40,182 nucleotides of DNA from Candidatus Rokuibacteriota bacterium (GTDB taxonomy: Bacteria; Methylomirabilota; Methylomirabilia; Rokubacteriales; CSP1-6). Each line of letters begins with the position of its first letter. The stretch's first letter is position 1. The DNA lies in contig QHRU01000144.1 of NCBI GenBank assembly GCA_003220225.1, positions 1 through 40,182 on the forward strand, given 5' to 3'. This document shows positions 1-40,182 of the stretch, piece after piece. A program made the translations under genes and the position numbers. The notes under the pieces were generated by a model. That model was not told where the DNA came from. It did not search any database and saw only the letters and a program-made list of their open reading frames with translations.

Positions 1-186
1 GCCGGCGTCCTGGTGAGCCGGACGGTGCGACCCGGTGACCGGGCGTGGTTCGTTCGGGATGGTCGCGCGGATTCGGTGCTCGTCACGGCGCGTCGCGGCC
101 TTCGAGTCTCGATCGCCGTGCCCGGCATGGGCGCGGCAGAGACGATCAGCGTTCGTCGGACGCGGGTCTTCCTCGTTCCCGCTTAG
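1..186 (+). CDS. C-terminal end of an unidentified protein (partial)
   Basis: Frame 1 is open from the first base to a TAG at 184-186 and gives the last 61 residues of a protein that begins before the window. It contains GDRAWFVRDGRADSVLV and ends in VRRTRVFLVPA, with alternating beta-type hydrophobic residues. Codon third positions are mostly G or C, as in the neighbouring real genes. I do not recognise the family. It converges on the minus-strand gene ending at 310, and the hairpin cluster between them suits a shared terminator region. It could still be a chance open frame, because only the end is visible. Confidence 0.5.
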   Translation, partial: AGVLVSRTVRPGDRAWFVRDGRADSVLVTARRGLRVSIAVPGMGAAETISVRRTRVFLVPA

Positions 187-309
187 TCACCTGTCGGAGT
201 ATCGAGGGGCGCCCCGGCTTCGCCGGCGAGATGGAGGAGCGCCCGGGTTCACCCCGGGCGCTCCGAACGTTGGGGGGTTTGGGGGGCCATTTCGGGGCCC
301 CCCATTTTG
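187..309. terminator. Hairpin cluster between convergent genes
   Basis: This gap between two convergent genes holds several inverted repeats. A small CCGGCTTCGCCGG stem lies near 214-226. A perfect 12-bp stem (GGAGCGCCCGGG with its complement, 5-nt loop) spans 236-264. A GGGGGGCC/GGCCCCCC stem lies at 281-303 and is followed by ATTTT on the plus strand. There is no long T tract, so calling it a bidirectional terminator is inference from position and stem strength. The last stem belongs to a repeat found again at 11241. Confidence 0.5.
280..307. repeat. 28-bp palindromic repeat, copy 1
   Basis: These 28 bases recur exactly at 11241-11268. The unit forms an 8-bp GGGGGGCC/GGCCCCCC stem with a 7-nt loop (ATTTCGG) and ends in ATTT. 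In both places it sits just after the stop codon of a minus-strand gene. Nearby sequence of the form GGGGCGCCCCTCGAT, read on the minus strand, also resembles sequence near the second copy, so the repeat seems part of a larger intergenic element. Confidence 0.7.
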
Positions 310-1056
310 CTAGTCGTCGCGGCCGTTCTGCCCAACGCCCGAGGCGCCGTCGGCGACGCCGGTGCCCGCTCGGATGAACGGCCCGTTGATGAAGATGTTG
401 TCCACGACCGCGAGGCCGACGCCGTTCGGGTCCTGCGTCGAGGCGGTATCGGTGCCCTCGTCGTAGAGGAGCGTGATGCTCACGATCGCGCTGCCGGGAG
501 GAATGGGCGGAAACTGCTGAGCCGCGGCGAAGCGAGCCCGCGTCCATTCGACCGCATCCTGGGGCGCGGGCGTCTGGACGCCGTTGGCGCACCCGCCGAC
601 GAAGTGGGAGGTGTTCGGGCCCGTCGGCGGCGTGACCACGACGTTGAAGCGCGGCGCGCCGGCGCCGCAATGCCCGCCGTTACGAAAATCGAAGCCGAGC
701 GTGAACGTGGCGTCCACGCTCATCCCCCGCGCTCCGGTGATGCGTGCGCCGGCGGAGGAGCAGTCGGGGCTGGCGCCGTTCTTCGACAGCAGCAGGCCGT
801 CGTGCGGATCGTTGGCCGTGTCCGGGACGCCGTTGAACGCGGTGTCACCGCCGTTGTCCGGCAGACCCATGCCGCCGAGCCACGCCGACGTCACGATGTG
901 GCTTCCGAACGTGCCCGCGCCGCAGTCGTCGGCCTTGCCGATGAACACGAAGGGGACCGCCCGGAGCTGCTGGGCGGCGGCTCCCACGGGACTGAGCGCG
1001 CCCACCACGAGGACCATCGCGACGACGAGAATGCGGCCGACGTGACTGACCTTCAT
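310..1056 (-). CDS. Exported protein of unknown function
   Basis: The product has 248 residues. The start at 1056 is chosen because AAGGAGGG lies 6 bases upstream and the protein then opens with a clean Sec signal peptide: MKVSH, a hydrophobic stretch, then AAA before QQLRAVPFVF. The mature part is rich in Gly, Asn and Asp and has four cysteines (DDCGAG, PDCSSAG, GHCGAG, GGCANG) that could pair in the periplasm or outside. Beta-strand-like segments (FTLGFDF, AIVSITLLYDE) suggest an all-beta secreted domain. I do not recognise the family. It follows another exported protein after 23 bp, so the two are probably co-transcribed. Confidence 0.75.
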   Translation of the reverse strand: MKVSHVGRILVVAMVLVVGALSPVGAAAQQLRAVPFVFIGKADDCGAGTFGSHIVTSAWLGGMGLPDNGGDTAFNGVPDTANDPHDGLLLSKNGASPDCSSAGARITGARGMSVDATFTLGFDFRNGGHCGAGAPRFNVVVTPPTGPNTSHFVGGCANGVQTPAPQDAVEWTRARFAAAQQFPPIPPGSAIVSITLLYDEGTDTASTQDPNGVGLAVVDNIFINGPFIRAGTGVADGASGVGQNGRDD

Positions 1057-1079
1057 GTGTGCCCTCCTTGGCGTCCTGA

Positions 1080-1586
1080 TCAAGGTCTCTTCGCGGCCCG
1101 CCGGGCGCGCTCCTGGCGCTCCGCGTCGCGGGTCACCAGCTCGGCTTTCGTGACGGCAACGACCGTATCTTGCACCGTCCCGCCCACGAAGTCGAGATCG
1201 CTCGTGCGGCCCTTCCAGGTCACGTGGTCGCCCTTGTAGACGATCGTCGGCTTGCCGTACTGCTTCATCAGCGACTTGGCGAGCGTCTCGCGGAAGCGCG
1301 GGTGCGCGGTGATCTGCCAGGCCACCAGCATGTCGTTGCGGAAGTAGAAGAACACCGCGTTCGGCGTCACCTTGCCGAAGGTGACGTTGCCGGCGGCGCG
1401 ACAGCGTCGGGTGCCGAAGTCGACGGTGGGGTCGATGACGTCGCACGACTGGGTCGGAATGCGGAGACGCAGGGTGTCTTCGGATGCGCCCCACGGGACG
1501 TCGCGGAAGCCCTTCGGCTCGTCGGCGTGGGCGATGGCGGCCACGGCCAGAATGACCGCGTAGAGCGCGCTGGCGATGATCTTCAT
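1080..1586 (-). CDS. Small periplasmic protein of unknown function
   Basis: The product has 168 residues, starting at MKIIASALYAVILAVAA with cleavage likely after AHA. An ATG two codons earlier (1592) is equally possible. The mature N-terminus has GFRDVPWGASEDTLRLRIP, a pattern I associate with small exported proteins that begin 'FRxxPWGAS', usually of unknown role. Two cysteines (QSCDV, RRCRA) lie close together. The C-terminus is basic and helical (ERQERARRAAKRP). It precedes the exported protein ending at 310 in the same direction and may share its promoter. No function is claimed. Confidence 0.7.
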   Translation of the reverse strand: MKIIASALYAVILAVAAIAHADEPKGFRDVPWGASEDTLRLRIPTQSCDVIDPTVDFGTRRCRAAGNVTFGKVTPNAVFFYFRNDMLVAWQITAHPRFRETLAKSLMKQYGKPTIVYKGDHVTWKGRTSDLDFVGGTVQDTVVAVTKAELVTRDAERQERARRAAKRP

Positions 1587-1719
1587 CAGCATGCCGGCTG
1601 AGGAGGGCAACCCCCGCGCCAGATGGTGTTGCGTCTAGAATCGCGGAGTTACGCGCGAGACGCGAGCCTCACGATGTCACCTGGTGACGTCCCGGGTGCC
1701 CGCCTGACAAAGCGCCGGC

Positions 1720-3216
1720 TCACACGTCGCCGAGCCCGAACTCCTGCCAGCGCTCGCGCACGCGCGCCTCGTCCTCCGGCGCCGGCCGCACCGTCGGCGG
1801 GAAGCGCTCGCCGCCCCACTCGGCGCGGCGCTCGAACTTCCAGTTGCGCGTGGCGTCGAAGAGCACGCGGTTCCAGAGGCCGGTGCCGAGCTGCGCGACG
1901 TTGCGGTCCTCGAGCGGCGTGGACGGATCGATCGGCGAGCCGAAGCTTCCGGGGAAGATGACGATGCCGCCCTCGCCCGCGTTGACCCGATGCGCCACCG
2001 CCCAGTCGATCTGCTCGTACGACGACACGTCGATGTCGTCCTCGACCACCCACACGTGCTTGTAGCGGTACTGCGCGGCGGCGTTGCCCCAGAGCGCGGC
2101 GGCGATCTGCTTGGGCTGACCCTGATAATGCTTGGTGATCTTTACGCAGACGTTCACGCCGTTGGTGATCGGATGGACGTAGACGTCGCGGATGCCGGGA
2201 ATGCCCGCGCCGGTGAGGATGTTCCAGGCGATGGCGGCGCGCTGCACGGAGGACATCACGCTGTTCTCGCTGTACGAGCCCGGCAGCGTGCCCTCGAGGC
2301 AGCCCTGGAAGATCGGCTCGCGCCGGTGCGTGATGCAGGTGACCTTCATCGTCGGACGCGGCGTCGGCACGTCGGAGACGTAGCCGGTGAACTCGCCGAA
2401 CGGCCCCTCCGACTCGTAGGTGGCCGGATCGTCGGAGATGAAGCCCTCCAGCACGATCTCGGCGCCGGCCGGAACCTCGAGGTCCACCGTCTCGCACGGC
2501 ACCAGCTGGGCGGGCTCGCCGCGGTAGGCGCCCATGACGTCCCATTCGCAGACGCCGGTGGGGAGCGGCGAGCCGGCGAGGAAGGGCATGATCGGATCCC
2601 AGCCGATCACGCACGCCACGGGCATCGGCTGGCCCTTGCCGGCGTACTTCACGAAGTGCGCGCCCCAGTGCTGGCCACCCTTGATGAGCAGGAACGGCGT
2701 CGTGTTCTTCTTGCCGATCATGCCGCGGTAGATGCCGACGTTCATCACGTGCGTGTCGGGGTCGCGCGTGACGATGGCCGAGAACGTGTGGATGTAGCGC
2801 CCGCCCTCGCGGAAGTTCCACCTGGGGACGGGAAACTCGGTCTGGTCCACCGCGTCGCCACGAACGACGACCTCCTTCACGGGGCCCGTCGTCACCACGC
2901 GCGGCGGGATCGTCTCGCGGTTCTTCTTCATGACGTACTGGACCAGCTCGGCGTTGCCGACGTCCTTCGGAAACCCGAGCGCGAGCGCGAGCCGCCGCCG
3001 GTCGCCGAGGGCGTTGGTGAGGACCTTCGTGCAGCGCCCGCCGCGGTAGCCCTTGATGGTCTCGAAGAGCAGCGCGGGGCCCTTCTTTTCCAGGGCGCGG
3101 CGCGAGACGGCGCCGATCTCGCGGTCCCAGTCGACCTCGGCCCGGATGCGCCGCAGCTCGTTCTCCTTCTCGAGCAGCGCCAGCCATCCCCTGAGATCCA
3201 TGAAGCCCCTGGTCAT
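1720..3216 (-). CDS. UbiD-family prenylated-FMN decarboxylase
   Basis: The product has 498 residues, the usual size for this family. UbiD-type enzymes use prenylated FMN to decarboxylate, or carboxylate, aromatic and alpha,beta-unsaturated acids. The conserved active-site segment SEGPFGEFTGY carries the two acidic residues of the Glu-Arg-Glu network. Other family landmarks are TYESEGPFGE, VMSSVQRAAIAWNILT and the C-terminal IDWAVAHRVNAGEG. The start at 3216 is chosen for a GGAGG six bases upstream; an adjacent ATG lies at 3219. It is the last catabolic gene of the run, 25 bp after the LLM oxidoreductase. UbiX, which makes the cofactor, is not in the window. The substrate is unknown; ubiquinone synthesis is unlikely in this context. 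Confidence 0.9.
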   Translation of the reverse strand: MTRGFMDLRGWLALLEKENELRRIRAEVDWDREIGAVSRRALEKKGPALLFETIKGYRGGRCTKVLTNALGDRRRLALALGFPKDVGNAELVQYVMKKNRETIPPRVVTTGPVKEVVVRGDAVDQTEFPVPRWNFREGGRYIHTFSAIVTRDPDTHVMNVGIYRGMIGKKNTTPFLLIKGGQHWGAHFVKYAGKGQPMPVACVIGWDPIMPFLAGSPLPTGVCEWDVMGAYRGEPAQLVPCETVDLEVPAGAEIVLEGFISDDPATYESEGPFGEFTGYVSDVPTPRPTMKVTCITHRREPIFQGCLEGTLPGSYSENSVMSSVQRAAIAWNILTGAGIPGIRDVYVHPITNGVNVCVKITKHYQGQPKQIAAALWGNAAAQYRYKHVWVVEDDIDVSSYEQIDWAVAHRVNAGEGGIVIFPGSFGSPIDPSTPLEDRNVAQLGTGLWNRVLFDATRNWKFERRAEWGGERFPPTVRPAPEDEARVRERWQEFGLGDV

Positions 3217-3241
3217 CATCGGCCTCCGCCCACGGCCGGCA

Positions 3242-4249
3242 TCAGCGGCCTCCATAGGCCGGCACGACTTCGTTCAGGAAGCGCGCGAGCTGGCCGCGCT
3301 GGTCCCACGAGCTCAGGCGCAGCGCCATGTGGCCGAGCCCGGCGTCCGCATAGGCGCGCAACTGCCCCGCGCACGACTTCGGGTCGCCGGTGATGGTCCA
3401 CTGCTCGACGAATTTCGGAGTGAAGTTGGTCGAGTAATACGTGTCGAGGAATTTCTTGGTCTCCTCCAGCCCCGCCTGCCGGTCCTCGTTGACGTTGATG
3501 TTGTGGTAGAGGGCGCTGCCGAGCGCCGCCGGATCCCGGCCTTCCTCTTTCGCCATGGCGCGGATGCGCCCGAACTGCTCGGCGAACTCCGACGGGCTCA
3601 GCTTGTTGGTCATCCAGCCGTCGGCGTACTTCGCCACACGGCGGAACGAGCGCTCCACGATGGAGTCGGGCGCGCTGGCGCCCTGCTTCCACGTGAGCGC
3701 GGTGGGGTTGGAGGCGATCCAGATCGGCAGCGGCGTCTGCACGGGCTTGGGCTGGAGCGAGACGTTCTCGAATCGGTAGAAGGGGCTGGCGTGCGAGGCC
3801 TTGGTCTCGCCGAACAACTTGCGGAGGATGACGATGCCGTCTTCCAGCCGCCCGACACGGTCGGCCGAGGCGATGCCCATGACCGCATGCTCCGCCGCCT
3901 GCGCGGCGTTGGCGCTGTCGGGCCCGCCCAGGCAGACGGCCAGCCACGCGCGCCCTTCGCTGAGCACGTCGAGGCTCGCCCACTGCTGGGCGAAGAGAAC
4001 GGGATGGCGATGGACGAACGTCGCGAGGCACCCGACGCCCAGGCGCACGCGCCGCGTGACGGCGGCCAGCGCCGAGAGCAAGGCCACCGACTCCAGGCGC
4101 GGCTTGGCGAGCAGGCTGTCGCCGACCCAGACGGCGTCGAAGACGCCCGACGCCTCCGCCGTCGACGTCTGCTCGAGCAGGTCGCGCGCCTTGATCGCGC
4201 CCAGCACAACGGCGCGGTTGGCGAGAATCAGACCCAGCGTGTGCGCCAT
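3242..4249 (-). CDS. LLM class flavin-dependent oxidoreductase
   Basis: The product has 335 residues and is a luciferase-like TIM-barrel protein that would use FMN or F420. Family features are the N-terminal AEASGVFDAVWVGDSL, then TRRVRLGVGC, HPVLFAQQWASLDVLSEGR and the late segment TITGDPKSCAGQLRAYADAG, which matches the usual 'G(T/D)P' closing region. The start ATG at 4249 lies 2 bases after the crotonase stop; a GTG at 4333 would only add antisense-like sequence. Members oxidise or reduce varied carbon substrates, so the exact reaction cannot be read from sequence. Coupling to crotonase and UbiD genes points to one catabolic route. Confidence 0.88.
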   Translation of the reverse strand: MAHTLGLILANRAVVLGAIKARDLLEQTSTAEASGVFDAVWVGDSLLAKPRLESVALLSALAAVTRRVRLGVGCLATFVHRHPVLFAQQWASLDVLSEGRAWLAVCLGGPDSANAAQAAEHAVMGIASADRVGRLEDGIVILRKLFGETKASHASPFYRFENVSLQPKPVQTPLPIWIASNPTALTWKQGASAPDSIVERSFRRVAKYADGWMTNKLSPSEFAEQFGRIRAMAKEEGRDPAALGSALYHNINVNEDRQAGLEETKKFLDTYYSTNFTPKFVEQWTITGDPKSCAGQLRAYADAGLGHMALRLSSWDQRGQLARFLNEVVPAYGGR

Positions 4250-4251
4250 GG

Positions 4252-5019
4252 CTATCGCCCCCGGTATTTCGGCGGTCGTTTCTCGACGAAGGACCTCACG
4301 CCTTCCTCGTAGTCGTGCGTGCTGCGCAGCCACGCGTACGCCTTGCGCTCGAGCTCCAGCGCGGTGTCGAGCGGCGCGTCGGCGCCGCGGTTGAGCACCA
4401 TCTTGAGCGTGCGCAGGGCGAGCGGCGCGCGCTCGGCCAGCTCGCCGGTCAGCGAGTCCACCGCCTCGTCGAGCTTGTCGTCGGGCACCGCCCAGGTGAT
4501 GAGGCCCCAGGCCTCCGCGCGCTCGGCGGTGATGCGCTGGCCCGTCATCATGAACAATTTCGCGCGCGTCATGCCGATCAACCGCAGCGCGCGCTGGGTG
4601 CCGCCCGAGCCCGGGATCATGCCGAGCCGCACTTCGGGGAACGCAAACTCCGAGCGCAGTGTCGCGATCCGGAAGTCACACGCGACGGCCAGCTCGAGGC
4701 CGGCCCCCATCGTATACCCGTCGATGGCGGCCACCACCGGCTTGCGGAAGCGCTCGGCCGAGGTGAGCGTGTCGCCCCACGTCTCGAGGTCGGCCGGCGC
4801 CAGCGTGAGGAACTCGGCGACGTCGCCGCCCGCGCTGAAGGCCTTGCCGCCCGCGCCGCGCACGACGACCACGCGCACGGCGTCGTCGGCCTCGAGGCCC
4901 GCGAAGATCCCGGGGAACTCGTTGCGCATGGCCACCGTCATCGTGTTCATCTTCGGCTGTCGGTCGATCCACAGCGTGGCCACCGGCCCCTTGCGCTCCA
5001 CTCGGAGAAACTCGCTCAT
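4252..5019 (-). CDS. Enoyl-CoA hydratase/isomerase (crotonase) family protein
   Basis: The product has 255 residues and acts on acyl-CoA thioesters in the cytoplasm. The oxyanion hole is seen in KAFSAGGDVAEF and in GYTMGAGLELAVACDFRIA. One catalytic-type Glu is kept in FPEVRLGMIPGSGGTQR. The second Glu of classical hydratases, expected in the following helix (GMTRAKLFMMTG), appears to be Leu, so simple hydration is not certain. The ATG overlaps the TGA of the upstream acyl-CoA ligase (ATGA), which fixes the start and implies translational coupling. It may be a hydratase, isomerase or other crotonase-fold enzyme of the same pathway. Confidence 0.9.
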   Translation of the reverse strand: MSEFLRVERKGPVATLWIDRQPKMNTMTVAMRNEFPGIFAGLEADDAVRVVVVRGAGGKAFSAGGDVAEFLTLAPADLETWGDTLTSAERFRKPVVAAIDGYTMGAGLELAVACDFRIATLRSEFAFPEVRLGMIPGSGGTQRALRLIGMTRAKLFMMTGQRITAERAEAWGLITWAVPDDKLDEAVDSLTGELAERAPLALRTLKMVLNRGADAPLDTALELERKAYAWLRSTHDYEEGVRSFVEKRPPKYRGR

Positions 5020-6575
5020 TGATCGGCTCCCTGGGGCGACGGTGTGATCTCCGCGTACTGGCCGTCTCGCAACAGGCGTCTCAAGATCTTGCCGGAGGCG
5101 GTCTTGGGGATCTCGCGCACGAAGACGACGCGCCGCGGGCGCTTGAACGACGCGAGATCGGCGGCGCCCCGACAGAAGGCGTCGAGCGCCTCGAAGCTGA
5201 GGCCGGGCGCCCTGGGCACGACGAACGCCACCACCCGTGCGCCCCACCGGTCATCCGGCTCCCCGACCACCGCCACGTCACGCACCCCCGGGTGCCGCGC
5301 CAGCACCTCCTCGATCTCGACCGGGTGGACGTTCTCGCCGCCGCTGATGATCATGTCGTCGACGCGACCGGCCACGTACAGCTCGCCCTCCGCGTCGAGC
5401 CAGCCCATGTCCCCCGTGAAGTACCAGCCGTCGCGCAGCGCGCTCGCGTCGGCGTCCGGCCGGTTCCAGTAGCCGGCGAAGGCCTCGTCGGAGGCGAGGC
5501 TCGCGATGATCTCGCCCTTCTCGCCGGGCGCCACGACCTCGTCGGGTCCGACGCGGCGCTCGGCGGACGCCGCCACCACGCGGATCGTGCTGTGCAGGCC
5601 GGCGCGTCCGGCGCAGCCGGGCTTGGCGCCGACGTCGGGGCGCACGGTGAACGTGTAGATCTCGGTCGAGCCGTAGTGGTTGACGAAGACGTCCGGACGG
5701 AACGCGCGCACGCACGCCTCCGTGAGCGGCGCCAGCATCGGCGCGCCGGCGTAGGCGAGCTTGCGGACGGTCGACACGTCCGCCGCCGAGAGGCCGGGGG
5801 CGTGGACGAGGTCCCAGAAGAGCGTCGGGATCAGGTAGAGCGCGCTCAGTCGCTCGCGCGCGATGAGCGCCAGCGCCTGCGCGGCGCTCCATTCCGGCTG
5901 GCAGACGAAGCAACCGTCGATGGCGGCCATGCTCGTCAGCGAGTGGATGCCCATCGTGTGGTAGAGCGGCATCACGCCGAGCGTGCGCTCCTGCCACGTG
6001 TAGCCGCACTGCACCACGTGGGCGACGGCGCCCGCGTAGTGGTTGCGATGCGTGCGCGGCACGCCCTTCGGCCGGCCCGTCGTGCCCGACGTATAGAGGA
6101 TGAGCGAGAGATCGCGCGCGGTGACGGACGGCGGCGCTGCGGGCCGCGTCGCCGCCACCTCATCGAACGGGATGGCGCGGTGGGGACCGCCCTCGCCCAC
6201 CGCGACGAGACGCACGGCGGCGCCGTCGGCGGCCTCGCCCAGCGCGGCCGCCGTGGACGGCTCGCCGAGCGCCAGGCGCGCGCCGGAGTCTTGCAGCACG
6301 TAGCGCAGCTCGCCGGGCGCCAGGCGGAAGCTCACCGGCGTCGGCACGCCGCCCGATATCTGAAGGCCCCAGTAGGCCAGCACGTGCTCGAGCCGGTTGC
6401 GCAGCACGAGGAGCACGCGGTCGCCGCGGCCGACGCCGAGCCGGCGGAAGCCTTCGGCGAGCGCCCGGGCCCGCGCGGCCAGCTCGGCGTAGGTGAGCCG
6501 GCGGTCGCCGTCCACGACGGCGTCGGCGTACGGGCGCCGAAGGGCGGCGCACTCGAGGAGGGCGGCCAGCGTCAA
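5016..6575 (-). CDS. AMP-forming acyl-CoA ligase
   Basis: The product has 519 residues and is an ANL-superfamily enzyme that activates a carboxylic acid with ATP and CoA. The motifs run in order: LILYTSGTTGRPKGV (phosphate loop), NHYGSTE (A5), YFTGDMGWLD (A7), GRVDDMIISGGENVHP (hinge) and PKTASGKILRR with the late catalytic Lys. The start is a TTG at 6575 overlapping the stop of the oxidoreductase gene (TTGA). The open frame continues upstream in antisense-like sequence under that gene and should not be read as a fusion. Its ATGA overlap with the crotonase gene downstream supports one operon. The acid it activates is unknown. Confidence 0.92.
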   Translation of the reverse strand: MTLAALLECAALRRPYADAVVDGDRRLTYAELAARARALAEGFRRLGVGRGDRVLLVLRNRLEHVLAYWGLQISGGVPTPVSFRLAPGELRYVLQDSGARLALGEPSTAAALGEAADGAAVRLVAVGEGGPHRAIPFDEVAATRPAAPPSVTARDLSLILYTSGTTGRPKGVPRTHRNHYAGAVAHVVQCGYTWQERTLGVMPLYHTMGIHSLTSMAAIDGCFVCQPEWSAAQALALIARERLSALYLIPTLFWDLVHAPGLSAADVSTVRKLAYAGAPMLAPLTEACVRAFRPDVFVNHYGSTEIYTFTVRPDVGAKPGCAGRAGLHSTIRVVAASAERRVGPDEVVAPGEKGEIIASLASDEAFAGYWNRPDADASALRDGWYFTGDMGWLDAEGELYVAGRVDDMIISGGENVHPVEIEEVLARHPGVRDVAVVGEPDDRWGARVVAFVVPRAPGLSFEALDAFCRGAADLASFKRPRRVVFVREIPKTASGKILRRLLRDGQYAEITPSPQGADQ

Positions 6576-7600
6576 GGGACGAGGAGGACCTTTCCCTTGT
6601 TCTTCCGGTCGAGCACGTGCTGCACGGCCGCGCGCGCGTCCTCGAGCGGGAACGCACGGTCGATCACCGGCTTGAGCCGGCCCGCCGCGACGTAGTCGAG
6701 GATCGTGCGCAGCTCGACGATCGAGCCGAGGTTGGTGCCGAGGATTCTCAGATTCTTGGAATAGACGTGACGGAGGTCCAGCTTGCCCCAGTGAGTGTCG
6801 TGCGAGCCGATCGACACCAGGGTGCCGAGCCGGGTCAGCGCGTAGGACGAGCGCTCGAACGTCTCGCCGCCGATGTGCTCGACGACGACGTCGACCCCGC
6901 GCTTGCCCGTCCACCTCTTCGCCTCCTCGACGAAGTCCTGCGTGCGGTAGTTGACGACGCGCTCCGCCCCGAGCGACTTCGCGAAGTCGAGCTTGTCGTC
7001 GCTGCCGACCGTCGTCATCACGCGCGCGCCGATGAGCCGCGCGATCTGGATGGCCGCGCTGCCCACGCCGCTCCCCGCCGCCTGGACCAGCACGGTCTGG
7101 CCGGGCTCGAGGTGGGCCTGGGCGATCAGCGCGTGCCAGGAGGTCAGCATCGCCAGCGGCACGGCCGCCCCGCTCTCGAACGAGATCGATTCCGCGAGCG
7201 GCACGAGGTTGGCGGCGGGCGCCTTCACCAGCTCGGCGTAGCCGCCATCCTTGTGGGCGCCGAGGTAGCCGTAGCGCAGGCACACCGTGCGCTCGCCGCG
7301 CAGGCAGAACTCGCACGTGCCGCAGGAGAAGCCGGGGAACACGATCACGCGCTGGCGCGTCGCGAGGCCCTTCACGCCGGGCCCGAGCGTCTCGACGGTG
7401 CCCGTGACCTCGCAGCCGTTCACGTGCGGCAGCCCCTCGGGCGGCGGAAAGCGGCCGTCGAGCAGGAGCATGTCGACGTGGTTCAGCGCGCACGCCTTCA
7501 CGCGCACCACCACCTCGCCGGTGTCCGCGGCGGGGTCGCGATAGTCGCCGTAGATGATCTTGTCGCTGCCGCCGTGCTCCTTGAAGTAGGCCGCCCTCAC
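6572..7600 (-). CDS. MDR-family zinc-binding dehydrogenase/quinone reductase
   Basis: The product has 342 residues and is a medium-chain NAD(P)H oxidoreductase. The GroES-like half carries the structural zinc loop CGTCEFCLRGERTVC, and the Rossmann half has VLVQAAGSGVGSAAIQIA. The GTG start at 7600 has AGGAG six bases upstream. The next gene starts inside its stop codon. The 75-bp gap before it holds a weak extended -10-like TGGTACAAC near 7637, so a promoter could exist here, but this is a low-confidence reading. The likely role is reduction or oxidation of an enoyl- or ketoacyl-CoA or an alcohol made by the coupled enzymes. Confidence 0.9.
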   Translation of the reverse strand: MRAAYFKEHGGSDKIIYGDYRDPAADTGEVVVRVKACALNHVDMLLLDGRFPPPEGLPHVNGCEVTGTVETLGPGVKGLATRQRVIVFPGFSCGTCEFCLRGERTVCLRYGYLGAHKDGGYAELVKAPAANLVPLAESISFESGAAVPLAMLTSWHALIAQAHLEPGQTVLVQAAGSGVGSAAIQIARLIGARVMTTVGSDDKLDFAKSLGAERVVNYRTQDFVEEAKRWTGKRGVDVVVEHIGGETFERSSYALTRLGTLVSIGSHDTHWGKLDLRHVYSKNLRILGTNLGSIVELRTILDYVAAGRLKPVIDRAFPLEDARAAVQHVLDRKNKGKVLLVP

Positions 7601-7675
7601 TCCACGCTCCTGACAATCAGAGAAATCGAGGTCCTAGTTGTACCACGACGCTTCCGGCGATTGTCCGCGAACGGT

Positions 7676-7894
7676 CTACAGCGAGGCAAGAATCCTCGCC
7701 CGCCCCGCCGCCTCGAACTCGTGGCCGTAGAAGCGCAGGAACAGCGCGCGGCGCAGCGCGGCCGATGACGCGTGCGGGTCCTGCGCCAGCACCGAGGCGC
7801 GCACGAGGGCCCGCGCCGTGGCGCTCATCGAGCAACCCATCGTCAGGCGTTCTTCGGGAGAACGCGCGAGCAGCATCGCCCGGTACCGTCGCAT
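7676..7894 (-). CDS. Small conserved protein of unknown function
   Basis: The visible product has 72 residues: RYRAMLLARSPEERLTMG, then a helix, then ALRRALFLRFYGHEF and a helical end. I have a sense of a small helical family with 'ARSPEERLxMGCSM' and 'LRFYGxEF' signatures, often in clusters of uncharacterised genes. The start is uncertain: in-frame sequence upstream (DTPPEV before the ATG at 7894) looks like the family N-terminus but lacks a start codon within reach, perhaps because the upstream region has been deleted. It follows a remnant of another gene. No function is claimed. Confidence 0.55.
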   Translation of the reverse strand: MRRYRAMLLARSPEERLTMGCSMSATARALVRASVLAQDPHASSAALRRALFLRFYGHEFEAAGRARILASL

Positions 7895-7914
7895 AACCTC
7901 GGGCGGGGTGTCAG

Positions 7915-8087
7915 TCGCCGAGCGAACGCGCTTCGCTTCGCGATGGCGGCGGCCGCCGCATCCCGGTCGAGATAGAAGTCGCCGTCGTAGAGGGCACAGA
8001 ATCGATCCGCGTCAGCGGCGGATAGCTCCACGACGAGGATCCGGTAGCCGCCGAGCCCGAACGCCGCGCCCTTGCCGCCGTGCGTCC
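7915..8087 (-). pseudogene. Remnant resembling a nucleotidyltransferase-like protein
   Basis: Directly after the PaaK-like ligase stop, one frame reads ILVVELSAADADRFCALY and then GDFYLDRDAAAAAIAKRSAF. This looks like the middle of small nucleotidyltransferase-like proteins, where 'FYxDxxAxxxAxxxRxxFN' is common. No start codon is in frame after the ligase stop. The frame then runs into the neighbouring small gene without the expected 'FNLIH' continuation. I read this as a piece left by deletion on both sides. The resemblance is from memory of the pattern only. Confidence 0.35.
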
Positions 8088-9401
8088 TCAGAAGGGAACC
8101 TCCGTCCGCTCGTCCTTCACCCGCCGCGCCTTGTGATCCCAGCGCGGCAGCGCGCCGGGCTCGGTGGCCTCCACCGTCACGCGGATGCCGAGCCCGACCC
8201 GCAGCGCGTCGCCGAGCTGGCCGCAGAGCCCTTCGCACTCGCTGCGCGAGAGCGCCGGTGACGGATCGACGCGCACGACGATGTCGTCCAGACCCTCGTG
8301 ACGCCGGAACACGATCTGGAACTCGTCCACGCCGGCGAACGGCCGCACCAGCTCCTCGACACGGCGCGGGTACACGATGATCCCGCGCACCTTCTTCATG
8401 TCGTCCAGCCGCGCCAGCACGCCGCCCTCAAGGGCCAGCAGCGTGCGCCCGCAGGGGCAGCGGCGATCGGCCAGCTGCACGACGTCGCGCGTGCGGTAGC
8501 GGATGAGCGGCATCGCCTTGCGATAGAGGCTCGTGAAGACCAGCTCGCCGCGCGCGCCCGGCTTCACGGGCTCCCCGGCCTCGTCGAGGACTTCCGCGAG
8601 GCAGTAGTCCTCGTTCACGTGCACGAGGCCGGCGCGCGCGTCGCACTCGAAGCCCCACGCGGCGATCTCGGTGAGTCCCGGCAGGTCGTACGCCCGCGCG
8701 CCGAACGCCGCCTCGATCTTCGCCTTCGTGGCTGGGATGGAGGCGCCCGGCTCGCCCGTGTGCCACGTGATCCGCACCTTCGTGTCCTTCGCCAGCTCGA
8801 TCCCCTTCCTCGCCGCCTGCTCGGCCAGGAAGAGCGCGTAGGACGGCGTGCAGCCGAGCACCGTGATCGGCCACGCCGTGAGCGCGTCGATGCGCTGCTC
8901 CGTCGAGAGCCCCCCCGCCGGGAACACGAGGCAGCCGAGGTCCTGGGCCGCGTAGAAGCCGGACCAGAAGCCGATCCATGGCCCATACGAGAACGCGGCC
9001 ATCACCATGTCCGCCTTGCGGACGCCGAACGCGTGCAGCGCGCGCGCGTACGAGTGATAGAAGCCGTGCCAGTCGTCTTTGGTGTCGAGGAAGGCGAGCG
9101 GCCGCCCGGTGGTCGCCGACGTCATGTGGATGCGCAGCACGTCCTCGAACGGCACCGCCAGGACGTCGCCCCACGGCGGCTTCGCCGCCTGGTTTTCCTT
9201 CAGCTCGTCCTTGGTCGTGAACGGCAGGCGTCGCAAGTCGTCGAGCGTCTTCACGCGCGGCGCGCCCTCGAGCTTGCGGCGATAGAACGGGCTGTGGGCC
9301 CGGGCGTGCGCGAGCTGCTCGCGCAGGCGCCTGGTCTGGAGCCGCCGCATGTCGGCGCGCGGGGCACGCTCGAGCCGAGGCTCGAGATAACGGGAGGCCA
9401 C
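8088..9401 (-). CDS. PaaK-like phenylacetate/aryl-CoA ligase
   Basis: The product has 437 residues, the normal size for the phenylacetate-CoA ligase branch of AMP-forming enzymes. The N-terminus has the typical helical lead (LREQLAHARAHSPFYRRKL). The phosphate-binding loop reads MTSATTGRPLAF, the A5 region is LPGLTEIAAWGFEC, and the later PLIRYRTRDVVQ and CPCGRTL segments match PaaK. The CPCG pair may bind metal. The GTG start at 9401 lies 3 bp after the CoxG-like gene stop, so the two are co-translated. It likely activates an aromatic acid; the substrate is not determined. It is a second CoA ligase in the same block. Confidence 0.9.
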   Translation of the reverse strand: MASRYLEPRLERAPRADMRRLQTRRLREQLAHARAHSPFYRRKLEGAPRVKTLDDLRRLPFTTKDELKENQAAKPPWGDVLAVPFEDVLRIHMTSATTGRPLAFLDTKDDWHGFYHSYARALHAFGVRKADMVMAAFSYGPWIGFWSGFYAAQDLGCLVFPAGGLSTEQRIDALTAWPITVLGCTPSYALFLAEQAARKGIELAKDTKVRITWHTGEPGASIPATKAKIEAAFGARAYDLPGLTEIAAWGFECDARAGLVHVNEDYCLAEVLDEAGEPVKPGARGELVFTSLYRKAMPLIRYRTRDVVQLADRRCPCGRTLLALEGGVLARLDDMKKVRGIIVYPRRVEELVRPFAGVDEFQIVFRRHEGLDDIVVRVDPSPALSRSECEGLCGQLGDALRVGLGIRVTVEATEPGALPRWDHKARRVKDERTEVPF

Positions 9402-9404
9402 CGC

Positions 9405-9851
9405 CTACTTCTTGTCCTGGAGTAGCTCGGACATCTTTCCGAAGAACTTGTCGGCCATCATCTTCGAGACGCCACCGAGCATGCGCTGGCCCACCGAAGC
9501 GATGAGACCGCCGACCTGGACGTCGGCGCTGTAGGCAACTCGCGTGCCGCCGCCTTCAGGGTCGCTCAGCGTGATGACGGTCTCGCCGCGGACGAACCCG
9601 GGGCCACCGCTGCCTTCCACCGCCAGCTTGTAAGACTCGGGTGGCTTCTGCTCGGTGATCTTGACCTTGCCCTCGAAGGTGCCCTTCACGCCGCCCACCC
9701 CGACTTTCATCGTGGCCTTGTACTCGTCGGGACCGACCGCCTCCAGCTTTTCGCAGCCGGGAATGGCTTTCTTCAACCGCGCGGGATCGAGGAACGCTTC
9801 CCAGACCTTCTGACGGGGCGCGGGAACGTCGTGCGAGCCTTCGAGCTTCAT
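9405..9851 (-). CDS. CoxG-like SRPBCC-family protein
   Basis: The product has 148 residues with a START/SRPBCC lipid-binding-type fold. It opens with MKLEGSHDVPAPRQKVWEAF, continues with IPGCEKLEAVGPDEYKATM and ends with a helix (LGGVSKMMADKFFGKMSELL), the layout of carbon monoxide dehydrogenase subunit G. AAGGAGA precedes the ATG. CoxG proteins often accompany molybdenum hydroxylases, but no coxMSL genes are visible here, so its partner is unknown. It is first in the catabolic run and faces a plus-strand lipoprotein gene, so the promoter should lie in 9852-9907. Confidence 0.88.
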   Translation of the reverse strand: MKLEGSHDVPAPRQKVWEAFLDPARLKKAIPGCEKLEAVGPDEYKATMKVGVGGVKGTFEGKVKITEQKPPESYKLAVEGSGGPGFVRGETVITLSDPEGGGTRVAYSADVQVGGLIASVGQRMLGGVSKMMADKFFGKMSELLQDKK

Positions 9852-9907
9852 GCCGCGAGTCTCCTTTGCACGATGTGACGGACGCGGGCTCGAATCGTAC
9901 CACGGGC

Positions 9908-10237
9908 ATGGCCGTTGCAGCCCTCGGCGGGGGGTCGAAACACACCCCGCAGGGAGGATCATCGGGGCTCTGCGCCCTCGCGCTGGCCGGCGGGATGACC
10001 ATCGCGTGCAATCGCACCGAGACCGACAAGGTCGGCACGGTGCCGGAGCGGACGAGTCCGTCCGCGTCTCCGAGCACGCCCAGCACGCCGCGCTCGTCGG
10101 ACACCACCTCGAGCTCGAGCTCCTCGACGACGACGACCGACATGACGACTCCGTCGGGCAGCGCGTCGGGCAGCGTCAGCGGTTCGGCGACGACCTCGCC
10201 GAGCAGCAGCAGCAGCTCCAACACCAGCACGAAGTAA
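9908..10237 (+). CDS. Putative Ser/Thr-rich small lipoprotein
   Basis: From the ATG at 9908 the product has 109 residues. A hydrophobic stretch LCALALAGGMTIAC ends in a lipobox-like TIAC, followed by NRTETDKVG and a long tail made almost only of Ser, Thr, Pro and Gly. This suits a short outer-membrane or surface lipoprotein with a flexible tail. An in-frame ATG at 9866 would lengthen the N-terminus. The start is uncertain because no strong ribosome site precedes either. The low-complexity tail could also be chance in GC-rich DNA, but the lipobox position and the convergent terminator after it favour a real gene. Confidence 0.5.
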   Translation: MAVAALGGGSKHTPQGGSSGLCALALAGGMTIACNRTETDKVGTVPERTSPSASPSTPSTPRSSDTTSSSSSSTTTTDMTTPSGSASGSVSGSATTSPSSSSSSNTSTK

Positions 10238-10245
10238 CGGCGGCC

Positions 10246-10284
10246 GCGCCGGCGCGTCCGGGCTCGCCCGCGGCGCGCCGGCGC
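10246..10284. terminator. 11-bp inverted repeat between convergent genes
   Basis: GCGCCGGCGCG at 10246-10256 pairs perfectly with CGCGCCGGCGC at 10274-10284 around a 17-nt loop. It sits exactly between the stop of the plus-strand lipoprotein and the stop of the minus-strand clp1 gene. No T tract follows on either strand. A role as a shared terminator is inferred from position. Confidence 0.5.
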
Positions 10285-10285
10285 C

Positions 10286-11125
10286 TCACGCCCGCCACGT
10301 CGCTCGTCCCGCCACGAGCGCGGCGATCTGCTCCGCGGGCACCGGCGTGTCCACCACGATGCAGCCGCGCGCGGCGTCCCACGCTCTGACGCGCGCGATG
10401 CCGAGCGTCTCGCCGCCGGCGCCCAGCACGCCGAGCAGCAGTCCCTCCGCGACGTCCGTGAGCGCCTCGCCCCGGCGATCCCGCACGGGCGCGCGCGCCG
10501 TCGGCAGCGTGAGCGTCGCGGCGTGGGCGAGATAGTCGCGCAGCGCGCGCTCGCGGTGCTCGCGCCGGCGCGCCGCCGAGCGGCGGACGACGGCGGGCGA
10601 CGGGGCGAGGCGGACGACGCGCGGGCGCACGTCACGCTCGAGGGCGCGCGCGATCGGCTCGCTCTCGTCGGACCGCTGCAGCACGAGGACGAGATCGGGA
10701 TCGGCGGCGCGCACCTTGGCCCGCTTGAGCGCGAGGCCGAGCGGGCCCTCGACGAGGCCGCCCGTGTCCACGAGCACGCGCTCGAAGCCGGCGTCGAGCG
10801 CCCGGCGCACGAGCCGTCCTGTCGCGTCGGCGGTCTCGCGGATGTAGCGGACGGGCGAGGTGTCGCCGACGAACTCGAGCGCGATCACCTCGGCGTCGCC
10901 GAGCCGGGCGACGGCGCCGGCGACGTGGCCGAGGCCGACGGTGGTGGGCGGGCCGATCTCCGACTGGCCGACGTCGGCGTCCACGACGGCCACGCGCTCG
11001 CCGCGCGCGGCCAGGGCGCCGGCCAGGCGCGCGGTCAACGAGGTCTTGCCGGTGTCGCTCGTGCCGAGGATCAGGGTGACGCGGGCCCGCGCCGCCGCCT
11101 CGAGCGCACGATCGAGGGGCGTCAC
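10286..11125 (-). CDS. Clp1/Grc3-type polynucleotide kinase family protein
   Basis: The product has 279 residues from the GTG at 11125, which has GGCGGAG upstream. The P-loop is GTSDTGKTSL, followed by VVDADVGQSEIGPPTTVGLG, the segment that marks Clp1/NOL9-type RNA 5'-kinases. A switch region (LVDTGGLVEGP) and a base-binding segment (PDLVLVLQRSDE) follow. Eukaryotic and archaeal relatives phosphorylate 5'-hydroxyl RNA ends; the bacterial role is not settled. The open frame extends upstream through a 45-bp repeat with a second GTG at 11170, and then through a hairpin, which I exclude. It is last in the recG-rsmD-coaD-aminotransferase run. Confidence 0.8.
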   Translation of the reverse strand: MTPLDRALEAAARARVTLILGTSDTGKTSLTARLAGALAARGERVAVVDADVGQSEIGPPTTVGLGHVAGAVARLGDAEVIALEFVGDTSPVRYIRETADATGRLVRRALDAGFERVLVDTGGLVEGPLGLALKRAKVRAADPDLVLVLQRSDESEPIARALERDVRPRVVRLAPSPAVVRRSAARRREHRERALRDYLAHAATLTLPTARAPVRDRRGEALTDVAEGLLLGVLGAGGETLGIARVRAWDAARGCIVVDTPVPAEQIAALVAGRATWRA

Positions 11126-11199
11126 GGCTCCGCCGGGCTGCCCCGAGCGTCGGGGATCGAGGGGTGCCACGGCTCCGCCGGGGCGCCCCGAGCGCTGGC
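11110..11199. repeat. 45-bp imperfect tandem repeat around the clp1 start
   Basis: Two units of 45 bp (11110-11154 and 11155-11199) match at most positions. Both carry GATCGAGGGG, ACGGCTCCGCCGGG and CCCCGAGCG. Read on the minus strand, each gives a GGCGGAG ribosome site and a GTG start followed by CCCCTCGAT, so the clp1 initiation region is duplicated in frame. Confidence 0.7.
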
Positions 11200-11224
11200 C
11201 GGGGAGTCCGAGGGGGCGTAGCCC

Positions 11225-11279
11225 TCTCGCTTGAACAAGCTGGGGGGCCATTTCGGGGCCCCCCATTTCATCAAGCGAG
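11225..11279. repeat. Composite hairpin with 28-bp palindromic repeat, copy 2
   Basis: Positions 11241-11268 repeat 280-307 exactly. Here the GGGGGGCC/GGCCCCCC stem is nested inside a second inverted repeat, CTCGCTTGA (11225-11233) with TCAAGCGAG (11271-11279). The right arm covers the last codons and stop of the aminotransferase gene. The structure lies between that gene and clp1, where it could stop or slow transcription or protect mRNA ends. That role is inferred. Confidence 0.7.
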
Positions 11280-12470
11280 CGTGGCGATCGCCGCCTGCAT
11301 GCGCTTCAGGCCCTCGCGGATGAGCGCGTCGCTCGTGGCGTACGAGAGCCTCACGTGGGCGTCCGAGCCGAAGTCGAGGCCCGGCACCACCGCCACGCGC
11401 GCCGCCTCGAGCAGGAAGCCGGTCACGTCGAGCGAGCCTTGCAGTGTCGTGCGCGTGTCGGCCTGCGCCCACGTCCGCCCGAAGAGCCCGGCGACGTTGG
11501 CGAAGGCGTAGAAGGCGCCCTTCGGCATCACGCACGACACCCCGGGCAGCGCGTTGAGCCCCGCGATGATCACCCGGCGCCGGCGGTCGAACTCGCCGGC
11601 CATCTTGGCGACCTCGTCCTGAGGGCCGGACAGCGCCTCGACCGCCGCCCACTGGGCGATCGACGAGGGGTTCGACGTGACCTGGCTCTGGATGTCGGTC
11701 ATCGCGCGGATGAGCTCGCGCGCGCCGGCGGCGTAGCCGATGCGCCAGCCCGTCATCGCGTACGCCTTCGAGCAGGTGTTGACGACGAGCGTGCGCGCCT
11801 TGATCTCCGGGCCGAGCGACGCGATCGACACGTGCCGTCCCTCGAACGTGAGCGACTCGTAGCACTCGTCGGCGACCACCCAGAGCCCGCGCTCGACGGC
11901 CAGGCGCGCGACGGCTTCGAGGGCCTCGCGCGAGAAGACGGCGCCCGTCGGATTGTTCGGGCTGTTGAGCACGATCAGCCTCGTGCGCGGCGTGACCGCG
12001 GCGCGCAGCCGGTCGGGGTCCAGGTCGAAGCCCGTCGCCTCGCGCGTCGGCACCGCCACCGGCACCGCGCCCAGCAGCCGCGCCTGCTCGGGATACGAGA
12101 CCCAGAACGGGCTCGGCACCAGCATCTCGTCGCCGGGGTTCAGCAGGGCGGTGACGAGGTTGTAGAGGGTGTGCTTGGCGCCGCAGGAGACGAGCACGTC
12201 GGCCGGCGTGTAGTCGAGTCCGTTGTCGCGCTTGAGCTTGGCGCACACGGCGGCGCGCAGCTCGAGGATGCCGCCGACCTCCGTGTACTTCGTCTGGCCG
12301 CGCCGCATGGCCTGGACGGCGGCGTCCTTGATGCGCTGGGGCGTGTCGAAGTCCGGCTCCCCCGCGCCGAACGAGATCACGTCGATGCCGCGCGCGCGCA
12401 GCTCCCTCGCCTTGGCCTGCACGGCGAGCGTCGAGGACGGCGCCAACGTCTTGAGGCGATCGGCCAGCAC
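11271..12470 (-). CDS. PLP-dependent class I/II aminotransferase (aspartate type)
   Basis: The product has 399 residues and transfers amino groups through pyridoxal phosphate. It carries the AspC/AAT subgroup landmarks GAGEPDFDTP, NSPNNPTG, DECYESLTF and the cofactor Lys in NTCSKAYAMTGWRIGY. The C-terminus VRLSYATSDALIREGLKRM is typical. I chose the GTG at 12470 because the family begins with 'LADRL...PSxTLAV'. An ATG at 12506 overlaps the coaD stop but would translate through a G-rich hairpin and has no family match. The likely substrates are aspartate or aromatic amino acids with 2-oxoglutarate. It is transcribed with coaD. Confidence 0.9.
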   Translation of the reverse strand: MLADRLKTLAPSSTLAVQAKARELRARGIDVISFGAGEPDFDTPQRIKDAAVQAMRRGQTKYTEVGGILELRAAVCAKLKRDNGLDYTPADVLVSCGAKHTLYNLVTALLNPGDEMLVPSPFWVSYPEQARLLGAVPVAVPTREATGFDLDPDRLRAAVTPRTRLIVLNSPNNPTGAVFSREALEAVARLAVERGLWVVADECYESLTFEGRHVSIASLGPEIKARTLVVNTCSKAYAMTGWRIGYAAGARELIRAMTDIQSQVTSNPSSIAQWAAVEALSGPQDEVAKMAGEFDRRRRVIIAGLNALPGVSCVMPKGAFYAFANVAGLFGRTWAQADTRTTLQGSLDVTGFLLEAARVAVVPGLDFGSDAHVRLSYATSDALIREGLKRMQAAIATLA

Positions 12471-12480
12471 TGGGGGGTAT

Positions 12481-12501
12481 GGGGGGCGCTCGGAGCCCCC
12501 C
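12481..12501. terminator. G-rich hairpin between coaD and aminotransferase
   Basis: GGGGGGC at 12481-12487 pairs with GCCCCCC at 12495-12501 across a 7-nt loop, in the 32 bp between the coaD stop and the aminotransferase start. It resembles the G6/C6 stems at 281, 11242 and 25997. The genes on both sides point the same way, so it may act as an attenuator or RNA stabiliser and not as a full terminator. Confidence 0.4.
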
Positions 12502-12502
12502 G

Positions 12503-12997
12503 TCATTTCAGCGGATATTTTTCGGTGAGCCGCTTTTCTACGACCGGTGGAACCATTCCTGCGACAGACGTTCCGAAGCTCGCGACCTCCTTGATCAACC
12601 TCGACGAGATGTACGTGTACTTCTCGTGCGGCATGAGGAACACCGTCTCGACGGTCGACCGCAGCTTGCGGTTCATGAGCGCCATCTGGAACTCGTACTC
12701 GAAGTCCGACACGGCGCGGATGCCACGCACGATGCAGTCGGCGCGCTCACGGGCGACGAGGTCGATGAGGAGCCCGTCGAACGAGACGATGCGCAGATGC
12801 GGGCCCACGCCGAGGTTGGTGGTCGCCTCGTCGATCATCTCGAGGCGCTGCTCGACGGTGAAGAGCGGCTGCTTCGACGGGTTGGCCACCACGGCCACGA
12901 TCACCTCGTCGAAGATCGCGAGGCTGCGCTGGATGACGTCCACGTGGCCGTTGTGGAGCGGATCGAACATCCCGGGATAGACGGCGCGCTTGGCCAC
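12503..12997 (-). CDS. coaD: Phosphopantetheine adenylyltransferase
   Basis: The product has 164 residues and catalyses the fourth step of coenzyme A synthesis, joining 4'-phosphopantetheine to AMP from ATP. The nucleotidyl-transfer motif is YPGMFDPLHNGHVDVI, and the C-terminal YISSRLIKEVASFG is the second ATP-binding motif. The RADCIVRGIRAVSDFEYE segment is diagnostic. The GTG start at 12997 follows GAGGGTGA. It lies 63 bp after the stop of the unknown gene 13061-14770 and just upstream of the aminotransferase. The neighbouring rsmD-coaD order is common in bacteria, but here a large unknown gene separates them. Confidence 0.96.
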   Translation of the reverse strand: MAKRAVYPGMFDPLHNGHVDVIQRSLAIFDEVIVAVVANPSKQPLFTVEQRLEMIDEATTNLGVGPHLRIVSFDGLLIDLVARERADCIVRGIRAVSDFEYEFQMALMNRKLRSTVETVFLMPHEKYTYISSRLIKEVASFGTSVAGMVPPVVEKRLTEKYPLK

Positions 12998-13060
12998 TCG
13001 CTCACCCTCGCTGGGTCGCGGATTTCGACGCCGCATCGTAGCCGCCCGCTCGAAAGAAAG

Positions 13061-14770
13061 TCAAGGCGCGGCCGCCTCGCGCGTGAGCACTTCCAGGCTC
13101 TCGCGCAGGCGGCGATGGCCGTCGAGCAGCCCGAGGTATCGCGCCTCGCTCACGCCGCCCTTGGCGCGCATCAGCTGCCGCACACGTTCGCGCTCGCGCG
13201 CCGGCCAGCGCGCGAGATCGGGGATCAATCCGATCACCGTCGCCAGCCGCTCGAACGCCCGCCGCTCCGGCGGGGCCCATCGGCGCCAGCCGGTCGCGCC
13301 GAGCGCGCGCGCGACCCGCGCCACGGCGTCGGCGGTCGCCGCGCGGCGGTCGCCGTCGAAGCCGCGCGTGATCTGGCTCGTCACCAGCGCGGCCAGCCGG
13401 CTGCCGGTCACCGCGGTCGCGGGCGCGCCGCCGCCCAGCGTCAGGACGAGGTTCGAGCGGCCCAGGCGCCTGAGCGTGGCCAGCGGCGAGCGATAGTCCG
13501 GGTCGCGCGCGATCCGGGCGCGCTCGGCGTCGGCGAGCCGGCGAACCTCAGGGTCGGTCGGACGGAACCCGAGCTTCGCGTAGAAGTAGAACGCGCCCGT
13601 CCGGAGCCCCTCGGGGTTGGAGTCGTCGATCTGGGAGCGATCGACGACGATGGTGCGCATGCGGAACAGCTGGTAGTAGACGCGAAGGATCTGGCCGATG
13701 ACGAGCGCCGACTCGCCCTGGCGGAACGACTCGAAGATGTTGAGCGCGAACTCGAGGGTGCCGAGGCATCCCCAGCCTCCGCCGTAGCTGACGGGCACCC
13801 CATTCCTGAACGCCAGGTACGCGTAGTAGGCGTCGAGCGGAAGACGGTCGTCGGGCTGCAGCCCGACGAGCGCGATCCGGAGCCCACGGCCCGGGTCCGC
13901 CACGAGGACGTCGCCGGGGTTCGGGCGGGCGAAGGCGTGCAGCTCGCGCGCGCGTGTCGCCATCGAGGCGCGCGCCGCCTCGATGACGGCGTCGGCGAGA
14001 GGGCGATCCGCCCGGCGGGGCGCCGGCAGCGGCCGGGTGATCTCGCGCGCGACGTCGACGCCGCTGCGACGGAGCCCTTCGCGCTGGTGGAACACGGGCG
14101 CGCCGGGCAGACGCAGCAGCGTGCGCGAGGGGGCGGCGCCGCGCAAGCGCCAGGCGATCGGCAGCTCCAGCGACTCGAAGAGCCACTCGCGGGTGTCGTC
14201 GGACATGGGCGCCTCGCGGAAGAGCCGCAGCAGCACCTCGAGGTCGCTCGCCCGCCCTCCGCTCGCGAGACGCAGCCAGCGCCGCCAGCCGAGGCCGCCC
14301 TCGGTGAGGGCCTCCCCTTCCGTCGGCGTGACGAGCAGGCACAGCGCTTCCTCGAGCCGCTCGCCGCCGTCGAACTTCCGCCACGCGATCTTGACGTCGC
14401 CGGGAAAGCGCGTCGCCAGCCAGCGCGTCATCGGCAGGCCGAAGGGATAATCCAGGTCCGTTTCGGCGATGCCCGAGTCGTGCAGGCCGGCCCGCGCCGG
14501 CGGCCCCAGCCGGCGCACGCGCAGCGTGAACTCCCGCAGCGCCCGCTCGGCGGCATCCTGCACGGCCGCGTCGTCCGGGTAGGCCCGCACGAAACACAGG
14601 GTCTCGTGCAGCCGCTCGAGCGTCTTGGCCCTCGCGATCCGCACGGTGGACAGCCGCGCGAGCAGTCGCAGCTTCGCCAGGCGCGCCTCGGCGCCGAAGC
14701 GCGGCGCGCACGCGGCCAGCTCGTCGACGAGCACCCGGGCCTCGCCGCCGGGCGCGAGAAGCTCGCTCAC
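13061..14770 (-). CDS. Unknown 569-residue protein with GNAT-like central region
   Basis: The GTG start at 14770 overlaps the rsmD stop (GTGA). Residues about 320-460 look like a large acetyltransferase-type domain: VSYGGGWGCLGTLEFALNIF, ILRVYYQLFRMRTIVVDRSQ and NPEGLRTGAFYFYAKLGFRP, the last resembling the 'FYxKxGFRP' end of GNAT folds. The N-terminal 280 residues are helical and charged with no motif I know. The C-terminal 110 residues are also helical. Its place between rsmD and coaD suggests a housekeeping or RNA-related role, but that is only context. I do not know the substrate. Confidence 0.75.
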   Translation of the reverse strand: MSELLAPGGEARVLVDELAACAPRFGAEARLAKLRLLARLSTVRIARAKTLERLHETLCFVRAYPDDAAVQDAAERALREFTLRVRRLGPPARAGLHDSGIAETDLDYPFGLPMTRWLATRFPGDVKIAWRKFDGGERLEEALCLLVTPTEGEALTEGGLGWRRWLRLASGGRASDLEVLLRLFREAPMSDDTREWLFESLELPIAWRLRGAAPSRTLLRLPGAPVFHQREGLRRSGVDVAREITRPLPAPRRADRPLADAVIEAARASMATRARELHAFARPNPGDVLVADPGRGLRIALVGLQPDDRLPLDAYYAYLAFRNGVPVSYGGGWGCLGTLEFALNIFESFRQGESALVIGQILRVYYQLFRMRTIVVDRSQIDDSNPEGLRTGAFYFYAKLGFRPTDPEVRRLADAERARIARDPDYRSPLATLRRLGRSNLVLTLGGGAPATAVTGSRLAALVTSQITRGFDGDRRAATADAVARVARALGATGWRRWAPPERRAFERLATVIGLIPDLARWPARERERVRQLMRAKGGVSEARYLGLLDGHRRLRESLEVLTREAAAP

Positions 14771-15366
14771 ACGCACCCCGAACGCGTCGCAGGATCGTCG
14801 GGCCCGGCGCCGGGTGCGCCGTGACGGAAGAAGGTCAGCGTCGTCTCGCCGAACCGCCGCGTCCGGAACGCGGCCAGCGCGCCCGCCGACGCCGCCGGCG
14901 CGCGCTTGGTGAGGTGCTGCGCCACGACCACGCCGCCGGCGGCCAGGAGATCGGCGCCGCCGAGCGCGTCGAGCGTCGTGGCGACGTCATCGGTGTCGTA
15001 CGGCGGGTCGAGGAACACGACGTCGAACCTCTCGCCGGCACGCGCCAGCGCCGAGAGCGCGCGCGCCACCTCGTCGCGCACGACGCGCGCCGCCTTCTCC
15101 ACGCCCAGCGTCGCCACGTTGGCGCGCAGAGCCGCCACCGCGCGCGCGTCGCGCTCGACGAGCGTCGCGTGGGCGGCGCCGCGCGAGAGCGCCTCCAGCC
15201 CCACCCCGCCGGCGCCCGCGAAGAGGTCGAGCACGCGCGCTCCGGGCAGCCACGGCATGAGCGTGTCGAGCAGCGCGATGCGGACCTGATCGGCCGTCGG
15301 CCGCGTGCTGGCGCCGCGCGGCGTGGCCAGCCGGCGGCCCTTGTACGCACCCGCGATGATGCGCAC
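14767..15366 (-). CDS. rsmD: 16S rRNA (guanine966-N2)-methyltransferase
   Basis: The product has 199 residues. RsmD methylates G966 of 16S rRNA during 30S assembly. It opens with VRIIAGAYKGRRLATP, has the SAM-binding VLDLFAGAGGVGLEALSRGA, and the amino-methyltransferase motif FLDPPYD. The GTG at 15366 lies one base after the recG stop, so the pair is tightly coupled. The C-terminus has a short extra tail after TLTFFRHG. The next gene begins within its stop codon. Confidence 0.95.
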   Translation of the reverse strand: MRIIAGAYKGRRLATPRGASTRPTADQVRIALLDTLMPWLPGARVLDLFAGAGGVGLEALSRGAAHATLVERDARAVAALRANVATLGVEKAARVVRDEVARALSALARAGERFDVVFLDPPYDTDDVATTLDALGGADLLAAGGVVVAQHLTKRAPAASAGALAAFRTRRFGETTLTFFRHGAPGAGPDDPATRSGCV

Positions 15367-15367
15367 G

Positions 15368-17467
15368 TCAGCCCACGCTCGCGAGGTCCAGCTTGCCGCG
15401 CCAGCGCGTGAGCAGCGCCTGGCGGAGCCCACGGTGGACCGTGTGGCGAAGCTCGGCGTCCTCGGCAATGATCGTCTGAGCCTCCAGTCGCGCCTCCTCG
15501 AGGATGGCGGCGTCACGCAGCAGGTCGGCGACGCGGAACTCCGGCAAGCCGGACTGGCGCGTGCCGAAGAACTCGCCGGGACCGCGCAGCTGCAGGTCGA
15601 CCTCGGCGATCTTGAACCCGTCGTGGGTCGCCGCCATCGCCTCCACCCGCCGCTGGGCCTCCTCGCCGAGCCGCCCGCTCGTGAGCAGGATGCAGTACGA
15701 CTTCCACGGGCCGCGGCCGACGCGGCCGCGCAGCTGGTGCAGCTGCGAGAGCCCGAAGCGCTCGGCGTGCTCGATCAGCATGACGGAGGCGTTCGGGACG
15801 TCGATGCCGACCTCGATGACGGTGGTGGCCACGAGCACCTGGATGGCGCCCGCCTTGAACGACCGCATGATCGCGTCCTTGTCCTCGCTCGACAGCCGGC
15901 CGTGCAGCAGGCCGACGGTGAGGTCGGGGAAGACGTCGTGCTGCAGGCGATGCGCCATGTCGGTGGCGGCCTTGAGGTCGATCAGCTCCGATTCCTCGAC
16001 GAGCGGGTAGACGACGTAGACCTGGCGCCCGTCGGCGATCTGCGCCCTCAAGAAGTCGTAGATCTGCCTGCGTCGCGACTCCGTGCGCGCCTCCGTGCGG
16101 ACCGGCTTGCGGCCCGGCGGCAGCTCGTCGAGCACGCTCACGTCGAGGTCGCCGTAGAGCGTGAGGGCCAGCGTCCGCGGAATCGGCGTGGCCGTCATCA
16201 CCAGCATGTCGGGCCGCTCGCCCTTGCCCTTCAGGCGCGCGCGCTGGTGGACGCCGAAGCGGTGCTGCTCGTCCACCACCGCGAGGCCGAGTCGCTTGAA
16301 CGCGACGGGCTCCTGCACGAGCGCGTGGGTGCCGATGACGCAGCCGATCTCCCCCGCCGCGATCGCCGCGCGCCGCGCCGCCCGCTCGCGCCCCTTCAGC
16401 CCCGACGTCAGCAGCGTCACGCCGATGCCGAGCGGCTCGAGCAGCCGGCGGAAGGTCGCGAGATGCTGCTCGGCGAGAATCTCGGTGGGCGCCATGACCG
16501 CCGCCTGGTAGCCGGCCTCCACCGCCGCGCACACGGCGAGCGCCGCCACCACGGTCTTGCCCGAGCCGACGTCGCCCTGCAGCAGCCGGTGCATCGGGTA
16601 CGGCGCGGCCATGTCGCGCCGGATGTCCTGCCACACGCGCTCCTGAGCCGCCGTGAGGGAGAAGGGCAGGCTCGCGCGCAGGCGGGCGATCAGCTCGCCG
16701 CGCGGGCGCATCGAGACTCCGCGCTGCCGCGTCGTGCGCGAGCGGAGGATCGCGAGCCCGAGCTGCAGGAGCAGGAAGTCGTCGAAGGCCAGGCGGCGCA
16801 TGGCGGCCGCGCGCGCGCCCTCGCTCGTGGGAAAATGCGCACCGCGCACGGCGTCGGCCAGCGGCAGCAGCCTCCGCCGCGAGCGCACGGCGTCGGGCAG
16901 CGTCTCCTCGATCTCGTGGGCGTGCGCCTCGACGAGCCGCCAGAGCAGCGAGCGCAGCGCCTGCTGCGGTAGCCCCTCGGTGCTGGAGTACACGGGCACG
17001 AGCGCGCCGGCGTGGATCGGCTCGTCGTCCGCCGCGTCCACGGTTTCCCATTCCTGCACTTGCAGCGTGACCTTGTCCTGGTAGCGGGCGCCGCGGCCGT
17101 GCACGATCATCCGCTGGCCGCGCTGCACCGCACGGGCAATCCACGGGCGGCCCCAGACGGTGGCGGCGGCGTAGCCGCTCTCGTCGCGCAGCAGGATGAC
17201 GAGCGGCTGGCGCCGGCGCCCGGGCGGCGGCGGACTGATCCCCGTCACCACGCCCGAGCACGTCACAGTCTCGCCGGGCCGGATCGCGCGCAGCGGGGTA
17301 AAGCGCGTGCGGTCCTCGTGGCGCATCGGCAGGTGGAAGAGCGCGTCGCCGACGGTGACGAGGCCCTTGCGCTCGAGCAGCTTCGCGCGATGCGGCCCGA
17401 CACCCTTCACGTACTGCAGCGGCGTCGTCGGCCCGACGGGGGCGCGGGTTTGCCGGCTCTCGGTCAT
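15368..17467 (-). CDS. recG: ATP-dependent DNA helicase RecG
   Basis: The product has 699 residues and remodels stalled replication forks and branched DNA. The N-terminal wedge domain has LQYVKGVGPHRAKLLERKG and an OB-like part (VTCSGVVTGI). The helicase motifs include HRLLQGDVGSGKT (Walker A), VVDEQHRFG (DEQH box), MTATPIPRTLALT and QLRGRVGRG. The C-terminal LRGPGEFFGTRQSGLPEFRVADL is diagnostic of RecG. The ATG at 17467 overlaps the promoter of the divergent rpmB gene, so transcription of the two may interfere. It leads the recG-rsmD-unknown-coaD-aminotransferase-clp1 run. Confidence 0.96.
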   Translation of the reverse strand: MTESRQTRAPVGPTTPLQYVKGVGPHRAKLLERKGLVTVGDALFHLPMRHEDRTRFTPLRAIRPGETVTCSGVVTGISPPPPGRRRQPLVILLRDESGYAAATVWGRPWIARAVQRGQRMIVHGRGARYQDKVTLQVQEWETVDAADDEPIHAGALVPVYSSTEGLPQQALRSLLWRLVEAHAHEIEETLPDAVRSRRRLLPLADAVRGAHFPTSEGARAAAMRRLAFDDFLLLQLGLAILRSRTTRQRGVSMRPRGELIARLRASLPFSLTAAQERVWQDIRRDMAAPYPMHRLLQGDVGSGKTVVAALAVCAAVEAGYQAAVMAPTEILAEQHLATFRRLLEPLGIGVTLLTSGLKGRERAARRAAIAAGEIGCVIGTHALVQEPVAFKRLGLAVVDEQHRFGVHQRARLKGKGERPDMLVMTATPIPRTLALTLYGDLDVSVLDELPPGRKPVRTEARTESRRRQIYDFLRAQIADGRQVYVVYPLVEESELIDLKAATDMAHRLQHDVFPDLTVGLLHGRLSSEDKDAIMRSFKAGAIQVLVATTVIEVGIDVPNASVMLIEHAERFGLSQLHQLRGRVGRGPWKSYCILLTSGRLGEEAQRRVEAMAATHDGFKIAEVDLQLRGPGEFFGTRQSGLPEFRVADLLRDAAILEEARLEAQTIIAEDAELRHTVHRGLRQALLTRWRGKLDLASVG

Positions 17468-17478
17468 CGTGGTATAAA
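17450..17478 (+). promoter_or_regulatory. Sigma70-type promoter for rpmB
   Basis: TTGCCG at 17450-17455 and TATAAA at 17473-17478 are separated by exactly 17 bases. Transcription would begin near 17485, giving a leader of about 60 nt before rpmB. The element overlaps the recG start codon on the other strand. Confidence 0.65.
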
Positions 17479-17544
17479 ACCTGCTGGTTCCCGGCCGTTC
17501 GCGCTCCGCCTCAGGCGGTCCGCCATTCGACTCGAGGAGTGATC

Positions 17545-17736
17545 ATGGCTCAGCGGTGTGATGTCTGCGGGAAAGGCCCGTCCGTCGGTAACTCGATCAG
17601 CCACGCTCACAAGCTGACGCGGCGCCGCTGGCTGCCCAATCTCGTCTCGATGCGGGCGCTGGTGGATGGTCGGGCGAAGCGCGTGCGCGTCTGCACCCGC
17701 TGCCTCAAGGCGGGGAAAGTCACGAAGGTCATTTAA
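17545..17736 (+). CDS. rpmB: 50S ribosomal protein L28
   Basis: The product has 63 residues and belongs to the large ribosomal subunit. It begins AQRCDVCGKGP and has GNSISHAHKLTRRRWLPNL, the L28 signature. Two Cys pairs, CDVC and CTRC, form the zinc ribbon of the 'C+' paralogue, so this cell uses the zinc-dependent form. The ATG at 17545 is preferred over one at 17539 because AGGAG lies at the right distance. It stands alone on the plus strand with its own promoter and a strong hairpin after the stop. Confidence 0.96.
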   Translation: MAQRCDVCGKGPSVGNSISHAHKLTRRRWLPNLVSMRALVDGRAKRVRVCTRCLKAGKVTKVI

Positions 17737-17743
17737 ACACAGA

Positions 17744-17769
17744 CGGGAGGGGGCGTTGCCCCCCTCCCG
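17744..17769 (+). terminator. Hairpin terminator after rpmB
   Basis: CGGGAGGGGG pairs with CCCCCTCCCG around a short GTTG-containing loop, 8 bp after the rpmB stop. There is no T tract. Position and strength suggest a terminator, possibly also serving the minus-strand micro-ORF that ends at 17821. Confidence 0.6.
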
Positions 17770-17820
17770 ACTGGTGACTGGTGGAGGGCCGCCACCCCCC
17801 ACCGGTACTGAATAACGTCC

Positions 17821-17862
17821 TTACTTCTTCTTCTTCTTGGTCGCCTTCTTCTTCTTCGCCAT
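17821..17862 (-). CDS. Polylysine micro-ORF (13 residues)
   Basis: A minus-strand ATG at 17862 opens a 13-codon frame reading MAKKKKATKKKKK, then TAA. Nine of 13 residues are Lys, all written AAG. A purine-rich GGGAGGGGGGTGA lies just upstream and could act as a ribosome site. It begins 48 bases after the AbiEi-type gene stop on the same strand. Such a peptide would bind nucleic acid or ribosomes if made. It could instead be the leftover Lys-rich tail of a lost basic protein, or a low-complexity accident. Translation is not shown by sequence alone. Confidence 0.4.
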   Translation of the reverse strand: MAKKKKATKKKKK

Positions 17863-17910
17863 TCAGGTTTCACCCCCCTCCCTGTCGCAATCGCGCTTCG
17901 AGAGCGCGCC

Positions 17911-18960
17911 TCAGTAGCCCATCGCTTCGCGGCGCAGGTGCTCGGCCTGCTCGGCGCCGCGCGGCGCGTAGTTGACGAGATCGGCGTAGAGCTGCGGGAG
18001 GCTGACCACCTTCAGGCCCGCCTTCTCGAGCACGCCGTAGAACACCCCGGGGTCATAGGGCGACAGCAGGTGCAGCGCGCCGTCGGTCTCGGCGGCCGGC
18101 CGCAGCCCGAGCGCGGCCGCCACCGGCGGCGGGTCGCCCTCGAGGTAGCAGTGCAGCGCGGCGAGCCGCGGCTGCGGCGCCACCAGCGACAGGCCCGCGC
18201 TCAGCGTGAACGCGTAGCGGCGCCCTTCGGCGGTCGCCGCGCGGGCGACGTCGGCCATCAGCCGGCGGTTCGCGCGCTCCGGCACGAAGTACGACGCGAT
18301 CTCGTTCGCGCGATACGTGTACGACTCGCACCACGCCTGGAGCAGGTCGAACGGCTTGCCCAGGTGGATGCGCTGCTCCCGGTCGCGCTCGACCCAGCGG
18401 AGGTCCTCGAGTCGGCTCATCACGTTGTGCGAGTGGCCGAGGCTCACCTGCGCGGCCTTCGCCAGCTCCTCCAGCCGCCAGGCGCGCTGGGGCTCGGCCA
18501 GCAGCACGCGCACGACGCGCGTCGCGCGCGGCGCGAAGAGCGAGCGCAGCGGGCGGGTGGAGGGTCGGAGGTTGCGCTTGCCTTCCTTCTCGATGAGCAC
18601 CTGGTCGAAGGCGACGTAGCAGTTGCCGGAGAGGTCGAGGTAGCCGAGGTTGTTGTCCTTGAGGATGCGCGCGCTCTGGGGGCCGATGTAGACGGAGGCC
18701 GCGACGGGATAGGCCGCCGGCAGCTCGCGGTGGATCTCCGCGAGGCGCGTGACGGCGGCGCGGATCTGTCGGGGCTGGCCGAGGGAGCTCACCTCAACGA
18801 CCACGAGCCGCTCCGCGTCGCCCAGGCGAAACTTCACCGCGACGTCGACGGGTCTGCCGGCAACCCGAAGGTCGGCGAGATCCTCCCACCCCTTCGCCTT
18901 CGGGAAGAGCTCCAGCAGGCGCTGGGCTACTTGTCGCCGAATCTCGCCTGTTTTCAGCAT
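17911..18960 (-). CDS. AbiEi-type regulator/antitoxin with degenerate nuclease-like N-terminus
   Basis: The product has 349 residues. Residues 1-110 resemble a restriction-endonuclease fold (VDVAVKFRLG, then LVVVEVSSLGQPRQIRAAV), where relatives have 'EVKSxGEPR'; the catalytic Lys appears to be Ser, so nuclease activity is unlikely. A 'GYLDLSGNCYVAFD' segment and a winged helix (about 145-200: RVVRVLLAEPQRAWRLEEL, VSLGHSHNVMSRLEDLRWV) follow. The C-terminal half (YAFTLSAGLSLVA ... LPQLYADLVNYAPRGAEQAE) matches AbiEi antitoxins of type IV toxin-antitoxin systems as I know them. No AbiEii nucleotidyltransferase toxin is adjacent. The promoter carries a perfect palindrome, consistent with self-repression. 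Confidence 0.75.
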   Translation of the reverse strand: MLKTGEIRRQVAQRLLELFPKAKGWEDLADLRVAGRPVDVAVKFRLGDAERLVVVEVSSLGQPRQIRAAVTRLAEIHRELPAAYPVAASVYIGPQSARILKDNNLGYLDLSGNCYVAFDQVLIEKEGKRNLRPSTRPLRSLFAPRATRVVRVLLAEPQRAWRLEELAKAAQVSLGHSHNVMSRLEDLRWVERDREQRIHLGKPFDLLQAWCESYTYRANEIASYFVPERANRRLMADVARAATAEGRRYAFTLSAGLSLVAPQPRLAALHCYLEGDPPPVAAALGLRPAAETDGALHLLSPYDPGVFYGVLEKAGLKVVSLPQLYADLVNYAPRGAEQAEHLRREAMGY

Positions 18961-18979
18961 GTTTCTCTAGCTCCCGCAC

Positions 18980-19026
18980 TTTCAGCATCTGCTGAAACAA
19001 TATGAACAATTGAAAAAGCCTGTCAA
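18980..19026 (-). promoter_or_regulatory. Promoter with palindromic operator for the AbiEi-type gene
   Basis: On the minus strand TTGACA (19026-19021) and TATTGT (19002-18997) are 18 bases apart, a good promoter match. A perfect inverted repeat TTTCAGCATCTGCTGAAA (18980-18997) touches the -10 box and covers the probable start of transcription. Another TTTCAGCA half-site lies at 18952-18959, across the start codon. This layout fits a repressor site, most simply for the gene's own winged-helix product. That the AbiEi-type protein binds it is inference. Confidence 0.65.
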
Positions 19027-19099
19027 GGCAAAACTTACGGCTCAGGACTAGAACAGCACGCAGGTAGGGCTCGCGCCTTCGCCGAGACGCGACCGAGGG

Positions 19100-19474
19100 T
19101 TAGTCTTCGCCCTCTTCGATGCGGTGCATCGTCTCGTCGTCGAGGCCGAAGTAGTGGCCGAGCTCGTGGACGACCGTCTCGCGGACGATCTCGGCCATCT
19201 CCTCCTCGTCGGCGGCGTCCTCCTCGATCGGGCCCTGGTAGATCGTGACGACGTCGGGAAGCACGTTGCCGTAGGAGCCGTCGCGGCGCGTGAGATCGAT
19301 GCCGCGGTAGAGGCCGTAGAGCGTGTCCGGCGGCTCGATGCCCATCTCGGCGAGCGTCTCGGGGTCGGCCCAGTCCTCGACGACGACGGCGATGTTGGCG
19401 ATCTTCGCCTTGAACTTCTTCGGCAGGCCCCGGAGCGCCCGCTCGACCAACGCCTCGAACTCTCGCCGCGTCAT
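19100..19474 (-). CDS. Zincin-like metallopeptidase family protein
   Basis: The product has 124 residues, the usual size of this small family. The zinc site is HELGHYFGLDDETM near the C-terminus, an HExxHxxGxxD motif. The N-terminus has MTRREFEALVERALRGLPKKF, and LYGLYRGIDLTRR and TIYQGPIEE are family landmarks. The substrate is not known. It starts about 336 bp after the rel stop on the same strand, with a tandem repeat between, so it probably has its own promoter. The acidic C-terminus ends in RIEEGED. Confidence 0.9.
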   Translation of the reverse strand: MTRREFEALVERALRGLPKKFKAKIANIAVVVEDWADPETLAEMGIEPPDTLYGLYRGIDLTRRDGSYGNVLPDVVTIYQGPIEEDAADEEEMAEIVRETVVHELGHYFGLDDETMHRIEEGED

Positions 19475-19810
19475 GCCGGCGGCAGAGCAGCGACGAACCT
19501 GGCTGCTGCCGCGCCTCGCGAACGCAGCAGATGGGCCTTGATCGTCAGCGCGCGGAGCGGAGCGACGAGAAGGGGCCAGATGCGAGGCGGCGAAGGACGG
19601 GGCGACTGAGGCGTAGGCCGCCTACGCCGCAGGGAGCCCCGACTGAGCCAACGACGCCGAGGGGCCTTGATCGTCAGCGCGCGGAGCGGAGCGACGAGAA
19701 GGGGCCAGATGCGAGGCGGCGAAGGACGGGGCGACTGAGGCGTAGGCCGCCTACGCCGCAGGGAGCCCCGACTGAGCCAACGACGCAGATGGGCCCTTAT
19801 CGTCGCTCCG
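19475..19810. repeat. 129-bp tandem repeat region between rel and the metallopeptidase gene
   Basis: A 125-bp unit occurs at 19533-19657 and again at 19662-19786, with a 129-bp period and near-perfect identity. Each unit carries a hairpin: outer arms CGGGGC/GCCCCG and inner arms GGCGTAGGC/GCCTACGCC around one base (19598-19641 and 19727-19770). A partial unit begins at 19787 and includes CGTCGCTCCGC, the inverse of GCGGAGCGACG inside the units. The period is a multiple of three, so open frames run through it, but the Arg/Pro-rich translation looks meaningless. No gene is seen in this stretch. Confidence 0.85.
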
Positions 19811-21967
19811 CTACAGGCCGCGGACGCGCTCGACATTGATGACGTCCGGCACCTCGCGTATGGCCGTCATGATGTCCTGGAGCTGGCTGAGGTCGGCCAC
19901 CTCGACCACGAAGTTGTTGATGCCGCGGCGGTCGTCGGTGACCGTCACCTCGGCCTTCGTGATGTTGCCGTTCTTGCTGCCGATGGCGCCGGTGATCTCG
20001 GAGAGCAGACCGGGACGATCGTTGCCGATGTAGACTGCGATGCGCACCGGCCGCTTGGCCGGCTCCAGCGCCGGCGCCTCCACGTCCCACTCCACGTTGA
20101 TGAGCCGCTCCCGGTCCAACACGCTCTTGGCGACGGTGAGGCAGTCGCGCGCGTGGACGGTGAGGCCACGGCCGCGCGTGATGAAGCCGACGATCTGGTC
20201 GCCGGGCAGCGGGTTGCAGCACTTGGCGAAGCGCACGAGGAGGTCGTCGACACCGCGGATCCGCACGCCCTGGTCCGTCTTCGGCCGCGTGCCCGCCGCC
20301 GTGCGCGGGCGCTCAACGGTGTCGAGCGTGGCGCCGGGCGCCAGCTTGTTCAGCAGCTGGTGGACGGAGGCCTTGCCGTAGCCGACGGCGGCCAGCACGT
20401 CGTCGGCCGTCGGGTAGCCGAGGTCGGCGGCCGCGCGCGCCATCTCCTCGCCGGTCAGGAGCGCCGCCGGGTTCAGCCGGTACTTCTTCGCCTCGCGCTC
20501 GAACAGCTCGCGGCCGAGCTCGATGGAGCGCGCGCGCTCCTCGATCTTGAGCCACTGGTTGATCTTGGCGCGCGCGCGCGTGGACTTGACGAACTTGAGC
20601 CAGTCGCGGCTCGGGTGCTGGTTGGACGAGGTCACGATCTCGACGATGTCGCCCTGGCGCAGCGTGGTGCGCAGCGGGACGAGCTTGCCGTTGACCTTGG
20701 CGCCGACGCAGTGCTCGCCGACCTTCGTGTGCACGGCGAAGGCGAAGTCGATCGGCGTGGCGCCGTCGGGCAGCGCCTTGACGTCACCCTTGGGCGTGAA
20801 GACATAGACCTCGTCGGGGAAGAGGTCGACGCGCACGCTGTCGAGGAACTCGCGCGGGTCCTTGGTGTCCTGCTGGGTCTCGATGAGCTGGCGCAGCCAC
20901 GCGAGAGACTCGTCGAGCTTGTCCTTGCCCGTCTTCTTTTCCTTGTAGAGCCAGTGAGCGGCGATGCCTTCTTCCGCGATGCGGTGCATCTCCCAGGTGC
21001 GGATCTGGATCTCGACCGGATCGCCCTTGGGGCCGATGACCGTCGTGTGGAGCGACTGGTACATGTTGACCTTGGGCATCGCGATGAAGTCCTTGAAGCG
21101 GCCGGGCACGGGCTTCCAGAGCGAGTGGATGACGCCGAGGGCGCCGTAACAGTCGCGCACGGAGTTGGTGATCGCGCGTACGGCGGTCAGGTCGTAGATT
21201 TCGTCGAACTCGCGACCCTGATCGTGCATCTTCTTGAAGATCGAGTAGAAGTGCTTGGGCCGCCCGCGGATCTGCGACTCGATCCCCACCTCTCGCAGCT
21301 TCCTCTCGATGATCGTGATGACGTGATTGATATCGGCCTCGCGCTCGAGGCGGCGCTTGGCCACGCGCTTCTGGAGGTCCACGTAGGCGTCGGGCGAGAG
21401 CGTGCGCAGCGCCAGGTCCTCCAGCTCCGCCTTGACCTTCGCCATGCCCAGCCGATGGGCGAGCGGCGCGTAGATGTCGAGCGTCTCCTGCGCGATCTTG
21501 CGCCCCCTGTCCTGTGCCAGGTAGTCCAGCGTCCGCATGTTGTGCAGGCGATCGGCCATCTTGATCATCAGCACGCGCAGGTCGCGCGCCATCGCCACCA
21601 GCATCTTGCGGAAGTTCTCGGCCTGCCGCTCCTCGCGTGAGGAGAAGGCGAGCTTGCCGAGCTTGGTCACGCCGTCCACCAGCTCGGCGATTTCCTTGCC
21701 GAACTCGCGCTCCAGCTCGGCCTTGGTGGCGCCCGTGTCCTCGAGGACGTCGTGCAGGAGGCCGGCCGTCACCGTGGTGACGTCCATCTTGAACGCGACG
21801 AGGAGGCTGGCCACTTCGAGGGGGTGCGACAGGTACGGCTCGCCGGAGGCGCGCTGCTGACCGCGGTGCGAACGCTCAGAGAACCGGTAGGCGCGCTCCA
21901 GCACCGCCAGGTCCGCGCCCGGCTGATACTTCGGGATCTCCTCGATCAGCGTCTGTAGCTGGGTCAA
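19811..21967 (-). CDS. rel: Bifunctional (p)ppGpp synthetase/hydrolase
   Basis: The product has 718 residues. Rel enzymes make and degrade the alarmone (p)ppGpp. The HD hydrolase domain is intact (SHPLEVASLLVAFKMD, LLHDVLEDT, MADRLHNMRTL). The synthetase domain has RPKHFYSIFKKM, YDLTAVRAI and GRFKDFIAMPK; the RFKD sequence is the form found in bifunctional enzymes. A TGS domain (EVYVFTPKGDVKALPDGATP) and a C-terminal ACT domain (VYIGNDRPGLLSEITGAIG) follow. The start is a TTG at 21967 with GAGGTG upstream, 21 bp after the secF stop. It ends the queA-tgt-yajC-secD-secF-rel run. Confidence 0.95.
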   Translation of the reverse strand: MTQLQTLIEEIPKYQPGADLAVLERAYRFSERSHRGQQRASGEPYLSHPLEVASLLVAFKMDVTTVTAGLLHDVLEDTGATKAELEREFGKEIAELVDGVTKLGKLAFSSREERQAENFRKMLVAMARDLRVLMIKMADRLHNMRTLDYLAQDRGRKIAQETLDIYAPLAHRLGMAKVKAELEDLALRTLSPDAYVDLQKRVAKRRLEREADINHVITIIERKLREVGIESQIRGRPKHFYSIFKKMHDQGREFDEIYDLTAVRAITNSVRDCYGALGVIHSLWKPVPGRFKDFIAMPKVNMYQSLHTTVIGPKGDPVEIQIRTWEMHRIAEEGIAAHWLYKEKKTGKDKLDESLAWLRQLIETQQDTKDPREFLDSVRVDLFPDEVYVFTPKGDVKALPDGATPIDFAFAVHTKVGEHCVGAKVNGKLVPLRTTLRQGDIVEIVTSSNQHPSRDWLKFVKSTRARAKINQWLKIEERARSIELGRELFEREAKKYRLNPAALLTGEEMARAAADLGYPTADDVLAAVGYGKASVHQLLNKLAPGATLDTVERPRTAAGTRPKTDQGVRIRGVDDLLVRFAKCCNPLPGDQIVGFITRGRGLTVHARDCLTVAKSVLDRERLINVEWDVEAPALEPAKRPVRIAVYIGNDRPGLLSEITGAIGSKNGNITKAEVTVTDDRRGINNFVVEVADLSQLQDIMTAIREVPDVINVERVRGL

Positions 21968-21988
21968 ACGCCCGGCACCTCTGTGTAA

Positions 21989-22945
21989 TCATGTGATTTT
22001 ACGCGCTTCTCCGGCTTTCGCCACCCTTTTTTTCCGGGCGACGAGCCGTCCCTCGACGTAGAGGGTCCAGTCCACGACCAGCGCCGCCGCCACGTACGTC
22101 GTCGAGTAGGTGCCGGTGATCACGCCCACGAAGAGGACGAAGGCGAAGTCCTCGAGCGTCTTGCCGCCGAAGAAGAGGAGGATGGCCGTCGAGAAGAACA
22201 CCGTGAGCGCCGTCAGCACGGTCCGCGAGAGGGTCTGGTTGACGGCGTCGTTCATCTGGTCGGCGAAGGGCCGGCCCCGGGCGCTCGTCTTGCCCCGGTT
22301 CTCGCGCAGCCGGTCGTAGGCCACGATGGTGTCGTTGACCGAGTAGCCGATGATGGTCAGCAGCGCGGCCAGCACGGGCAGCGAGAACTCGCGGTGCATG
22401 AGGGAGAGCGCGCCCAGGCACACGAGGACGTCGTGGAACACCGCGACCACGGCGGCCACCCCGCCCTTGAGGTCGAAGCGGAGCGCGATGTAGAGAAGGA
22501 TGCCGACCAGGCCGAAGAAGACGGCGTAGATGGCCTGCCACTGCAGCTCCTTGCCGACCTGCGGCCCGACGAACTCCACGCGGCGGATCTCGGCCTTGCC
22601 GAGGCTCGCCTCCTCCGCCAGCGCCTTCTCGACCTTCTTCGTCAGCTCCTCCGAGGAGGCGGACGTCAGCGGCGCGCGGATGATGAACTCGCTCGTGCTG
22701 CCGAACTCCTGGATGATGGACTCGCCCATCCCGATGCGACCGAGCGCCCGGCGGATGTCGCCGACGGTCGGGGTCTTCTCGAAGCGCACCTGCACGAGCG
22801 TGCCACCCGTGAAGTCGATGTCGTAGCGCAGGCCCTGCGTGGCCAGCGAGACCATGGCGATCAGGGTGATGAGCCCCGACAACAGGTAGGCCCAGCGGCG
22901 GTTGCCGATGAAATTGTAGTTCGGGTTGCGGAAGATCTCGATCAT
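21989..22945 (-). CDS. secF: Protein translocase subunit SecF
   Basis: The product has 318 residues. SecF works with SecD to use the proton gradient to pull exported proteins through SecYEG. The N-terminal membrane helix follows MIEIFRNPNYNFIGNRRWAY, then DIDFTGGTLVQVRFE opens the periplasmic domain. Later helices include TIIGYSVNDTIVAYDRLREN, the SecF signature. The ATG at 22945 overlaps the secD stop (ATGA). Upstream open frame is antisense-like sequence and not part of the protein. Confidence 0.96.
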   Translation of the reverse strand: MIEIFRNPNYNFIGNRRWAYLLSGLITLIAMVSLATQGLRYDIDFTGGTLVQVRFEKTPTVGDIRRALGRIGMGESIIQEFGSTSEFIIRAPLTSASSEELTKKVEKALAEEASLGKAEIRRVEFVGPQVGKELQWQAIYAVFFGLVGILLYIALRFDLKGGVAAVVAVFHDVLVCLGALSLMHREFSLPVLAALLTIIGYSVNDTIVAYDRLRENRGKTSARGRPFADQMNDAVNQTLSRTVLTALTVFFSTAILLFFGGKTLEDFAFVLFVGVITGTYSTTYVAAALVVDWTLYVEGRLVARKKRVAKAGEARKIT

Positions 22946-24498
22946 ATGGAGATCGTCTCGACCTTCCGGCGCCCCATGTAGACGACGTCGAAGAGGAGCC
23001 GCGTGAAGAAGTACGCGGTGAAGAGGCTCGCGGCGAGGCCGACGAAGAGCGAGACGGCGAAGCCCTTCACCGGGCCCGTGCCGAAGTTGTAGAGAATGGC
23101 CGCCGTCACCATGACCGTCAGGTGCGTGTCGATGATCGTGCGCAGGGCACGCGAGAAGCCGGCGTCGATGGAGGCGCGTGGCGTCTTGCCGACGCGCATC
23201 TCCTCGCGGATGCGCTCGAAGATCAGGATGTTCGTGTCCACGGCCATGCCGATGGTCAGCGCGATGCCGGCGATGCCGGGCAGCGTGAGGGTGGCGCCGA
23301 AGGCGGCCATGCACGCGAGCAGGATCAGGAGGTTCAGCACGAGCGCCACGTCGGCGATGAGCCCGGAGAGCCGGTAGTAGATGACCATGAACAGCACGAC
23401 CGCGATGGCCGAGGCGGCGATGGCGATCATGCCCTGTCGGATCGAGTCGGCGCCGAGCGAGGGCCCGACCGTCCGCTCCTCCAGCACGGTGACCGGCGCC
23501 GGCAGCGCGCCCGCGCGCAGCACGATGGCGAGGTCGCGCGCCTCGTCCACCGTGAACTGGCCCGTGATCACCGCGCGGCCGCCGGGGATGCGCTCGTTGA
23601 TCCGCGGCGCCGACTGGAGCACGCCGTCGAGCACGATCGCGAGGTGGCGGCCCACGTTCTGCTCGGTGATCTCGCCGAAGATCCGGGCGCCGTTGGCGGT
23701 GAACTCGATGGACACCTGCCAGTTGCCCGGCGCGTTCGGGTCGGCGTTGACCTCGGCCCGCGTCAGCTCGGCTCCGGTGAGGAGCGTGCGCTTCTGGACG
23801 ACGTAGGGGATCTTGCGCTCGACCTTGGTCTGCTTGTCCACGCGGCGCTGGTAGAGCACTTCGTCGCCCTCGGGCACGCGCCCCTGCACGGCCGCCTCGA
23901 CGTCGGCCTTCTCGTCCACCAGCTTGAACTCGAGGAGCGCCGTCTTGCCGATGAGCGCCTTGGCGCGCTCCGGGTCCTGCACGCCGGGCAGCTGGATCAG
24001 GATCCGGTCGTCGCCCTGCCGCGTGATGGTGGGCTCGGCCACGCCGAACTGGTCGACGCGGTTGCGGATCGTCTCCACGCCCTGGCGGACGGCGTCGTCG
24101 CGCAGCCGCGCCACCGCGCGCGACTGCATGGTCAGCCTGAAGCGCCCGGCCGCCTGGTCCTCGTCGCTGCGATCGAACGACTGGAACTCGTTGGCCACCG
24201 TGAGCGCGTCGTTCCACGACTGCGGCGAGGCCAGCTCGACGACGATCGAGGCCAGCCCCTCGCGGGCGACGCGCCGGGCGGCGATACCGCGCCGCTCCAG
24301 CGCAGCCTTGAAGTCCTCCGCCGCGCGGTCGGTCTGGCTGGCCACGTGCTTGTCGGTCTCGACGCCGAGCACGAGGTGAATGCCGCCCTGCAGGTCGAGG
24401 CCGAGGTTGATCGCCTTCTTCGGCGGATACAGATACCAGAGGGAACCGAGGAGGACGACGAGGACGACGGCGGCGCGGGTCCGGAGGTTCCTAGGCAT
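22942..24498 (-). CDS. secD: Protein translocase subunit SecD
   Basis: The product has 518 residues. One N-terminal membrane helix (AAVVLVVLLGSLWYLYPP) leads to INLGLDLQGGIHLVLGV, the SecD signature. A long periplasmic P1 region follows, including VAEPTITRQGDDRILIQLPG, and then five C-terminal helices with TIGMAVDTNILIFERIREE. The ATG lies inside the end of yajC, with an 8-bp overlap. YajC, SecD and SecF form the accessory complex of the Sec translocon. Confidence 0.97.
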   Translation of the reverse strand: MPRNLRTRAAVVLVVLLGSLWYLYPPKKAINLGLDLQGGIHLVLGVETDKHVASQTDRAAEDFKAALERRGIAARRVAREGLASIVVELASPQSWNDALTVANEFQSFDRSDEDQAAGRFRLTMQSRAVARLRDDAVRQGVETIRNRVDQFGVAEPTITRQGDDRILIQLPGVQDPERAKALIGKTALLEFKLVDEKADVEAAVQGRVPEGDEVLYQRRVDKQTKVERKIPYVVQKRTLLTGAELTRAEVNADPNAPGNWQVSIEFTANGARIFGEITEQNVGRHLAIVLDGVLQSAPRINERIPGGRAVITGQFTVDEARDLAIVLRAGALPAPVTVLEERTVGPSLGADSIRQGMIAIAASAIAVVLFMVIYYRLSGLIADVALVLNLLILLACMAAFGATLTLPGIAGIALTIGMAVDTNILIFERIREEMRVGKTPRASIDAGFSRALRTIIDTHLTVMVTAAILYNFGTGPVKGFAVSLFVGLAASLFTAYFFTRLLFDVVYMGRRKVETISI

Positions 24499-24838
24499 CC
24501 TTGTCGACCTGCACCTCCACCACGCGCCCGATGGCGCCCCGTTCGAACTCGAGCTTCACCTGGTCGGCGACGCGGAGGGTGATGGTCTTGTCGGTGAGGT
24601 TGGTGACGGTGCCGAACATCCCGCTCGTCGTGACGACCTTGTCGCCCCGCTTGATCGCGGACAGCATCCGCTCGCGCTCCTGCTTTTGCTTCTGCTGGGG
24701 CCGGATCATGAGGAAGTAGAAGATGGCGAACATCGCGCCGAACATCACCAGCGTGGGCATCAGCTGCGAGCCGCCGCCACCGACGCCGCCCGGCGAAGGC
24801 GCCATCGCCCATGCGACGTCGGGGAAGAAGAGGCTCAT
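24491..24838 (-). CDS. yajC: Preprotein translocase subunit YajC
   Basis: The product has 115 residues. It has one membrane helix (MPTLVMFGAMFAIFYFLMI), then RPQQKQKQERERM and the small cytoplasmic domain GDKVVTTSGMFGTVTNL, all typical of YajC. An N-terminal Gly-rich stretch (GGVGGGGSQ) precedes the helix. It starts 7 bp after the tgt stop and overlaps secD. Confidence 0.96.
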   Translation of the reverse strand: MSLFFPDVAWAMAPSPGGVGGGGSQLMPTLVMFGAMFAIFYFLMIRPQQKQKQERERMLSAIKRGDKVVTTSGMFGTVTNLTDKTITLRVADQVKLEFERGAIGRVVEVQVDKDA

Positions 24839-24845
24839 AGGCCCG

Positions 24846-27099
<2,254 letters not shown>

Positions 27100-27127
27100 G
27101 GGCCGTTAGTGTACATGCTCGCGAGCG

Positions 27128-27157
27128 TTGACACCTTTCAACCGGCTCCCCTAGAGT
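27128..27157 (+). promoter_or_regulatory. Probable promoter of the plus-strand membrane protein
   Basis: TTGACA at 27128-27133 and TAGAGT at 27152-27157 are 18 bases apart, in the gap between the divergent queA and membrane-protein genes. The -35 box is perfect and the -10 box weak. The start codon follows at 27174, so the leader would be very short, about 10 bases. Confidence 0.4.
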
Positions 27158-27173
27158 CGATGAAGAGGCCACG

Positions 27174-27686
27174 ATGCTCGCCTGGCTCCTCGACGCCATC
27201 GCCTCGGGCCTCAGCCGTCTGTACGGCCGTCCGCTCGGCCACGACGTCGCGATCGTCTTCCTCGTCGCCTTCGTCTTCACGATCATCGTCGCCGCGCGCT
27301 GGAGCCGCTTCGGATCGTCCGGTGTGACGGCCGCCGTGAGCGCGCCGCTCATGAGCCCGTCGGGCGCGATGCGCCTGCTGGCGACCGCCTCCGCGGTGCT
27401 GCGCGGCGCGTCCCCGGCGAAGGGGTCGGCGCTCGCGATCCTGGCGCTCGTCGTCGCGTGGCTGATCAACCTGTTCCCGCTCGCCGTCGGCGCGAGCCTC
27501 CGCGCGCAGGGCGAGATCGCCCGCGGCGTCATCTACGCGCTGCTCGGTTACCTGTGGACCTGGATGTTCCTCGGCCTGCTGCCGATCTGGTTGGTCATCG
27601 GCTGGTACGAGTGGGGCTTCTGGCAGAGCCTCGTCGGCAACGGCCATCGCCGCGATGCGCCGTCGATCGATCCCGGCGGACCGTGA
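27174..27686 (+). CDS. Small integral membrane protein of unknown function
   Basis: The product has 170 residues with an AAGAGG ribosome site before the ATG. There are three clear hydrophobic segments, about residues 25-41 (VAIVFLVAFVFTIIVAA), 86-107 (ALAILALVVAWLINLFPLA) and 118-145 (GVIYALLGYLWTWMFLGLL), the last long enough for a hairpin. The C-terminal tail is polar. I do not recognise the family. It is a lone plus-strand gene diverging from queA and converging on a decayed gene. Confidence 0.7.
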   Translation: MLAWLLDAIASGLSRLYGRPLGHDVAIVFLVAFVFTIIVAARWSRFGSSGVTAAVSAPLMSPSGAMRLLATASAVLRGASPAKGSALAILALVVAWLINLFPLAVGASLRAQGEIARGVIYALLGYLWTWMFLGLLPIWLVIGWYEWGFWQSLVGNGHRRDAPSIDPGGP

Positions 27687-27692
27687 GGGCAT

Positions 27693-28124
27693 CTACGCGG
27701 TGGTCGTCTTCCCCCGGCCGGTGAGCCACTTCCAGACGCCGCCGATCGCCGCGAAGCCGCCGAGCACGATCACCTTCCAGAACGCCGGCGCCGCCGGCCA
27801 CGAGCGCGGCCAGCCCGTACTCGGCGACCTTGTCCGTGCCCTTGACGAACTCCTCGTAGCGCTTGCCCGGCTTGAAGCTGATGCCGCCGATCAGGTCAGG
27901 CACGAACGCGCGATCGCGCTCGAAGGTCGCGCCGTCCCGTGACGAGGACGACGGAGATGAGCCCGTGCCGCCCGAGCACGCGGGTGTTGAAGTTGACGAC
28001 GTCGTGGTCCGCGCCGTCCGCCCGCCCGGAAAGCGCCCACACCAGCCGCTTGTTCAGCGGGTCGTAGTGCGGCTTCTCCACCCAGCCGATCTGGTCGACG
28101 ACGATCCACTTCTGCGACGCGCAC
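27693..28124 (-). pseudogene. Decayed DUF2167-type membrane-anchored protein
   Basis: Three frames must be joined to read a DUF2167-like C-terminal region: DQIGWVEKPHYDPLNKRLVW and NFNTRVLGRHGLISVVLVTG, then PDLIGGISFKPGKRYEEF with TDKVAEYGLAALVAGG, then VIVLGGFAAIGGVWKW with a stop at 27693. One shift lies near 27942 (after VLVTG) and one near 27786. The N-terminal half of a normal protein of about 300 residues is missing. The neighbouring genes are intact, so this looks like real decay more than poor sequence, though errors cannot be excluded. Confidence 0.65.
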
Positions 28125-28229
28125 GAGGGCGAGGTCTCCCGGCTGACGGCGCGGCTGGCGCGCTGGCTGTCGAACTTCCTGTGGGGCGTCCGCTACGCGC
28201 GAGTGCGCGCGGGGGCTCCCGGCGCCTAG
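28116..28229 (+). pseudogene. Possible C-terminal fragment of a lost plus-strand gene
   Basis: Between the decayed DUF2167 gene and the tRNA-binding protein, one plus-strand frame reads AHEGEVSRLTARLARWLSNF, then LWGVRYARVRAGAPGA, to a TAG at 28227-28229. It has no start and would be the tail of a gene whose body was lost at the junction. The coding look is modest. I do not recognise it. Confidence 0.2.
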
Positions 28230-28561
28230 CCGATCTTGCTGCCGGGCGCCACCGGCTGATCGAGGGACAATAAAATCACCTCGCCGCGCTCGTCGTATGC
28301 GCCCATCAGGAGCACCTCGGAGACGAAGGGGCCGATCTGCTTGGGCGCGAAGTTCACGACGGCGACCACGCGGCGCCCGATCAGCTCGGCGGCGCCGTAG
28401 TGCGCGGTCAGCTGGGCGCTCGAGCGCTTGACGCCCAGCTCGGGGCCGAAGTCGATCCAGAGGCGGTAGGCGGGCTTGCGCGCCTCAGGGAAATCCCGGG
28501 CGTCGGTGACGACGCCGACGCGCATGTCGACCTTCTCGAAATCAGGCCAGGAAATCGTCAC
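28226..28561 (-). CDS. tRNA-binding domain protein (CsaA/Trbp111 type)
   Basis: The product has 111 residues and is a stand-alone OB-fold tRNA-binding domain as in CsaA. Landmarks are FEKVDMRVGVVTDARDFPEA, LWIDFGPELGVKRSSAQLT and VAVVNFAPKQIGPFVSEVLL. CsaA-like proteins bind tRNA and have been given chaperone roles. The GTG at 28561 overlaps the spoIID stop (GTGA). It ends the ruv-linked run. Confidence 0.93.
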   Translation of the reverse strand: MTISWPDFEKVDMRVGVVTDARDFPEARKPAYRLWIDFGPELGVKRSSAQLTAHYGAAELIGRRVVAVVNFAPKQIGPFVSEVLLMGAYDERGEVILLSLDQPVAPGSKIG

Positions 28562-29688
28562 TGCGCGAGGCGCGCGCCGAGCGGAAGCGAGCCGAGCGTG
28601 GTGCCGGGATAGAAGAACTCGAGGATCTTGCGCGCGGTGTAGCCCTGCTCGGCCATGCCCTTGGCGCCCCACTGGCACATGCCGACGCCGTGGCCGTAGC
28701 CGCGGCCCGAGAAACGCGCCCACTCGCCGTCCACCGCCACCGCGAAGAGCGTGGACTTGAGCGTGTCGTAGCCGATCATCCGGCGGAAGTCGTTGCCGCG
28801 CACCCGCGCGCTGCTCCGGGCGCCCTGCACGGTGACGACGGCGGCGCGCAGCGAGGGTGTGCGCTCGCTGATCTCGATGGCGGCGATCCCGCCGACGTTG
28901 ACGTCGTTCCGTCTCAGGATGTCCGTCAGCTCCGCCAGCCGCAGATCGAGGCTCCAGTAGAAGTGCGGCGAGCCGGCGGAGAACTCGCAGCGCACGGGCT
29001 TGAGCGCGGGCATGTTGCGCGCCGCGAAGACCATGCGCGGGTCCTCGGTGTAACCGCCGCTCTCGGTGTGGTAGAACGCCGGAAACACCTCGCCCTCCCA
29101 CAGGAGCACCTGTCCCGCCGTCTCGCCGACGGCGCCCCAGATCGGCGAGGCCGCGGGCACGCGCCCCGCGTACTGCTGGTGCGCGGTGGAGGCGAGGATG
29201 TGGAAGGGCTTGCCCGCGGCGATGTTGCGGTGGTGGGCGGCGTAGGTGCGGGCGACCACGGCCTGCGCGCGCAGCATCTCGAGCGGCCACTTCTCGTTCG
29301 CCTCGGCCCGTAGCACGCCGACGACGTAGTCCTCCAGCGGCACCTCGTTCACGACGGCCAGGCCCTCGCCGCTGCGCACGATGTCGAGCGGCGCGGGATA
29401 CTCGCGGCCGTTCAGGCGGATCGGACCCTCGCTGCGCAGGCGGAACGCGGGCGCCCGCCGGCCGTCGATCTCGACGGCGCCGTTGACGACGACCGCGCGG
29501 ACGACGCTGGCGCGCCAGGCGCCGGACGCGCCCGGGCCGAGGTCGACGATCTCGATGTCGCCGCCGCGCAGCTCGGCGACGCGCACGCCGTCCACCACCG
29601 CCACGCGGATCGTGTCCTGGCCCGCCGCCGACGCGACGGTCGCCGCCAGCGCGGCCAGCGTCGCGAGCGCGGCGAGCGCTCCCCTCAC
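28558..29688 (-). CDS. SpoIID/LytB-domain protein, likely peptidoglycan lytic transglycosylase
   Basis: The product has 376 residues. The signal peptide is VRGALAALATLAALAATVAS with cleavage near SAAGQD. The SpoIID core runs NEVPLEDYVVGVLRAEANEK, WPLEMLRAQAVVARTYA, AFYHTESGGYTED and GRGYGHGVGMCQWGAKGMAE. The Glu in the first segment is the expected catalytic residue of glycan-strand cleavage. There is no sign of sporulation genes, so the role is probably general wall remodelling. The GTG start overlaps the DUF2905 stop, continuing the coupled run from ruvB. Confidence 0.92.
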   Translation of the reverse strand: MRGALAALATLAALAATVASAAGQDTIRVAVVDGVRVAELRGGDIEIVDLGPGASGAWRASVVRAVVVNGAVEIDGRRAPAFRLRSEGPIRLNGREYPAPLDIVRSGEGLAVVNEVPLEDYVVGVLRAEANEKWPLEMLRAQAVVARTYAAHHRNIAAGKPFHILASTAHQQYAGRVPAASPIWGAVGETAGQVLLWEGEVFPAFYHTESGGYTEDPRMVFAARNMPALKPVRCEFSAGSPHFYWSLDLRLAELTDILRRNDVNVGGIAAIEISERTPSLRAAVVTVQGARSSARVRGNDFRRMIGYDTLKSTLFAVAVDGEWARFSGRGYGHGVGMCQWGAKGMAEQGYTARKILEFFYPGTTLGSLPLGARLAQ

Positions 29689-29900
29689 CGGCGGCCGAAG
29701 AGCCAGAACAGCAGGGTGAGCAGCAGCGACAGCACGATCGACGTGGCGAGCGGAAAGTAGAAGTGCCAGTTCCCGCGCTGGATGTGGATGTCGCCCGGCA
29801 GCCGACCGATCCACGGGACGCGTCCGACGAACACGACAAGCACGCCGGCGAGCGCGATCAGGAGGCCGAGCACGACGAGCGTCTTGCCGATGTCGTGCAC
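29685..29900 (-). CDS. DUF2905 small membrane protein
   Basis: The product has 71 residues from a GTG at 29900, with a TTG at 29918 overlapping the ruvB stop as an alternative start. Two membrane helices (LVVLGLLIALAGVLVVFVG and FPLATSIVLSLLLTLLFWLF) flank IGRLPGDIHIQRGNWHFYFP, the DUF2905 signature. Function is unknown. Location beside ruvB is common for this family as I recall. Confidence 0.85.
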   Translation of the reverse strand: MHDIGKTLVVLGLLIALAGVLVVFVGRVPWIGRLPGDIHIQRGNWHFYFPLATSIVLSLLLTLLFWLFGRR

Positions 29901-29914
29901 GGCGTCCGTCTCGC

Positions 29915-30958
29915 TCAAAAGAGCGTGCTCTGCCCCGGCGCCTGGCCCGCCGGCGGCTGTTTGCCGAGGTGCGCGTAGGCCTCCCGGGTCACGCGGCGGC
30001 CGCGCGGCTCGCGCGCGATGAAGCCGATCTTCAGGAGGTAGGGCTCGACGATCTCCGAGAGCGTCTCCGCCTCGTCGTTGATCGTGGCCGCCACCGCCTC
30101 GAGGCCCACCGGCCCGCCACCGTACACGTCCACGATCGCCTCCAGGAAGCGCCGGTCGAGCTTGTCGAGCCCGCGCGCATCCACGCCCTCGCGTTGCAGC
30201 GCGTCGCGCGCCACCGCCTCCGTGATGGCGCCGTCGGCCTTGACCTGCGCGTAGTCGCGCACCCGCCGCAGCAGCCGGTTCACGATGCGCGGCGTGCCAC
30301 GCGAGCGGCGGGAGATCTCGCGCGCGCCGGCGGCGTCGACGCGTGCTTCCAGGATCATCGCGGAGCGCGTGACGATGCGCGTCAGCTCCTCGTCGGAGTA
30401 GAAGTCGAGGTGGTGGAAGATGCCGAACCGCTCGCGCAGGGGCGCCGACAGCATGCCCGGGCGCGTGGTGGCACCCACGAGCGTGAAGGGCGCGAGCCGG
30501 TGCTTGATCGACCGCGCGTGCAGGCCCTTCTCCATCACGAAGTTGACGGCGAAGTCCTCCATGGCGGGATAGAGCAGCTCCTCGACGACGCGCGGCAGGC
30601 GATGGATCTCGTCGATGAAGAACACGTCCTTCTCGGCGAGGTTGCTGATGAGCCCGATGAGATCGCCGCCGCGCTCGATGGCGGGGCCGGCGGTGGTCAC
30701 GAGGTTGGTGCCCATCTCGTTGGCGATGATGCCGGCCAGCGTGGTCTTGCCGAGGCCGGGCGGGCCGTAGAGGAGCACGTGGTCGACGCACTCCGCGCGC
30801 TGCTTGGCGGCTTCCACCGACACGCGCAGGCTCGCCACCGCCTGGTCCTGGCCGACGTACTCCTCGAAGGTGCGGGGGCGCAGCGCGCGCTCGAAGGGCG
30901 CGTCGTCCGGCGCCGCCGCGCGGCTGAGGATCCGGCTGTCCTCCGCGGTCACGCTCAC
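29915..30958 (-). CDS. ruvB: Holliday junction branch migration ATPase RuvB
   Basis: The product has 347 residues. RuvB is the AAA+ motor that drives Holliday junction migration with RuvA. Walker A is GPPGLGKTTLAGIIANEMG, Walker B is FFIDEIHRLP, sensor 1 is VGATTRPGML, and the sensor 2 region is RGTPRIVNRLLRRVRDYA. The C-terminal winged helix ends IAREPRGRRVTREAYAHLG. The GTG at 30958 overlaps the ruvA stop (GTGA). Confidence 0.97.
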   Translation of the reverse strand: MSVTAEDSRILSRAAAPDDAPFERALRPRTFEEYVGQDQAVASLRVSVEAAKQRAECVDHVLLYGPPGLGKTTLAGIIANEMGTNLVTTAGPAIERGGDLIGLISNLAEKDVFFIDEIHRLPRVVEELLYPAMEDFAVNFVMEKGLHARSIKHRLAPFTLVGATTRPGMLSAPLRERFGIFHHLDFYSDEELTRIVTRSAMILEARVDAAGAREISRRSRGTPRIVNRLLRRVRDYAQVKADGAITEAVARDALQREGVDARGLDKLDRRFLEAIVDVYGGGPVGLEAVAATINDEAETLSEIVEPYLLKIGFIAREPRGRRVTREAYAHLGKQPPAGQAPGQSTLF

Positions 30959-31620
30959 GTCCTCGCCTTCGCCGCCGCCTGGCTGCGGTAGATCTCGTCG
31001 AACAGCTCCTCGGCCGTCGTGATCGCCGGCCGCCGCCGGAGCGCGTCGGTGATGAGCTGTGAGGCCTCGGAGGGGCGGTGGCCGAGCTGCTTGGTGAGGA
31101 CCTCCCACACGAGCTCGCGCAGGCCCTCGGCGTCCGGGGCCGGAGCACTCGTGGAGGGCACGGCCGCCGGCGCGTCCTCGCGCGCGAGCGCGAACTTCGC
31201 GACCTTCGCCGACAGCTGGGCCACGATGTTCTTCGCCTTTTGCGGCCCGATCCCCGGCAGGCCTCTCAGGTACTTCTCGTCCTGACGCGCGATGGCCGCC
31301 GCCAGCTCCGCCACCGGCGCCGCCAGCGCCCGCGCGGCGACCATGGGCCCGATGTCTTTCACCGTGATCAGCTTCTCGAAGAACTCCTTGTCGAGGTCCG
31401 AGGTGAAGCCGATGAGGACGGGCCGCGGCTGGTCGCGCGTGGCGTGATAGTAGATGACCAGCGCGAGCTCGCTCGCCTTGTCGCCGTCGTCCGCGTGCGC
31501 GCCCTCGAGCGCGCGCAGCGCGATCGGCGGCAGGAACACCTCGTAGCCGACGCCGCCCACCTCGAGGATGATCCGGTCCTCGAGCCGGCGGCGCAGCCGT
31601 CCGCTGAGGGTGGCGATCAT
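30955..31620 (-). CDS. ruvA: Holliday junction DNA-binding protein RuvA
   Basis: The product has 221 residues and binds the four-way junction for RuvB. The N-terminal OB domain has IILEVGGVGYEVFLPP, the helix-hairpin-helix part has ITVKDIGPMVAARAL and LRGLPGIGPQKAKNIVAQL, and the C-terminal RuvB-binding domain has LREL...LTKQLGHRPSEASQLI. A linker rich in Ala and Pro joins them. The ATG overlaps the ruvC stop (ATGA). It is a little longer than usual because of the linker and a basic tail. Confidence 0.96.
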   Translation of the reverse strand: MIATLSGRLRRRLEDRIILEVGGVGYEVFLPPIALRALEGAHADDGDKASELALVIYYHATRDQPRPVLIGFTSDLDKEFFEKLITVKDIGPMVAARALAAPVAELAAAIARQDEKYLRGLPGIGPQKAKNIVAQLSAKVAKFALAREDAPAAVPSTSAPAPDAEGLRELVWEVLTKQLGHRPSEASQLITDALRRRPAITTAEELFDEIYRSQAAAKART

Positions 31621-32108
31621 GCCAGGCGGCCCCCGGCGCGCGAGAGTCCGGTCAGCGCCAGCGCGAGCGCGTCCGCCACGTGGCTCGGGCGCGGCAGCGT
31701 CTCGAGCCGCAGCAGCCGTCGCACGCGCTCCTGGATCTGGGCCTTCGAGGCGTTGCCGAACGCGGCGATGGCGCGCTTGACCTCGGCGGGAGCCAGGGCC
31801 AGCACGGGGACCTTGTGCTGCTCGGCGGCGAGGCAGATCACGCCCCGCGCGTGGGCCATGAGCAGCGCGGTGCGGGGAAAGCTGTACTCGGCGTAGAGGT
31901 CCTCGATGACGATGGTGGACGGCGCGTACTCCGCGAGCAGACGGTCCACGCCGTCGTAGATCTGCTGGAGCCGCGCCTCGAGGGGACGAGCGCCGTCGGT
32001 GGCGATCACGCCGCTCGCCACGACGACGGCCGCCTTCGGACCGGGCTCGATGAGCCCGTAGCCCGTGGCGACGAGGCCGGGGTCGATGCCGAGAAGGCGG
32101 CTAGGCAG
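31617..32108 (-). CDS. ruvC: Holliday junction resolvase RuvC, with a non-standard start
   Basis: The product is 163 residues if it begins at a CTG at 32108, overlapping the yebC stop. The first catalytic Asp is in LLGIDPGLVATGYGLIEPG, but no ATG, GTG or TTG lies in frame upstream of it; the first ordinary start (GTG, 32021) would remove that Asp. The Glu is in STIVIEDLYAEY. The C-terminal pair is SHVADALAL, with His where E. coli has Asp138, a substitution also known from Thermus RuvC. So the active site is complete only if translation starts at CTG or another unusual codon. The order ruvC-ruvA-ruvB is normal. Confidence 0.9.
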   Translation of the reverse strand: MPSRLLGIDPGLVATGYGLIEPGPKAAVVVASGVIATDGARPLEARLQQIYDGVDRLLAEYAPSTIVIEDLYAEYSFPRTALLMAHARGVICLAAEQHKVPVLALAPAEVKRAIAAFGNASKAQIQERVRRLLRLETLPRPSHVADALALALTGLSRAGGRLA

Positions 32109-32853
32109 CCGAGATAGCCTCGAGGACCTCGTCGGGAATGTCGTAGTTGGCGTAGACGGACTGTACGTCGTCCAGCTCCTCCAGCGCCTCGATCAGCTTG
32201 ACCACCGAGGTGGCGTCCTTGCCCTCGACCCGCACCGTCGACTGCGGGACGTACATCACCTGGCCCTCGGTGATCGGCACGCCCGCCCGCGTCAGCGCGT
32301 CGCGCACCTCGTCCATTTGAGCAGGCGCGGTCGTGATCTCGAAAGCTTTTTCGACGCGACGCGCGTCGGCGGCGCCCGCTTCCAGCGCCTTCTCGAGCAG
32401 ATCGTCCTCCGAGATCTTGTCCGCGTCCACCGAAATGATGCCCTTGCGCTCGAACATCCACGCCACGGCGCCCGCCGATCCCATGTTGCCGCCGAATTTC
32501 TCGAAGGTGTGCCGGATCTCGGGCCCGGTGCGGTTGCGATTGTCGGTCAGGACGTTGATCAGGACGGCCACGCCACCCGGTGCGTAGCCCTCGTAGGTGA
32601 TCTCCTCGTACGACTCGCCCGGCAGCTCGCCGGTGCCCTTCTGGACCGCCCGCTTGATGTTGTCGGCGGGCATGTTGACTTCCTTGGCCGACTCGATGGC
32701 CGCCTTCAGCCGCATGTTGCCCTTCGGGTCGCCGCCGCCGTTCTTGGCGGCGACCGTGATCTCGCGGAGGATCTTGCTGAAGAGCTTGCCGCGCTGGACG
32801 TCCGCCTTGCCCTTCTTGCGCTTGATCTGCGACCACCGGGAGTGCCCTGACAT
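32101..32853 (-). CDS. yebC: YebC/PmpR-family DNA-binding regulatory protein
   Basis: The product has 250 residues. It opens with MSGHSRWSQIKRKKGKADVQ and has KLFSKILREITVAAKNGGGD, YEGYAPGGVAVLINVLTDN and KFGGNMGSAGAVAWMFERKG, all family hallmarks. YebC-type proteins act as transcription regulators, and more recently some were linked to relief of ribosome stalling. An AGAGGAT ribosome site precedes the ATG. It starts 5 bp after the thioesterase stop. The yebC-ruvC neighbourhood is widely conserved. Confidence 0.97.
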   Translation of the reverse strand: MSGHSRWSQIKRKKGKADVQRGKLFSKILREITVAAKNGGGDPKGNMRLKAAIESAKEVNMPADNIKRAVQKGTGELPGESYEEITYEGYAPGGVAVLINVLTDNRNRTGPEIRHTFEKFGGNMGSAGAVAWMFERKGIISVDADKISEDDLLEKALEAGAADARRVEKAFEITTAPAQMDEVRDALTRAGVPITEGQVMYVPQSTVRVEGKDATSVVKLIEALEELDDVQSVYANYDIPDEVLEAISAA

Positions 32854-32858
32854 CGCCG

Positions 32859-33845
32859 TTATCCTCTTTCGTTCGAGAGTGCGGCCTTCAGCCGCTTCAC
32901 CCGGTCCAGGCGCCGCTCGCGGCGAACCAGCGCGCCCTGCCAGCGCCGCCGCTCGCCCTCGGTGCGCGGCGTGAAGGGCCGGCACGCCTGCGGTCGCAGG
33001 TCACCGCCGAGATGCACGTAGGTCAGGTACGCGGTGCAGGCGTGGCGGACCTCGCCACTCCACGGCTGCTCGGCCAGGACCTTGACGCCGACCTCCAGCG
33101 ATGACGAGCCCACGTGGTTGAGCCCCGCCTTGAACGTCAGCACCTCGTGCGTGTAGATCGGGGTGTAGAAGTCCATCGCATCCAGGCACGCGGTCATCAC
33201 CAGGCCCTTGCAGTACCGCATCGACAGGATCCCGCCCGCCTCGTCCAGCTCCATGAGCATCTTGCCGGGGAACATCATGTTGCCGAAGAGCGCGTCCTCC
33301 GGCAACACGGACCGCGCCGACTCGAAGCGCCACTGGAACTCCTCGTTGGCGGCGGTGTCGACGTCCTTCACCCGCGCCGCCTTCTCCGCGAAGCGCGCGA
33401 GACGCTGCTGGCGGCGCGCCTGCGCGGCCTCCACCCGCGCCGCCTCGGCGGCGTCACGGGGCTCGATCCTGACGCCGACCGGCCGCGGCCGCTCGTGCGC
33501 ATCGACGCTGACGAAGACGAGGTGCGAGTTCAGCGTGACCGCACGCTCGCCGGTGTCGACGTTCTCCGCCCACACCCGCACGCCGACTTCCAGCGACGAG
33601 GTGCCGATGTACTCCACGCGCGCGCGGAGGATCGCGATCTCGCCCACCTTCACGGGATGCAGGAAGTCGATGTCGTCCATGGCGCCGAGGAGGACGGTGC
33701 CCCTGGCCACGCGCGCGGCGGCCATGGTGCCGGCCTGGGTGATCCACTGCATCATGCGGCCGCCATGGATCTGCCCCGGCGCGCCCGCGTGCTCCGGGAA
33801 CACCCACTGGATCGTCTCGGTCACGGTGTCGGCGATCGACGGCAT
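32859..33845 (-). CDS. Acyl-CoA thioesterase with two hotdog domains
   Basis: The product has 328 residues. Two similar hotdog units are visible: the first has GQIHGGRMMQWITQAGTMAA, GAMDDIDFLHPVKVGE and VEYIGTSSLEVGVRVW; the second has MMFPGKMLMELDEAGGILSM, DAMDFYTPIYTHEVLTF and LNHVGSSSLEVGVKVL. The repeated 'SSLEVGV' shows internal duplication. Such enzymes hydrolyse acyl-CoA to free acid and CoA. A helical linker (AARVEAAQARRQQRL) joins the units. The ATG at 33845 is chosen; a GTG two codons before is possible. A hairpin lies just upstream in the leader. Confidence 0.9.
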   Translation of the reverse strand: MPSIADTVTETIQWVFPEHAGAPGQIHGGRMMQWITQAGTMAAARVARGTVLLGAMDDIDFLHPVKVGEIAILRARVEYIGTSSLEVGVRVWAENVDTGERAVTLNSHLVFVSVDAHERPRPVGVRIEPRDAAEAARVEAAQARRQQRLARFAEKAARVKDVDTAANEEFQWRFESARSVLPEDALFGNMMFPGKMLMELDEAGGILSMRYCKGLVMTACLDAMDFYTPIYTHEVLTFKAGLNHVGSSSLEVGVKVLAEQPWSGEVRHACTAYLTYVHLGGDLRPQACRPFTPRTEGERRRWQGALVRRERRLDRVKRLKAALSNERG

Positions 33846-33854
33846 AAACACGAG

Positions 33855-33882
33855 CGCCCCCGGGAGCGGTCGTTCGGGGGCG
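33855..33882. terminator. Hairpin upstream of the thioesterase gene
   Basis: CGCCCCCG (33855-33862) pairs with CGGGGGCG (33875-33882) across a 12-nt loop, followed on the plus strand by TCGGCTTGTTTCTAG. It lies 10 bp before the thioesterase start, so on the minus strand it would be in the leader. It might be an old plus-strand terminator or a leader structure. Confidence 0.35.
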
Positions 33883-33950
33883 TCGGCTTGTTTCTAGCAC
33901 GGCGGCGTGCCGGCGCGCAACGCGCGCGGCGGCGGCACCGCCACGGAGGC

Positions 33951-34141
33951 TCAGGAGCCGGGCTGGGCGGGGCGGGCGAGGTCGGCGGGCGCACGTAGCA
34001 TGCGCTCGCCAGCCAGCCGCACGCGCGCGCTGTCCTCGCCGTCGCCGTGGCGCGCGGCGGCGGTCTCGGCGATGCGCAGCGCCAGCACGGCCGCGTCGCG
34101 GTCGCCCAGGCGCGCGAAGCCCTCGGCGGCGCGCAGCGCGC
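33951..34141 (-). pseudogene. C-terminal half of an inversion-split gene
   Basis: On the minus strand one frame reads ALRAAEGFARLGDRDAAVLA, then LRIAETAAARHGDGEDSARV, and ends at a TGA at 33951-33953. It has no start codon and no N-terminus. The helical 'RAAEGFARLGDRDxA' text looks like the natural continuation of the plus-strand fragment that starts next to it. I recall a family of uncharacterised helical proteins with the two parts in series. The two halves now point in opposite directions, which a local inversion would explain. Confidence 0.5.
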
Positions 34142-34430
34142 CATGTCGGGCATCGCCATCGCCCGTAGCGGCTCGGCAGACACGCGTGACCCGGCCCGGC
34201 TCGCCGCGCTGGCCGCCATGGACGAGACCCTGGCGCGTCAGGACCTCGCGGCCGCCGTGCAGGCCTGGCGCCAGGCCCGCGAGCTCGCCCTGCGCTCGCG
34301 AGGCTGGCGCGGTCCCGCCGAGGCGGCCGACGCCGAGCTGAGGCTGGCCGTCGCCGCGGATCGCCTGCGCGAGTCCAAGCCGACCGCGCACGAGCTGTTC
34401 CTCGTCACGCTCTTCCGCGCCCGGGCAACC
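34142..34430 (+). pseudogene. N-terminal half of the same gene, inverted
   Basis: On the plus strand one frame reads RLAALAAMDETLARQDLAAA, VQAWRQARELALRSRGW, and then AHELFLVTLFRARA before losing its coding look. Short inverted repeats GGCATCG (34149-34155) and CGATGCC (34432-34438) flank the segment and could have guided the inversion. Turning this segment round in place brings it in line with the minus-strand C-terminal piece, though one base or a small indel is needed to keep frame. Function of the original protein is unknown. Confidence 0.5.
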
Positions 34431-34500
34431 CCGATGCCAGACCCCGGCGCCGCGCCGTTTGCCCGAGCTCGAAGCAGCGGACGGGCAACACGCCGCCGTA

Positions 34501-35337
34501 TCACGCACGCAGCCGCGGGTCGAGCAGGTCGCGCAGCCCGTCACCGAGCAGGTTGACGCCAAGTACGGCCAGGAGGAGGGCCGCCCCGGGGAAGACGGCC
34601 ACCCAGGGGGCGGTCGCGAGGAACGTCTGGCCGTCGGCGAGCATCGCCCCCCACGAGATCGTCGGCGACTGCGCGCCGAGACCGAGGAAGGAGAGCCCGG
34701 CCTCGGCCACCATGTTGCCGCCGACGCCGATCGTCGCCGCCACGAGCAGCGGGGCGACGGCGTTCGGCAGAAGGTGACGGAGCATGATCGCGCGGTGGCC
34801 GCCGCCGAGCGCCCGGGCCGCCTGCACGAAGTCGCGCGCCTTGAGCGACAGCACCTCGCCGCGCACCACGCGCGCGATCGTCGTCCAGCCGAGCGCCACG
34901 AGCACGATGAACACCTTGTCGAGGCCCGGGCGCTCGAAGACCGCGATGAGACCGATGGCGAGCACGAGCGACGGAAACGCCATCACGACGTCGGTCACGC
35001 GCATCAGCGCCGCGTCCACGGGACCGCCGAAGTAGCCCGCGAGCAGCCCGATCGCACACCCCAGGACGACGACGAGCGTCTCGACGCCGACGCCGACGGC
35101 GAGCGACGCGCGCCCGCCCCACAGCACGCGGGAGAGCACGTCGCGGCCGAGGGCGTCCGTGCCGAGCGGGTGGCTGACGCTGGGCCCCTCCAGGGTGGCG
35201 CCCCCGCCGCCGGCCACCGCGTGCGGGTCCTCGGGGGCCAGCACGGGCGCGAGCAGCGAGGCCGCCGCGAAGAGCGCGACGAGCGCGGCGCCCGCGAGGA
35301 AGCCGCGATGACGCAGCGGCCTAGGCGCGGGCGGCAT
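34501..35337 (-). CDS. ABC transporter permease (DppC/OppC type)
   Basis: The product has 278 residues and is an inner-membrane subunit of a peptide or nickel-type importer. It has a first helix (GFLAGAALVALFAAASLLAP), the extracellular HPLGTDALGRDVLSRVLWGG typical of DppC, and the ATPase-contact EAA loop QAARALGGGHRAIMLRHLLP. Five further helices follow. The C-terminus GDGLRDLLDPRLRA is also typical. It overlaps the upstream permease gene by 17 bp. No ATPase gene follows; the next sequence is a broken gene. Confidence 0.95.
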   Translation of the reverse strand: MPPAPRPLRHRGFLAGAALVALFAAASLLAPVLAPEDPHAVAGGGGATLEGPSVSHPLGTDALGRDVLSRVLWGGRASLAVGVGVETLVVVLGCAIGLLAGYFGGPVDAALMRVTDVVMAFPSLVLAIGLIAVFERPGLDKVFIVLVALGWTTIARVVRGEVLSLKARDFVQAARALGGGHRAIMLRHLLPNAVAPLLVAATIGVGGNMVAEAGLSFLGLGAQSPTISWGAMLADGQTFLATAPWVAVFPGAALLLAVLGVNLLGDGLRDLLDPRLRA

Positions 35338-36262
35338 CGCGGATCCTCGGGTCGATCACCAGGTAGGCGAGGTCGACGAGCAGGTTGCCGAGCACGTAGA
35401 CGAGCGCGAAGACGAGCACGGCGCCCATCACCACCGGCACGTCACGCTGGCCCACGGCGGCGACGAGCAGGCGGCCGACGCCGGGCCACGCGAAGACCGT
35501 CTCGGTGAGCGGGGCGCCGACGAGCAGGTCCGCGAGCCCGATGCCGACCACGGTGACGACGGGAACGGCCGCGTTGCGCAGCGCGTGCTTGCCGAGCACC
35601 GCCCACTCCGACAGTCCCTTCGCGCGCGCCGTGGCCATGAAGTCCTGGCGCACGACCTCGAGCAGGCTCGAGCGCGTCATGCGCGCGACGGTGCCCGTGT
35701 GCAGAGCCCCCAGCGCGAAGGCCGGCAGGATCAGGTGGGTCAGGGTGCCGTCGCCGTAGCCGGAGACGGGCAGCCAGCCGAGCCTCACGGCGACGACGAG
35801 CTGCAGCATCAGGCCCAGCCAGAACACCGGCGTCGAGATGCCGAGCACGGCGACGCCCATCAGCAGATGGTCGAGCGCCGAGCCCGCGCGCACGGCCGCG
35901 ACGGCGCCGATGCCGACCCCGAGGACGATCGAGATCAGCGTCGCCGCGAGAGCCAGCCGCGCCGTCGCCGGCAGCCGCTCGACGATGACCTCGCCCACGG
36001 GCCGCTGCTCGCGGAACGACTCGCCGAGGTCGCCGCGCGCCAGCCGCCCGAGCCACGCCGCGTACTGCACCGGCAGCGACCGGTCGAGCGCGTACTCGCG
36101 GCGCAGCCGCTCGAGCGCCGCGGCATCCGCGCGCTGCCCCATCGCCACCCTCGCGGGATCGCCGAGCGCGACGGCGTTGAGCGCGAAGACGAGGACGGTG
36201 ATGCCGAGGACGACGGGCACGAGCGCGACGACGCGCGAAAAGACCGGGCGCAGCAATCCCAT
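35321..36262 (-). CDS. ABC transporter permease (DppB/OppB type)
   Basis: The product has 313 residues. It opens with a helix (VVALVPVVLGITVLVFALN), has the DppB landmark YALDRSLPVQYAAWLGRLAR and GDLGESFREQRPV, and an EAA loop TARAKGLSEWAVLGKHALRN. The C-terminus ends VDLAYLVIDPRIRDAARA, as in OppB/DppB. It starts 22 bp after the binding-protein gene. With the DppC-type subunit it would form the membrane channel. Confidence 0.95.
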   Translation of the reverse strand: MGLLRPVFSRVVALVPVVLGITVLVFALNAVALGDPARVAMGQRADAAALERLRREYALDRSLPVQYAAWLGRLARGDLGESFREQRPVGEVIVERLPATARLALAATLISIVLGVGIGAVAAVRAGSALDHLLMGVAVLGISTPVFWLGLMLQLVVAVRLGWLPVSGYGDGTLTHLILPAFALGALHTGTVARMTRSSLLEVVRQDFMATARAKGLSEWAVLGKHALRNAAVPVVTVVGIGLADLLVGAPLTETVFAWPGVGRLLVAAVGQRDVPVVMGAVLVFALVYVLGNLLVDLAYLVIDPRIRDAARA

Positions 36263-36284
36263 CGGCGTCCGCGCGATTCCTTGC

Positions 36285-37868
36285 CTAGCGCTCCAGCCAG
36301 ACCTTGCGCAGCGGCGCGAGGAACTCCGGCGCGGTGGACTGGGGGCTGCGCTCCAGCCCCTTCACGTGCGGCTTGATGAGCGCACGGCTCGCGTAGTGGT
36401 ACAGCGAGACCCAGGCGGCGTCGTCGAGGATGACCTGCTCGGCCTCCTGGTAGCGCTTCACACGCTGGGCGCCGGGCGCCATCGTGTCGGCCTCGTCGAA
36501 GAGGCGGTCGACGGCCGGGTTGCGGTAGCGCGAGGTGTTGCCGGGAGGACCGACGTTCCGGCTGTGGAAGAGCACCGTCAGGAAATTCTCGGGATCGGGA
36601 TAGTCGGCGATCCAGCCCTGGCGGAAGAAGCCCGCGCTCCCGTCATCGACCACCTTGATGTGCGCGGCCCAGTCCAGGCGCCGCAGCTCCAGCGCCACCC
36701 CGACCTCCTTCAGCTGTGCCTGGAGCGCCTCCGCGATGCGCTGATTGAGGTCGCCCGTGTTGAAGTGATACGCGAGCGGGCCGAGCCCGCGTCCGCCCGG
36801 GAAGCCCGCCTCGGCCAGCAGGCTGCGCGCGCGCTCGCGATCGAGGGGCAGCCGCTTCGCCGTCGCCGTCCAGCCCGCGAGCACCGGCGGCACGATGCCC
36901 TGCGCGGGCGCCACGCAGCCCTCGAGCACGCGGTTGACGATGATCGCCGGATCGATGGCGTGCGCGATGGCGCGGCGCACCCGCGCGTCGGTGAACGGCG
37001 CGCGCTCGACGTTGAAGCGTAGCGCGCTCGTGCCGAGCGTCGGCCAGATCGCGACGTCGGCCTTGAGCTTCGGATCGGCCTGCAGGGCGCGGCAGCGTCC
37101 CGTCGGGATGTCGCTGACGTCGAGCTGGCCCGCCGCGTACTCGTTGAAGCGCGTGGCCTCGGCGGGGATGACGCGGAAGACAACGCGCTCGAGGTTCGCG
37201 GGACCGCGGAAGTGCTCGGGGAAGCGCTCGAGCACCACCTGGTCGTCGCGGCGCCACGACCCGAAGCGGAAGGCGCCCGTGCCCACCGGATGGCTCGCGA
37301 AGCCGGCGCCGCGCCGGTCCGCCTCCTCGCGCGGCACGATCGACGCGGCATCGTAGGCGATCAGGTGGAGGAACGGCGCGAACGGCCGCTCGAGGCGCAG
37401 CTCCACCGTGGCGTCGTCCACCACGCGCACGCCGGCGATCTCCGGCGCGCCGCCCTGGATGAACTCGCGCGCCCCGACCAGCTTCTCGAACACCCACGGC
37501 CGCTTGCCGCGCGCGGCGCGCTCGAACGAGTACTTCACGTCCGCCGCGCGCACCTCGCGCCCGTTGTGGAACTTCGCGCCGCGGCGGAGGTGGAACGTGT
37601 ACGCGCGGTGATCGGCGGACACCATCCAGCGCTCGGCGAGCGCGGGCGCCGGCACGAGCTTCTCGTCCAGCTCCAGGAGCGCGTCGAACACCTGGCGGAT
37701 GACGGCCGAGGACGTGAGGTCGGTCGCGTGGGCGGGATCGAGCGTCGGCGGGTCGGCCATGAAGACCATCCGCAGCGTGCCGCCGGGCTTCGCGGCAACG
37801 GCGGCGCCGGACAGCGCCGAGGCGACCAGGACGACGAGCAGCGCGGCGGCGAGCGCCGCGCGCGTCAC
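36285..37868 (-). CDS. ABC transporter substrate-binding protein (family 5), second copy
   Basis: The product has 527 residues and is an exported binding protein for peptides or similar solutes. The signal peptide is VTRAALAAALLVVLVASALS. Then PGGTLRMVFMADPPTLDPA, YTFHLRRGAKFHNGREVRAA and GTGAFRFGSWRRDDQVVLER are SBP family 5 landmarks. The late YPDPENFLTVLFHSRNVGPP matches DppA-like proteins. The GTG at 37868 overlaps the stop of the preceding binding protein. A longer open frame upstream reads antisense-like sequence under that gene and is not a fusion. Confidence 0.94.
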   Translation of the reverse strand: MTRAALAAALLVVLVASALSGAAVAAKPGGTLRMVFMADPPTLDPAHATDLTSSAVIRQVFDALLELDEKLVPAPALAERWMVSADHRAYTFHLRRGAKFHNGREVRAADVKYSFERAARGKRPWVFEKLVGAREFIQGGAPEIAGVRVVDDATVELRLERPFAPFLHLIAYDAASIVPREEADRRGAGFASHPVGTGAFRFGSWRRDDQVVLERFPEHFRGPANLERVVFRVIPAEATRFNEYAAGQLDVSDIPTGRCRALQADPKLKADVAIWPTLGTSALRFNVERAPFTDARVRRAIAHAIDPAIIVNRVLEGCVAPAQGIVPPVLAGWTATAKRLPLDRERARSLLAEAGFPGGRGLGPLAYHFNTGDLNQRIAEALQAQLKEVGVALELRRLDWAAHIKVVDDGSAGFFRQGWIADYPDPENFLTVLFHSRNVGPPGNTSRYRNPAVDRLFDEADTMAPGAQRVKRYQEAEQVILDDAAWVSLYHYASRALIKPHVKGLERSPQSTAPEFLAPLRKVWLER

Positions 37869-39418
37869 GAGCCGGGCTCGAGGGTGACGGTGTTCAGCCG
37901 GTGCAGGCCCGTGGGATGCAGCCGGAGATTGCGGACCTCGGGGCGCGTCACGGCCCACACGAGCCGCACGTAGATCGGGATCCACGGCATGTCGTCGGCG
38001 AGCAGCGCCTGCGCGCGCTGGTAGAGCCGCGCGCGCTCGACGCGCGAGCTGAGCTGGCTGGCGCGGATCAGCACGTCGTCCAGGCGCGGGTTGCGATAGA
38101 AGGAGAAGTTTCGCGCGAGCGCGCCGGGTCGCGCGCCCTCGCTCGTGGAGAGCGGGAACAGGAACAGGTGCGGGTCGCCGCCGGTGACCGGCGCCTCCGC
38201 CAGCGCGATCTCGTGGGCGCCCGTCTGGTGCGCCGCGCGCAAGGCGTCCGCGGGCTGCAGCTGCACGCGCACCGGGATGTCGGCGGCGCCGAGCATGAGC
38301 CCGATGGCCTCCGCCAGCTTCGGCACGTTGACGACCGAGGGCTCGGAGGACGCGAGCATCGCCGCGGTGGCGCCCTTCGGCCAGTTTCCCTGGAGCAGGA
38401 GCGAGCGCACCTGGGCGCGCGTCCCACCCAGCACGGGCCCGCCCTCGCGCCGCGCCCACACGCCCGGCGGCAGGAACGACTGCAGGGGCACCGCCGCACG
38501 CCCGAGGGTGACCGCCAGCACGGCGGGGTCGAGCGCGGCCGCCACCGCCTGGCGCAGCGGCTTGCGCGTGAACGGCTCCTTTTCGGTCTGGAACGCGAGG
38601 TAGCCGACGCGCAGGCCGGGCGCCGACAGCGCGTGGTCCGCGCGCCGCGGCGCGCCCGCCGGCAACCACACGTCGAGCGCGCGCGCGTCCATCTCGGCCT
38701 CGGCGTGATCGTCGCTGGCGACCTCGAGGAACACGATGCGCTCGGCGCGCGGCGCGCCGCCCCAGTGTCCGGGCACCGCCTCCAGCGCCATGCGCCCGGG
38801 CGACGCGTCCACCACGCGGTACGGCCCGGTGCCGACGAGGCGAACCGTCCCCTCGAGCGGGCTCGCCGCGCGCGCGACGGCCAGCGCCGGGTGCGCGAGA
38901 GCCGTCAGGAGCGGCGCGTACGGCTGAACGAGCACGATCTGCACCGTTCGCGCGTCCGACGCGCGCACGTCCTTGATGACGCCGGGCACTCCGCGCAGCA
39001 GCGCCGCCCACGCGGCCGGCGGCGCCGCAGGGTCTGCCTTGAGGCCGCGGCTGAAGCTGGCCGCGACTTCCCCGGCCGTGAGGGGCGCCCCGTCGGCGAA
39101 TTTCACGCCCTCGCGCAGCCAGAACGTCCACGTGAGCCCGTCCTTCGAGACGGCCCACCGTGTCGCCAGGGCCGGCTCGATATCCGTCGAGCCCTCGCGG
39201 AACGCGACCAGCGTGTCGAAGACCTGGCGCGCGATGAGCGGGACGGCGCCGTCGATCGCGCCCGCGGGGTCGAGCGTGGTCGGAACGCCCGCGACGCCCA
39301 CGCGTAACTCCTTCCTCGCTTGCGCCGAAACGGGAGTTATCCACAGCCGCGAGAAAATCGGGCACGCCAGCAGGAGCGTGATCAATAAACAGGCGCGCAG
39401 CATCAACCGCAACGACAT
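37865..39418 (-). CDS. ABC transporter substrate-binding protein (family 5), first copy
   Basis: The product has 517 residues. AAAGAGGGCG precedes the ATG at 39418, and the signal peptide is MSLRLMLRACLLITLLLA with cleavage near VSAQA. The mature protein has LRVGVAGVPTTLDPAGAIDG and WTFWLREGVKFADGAPLTAG, SBP family 5 landmarks, but is clearly diverged from the second copy and lacks the 'DYPDP' segment. It may bind a different ligand and share the permeases. It leads the operon and diverges from the proteasome ATPase gene, with about 290 bp between. Confidence 0.92.
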   Translation of the reverse strand: MSLRLMLRACLLITLLLACPIFSRLWITPVSAQARKELRVGVAGVPTTLDPAGAIDGAVPLIARQVFDTLVAFREGSTDIEPALATRWAVSKDGLTWTFWLREGVKFADGAPLTAGEVAASFSRGLKADPAAPPAAWAALLRGVPGVIKDVRASDARTVQIVLVQPYAPLLTALAHPALAVARAASPLEGTVRLVGTGPYRVVDASPGRMALEAVPGHWGGAPRAERIVFLEVASDDHAEAEMDARALDVWLPAGAPRRADHALSAPGLRVGYLAFQTEKEPFTRKPLRQAVAAALDPAVLAVTLGRAAVPLQSFLPPGVWARREGGPVLGGTRAQVRSLLLQGNWPKGATAAMLASSEPSVVNVPKLAEAIGLMLGAADIPVRVQLQPADALRAAHQTGAHEIALAEAPVTGGDPHLFLFPLSTSEGARPGALARNFSFYRNPRLDDVLIRASQLSSRVERARLYQRAQALLADDMPWIPIYVRLVWAVTRPEVRNLRLHPTGLHRLNTVTLEPGS

Positions 39419-39614
39419 CGCCCTCTTTTTATACGTGGAACCCGCGGTTGATGCCACCCGTTTCGAGGCAAACAGAACGCTGCCGGTCCGGTACGGAACT
39501 TGCGTGTGGGACGAGCAGCGCGCGACGGCACGGGAACGGCGGAAACGGGCCGTTGCGGGTGGCGAAAGGCGCGCAAATCCGCGCACGTAAACGCCGCCGA
39601 AGGACCTGACAACC

Positions 39615-39644
39615 TTGACTTTCTTTTTTACAGCCGCCTATACT
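39615..39644 (+). promoter_or_regulatory. Strong promoter for the proteasome ATPase gene
   Basis: TTGACT (39615-39620) and TATACT (39639-39644) are 18 bases apart, with an A/T-rich spacer start in otherwise GC-rich DNA. Transcription would begin near 39651, giving a leader of about 59 nt. The rest of the 39419-39709 gap shows no gene. On the minus strand only a TATAAA 9 to 14 bases before the binding-protein ATG is visible, without a matching -35 box. Confidence 0.7.
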
Positions 39645-39709
39645 CGATCAGGGTCGGAAGCGCTCGAGCGAAGGCGGCGCATGAGGGGTCAAGAGAGAAG
39701 GGATGGGCT

Positions 39710-40182
39710 ATGAAGGAGTTCGACAAAAAGAGTAGCCCGGGACGAGAAGGCTTTTCGAAGTTCCTGCCAGCCTCCATGTCCGATTCGAGCACGCGCCGCC
39801 GACTCACCGAGTATGAGATCCAGGTGCAGGACCTGCAGGCGTACGTCCGCTCGCTCGAGGCTGAAACCGTGCACCTGCGCAAGAAGCTCGAGGACACCCC
39901 GAAAGATTTCATGGTGATCGAGAACAAGCTGCGCGAGGCCAACCGTCAGCTCGTGCAAGCCTTCAATCAGAACGAGAAGCTTGTCAACGCCCTCTACGAA
40001 GCGCGCGAGCAGATCACGGCGCTCAAGGAGGAAGTCGACAAGCTGTGCGCGCCGCCCTCGACGTACGGCGTCTATCTCTCGGTGAACGAGGACGGCACCG
40101 TCAACATCCTGGCCCAGGGCCGCAAGGTGAAGGTCAACCTGCACCCGGCCCTCAAGGTGGAGACGCTCAAGCCCGGGCAGGA
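39710..40182 (+). CDS. arc: Proteasome-activating AAA ATPase Mpa/ARC, N-terminal part
   Basis: The frame runs from the ATG at 39710, after GAGAGAAGGGA, to the window end: 157 complete codons. Residues about 28-110 form the coiled coil (YEIQVQDLQAYVRSLEAETV; NEKLVNALYEAREQITALKE). Then APPSTYGVYLSVNEDGTVNI begins the OB domain, ending at LKVETLKPGQ. The 'REQITALKEEVDKL-PPSxYGV' junction matches the Mpa/ARC ring ATPase that unfolds pupylated proteins for the bacterial 20S proteasome. The AAA module lies beyond the window. No pup, dop, prcBA or pafA gene is visible here; they would be expected downstream. Confidence 0.93.
   Translation, partial: MKEFDKKSSPGREGFSKFLPASMSDSSTRRRLTEYEIQVQDLQAYVRSLEAETVHLRKKLEDTPKDFMVIENKLREANRQLVQAFNQNEKLVNALYEAREQITALKEEVDKLCAPPSTYGVYLSVNEDGTVNILAQGRKVKVNLHPALKVETLKPGQ

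Follow-up and report, generated by a model that had tools for sequence, protein, structure and literature searches.

Opposed halves of one gene in a Candidatus Rokuibacteriota assembly: a local inversion with loss at both ends and a probable pseudogene

The split gene and its intact counterparts

The DNA analyzed here (the window, 40,182 nucleotides) makes up an entire contig, C31, of a 6.03-Mb Candidatus Rokuibacteriota genome that is assembled in 167 contigs and 97.32% complete. Two minus-strand genes frame the locus—a 4HBT thioesterase gene downstream (32859..33851; Pfam PF03061) and an ABC transporter permease gene upstream (BPD_transp_1, 34501..35337; PF00528)—and between them lie two coding pieces on opposite strands, both found where an earlier note on this DNA had placed them. 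The C half (33951..34142, minus strand) retains the ancestral orientation, is colinear with the downstream flank, and forms the end of the protein (GALRAAEGFARLGDRDAA...AQPGS, beginning GALRAAEGF), terminated by a stop codon. The adjoining segment (34143..34423, plus strand) holds the N half together with the code for the end of a putative signal peptide, and its translation, AALAAMDETLARQDL...LFRARA, is an inner part of the protein. Neither half contains a stop or a frameshift. Beyond the inverted segment come a sigma-54-like site (TGGCATCGGGGTTGCC; 34424..34439, minus strand) and an intergenic remnant (34440..34500, minus strand) that is about 50 bp shorter than its G002 counterpart, with alignment and gap placement approximate there.

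Two metagenome-assembled genomes of the same genus, G001 and G002, each carry an intact gene at this locus (183 amino acids in G002, 182 in G001), flanked by the same permease and thioesterase genes, and in both the two window pieces stand in series, on one strand and in one open frame. DNA identity of the C half is 83.6% to G002 and 73.1% to G001. Alignment places the inverted span at 34139-34423 against G002 and at 34147-34426 against G001, with both flanks colinear in each case; relative to both relatives, the inverted piece is about 281 bp (34143-34423). The opposed-halves pattern visible in the raw sequence therefore reflects a rearrangement against two relatives, and because the gene is whole in two same-genus genomes with the same neighborhood, the simplest view is that the inversion is derived. 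The earlier note's central claim—one gene split into opposed halves by a local inversion—thus holds, and the search it had proposed for homologues joining both segments recovered intact genes. That two unrelated genes simply abut by chance is contradicted by the serial, single-frame arrangement in G001 and G002; we found no point in favor of this reading, consider its probability negligible, and treat it as ruled out. A scan of a contig database matched the gene in records QHSB01000247 (AR40) and QHSO01000031 (AR29), whose lengths are those of G002:C93 and G001:C308, and in no further strain of the species.

More distant relatives show the same arrangement. The N piece matched 26 genomes besides its own among the 60 searched, relatives at about 40% identity being detected at E about 1e-9. 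Local tblastn of the best loci (L010-L035; hits listed up to E 1) found both pieces on one strand in 21 of 26, the C piece following the N piece by 18-24 nt (weakest counted C hit, E 0.038 in L024). Among the five loci lacking a counted pair, L022 stops at a contig end and L014 has no in-place C hit; L029 also has none by local tblastn, with the C piece found in series by a separate C-piece search, and in L032 the C hit is in place and the N piece was missed. That C-piece search matched 15 of 38 genomes, the source genome included. At L035 (G056:C86, 1046-1593), in a more distant genome of another family of the same class, a weak N match contains an internal stop, and a weak C-like hit (E 0.002) lies 339 nt away on the opposite strand; these opposed hits may be chance or another broken copy. 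Several genomes have at least two N-piece matches on one contig, pointing to tandem copies of the helical family. In the source genome, a search for a second copy of the N piece found none at E <= 0.001, and the loss of the gene is therefore probably not covered by a close copy.

The N-terminus of the intact protein looks like a signal peptide, judging from its residues. Neither intact relative matched any Pfam family at E <= 1, TPR profiles included, and an NCBIfam gspI match for the G002 protein (E 0.039; 14.5 bits against a cut-off of 44.35) was not accepted. A structural model of the G002 protein, built from two sequences, is all helical (mean pLDDT 69, pTM 0.48); in a fold search it gave no match at E <= 0.001, its weak matches being designed helical repeats and TPR proteins. 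The all-helical model and these weak matches resemble TPR-like helical repeat proteins, whereas the lack of Pfam and fold matches at these thresholds, and the pLDDT of 69, set it apart from them.

Junctions, lost sequence, and the upstream site

The flipped piece corresponds to G002 9798-10082, and the C-side flank begins at G002 10102. At the left junction (34139..34142), 4 bp (CGCC) could belong to either the flank or the inverted piece, as seen from overlapping alignments to G002 and from the base-level alignment. Against G002, about 96 bp are absent between the promoter-like site and the flipped piece, comprising the leader, the start codon, and about 19 codons, and about 19 bp are absent in mid-gene, on the C-terminal side of the flipped piece; relative to G001, too, the window lacks the leader, the start codon, and most of the signal peptide. 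The inversion is not clean, because flanking sequence is missing on both sides, which corrects the earlier note's picture of a segment inverted in place. Changes unique to the window genome fall at codon positions 1, 2, and 3 in 17, 9, and 20 cases (G002: 4, 9, and 22; G001: 16, 22, and 38), counts that take in the five non-homologous codons at the end of the N half; the slight shift is at most a hint of relaxed selection.

The site TGGCATCGGGGTTGCC has the -24/-12 form of sigma-54 promoters (TGGCA...TTGC, with GG and GC at fixed spacing). Equivalent sites with the same spacing, TGGCATCGCGGTTGCC in G001 and TGGCATCGACCTTGCC in G002, lie upstream of the start codon, the G002 site beginning 56 nt before it, and GG and GC at fixed spacing occur in all three genomes. 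In the window, the site keeps its old orientation and now faces the antisense of the flipped N half. Across 26 upstream regions of the family (L010-L034 plus L038, a second copy that was kept and scored 6, with L035 and the second copies L036 and L037 left out), sites scoring >= 9 were found at 12, G001 and G002 among them; 100 shuffles gave 2.17 on average and at most 5, and the reverse strand gave 2. The source genome has one Sigma54_DBD (RpoN) match; a literature search for Rokubacteria with sigma-54 or RpoN, under that phylum spelling, returned no paper. The locus points to a family of small helical, probably secreted proteins, many of whose members have a sigma-54-like site upstream. The ancestral gene was probably sigma-54-promoted, and the lost product may have been a binding protein, secreted or anchored in the membrane, whose expression sigma-54 controlled.

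A second inversion and the correctness of the assembly

A second local inversion, 6 kb from the first, occupies 27641-28089. Relative to G001, it has turned round the end of a DUF2167 gene together with the beginning of the gene that follows, and it affects the DUF2167 gene and both of its neighbors (the assignment comes from a Pfam match of the G001 protein). Here, 521 bp and 254 bp of G001 sequence are missing, one on each side, and what remains of the gene is decayed, with a net +1 shift and a 41-bp gap. The G002 contig lacks most of this stretch.

Counting opposite-strand matches of >= 80 bp at E <= 1e-8, thresholds under which fast-evolving or shorter inverted pieces would be missed, the window and G001 differ by two inversions in 31,485 aligned bases. 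Elsewhere, contigs C113 and C150 of the same genome yielded no further accepted internal local inversion over 181,670 bases aligned to G001 or over 46,105 bases aligned to G002, where some chains overlap, and none was found between G002 and G001 in 64,875 aligned bases. One internal opposite-strand match of 127 bp in the control contigs was interpreted as a paralogue; on the target side it overlaps the colinear chain. Given that the window was chosen for one inversion and that the sample is small, we make no claim of an unusual inversion density. It is doubtful, in our estimation, that this lineage repeatedly makes small inversions with end loss through error-prone Ku-type joining, the two scars forming a cluster or burst; if true, soil Rokuibacteriota would be losing genes by a mutational path that is rarely sought, since it goes unseen in gene annotation.

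Other differences were seen in the course of these comparisons. One end of a G001 contig (L097, G001:C290, 11393-12563) is inverted relative to 143.8-146.2 kb of C113 in the window genome, with one flank visible. Within the window, 13316-14914 (about 1.6 kb) has no listed match (>= 60 bases, E <= 1e-5) in the colinear G001 contig, and may be an insertion in the window genome or a loss in G001. Four short stretches of about 70-140 bp in L067 (G000:C113:60001-80000; 3158-3251, 8373-8458, 9364-9503, and 13831-13928) have matches at dozens of sites in G001 and G002, frequently with 85-99% identity and some of them in tandem; they represent an abundant dispersed short repeat, which also occurs at G001:C308:5305-5379.

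Both scars bear on whether the inverted piece exists in the organism or arose in assembly, a short contig having been scaffolded the wrong way round with gap sequence lost while the true genome holds an intact gene. Such a misplacement would itself give an inverted piece with losses on both sides, the genome is split into 167 contigs, one of which is the entire window, and two such places occur within this one 40-kb contig. Against it, the right join passes continuously from the conserved promoter-like site into the flipped piece without Ns, the comparisons of C113 and C150 with G001 and G002 yielded no other accepted inversion, and the net +1 shift and 41-bp gap of the second scar are unexplained by misplacement alone. 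We therefore regard an assembly artefact as unlikely and infer that the assembly is correct here.

Probable loss of the gene, its possible maker, and known systems

A dead gene and a switch can be told apart by whether a flip restores the start, the frame, and the sites. In a switchable segment, a recombinase would flip the piece and turn the gene on or off, and the earlier note had left this choice open, citing short repeats, GGCATCG/CGATGCC, at the segment ends and an inversion of about 289 bp that would align the halves. The exact 7-bp arms are indeed present near the ends, within an extended pair of 21 nt at 76%, and flipping 34150-34438 (289 bp) does bring both halves into one frame. It is, however, the sole success among six flips tried: four flips at the outer or inner edges of the 7-bp or the 21-nt pair, and a fifth at the homology breakpoints, all leave the halves in different frames. 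The left arm lies within the code for the signal-peptide end and the right arm, CGATGCC, within the promoter-like site on the minus strand; of 1990 pairs of 30-bp zones set 285 bp apart, 182 hold a comparable exact 7-bp pair, and GGCATCG itself is found 26 times in the window against 15.67 expected. On these counts the pair is within chance and does not look like a recombination site. The original start codon, with the leader and most of the signal peptide, is also gone, and the recombinase search, which covered two families, found no resolvase (PF00239) in the whole genome and 12 phage-integrase (PF00589) matches, none of them on C31. A switch is accordingly extremely improbable, and we reject switching by site-specific recombination; between the two options of the earlier note, a fixed disruption is favored.

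With the front half flipped and the start and a short middle piece missing, the locus reads as ordinary gene loss and not as an on/off switch. In this assembly the halves are opposed, the ancestral order is kept in two relatives, and stretches are missing at the joins; we consider it likely, with good though not full confidence, that this is a fixed pseudogene left by a flip of about 281 bp with end loss, presumably in a single event. The second scar, with loss on both flanks and frameshifts of the sort a decaying gene acquires, speaks for this reading; the absence of any stop or frameshift within the two halves speaks against it. The ancestor would have carried a gene, probably sigma-54-promoted, for a secreted or membrane-anchored helical protein of about 183 aa. 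Two breaks would have freed a piece of about 281 bp that was rejoined upside down, with the loss at joining of about 96 bp on the promoter side (as measured on G002) and about 19 bp on the C-terminal side.

Breakage followed by Ku-type end joining, the joins sharing a few bases, is a plausible maker of this product. Two Ku matches and one LigD_N match were found in the genome, the latter within an open frame of only 223 aa (the LigD search covered the LigD_N domain only). At the junctions of the two inversions, about 3-5 bases could belong to either partner, which is suggestive only, because the partners are read from diverged relatives. Alternatively, within the same pseudogene reading, a replication fork could have switched to the opposite strand, run about 281 bases in reverse, and returned further along, giving the same product without a double-strand break. 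The order of the points, the loss on both sides, and the short shared bases at the joins would all fit a four-point template switch; nothing specific speaks against it, but end joining explains the same product, and we hold the template switch as a tentative candidate for the maker. A search for papers on template switching with inversion and quasipalindromes in bacterial genomes found none. Between the two mechanisms, the balance is about even.

Among known systems, invertons offer a partial likeness, in that a short segment is flipped inside a gene. They are described as enzyme-mediated and reversible, with inverted repeats of 10-40 nt (PMC11892184), whereas the exact repeat here is 7 bp. 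The locus differs further in its missing start, in halves that stay out of frame after flips at the repeat ends, and in having no candidate from the two recombinase families on the contig; the invertase of an inverton often lies nearby. Pseudogenes formed by a small inversion with flanking deletions, of the end-joining or template-switch type, are a known class, and it is this class that the locus resembles: a broken gene in which a piece lies inverted between colinear flanks, with sequence missing at either side and a few bases shared at the joins, alongside an intact colinear homologue in both G001 and G002. We see no difference in principle from such pseudogenes; here, the joins and the retained promoter-like site can be read against two relatives.
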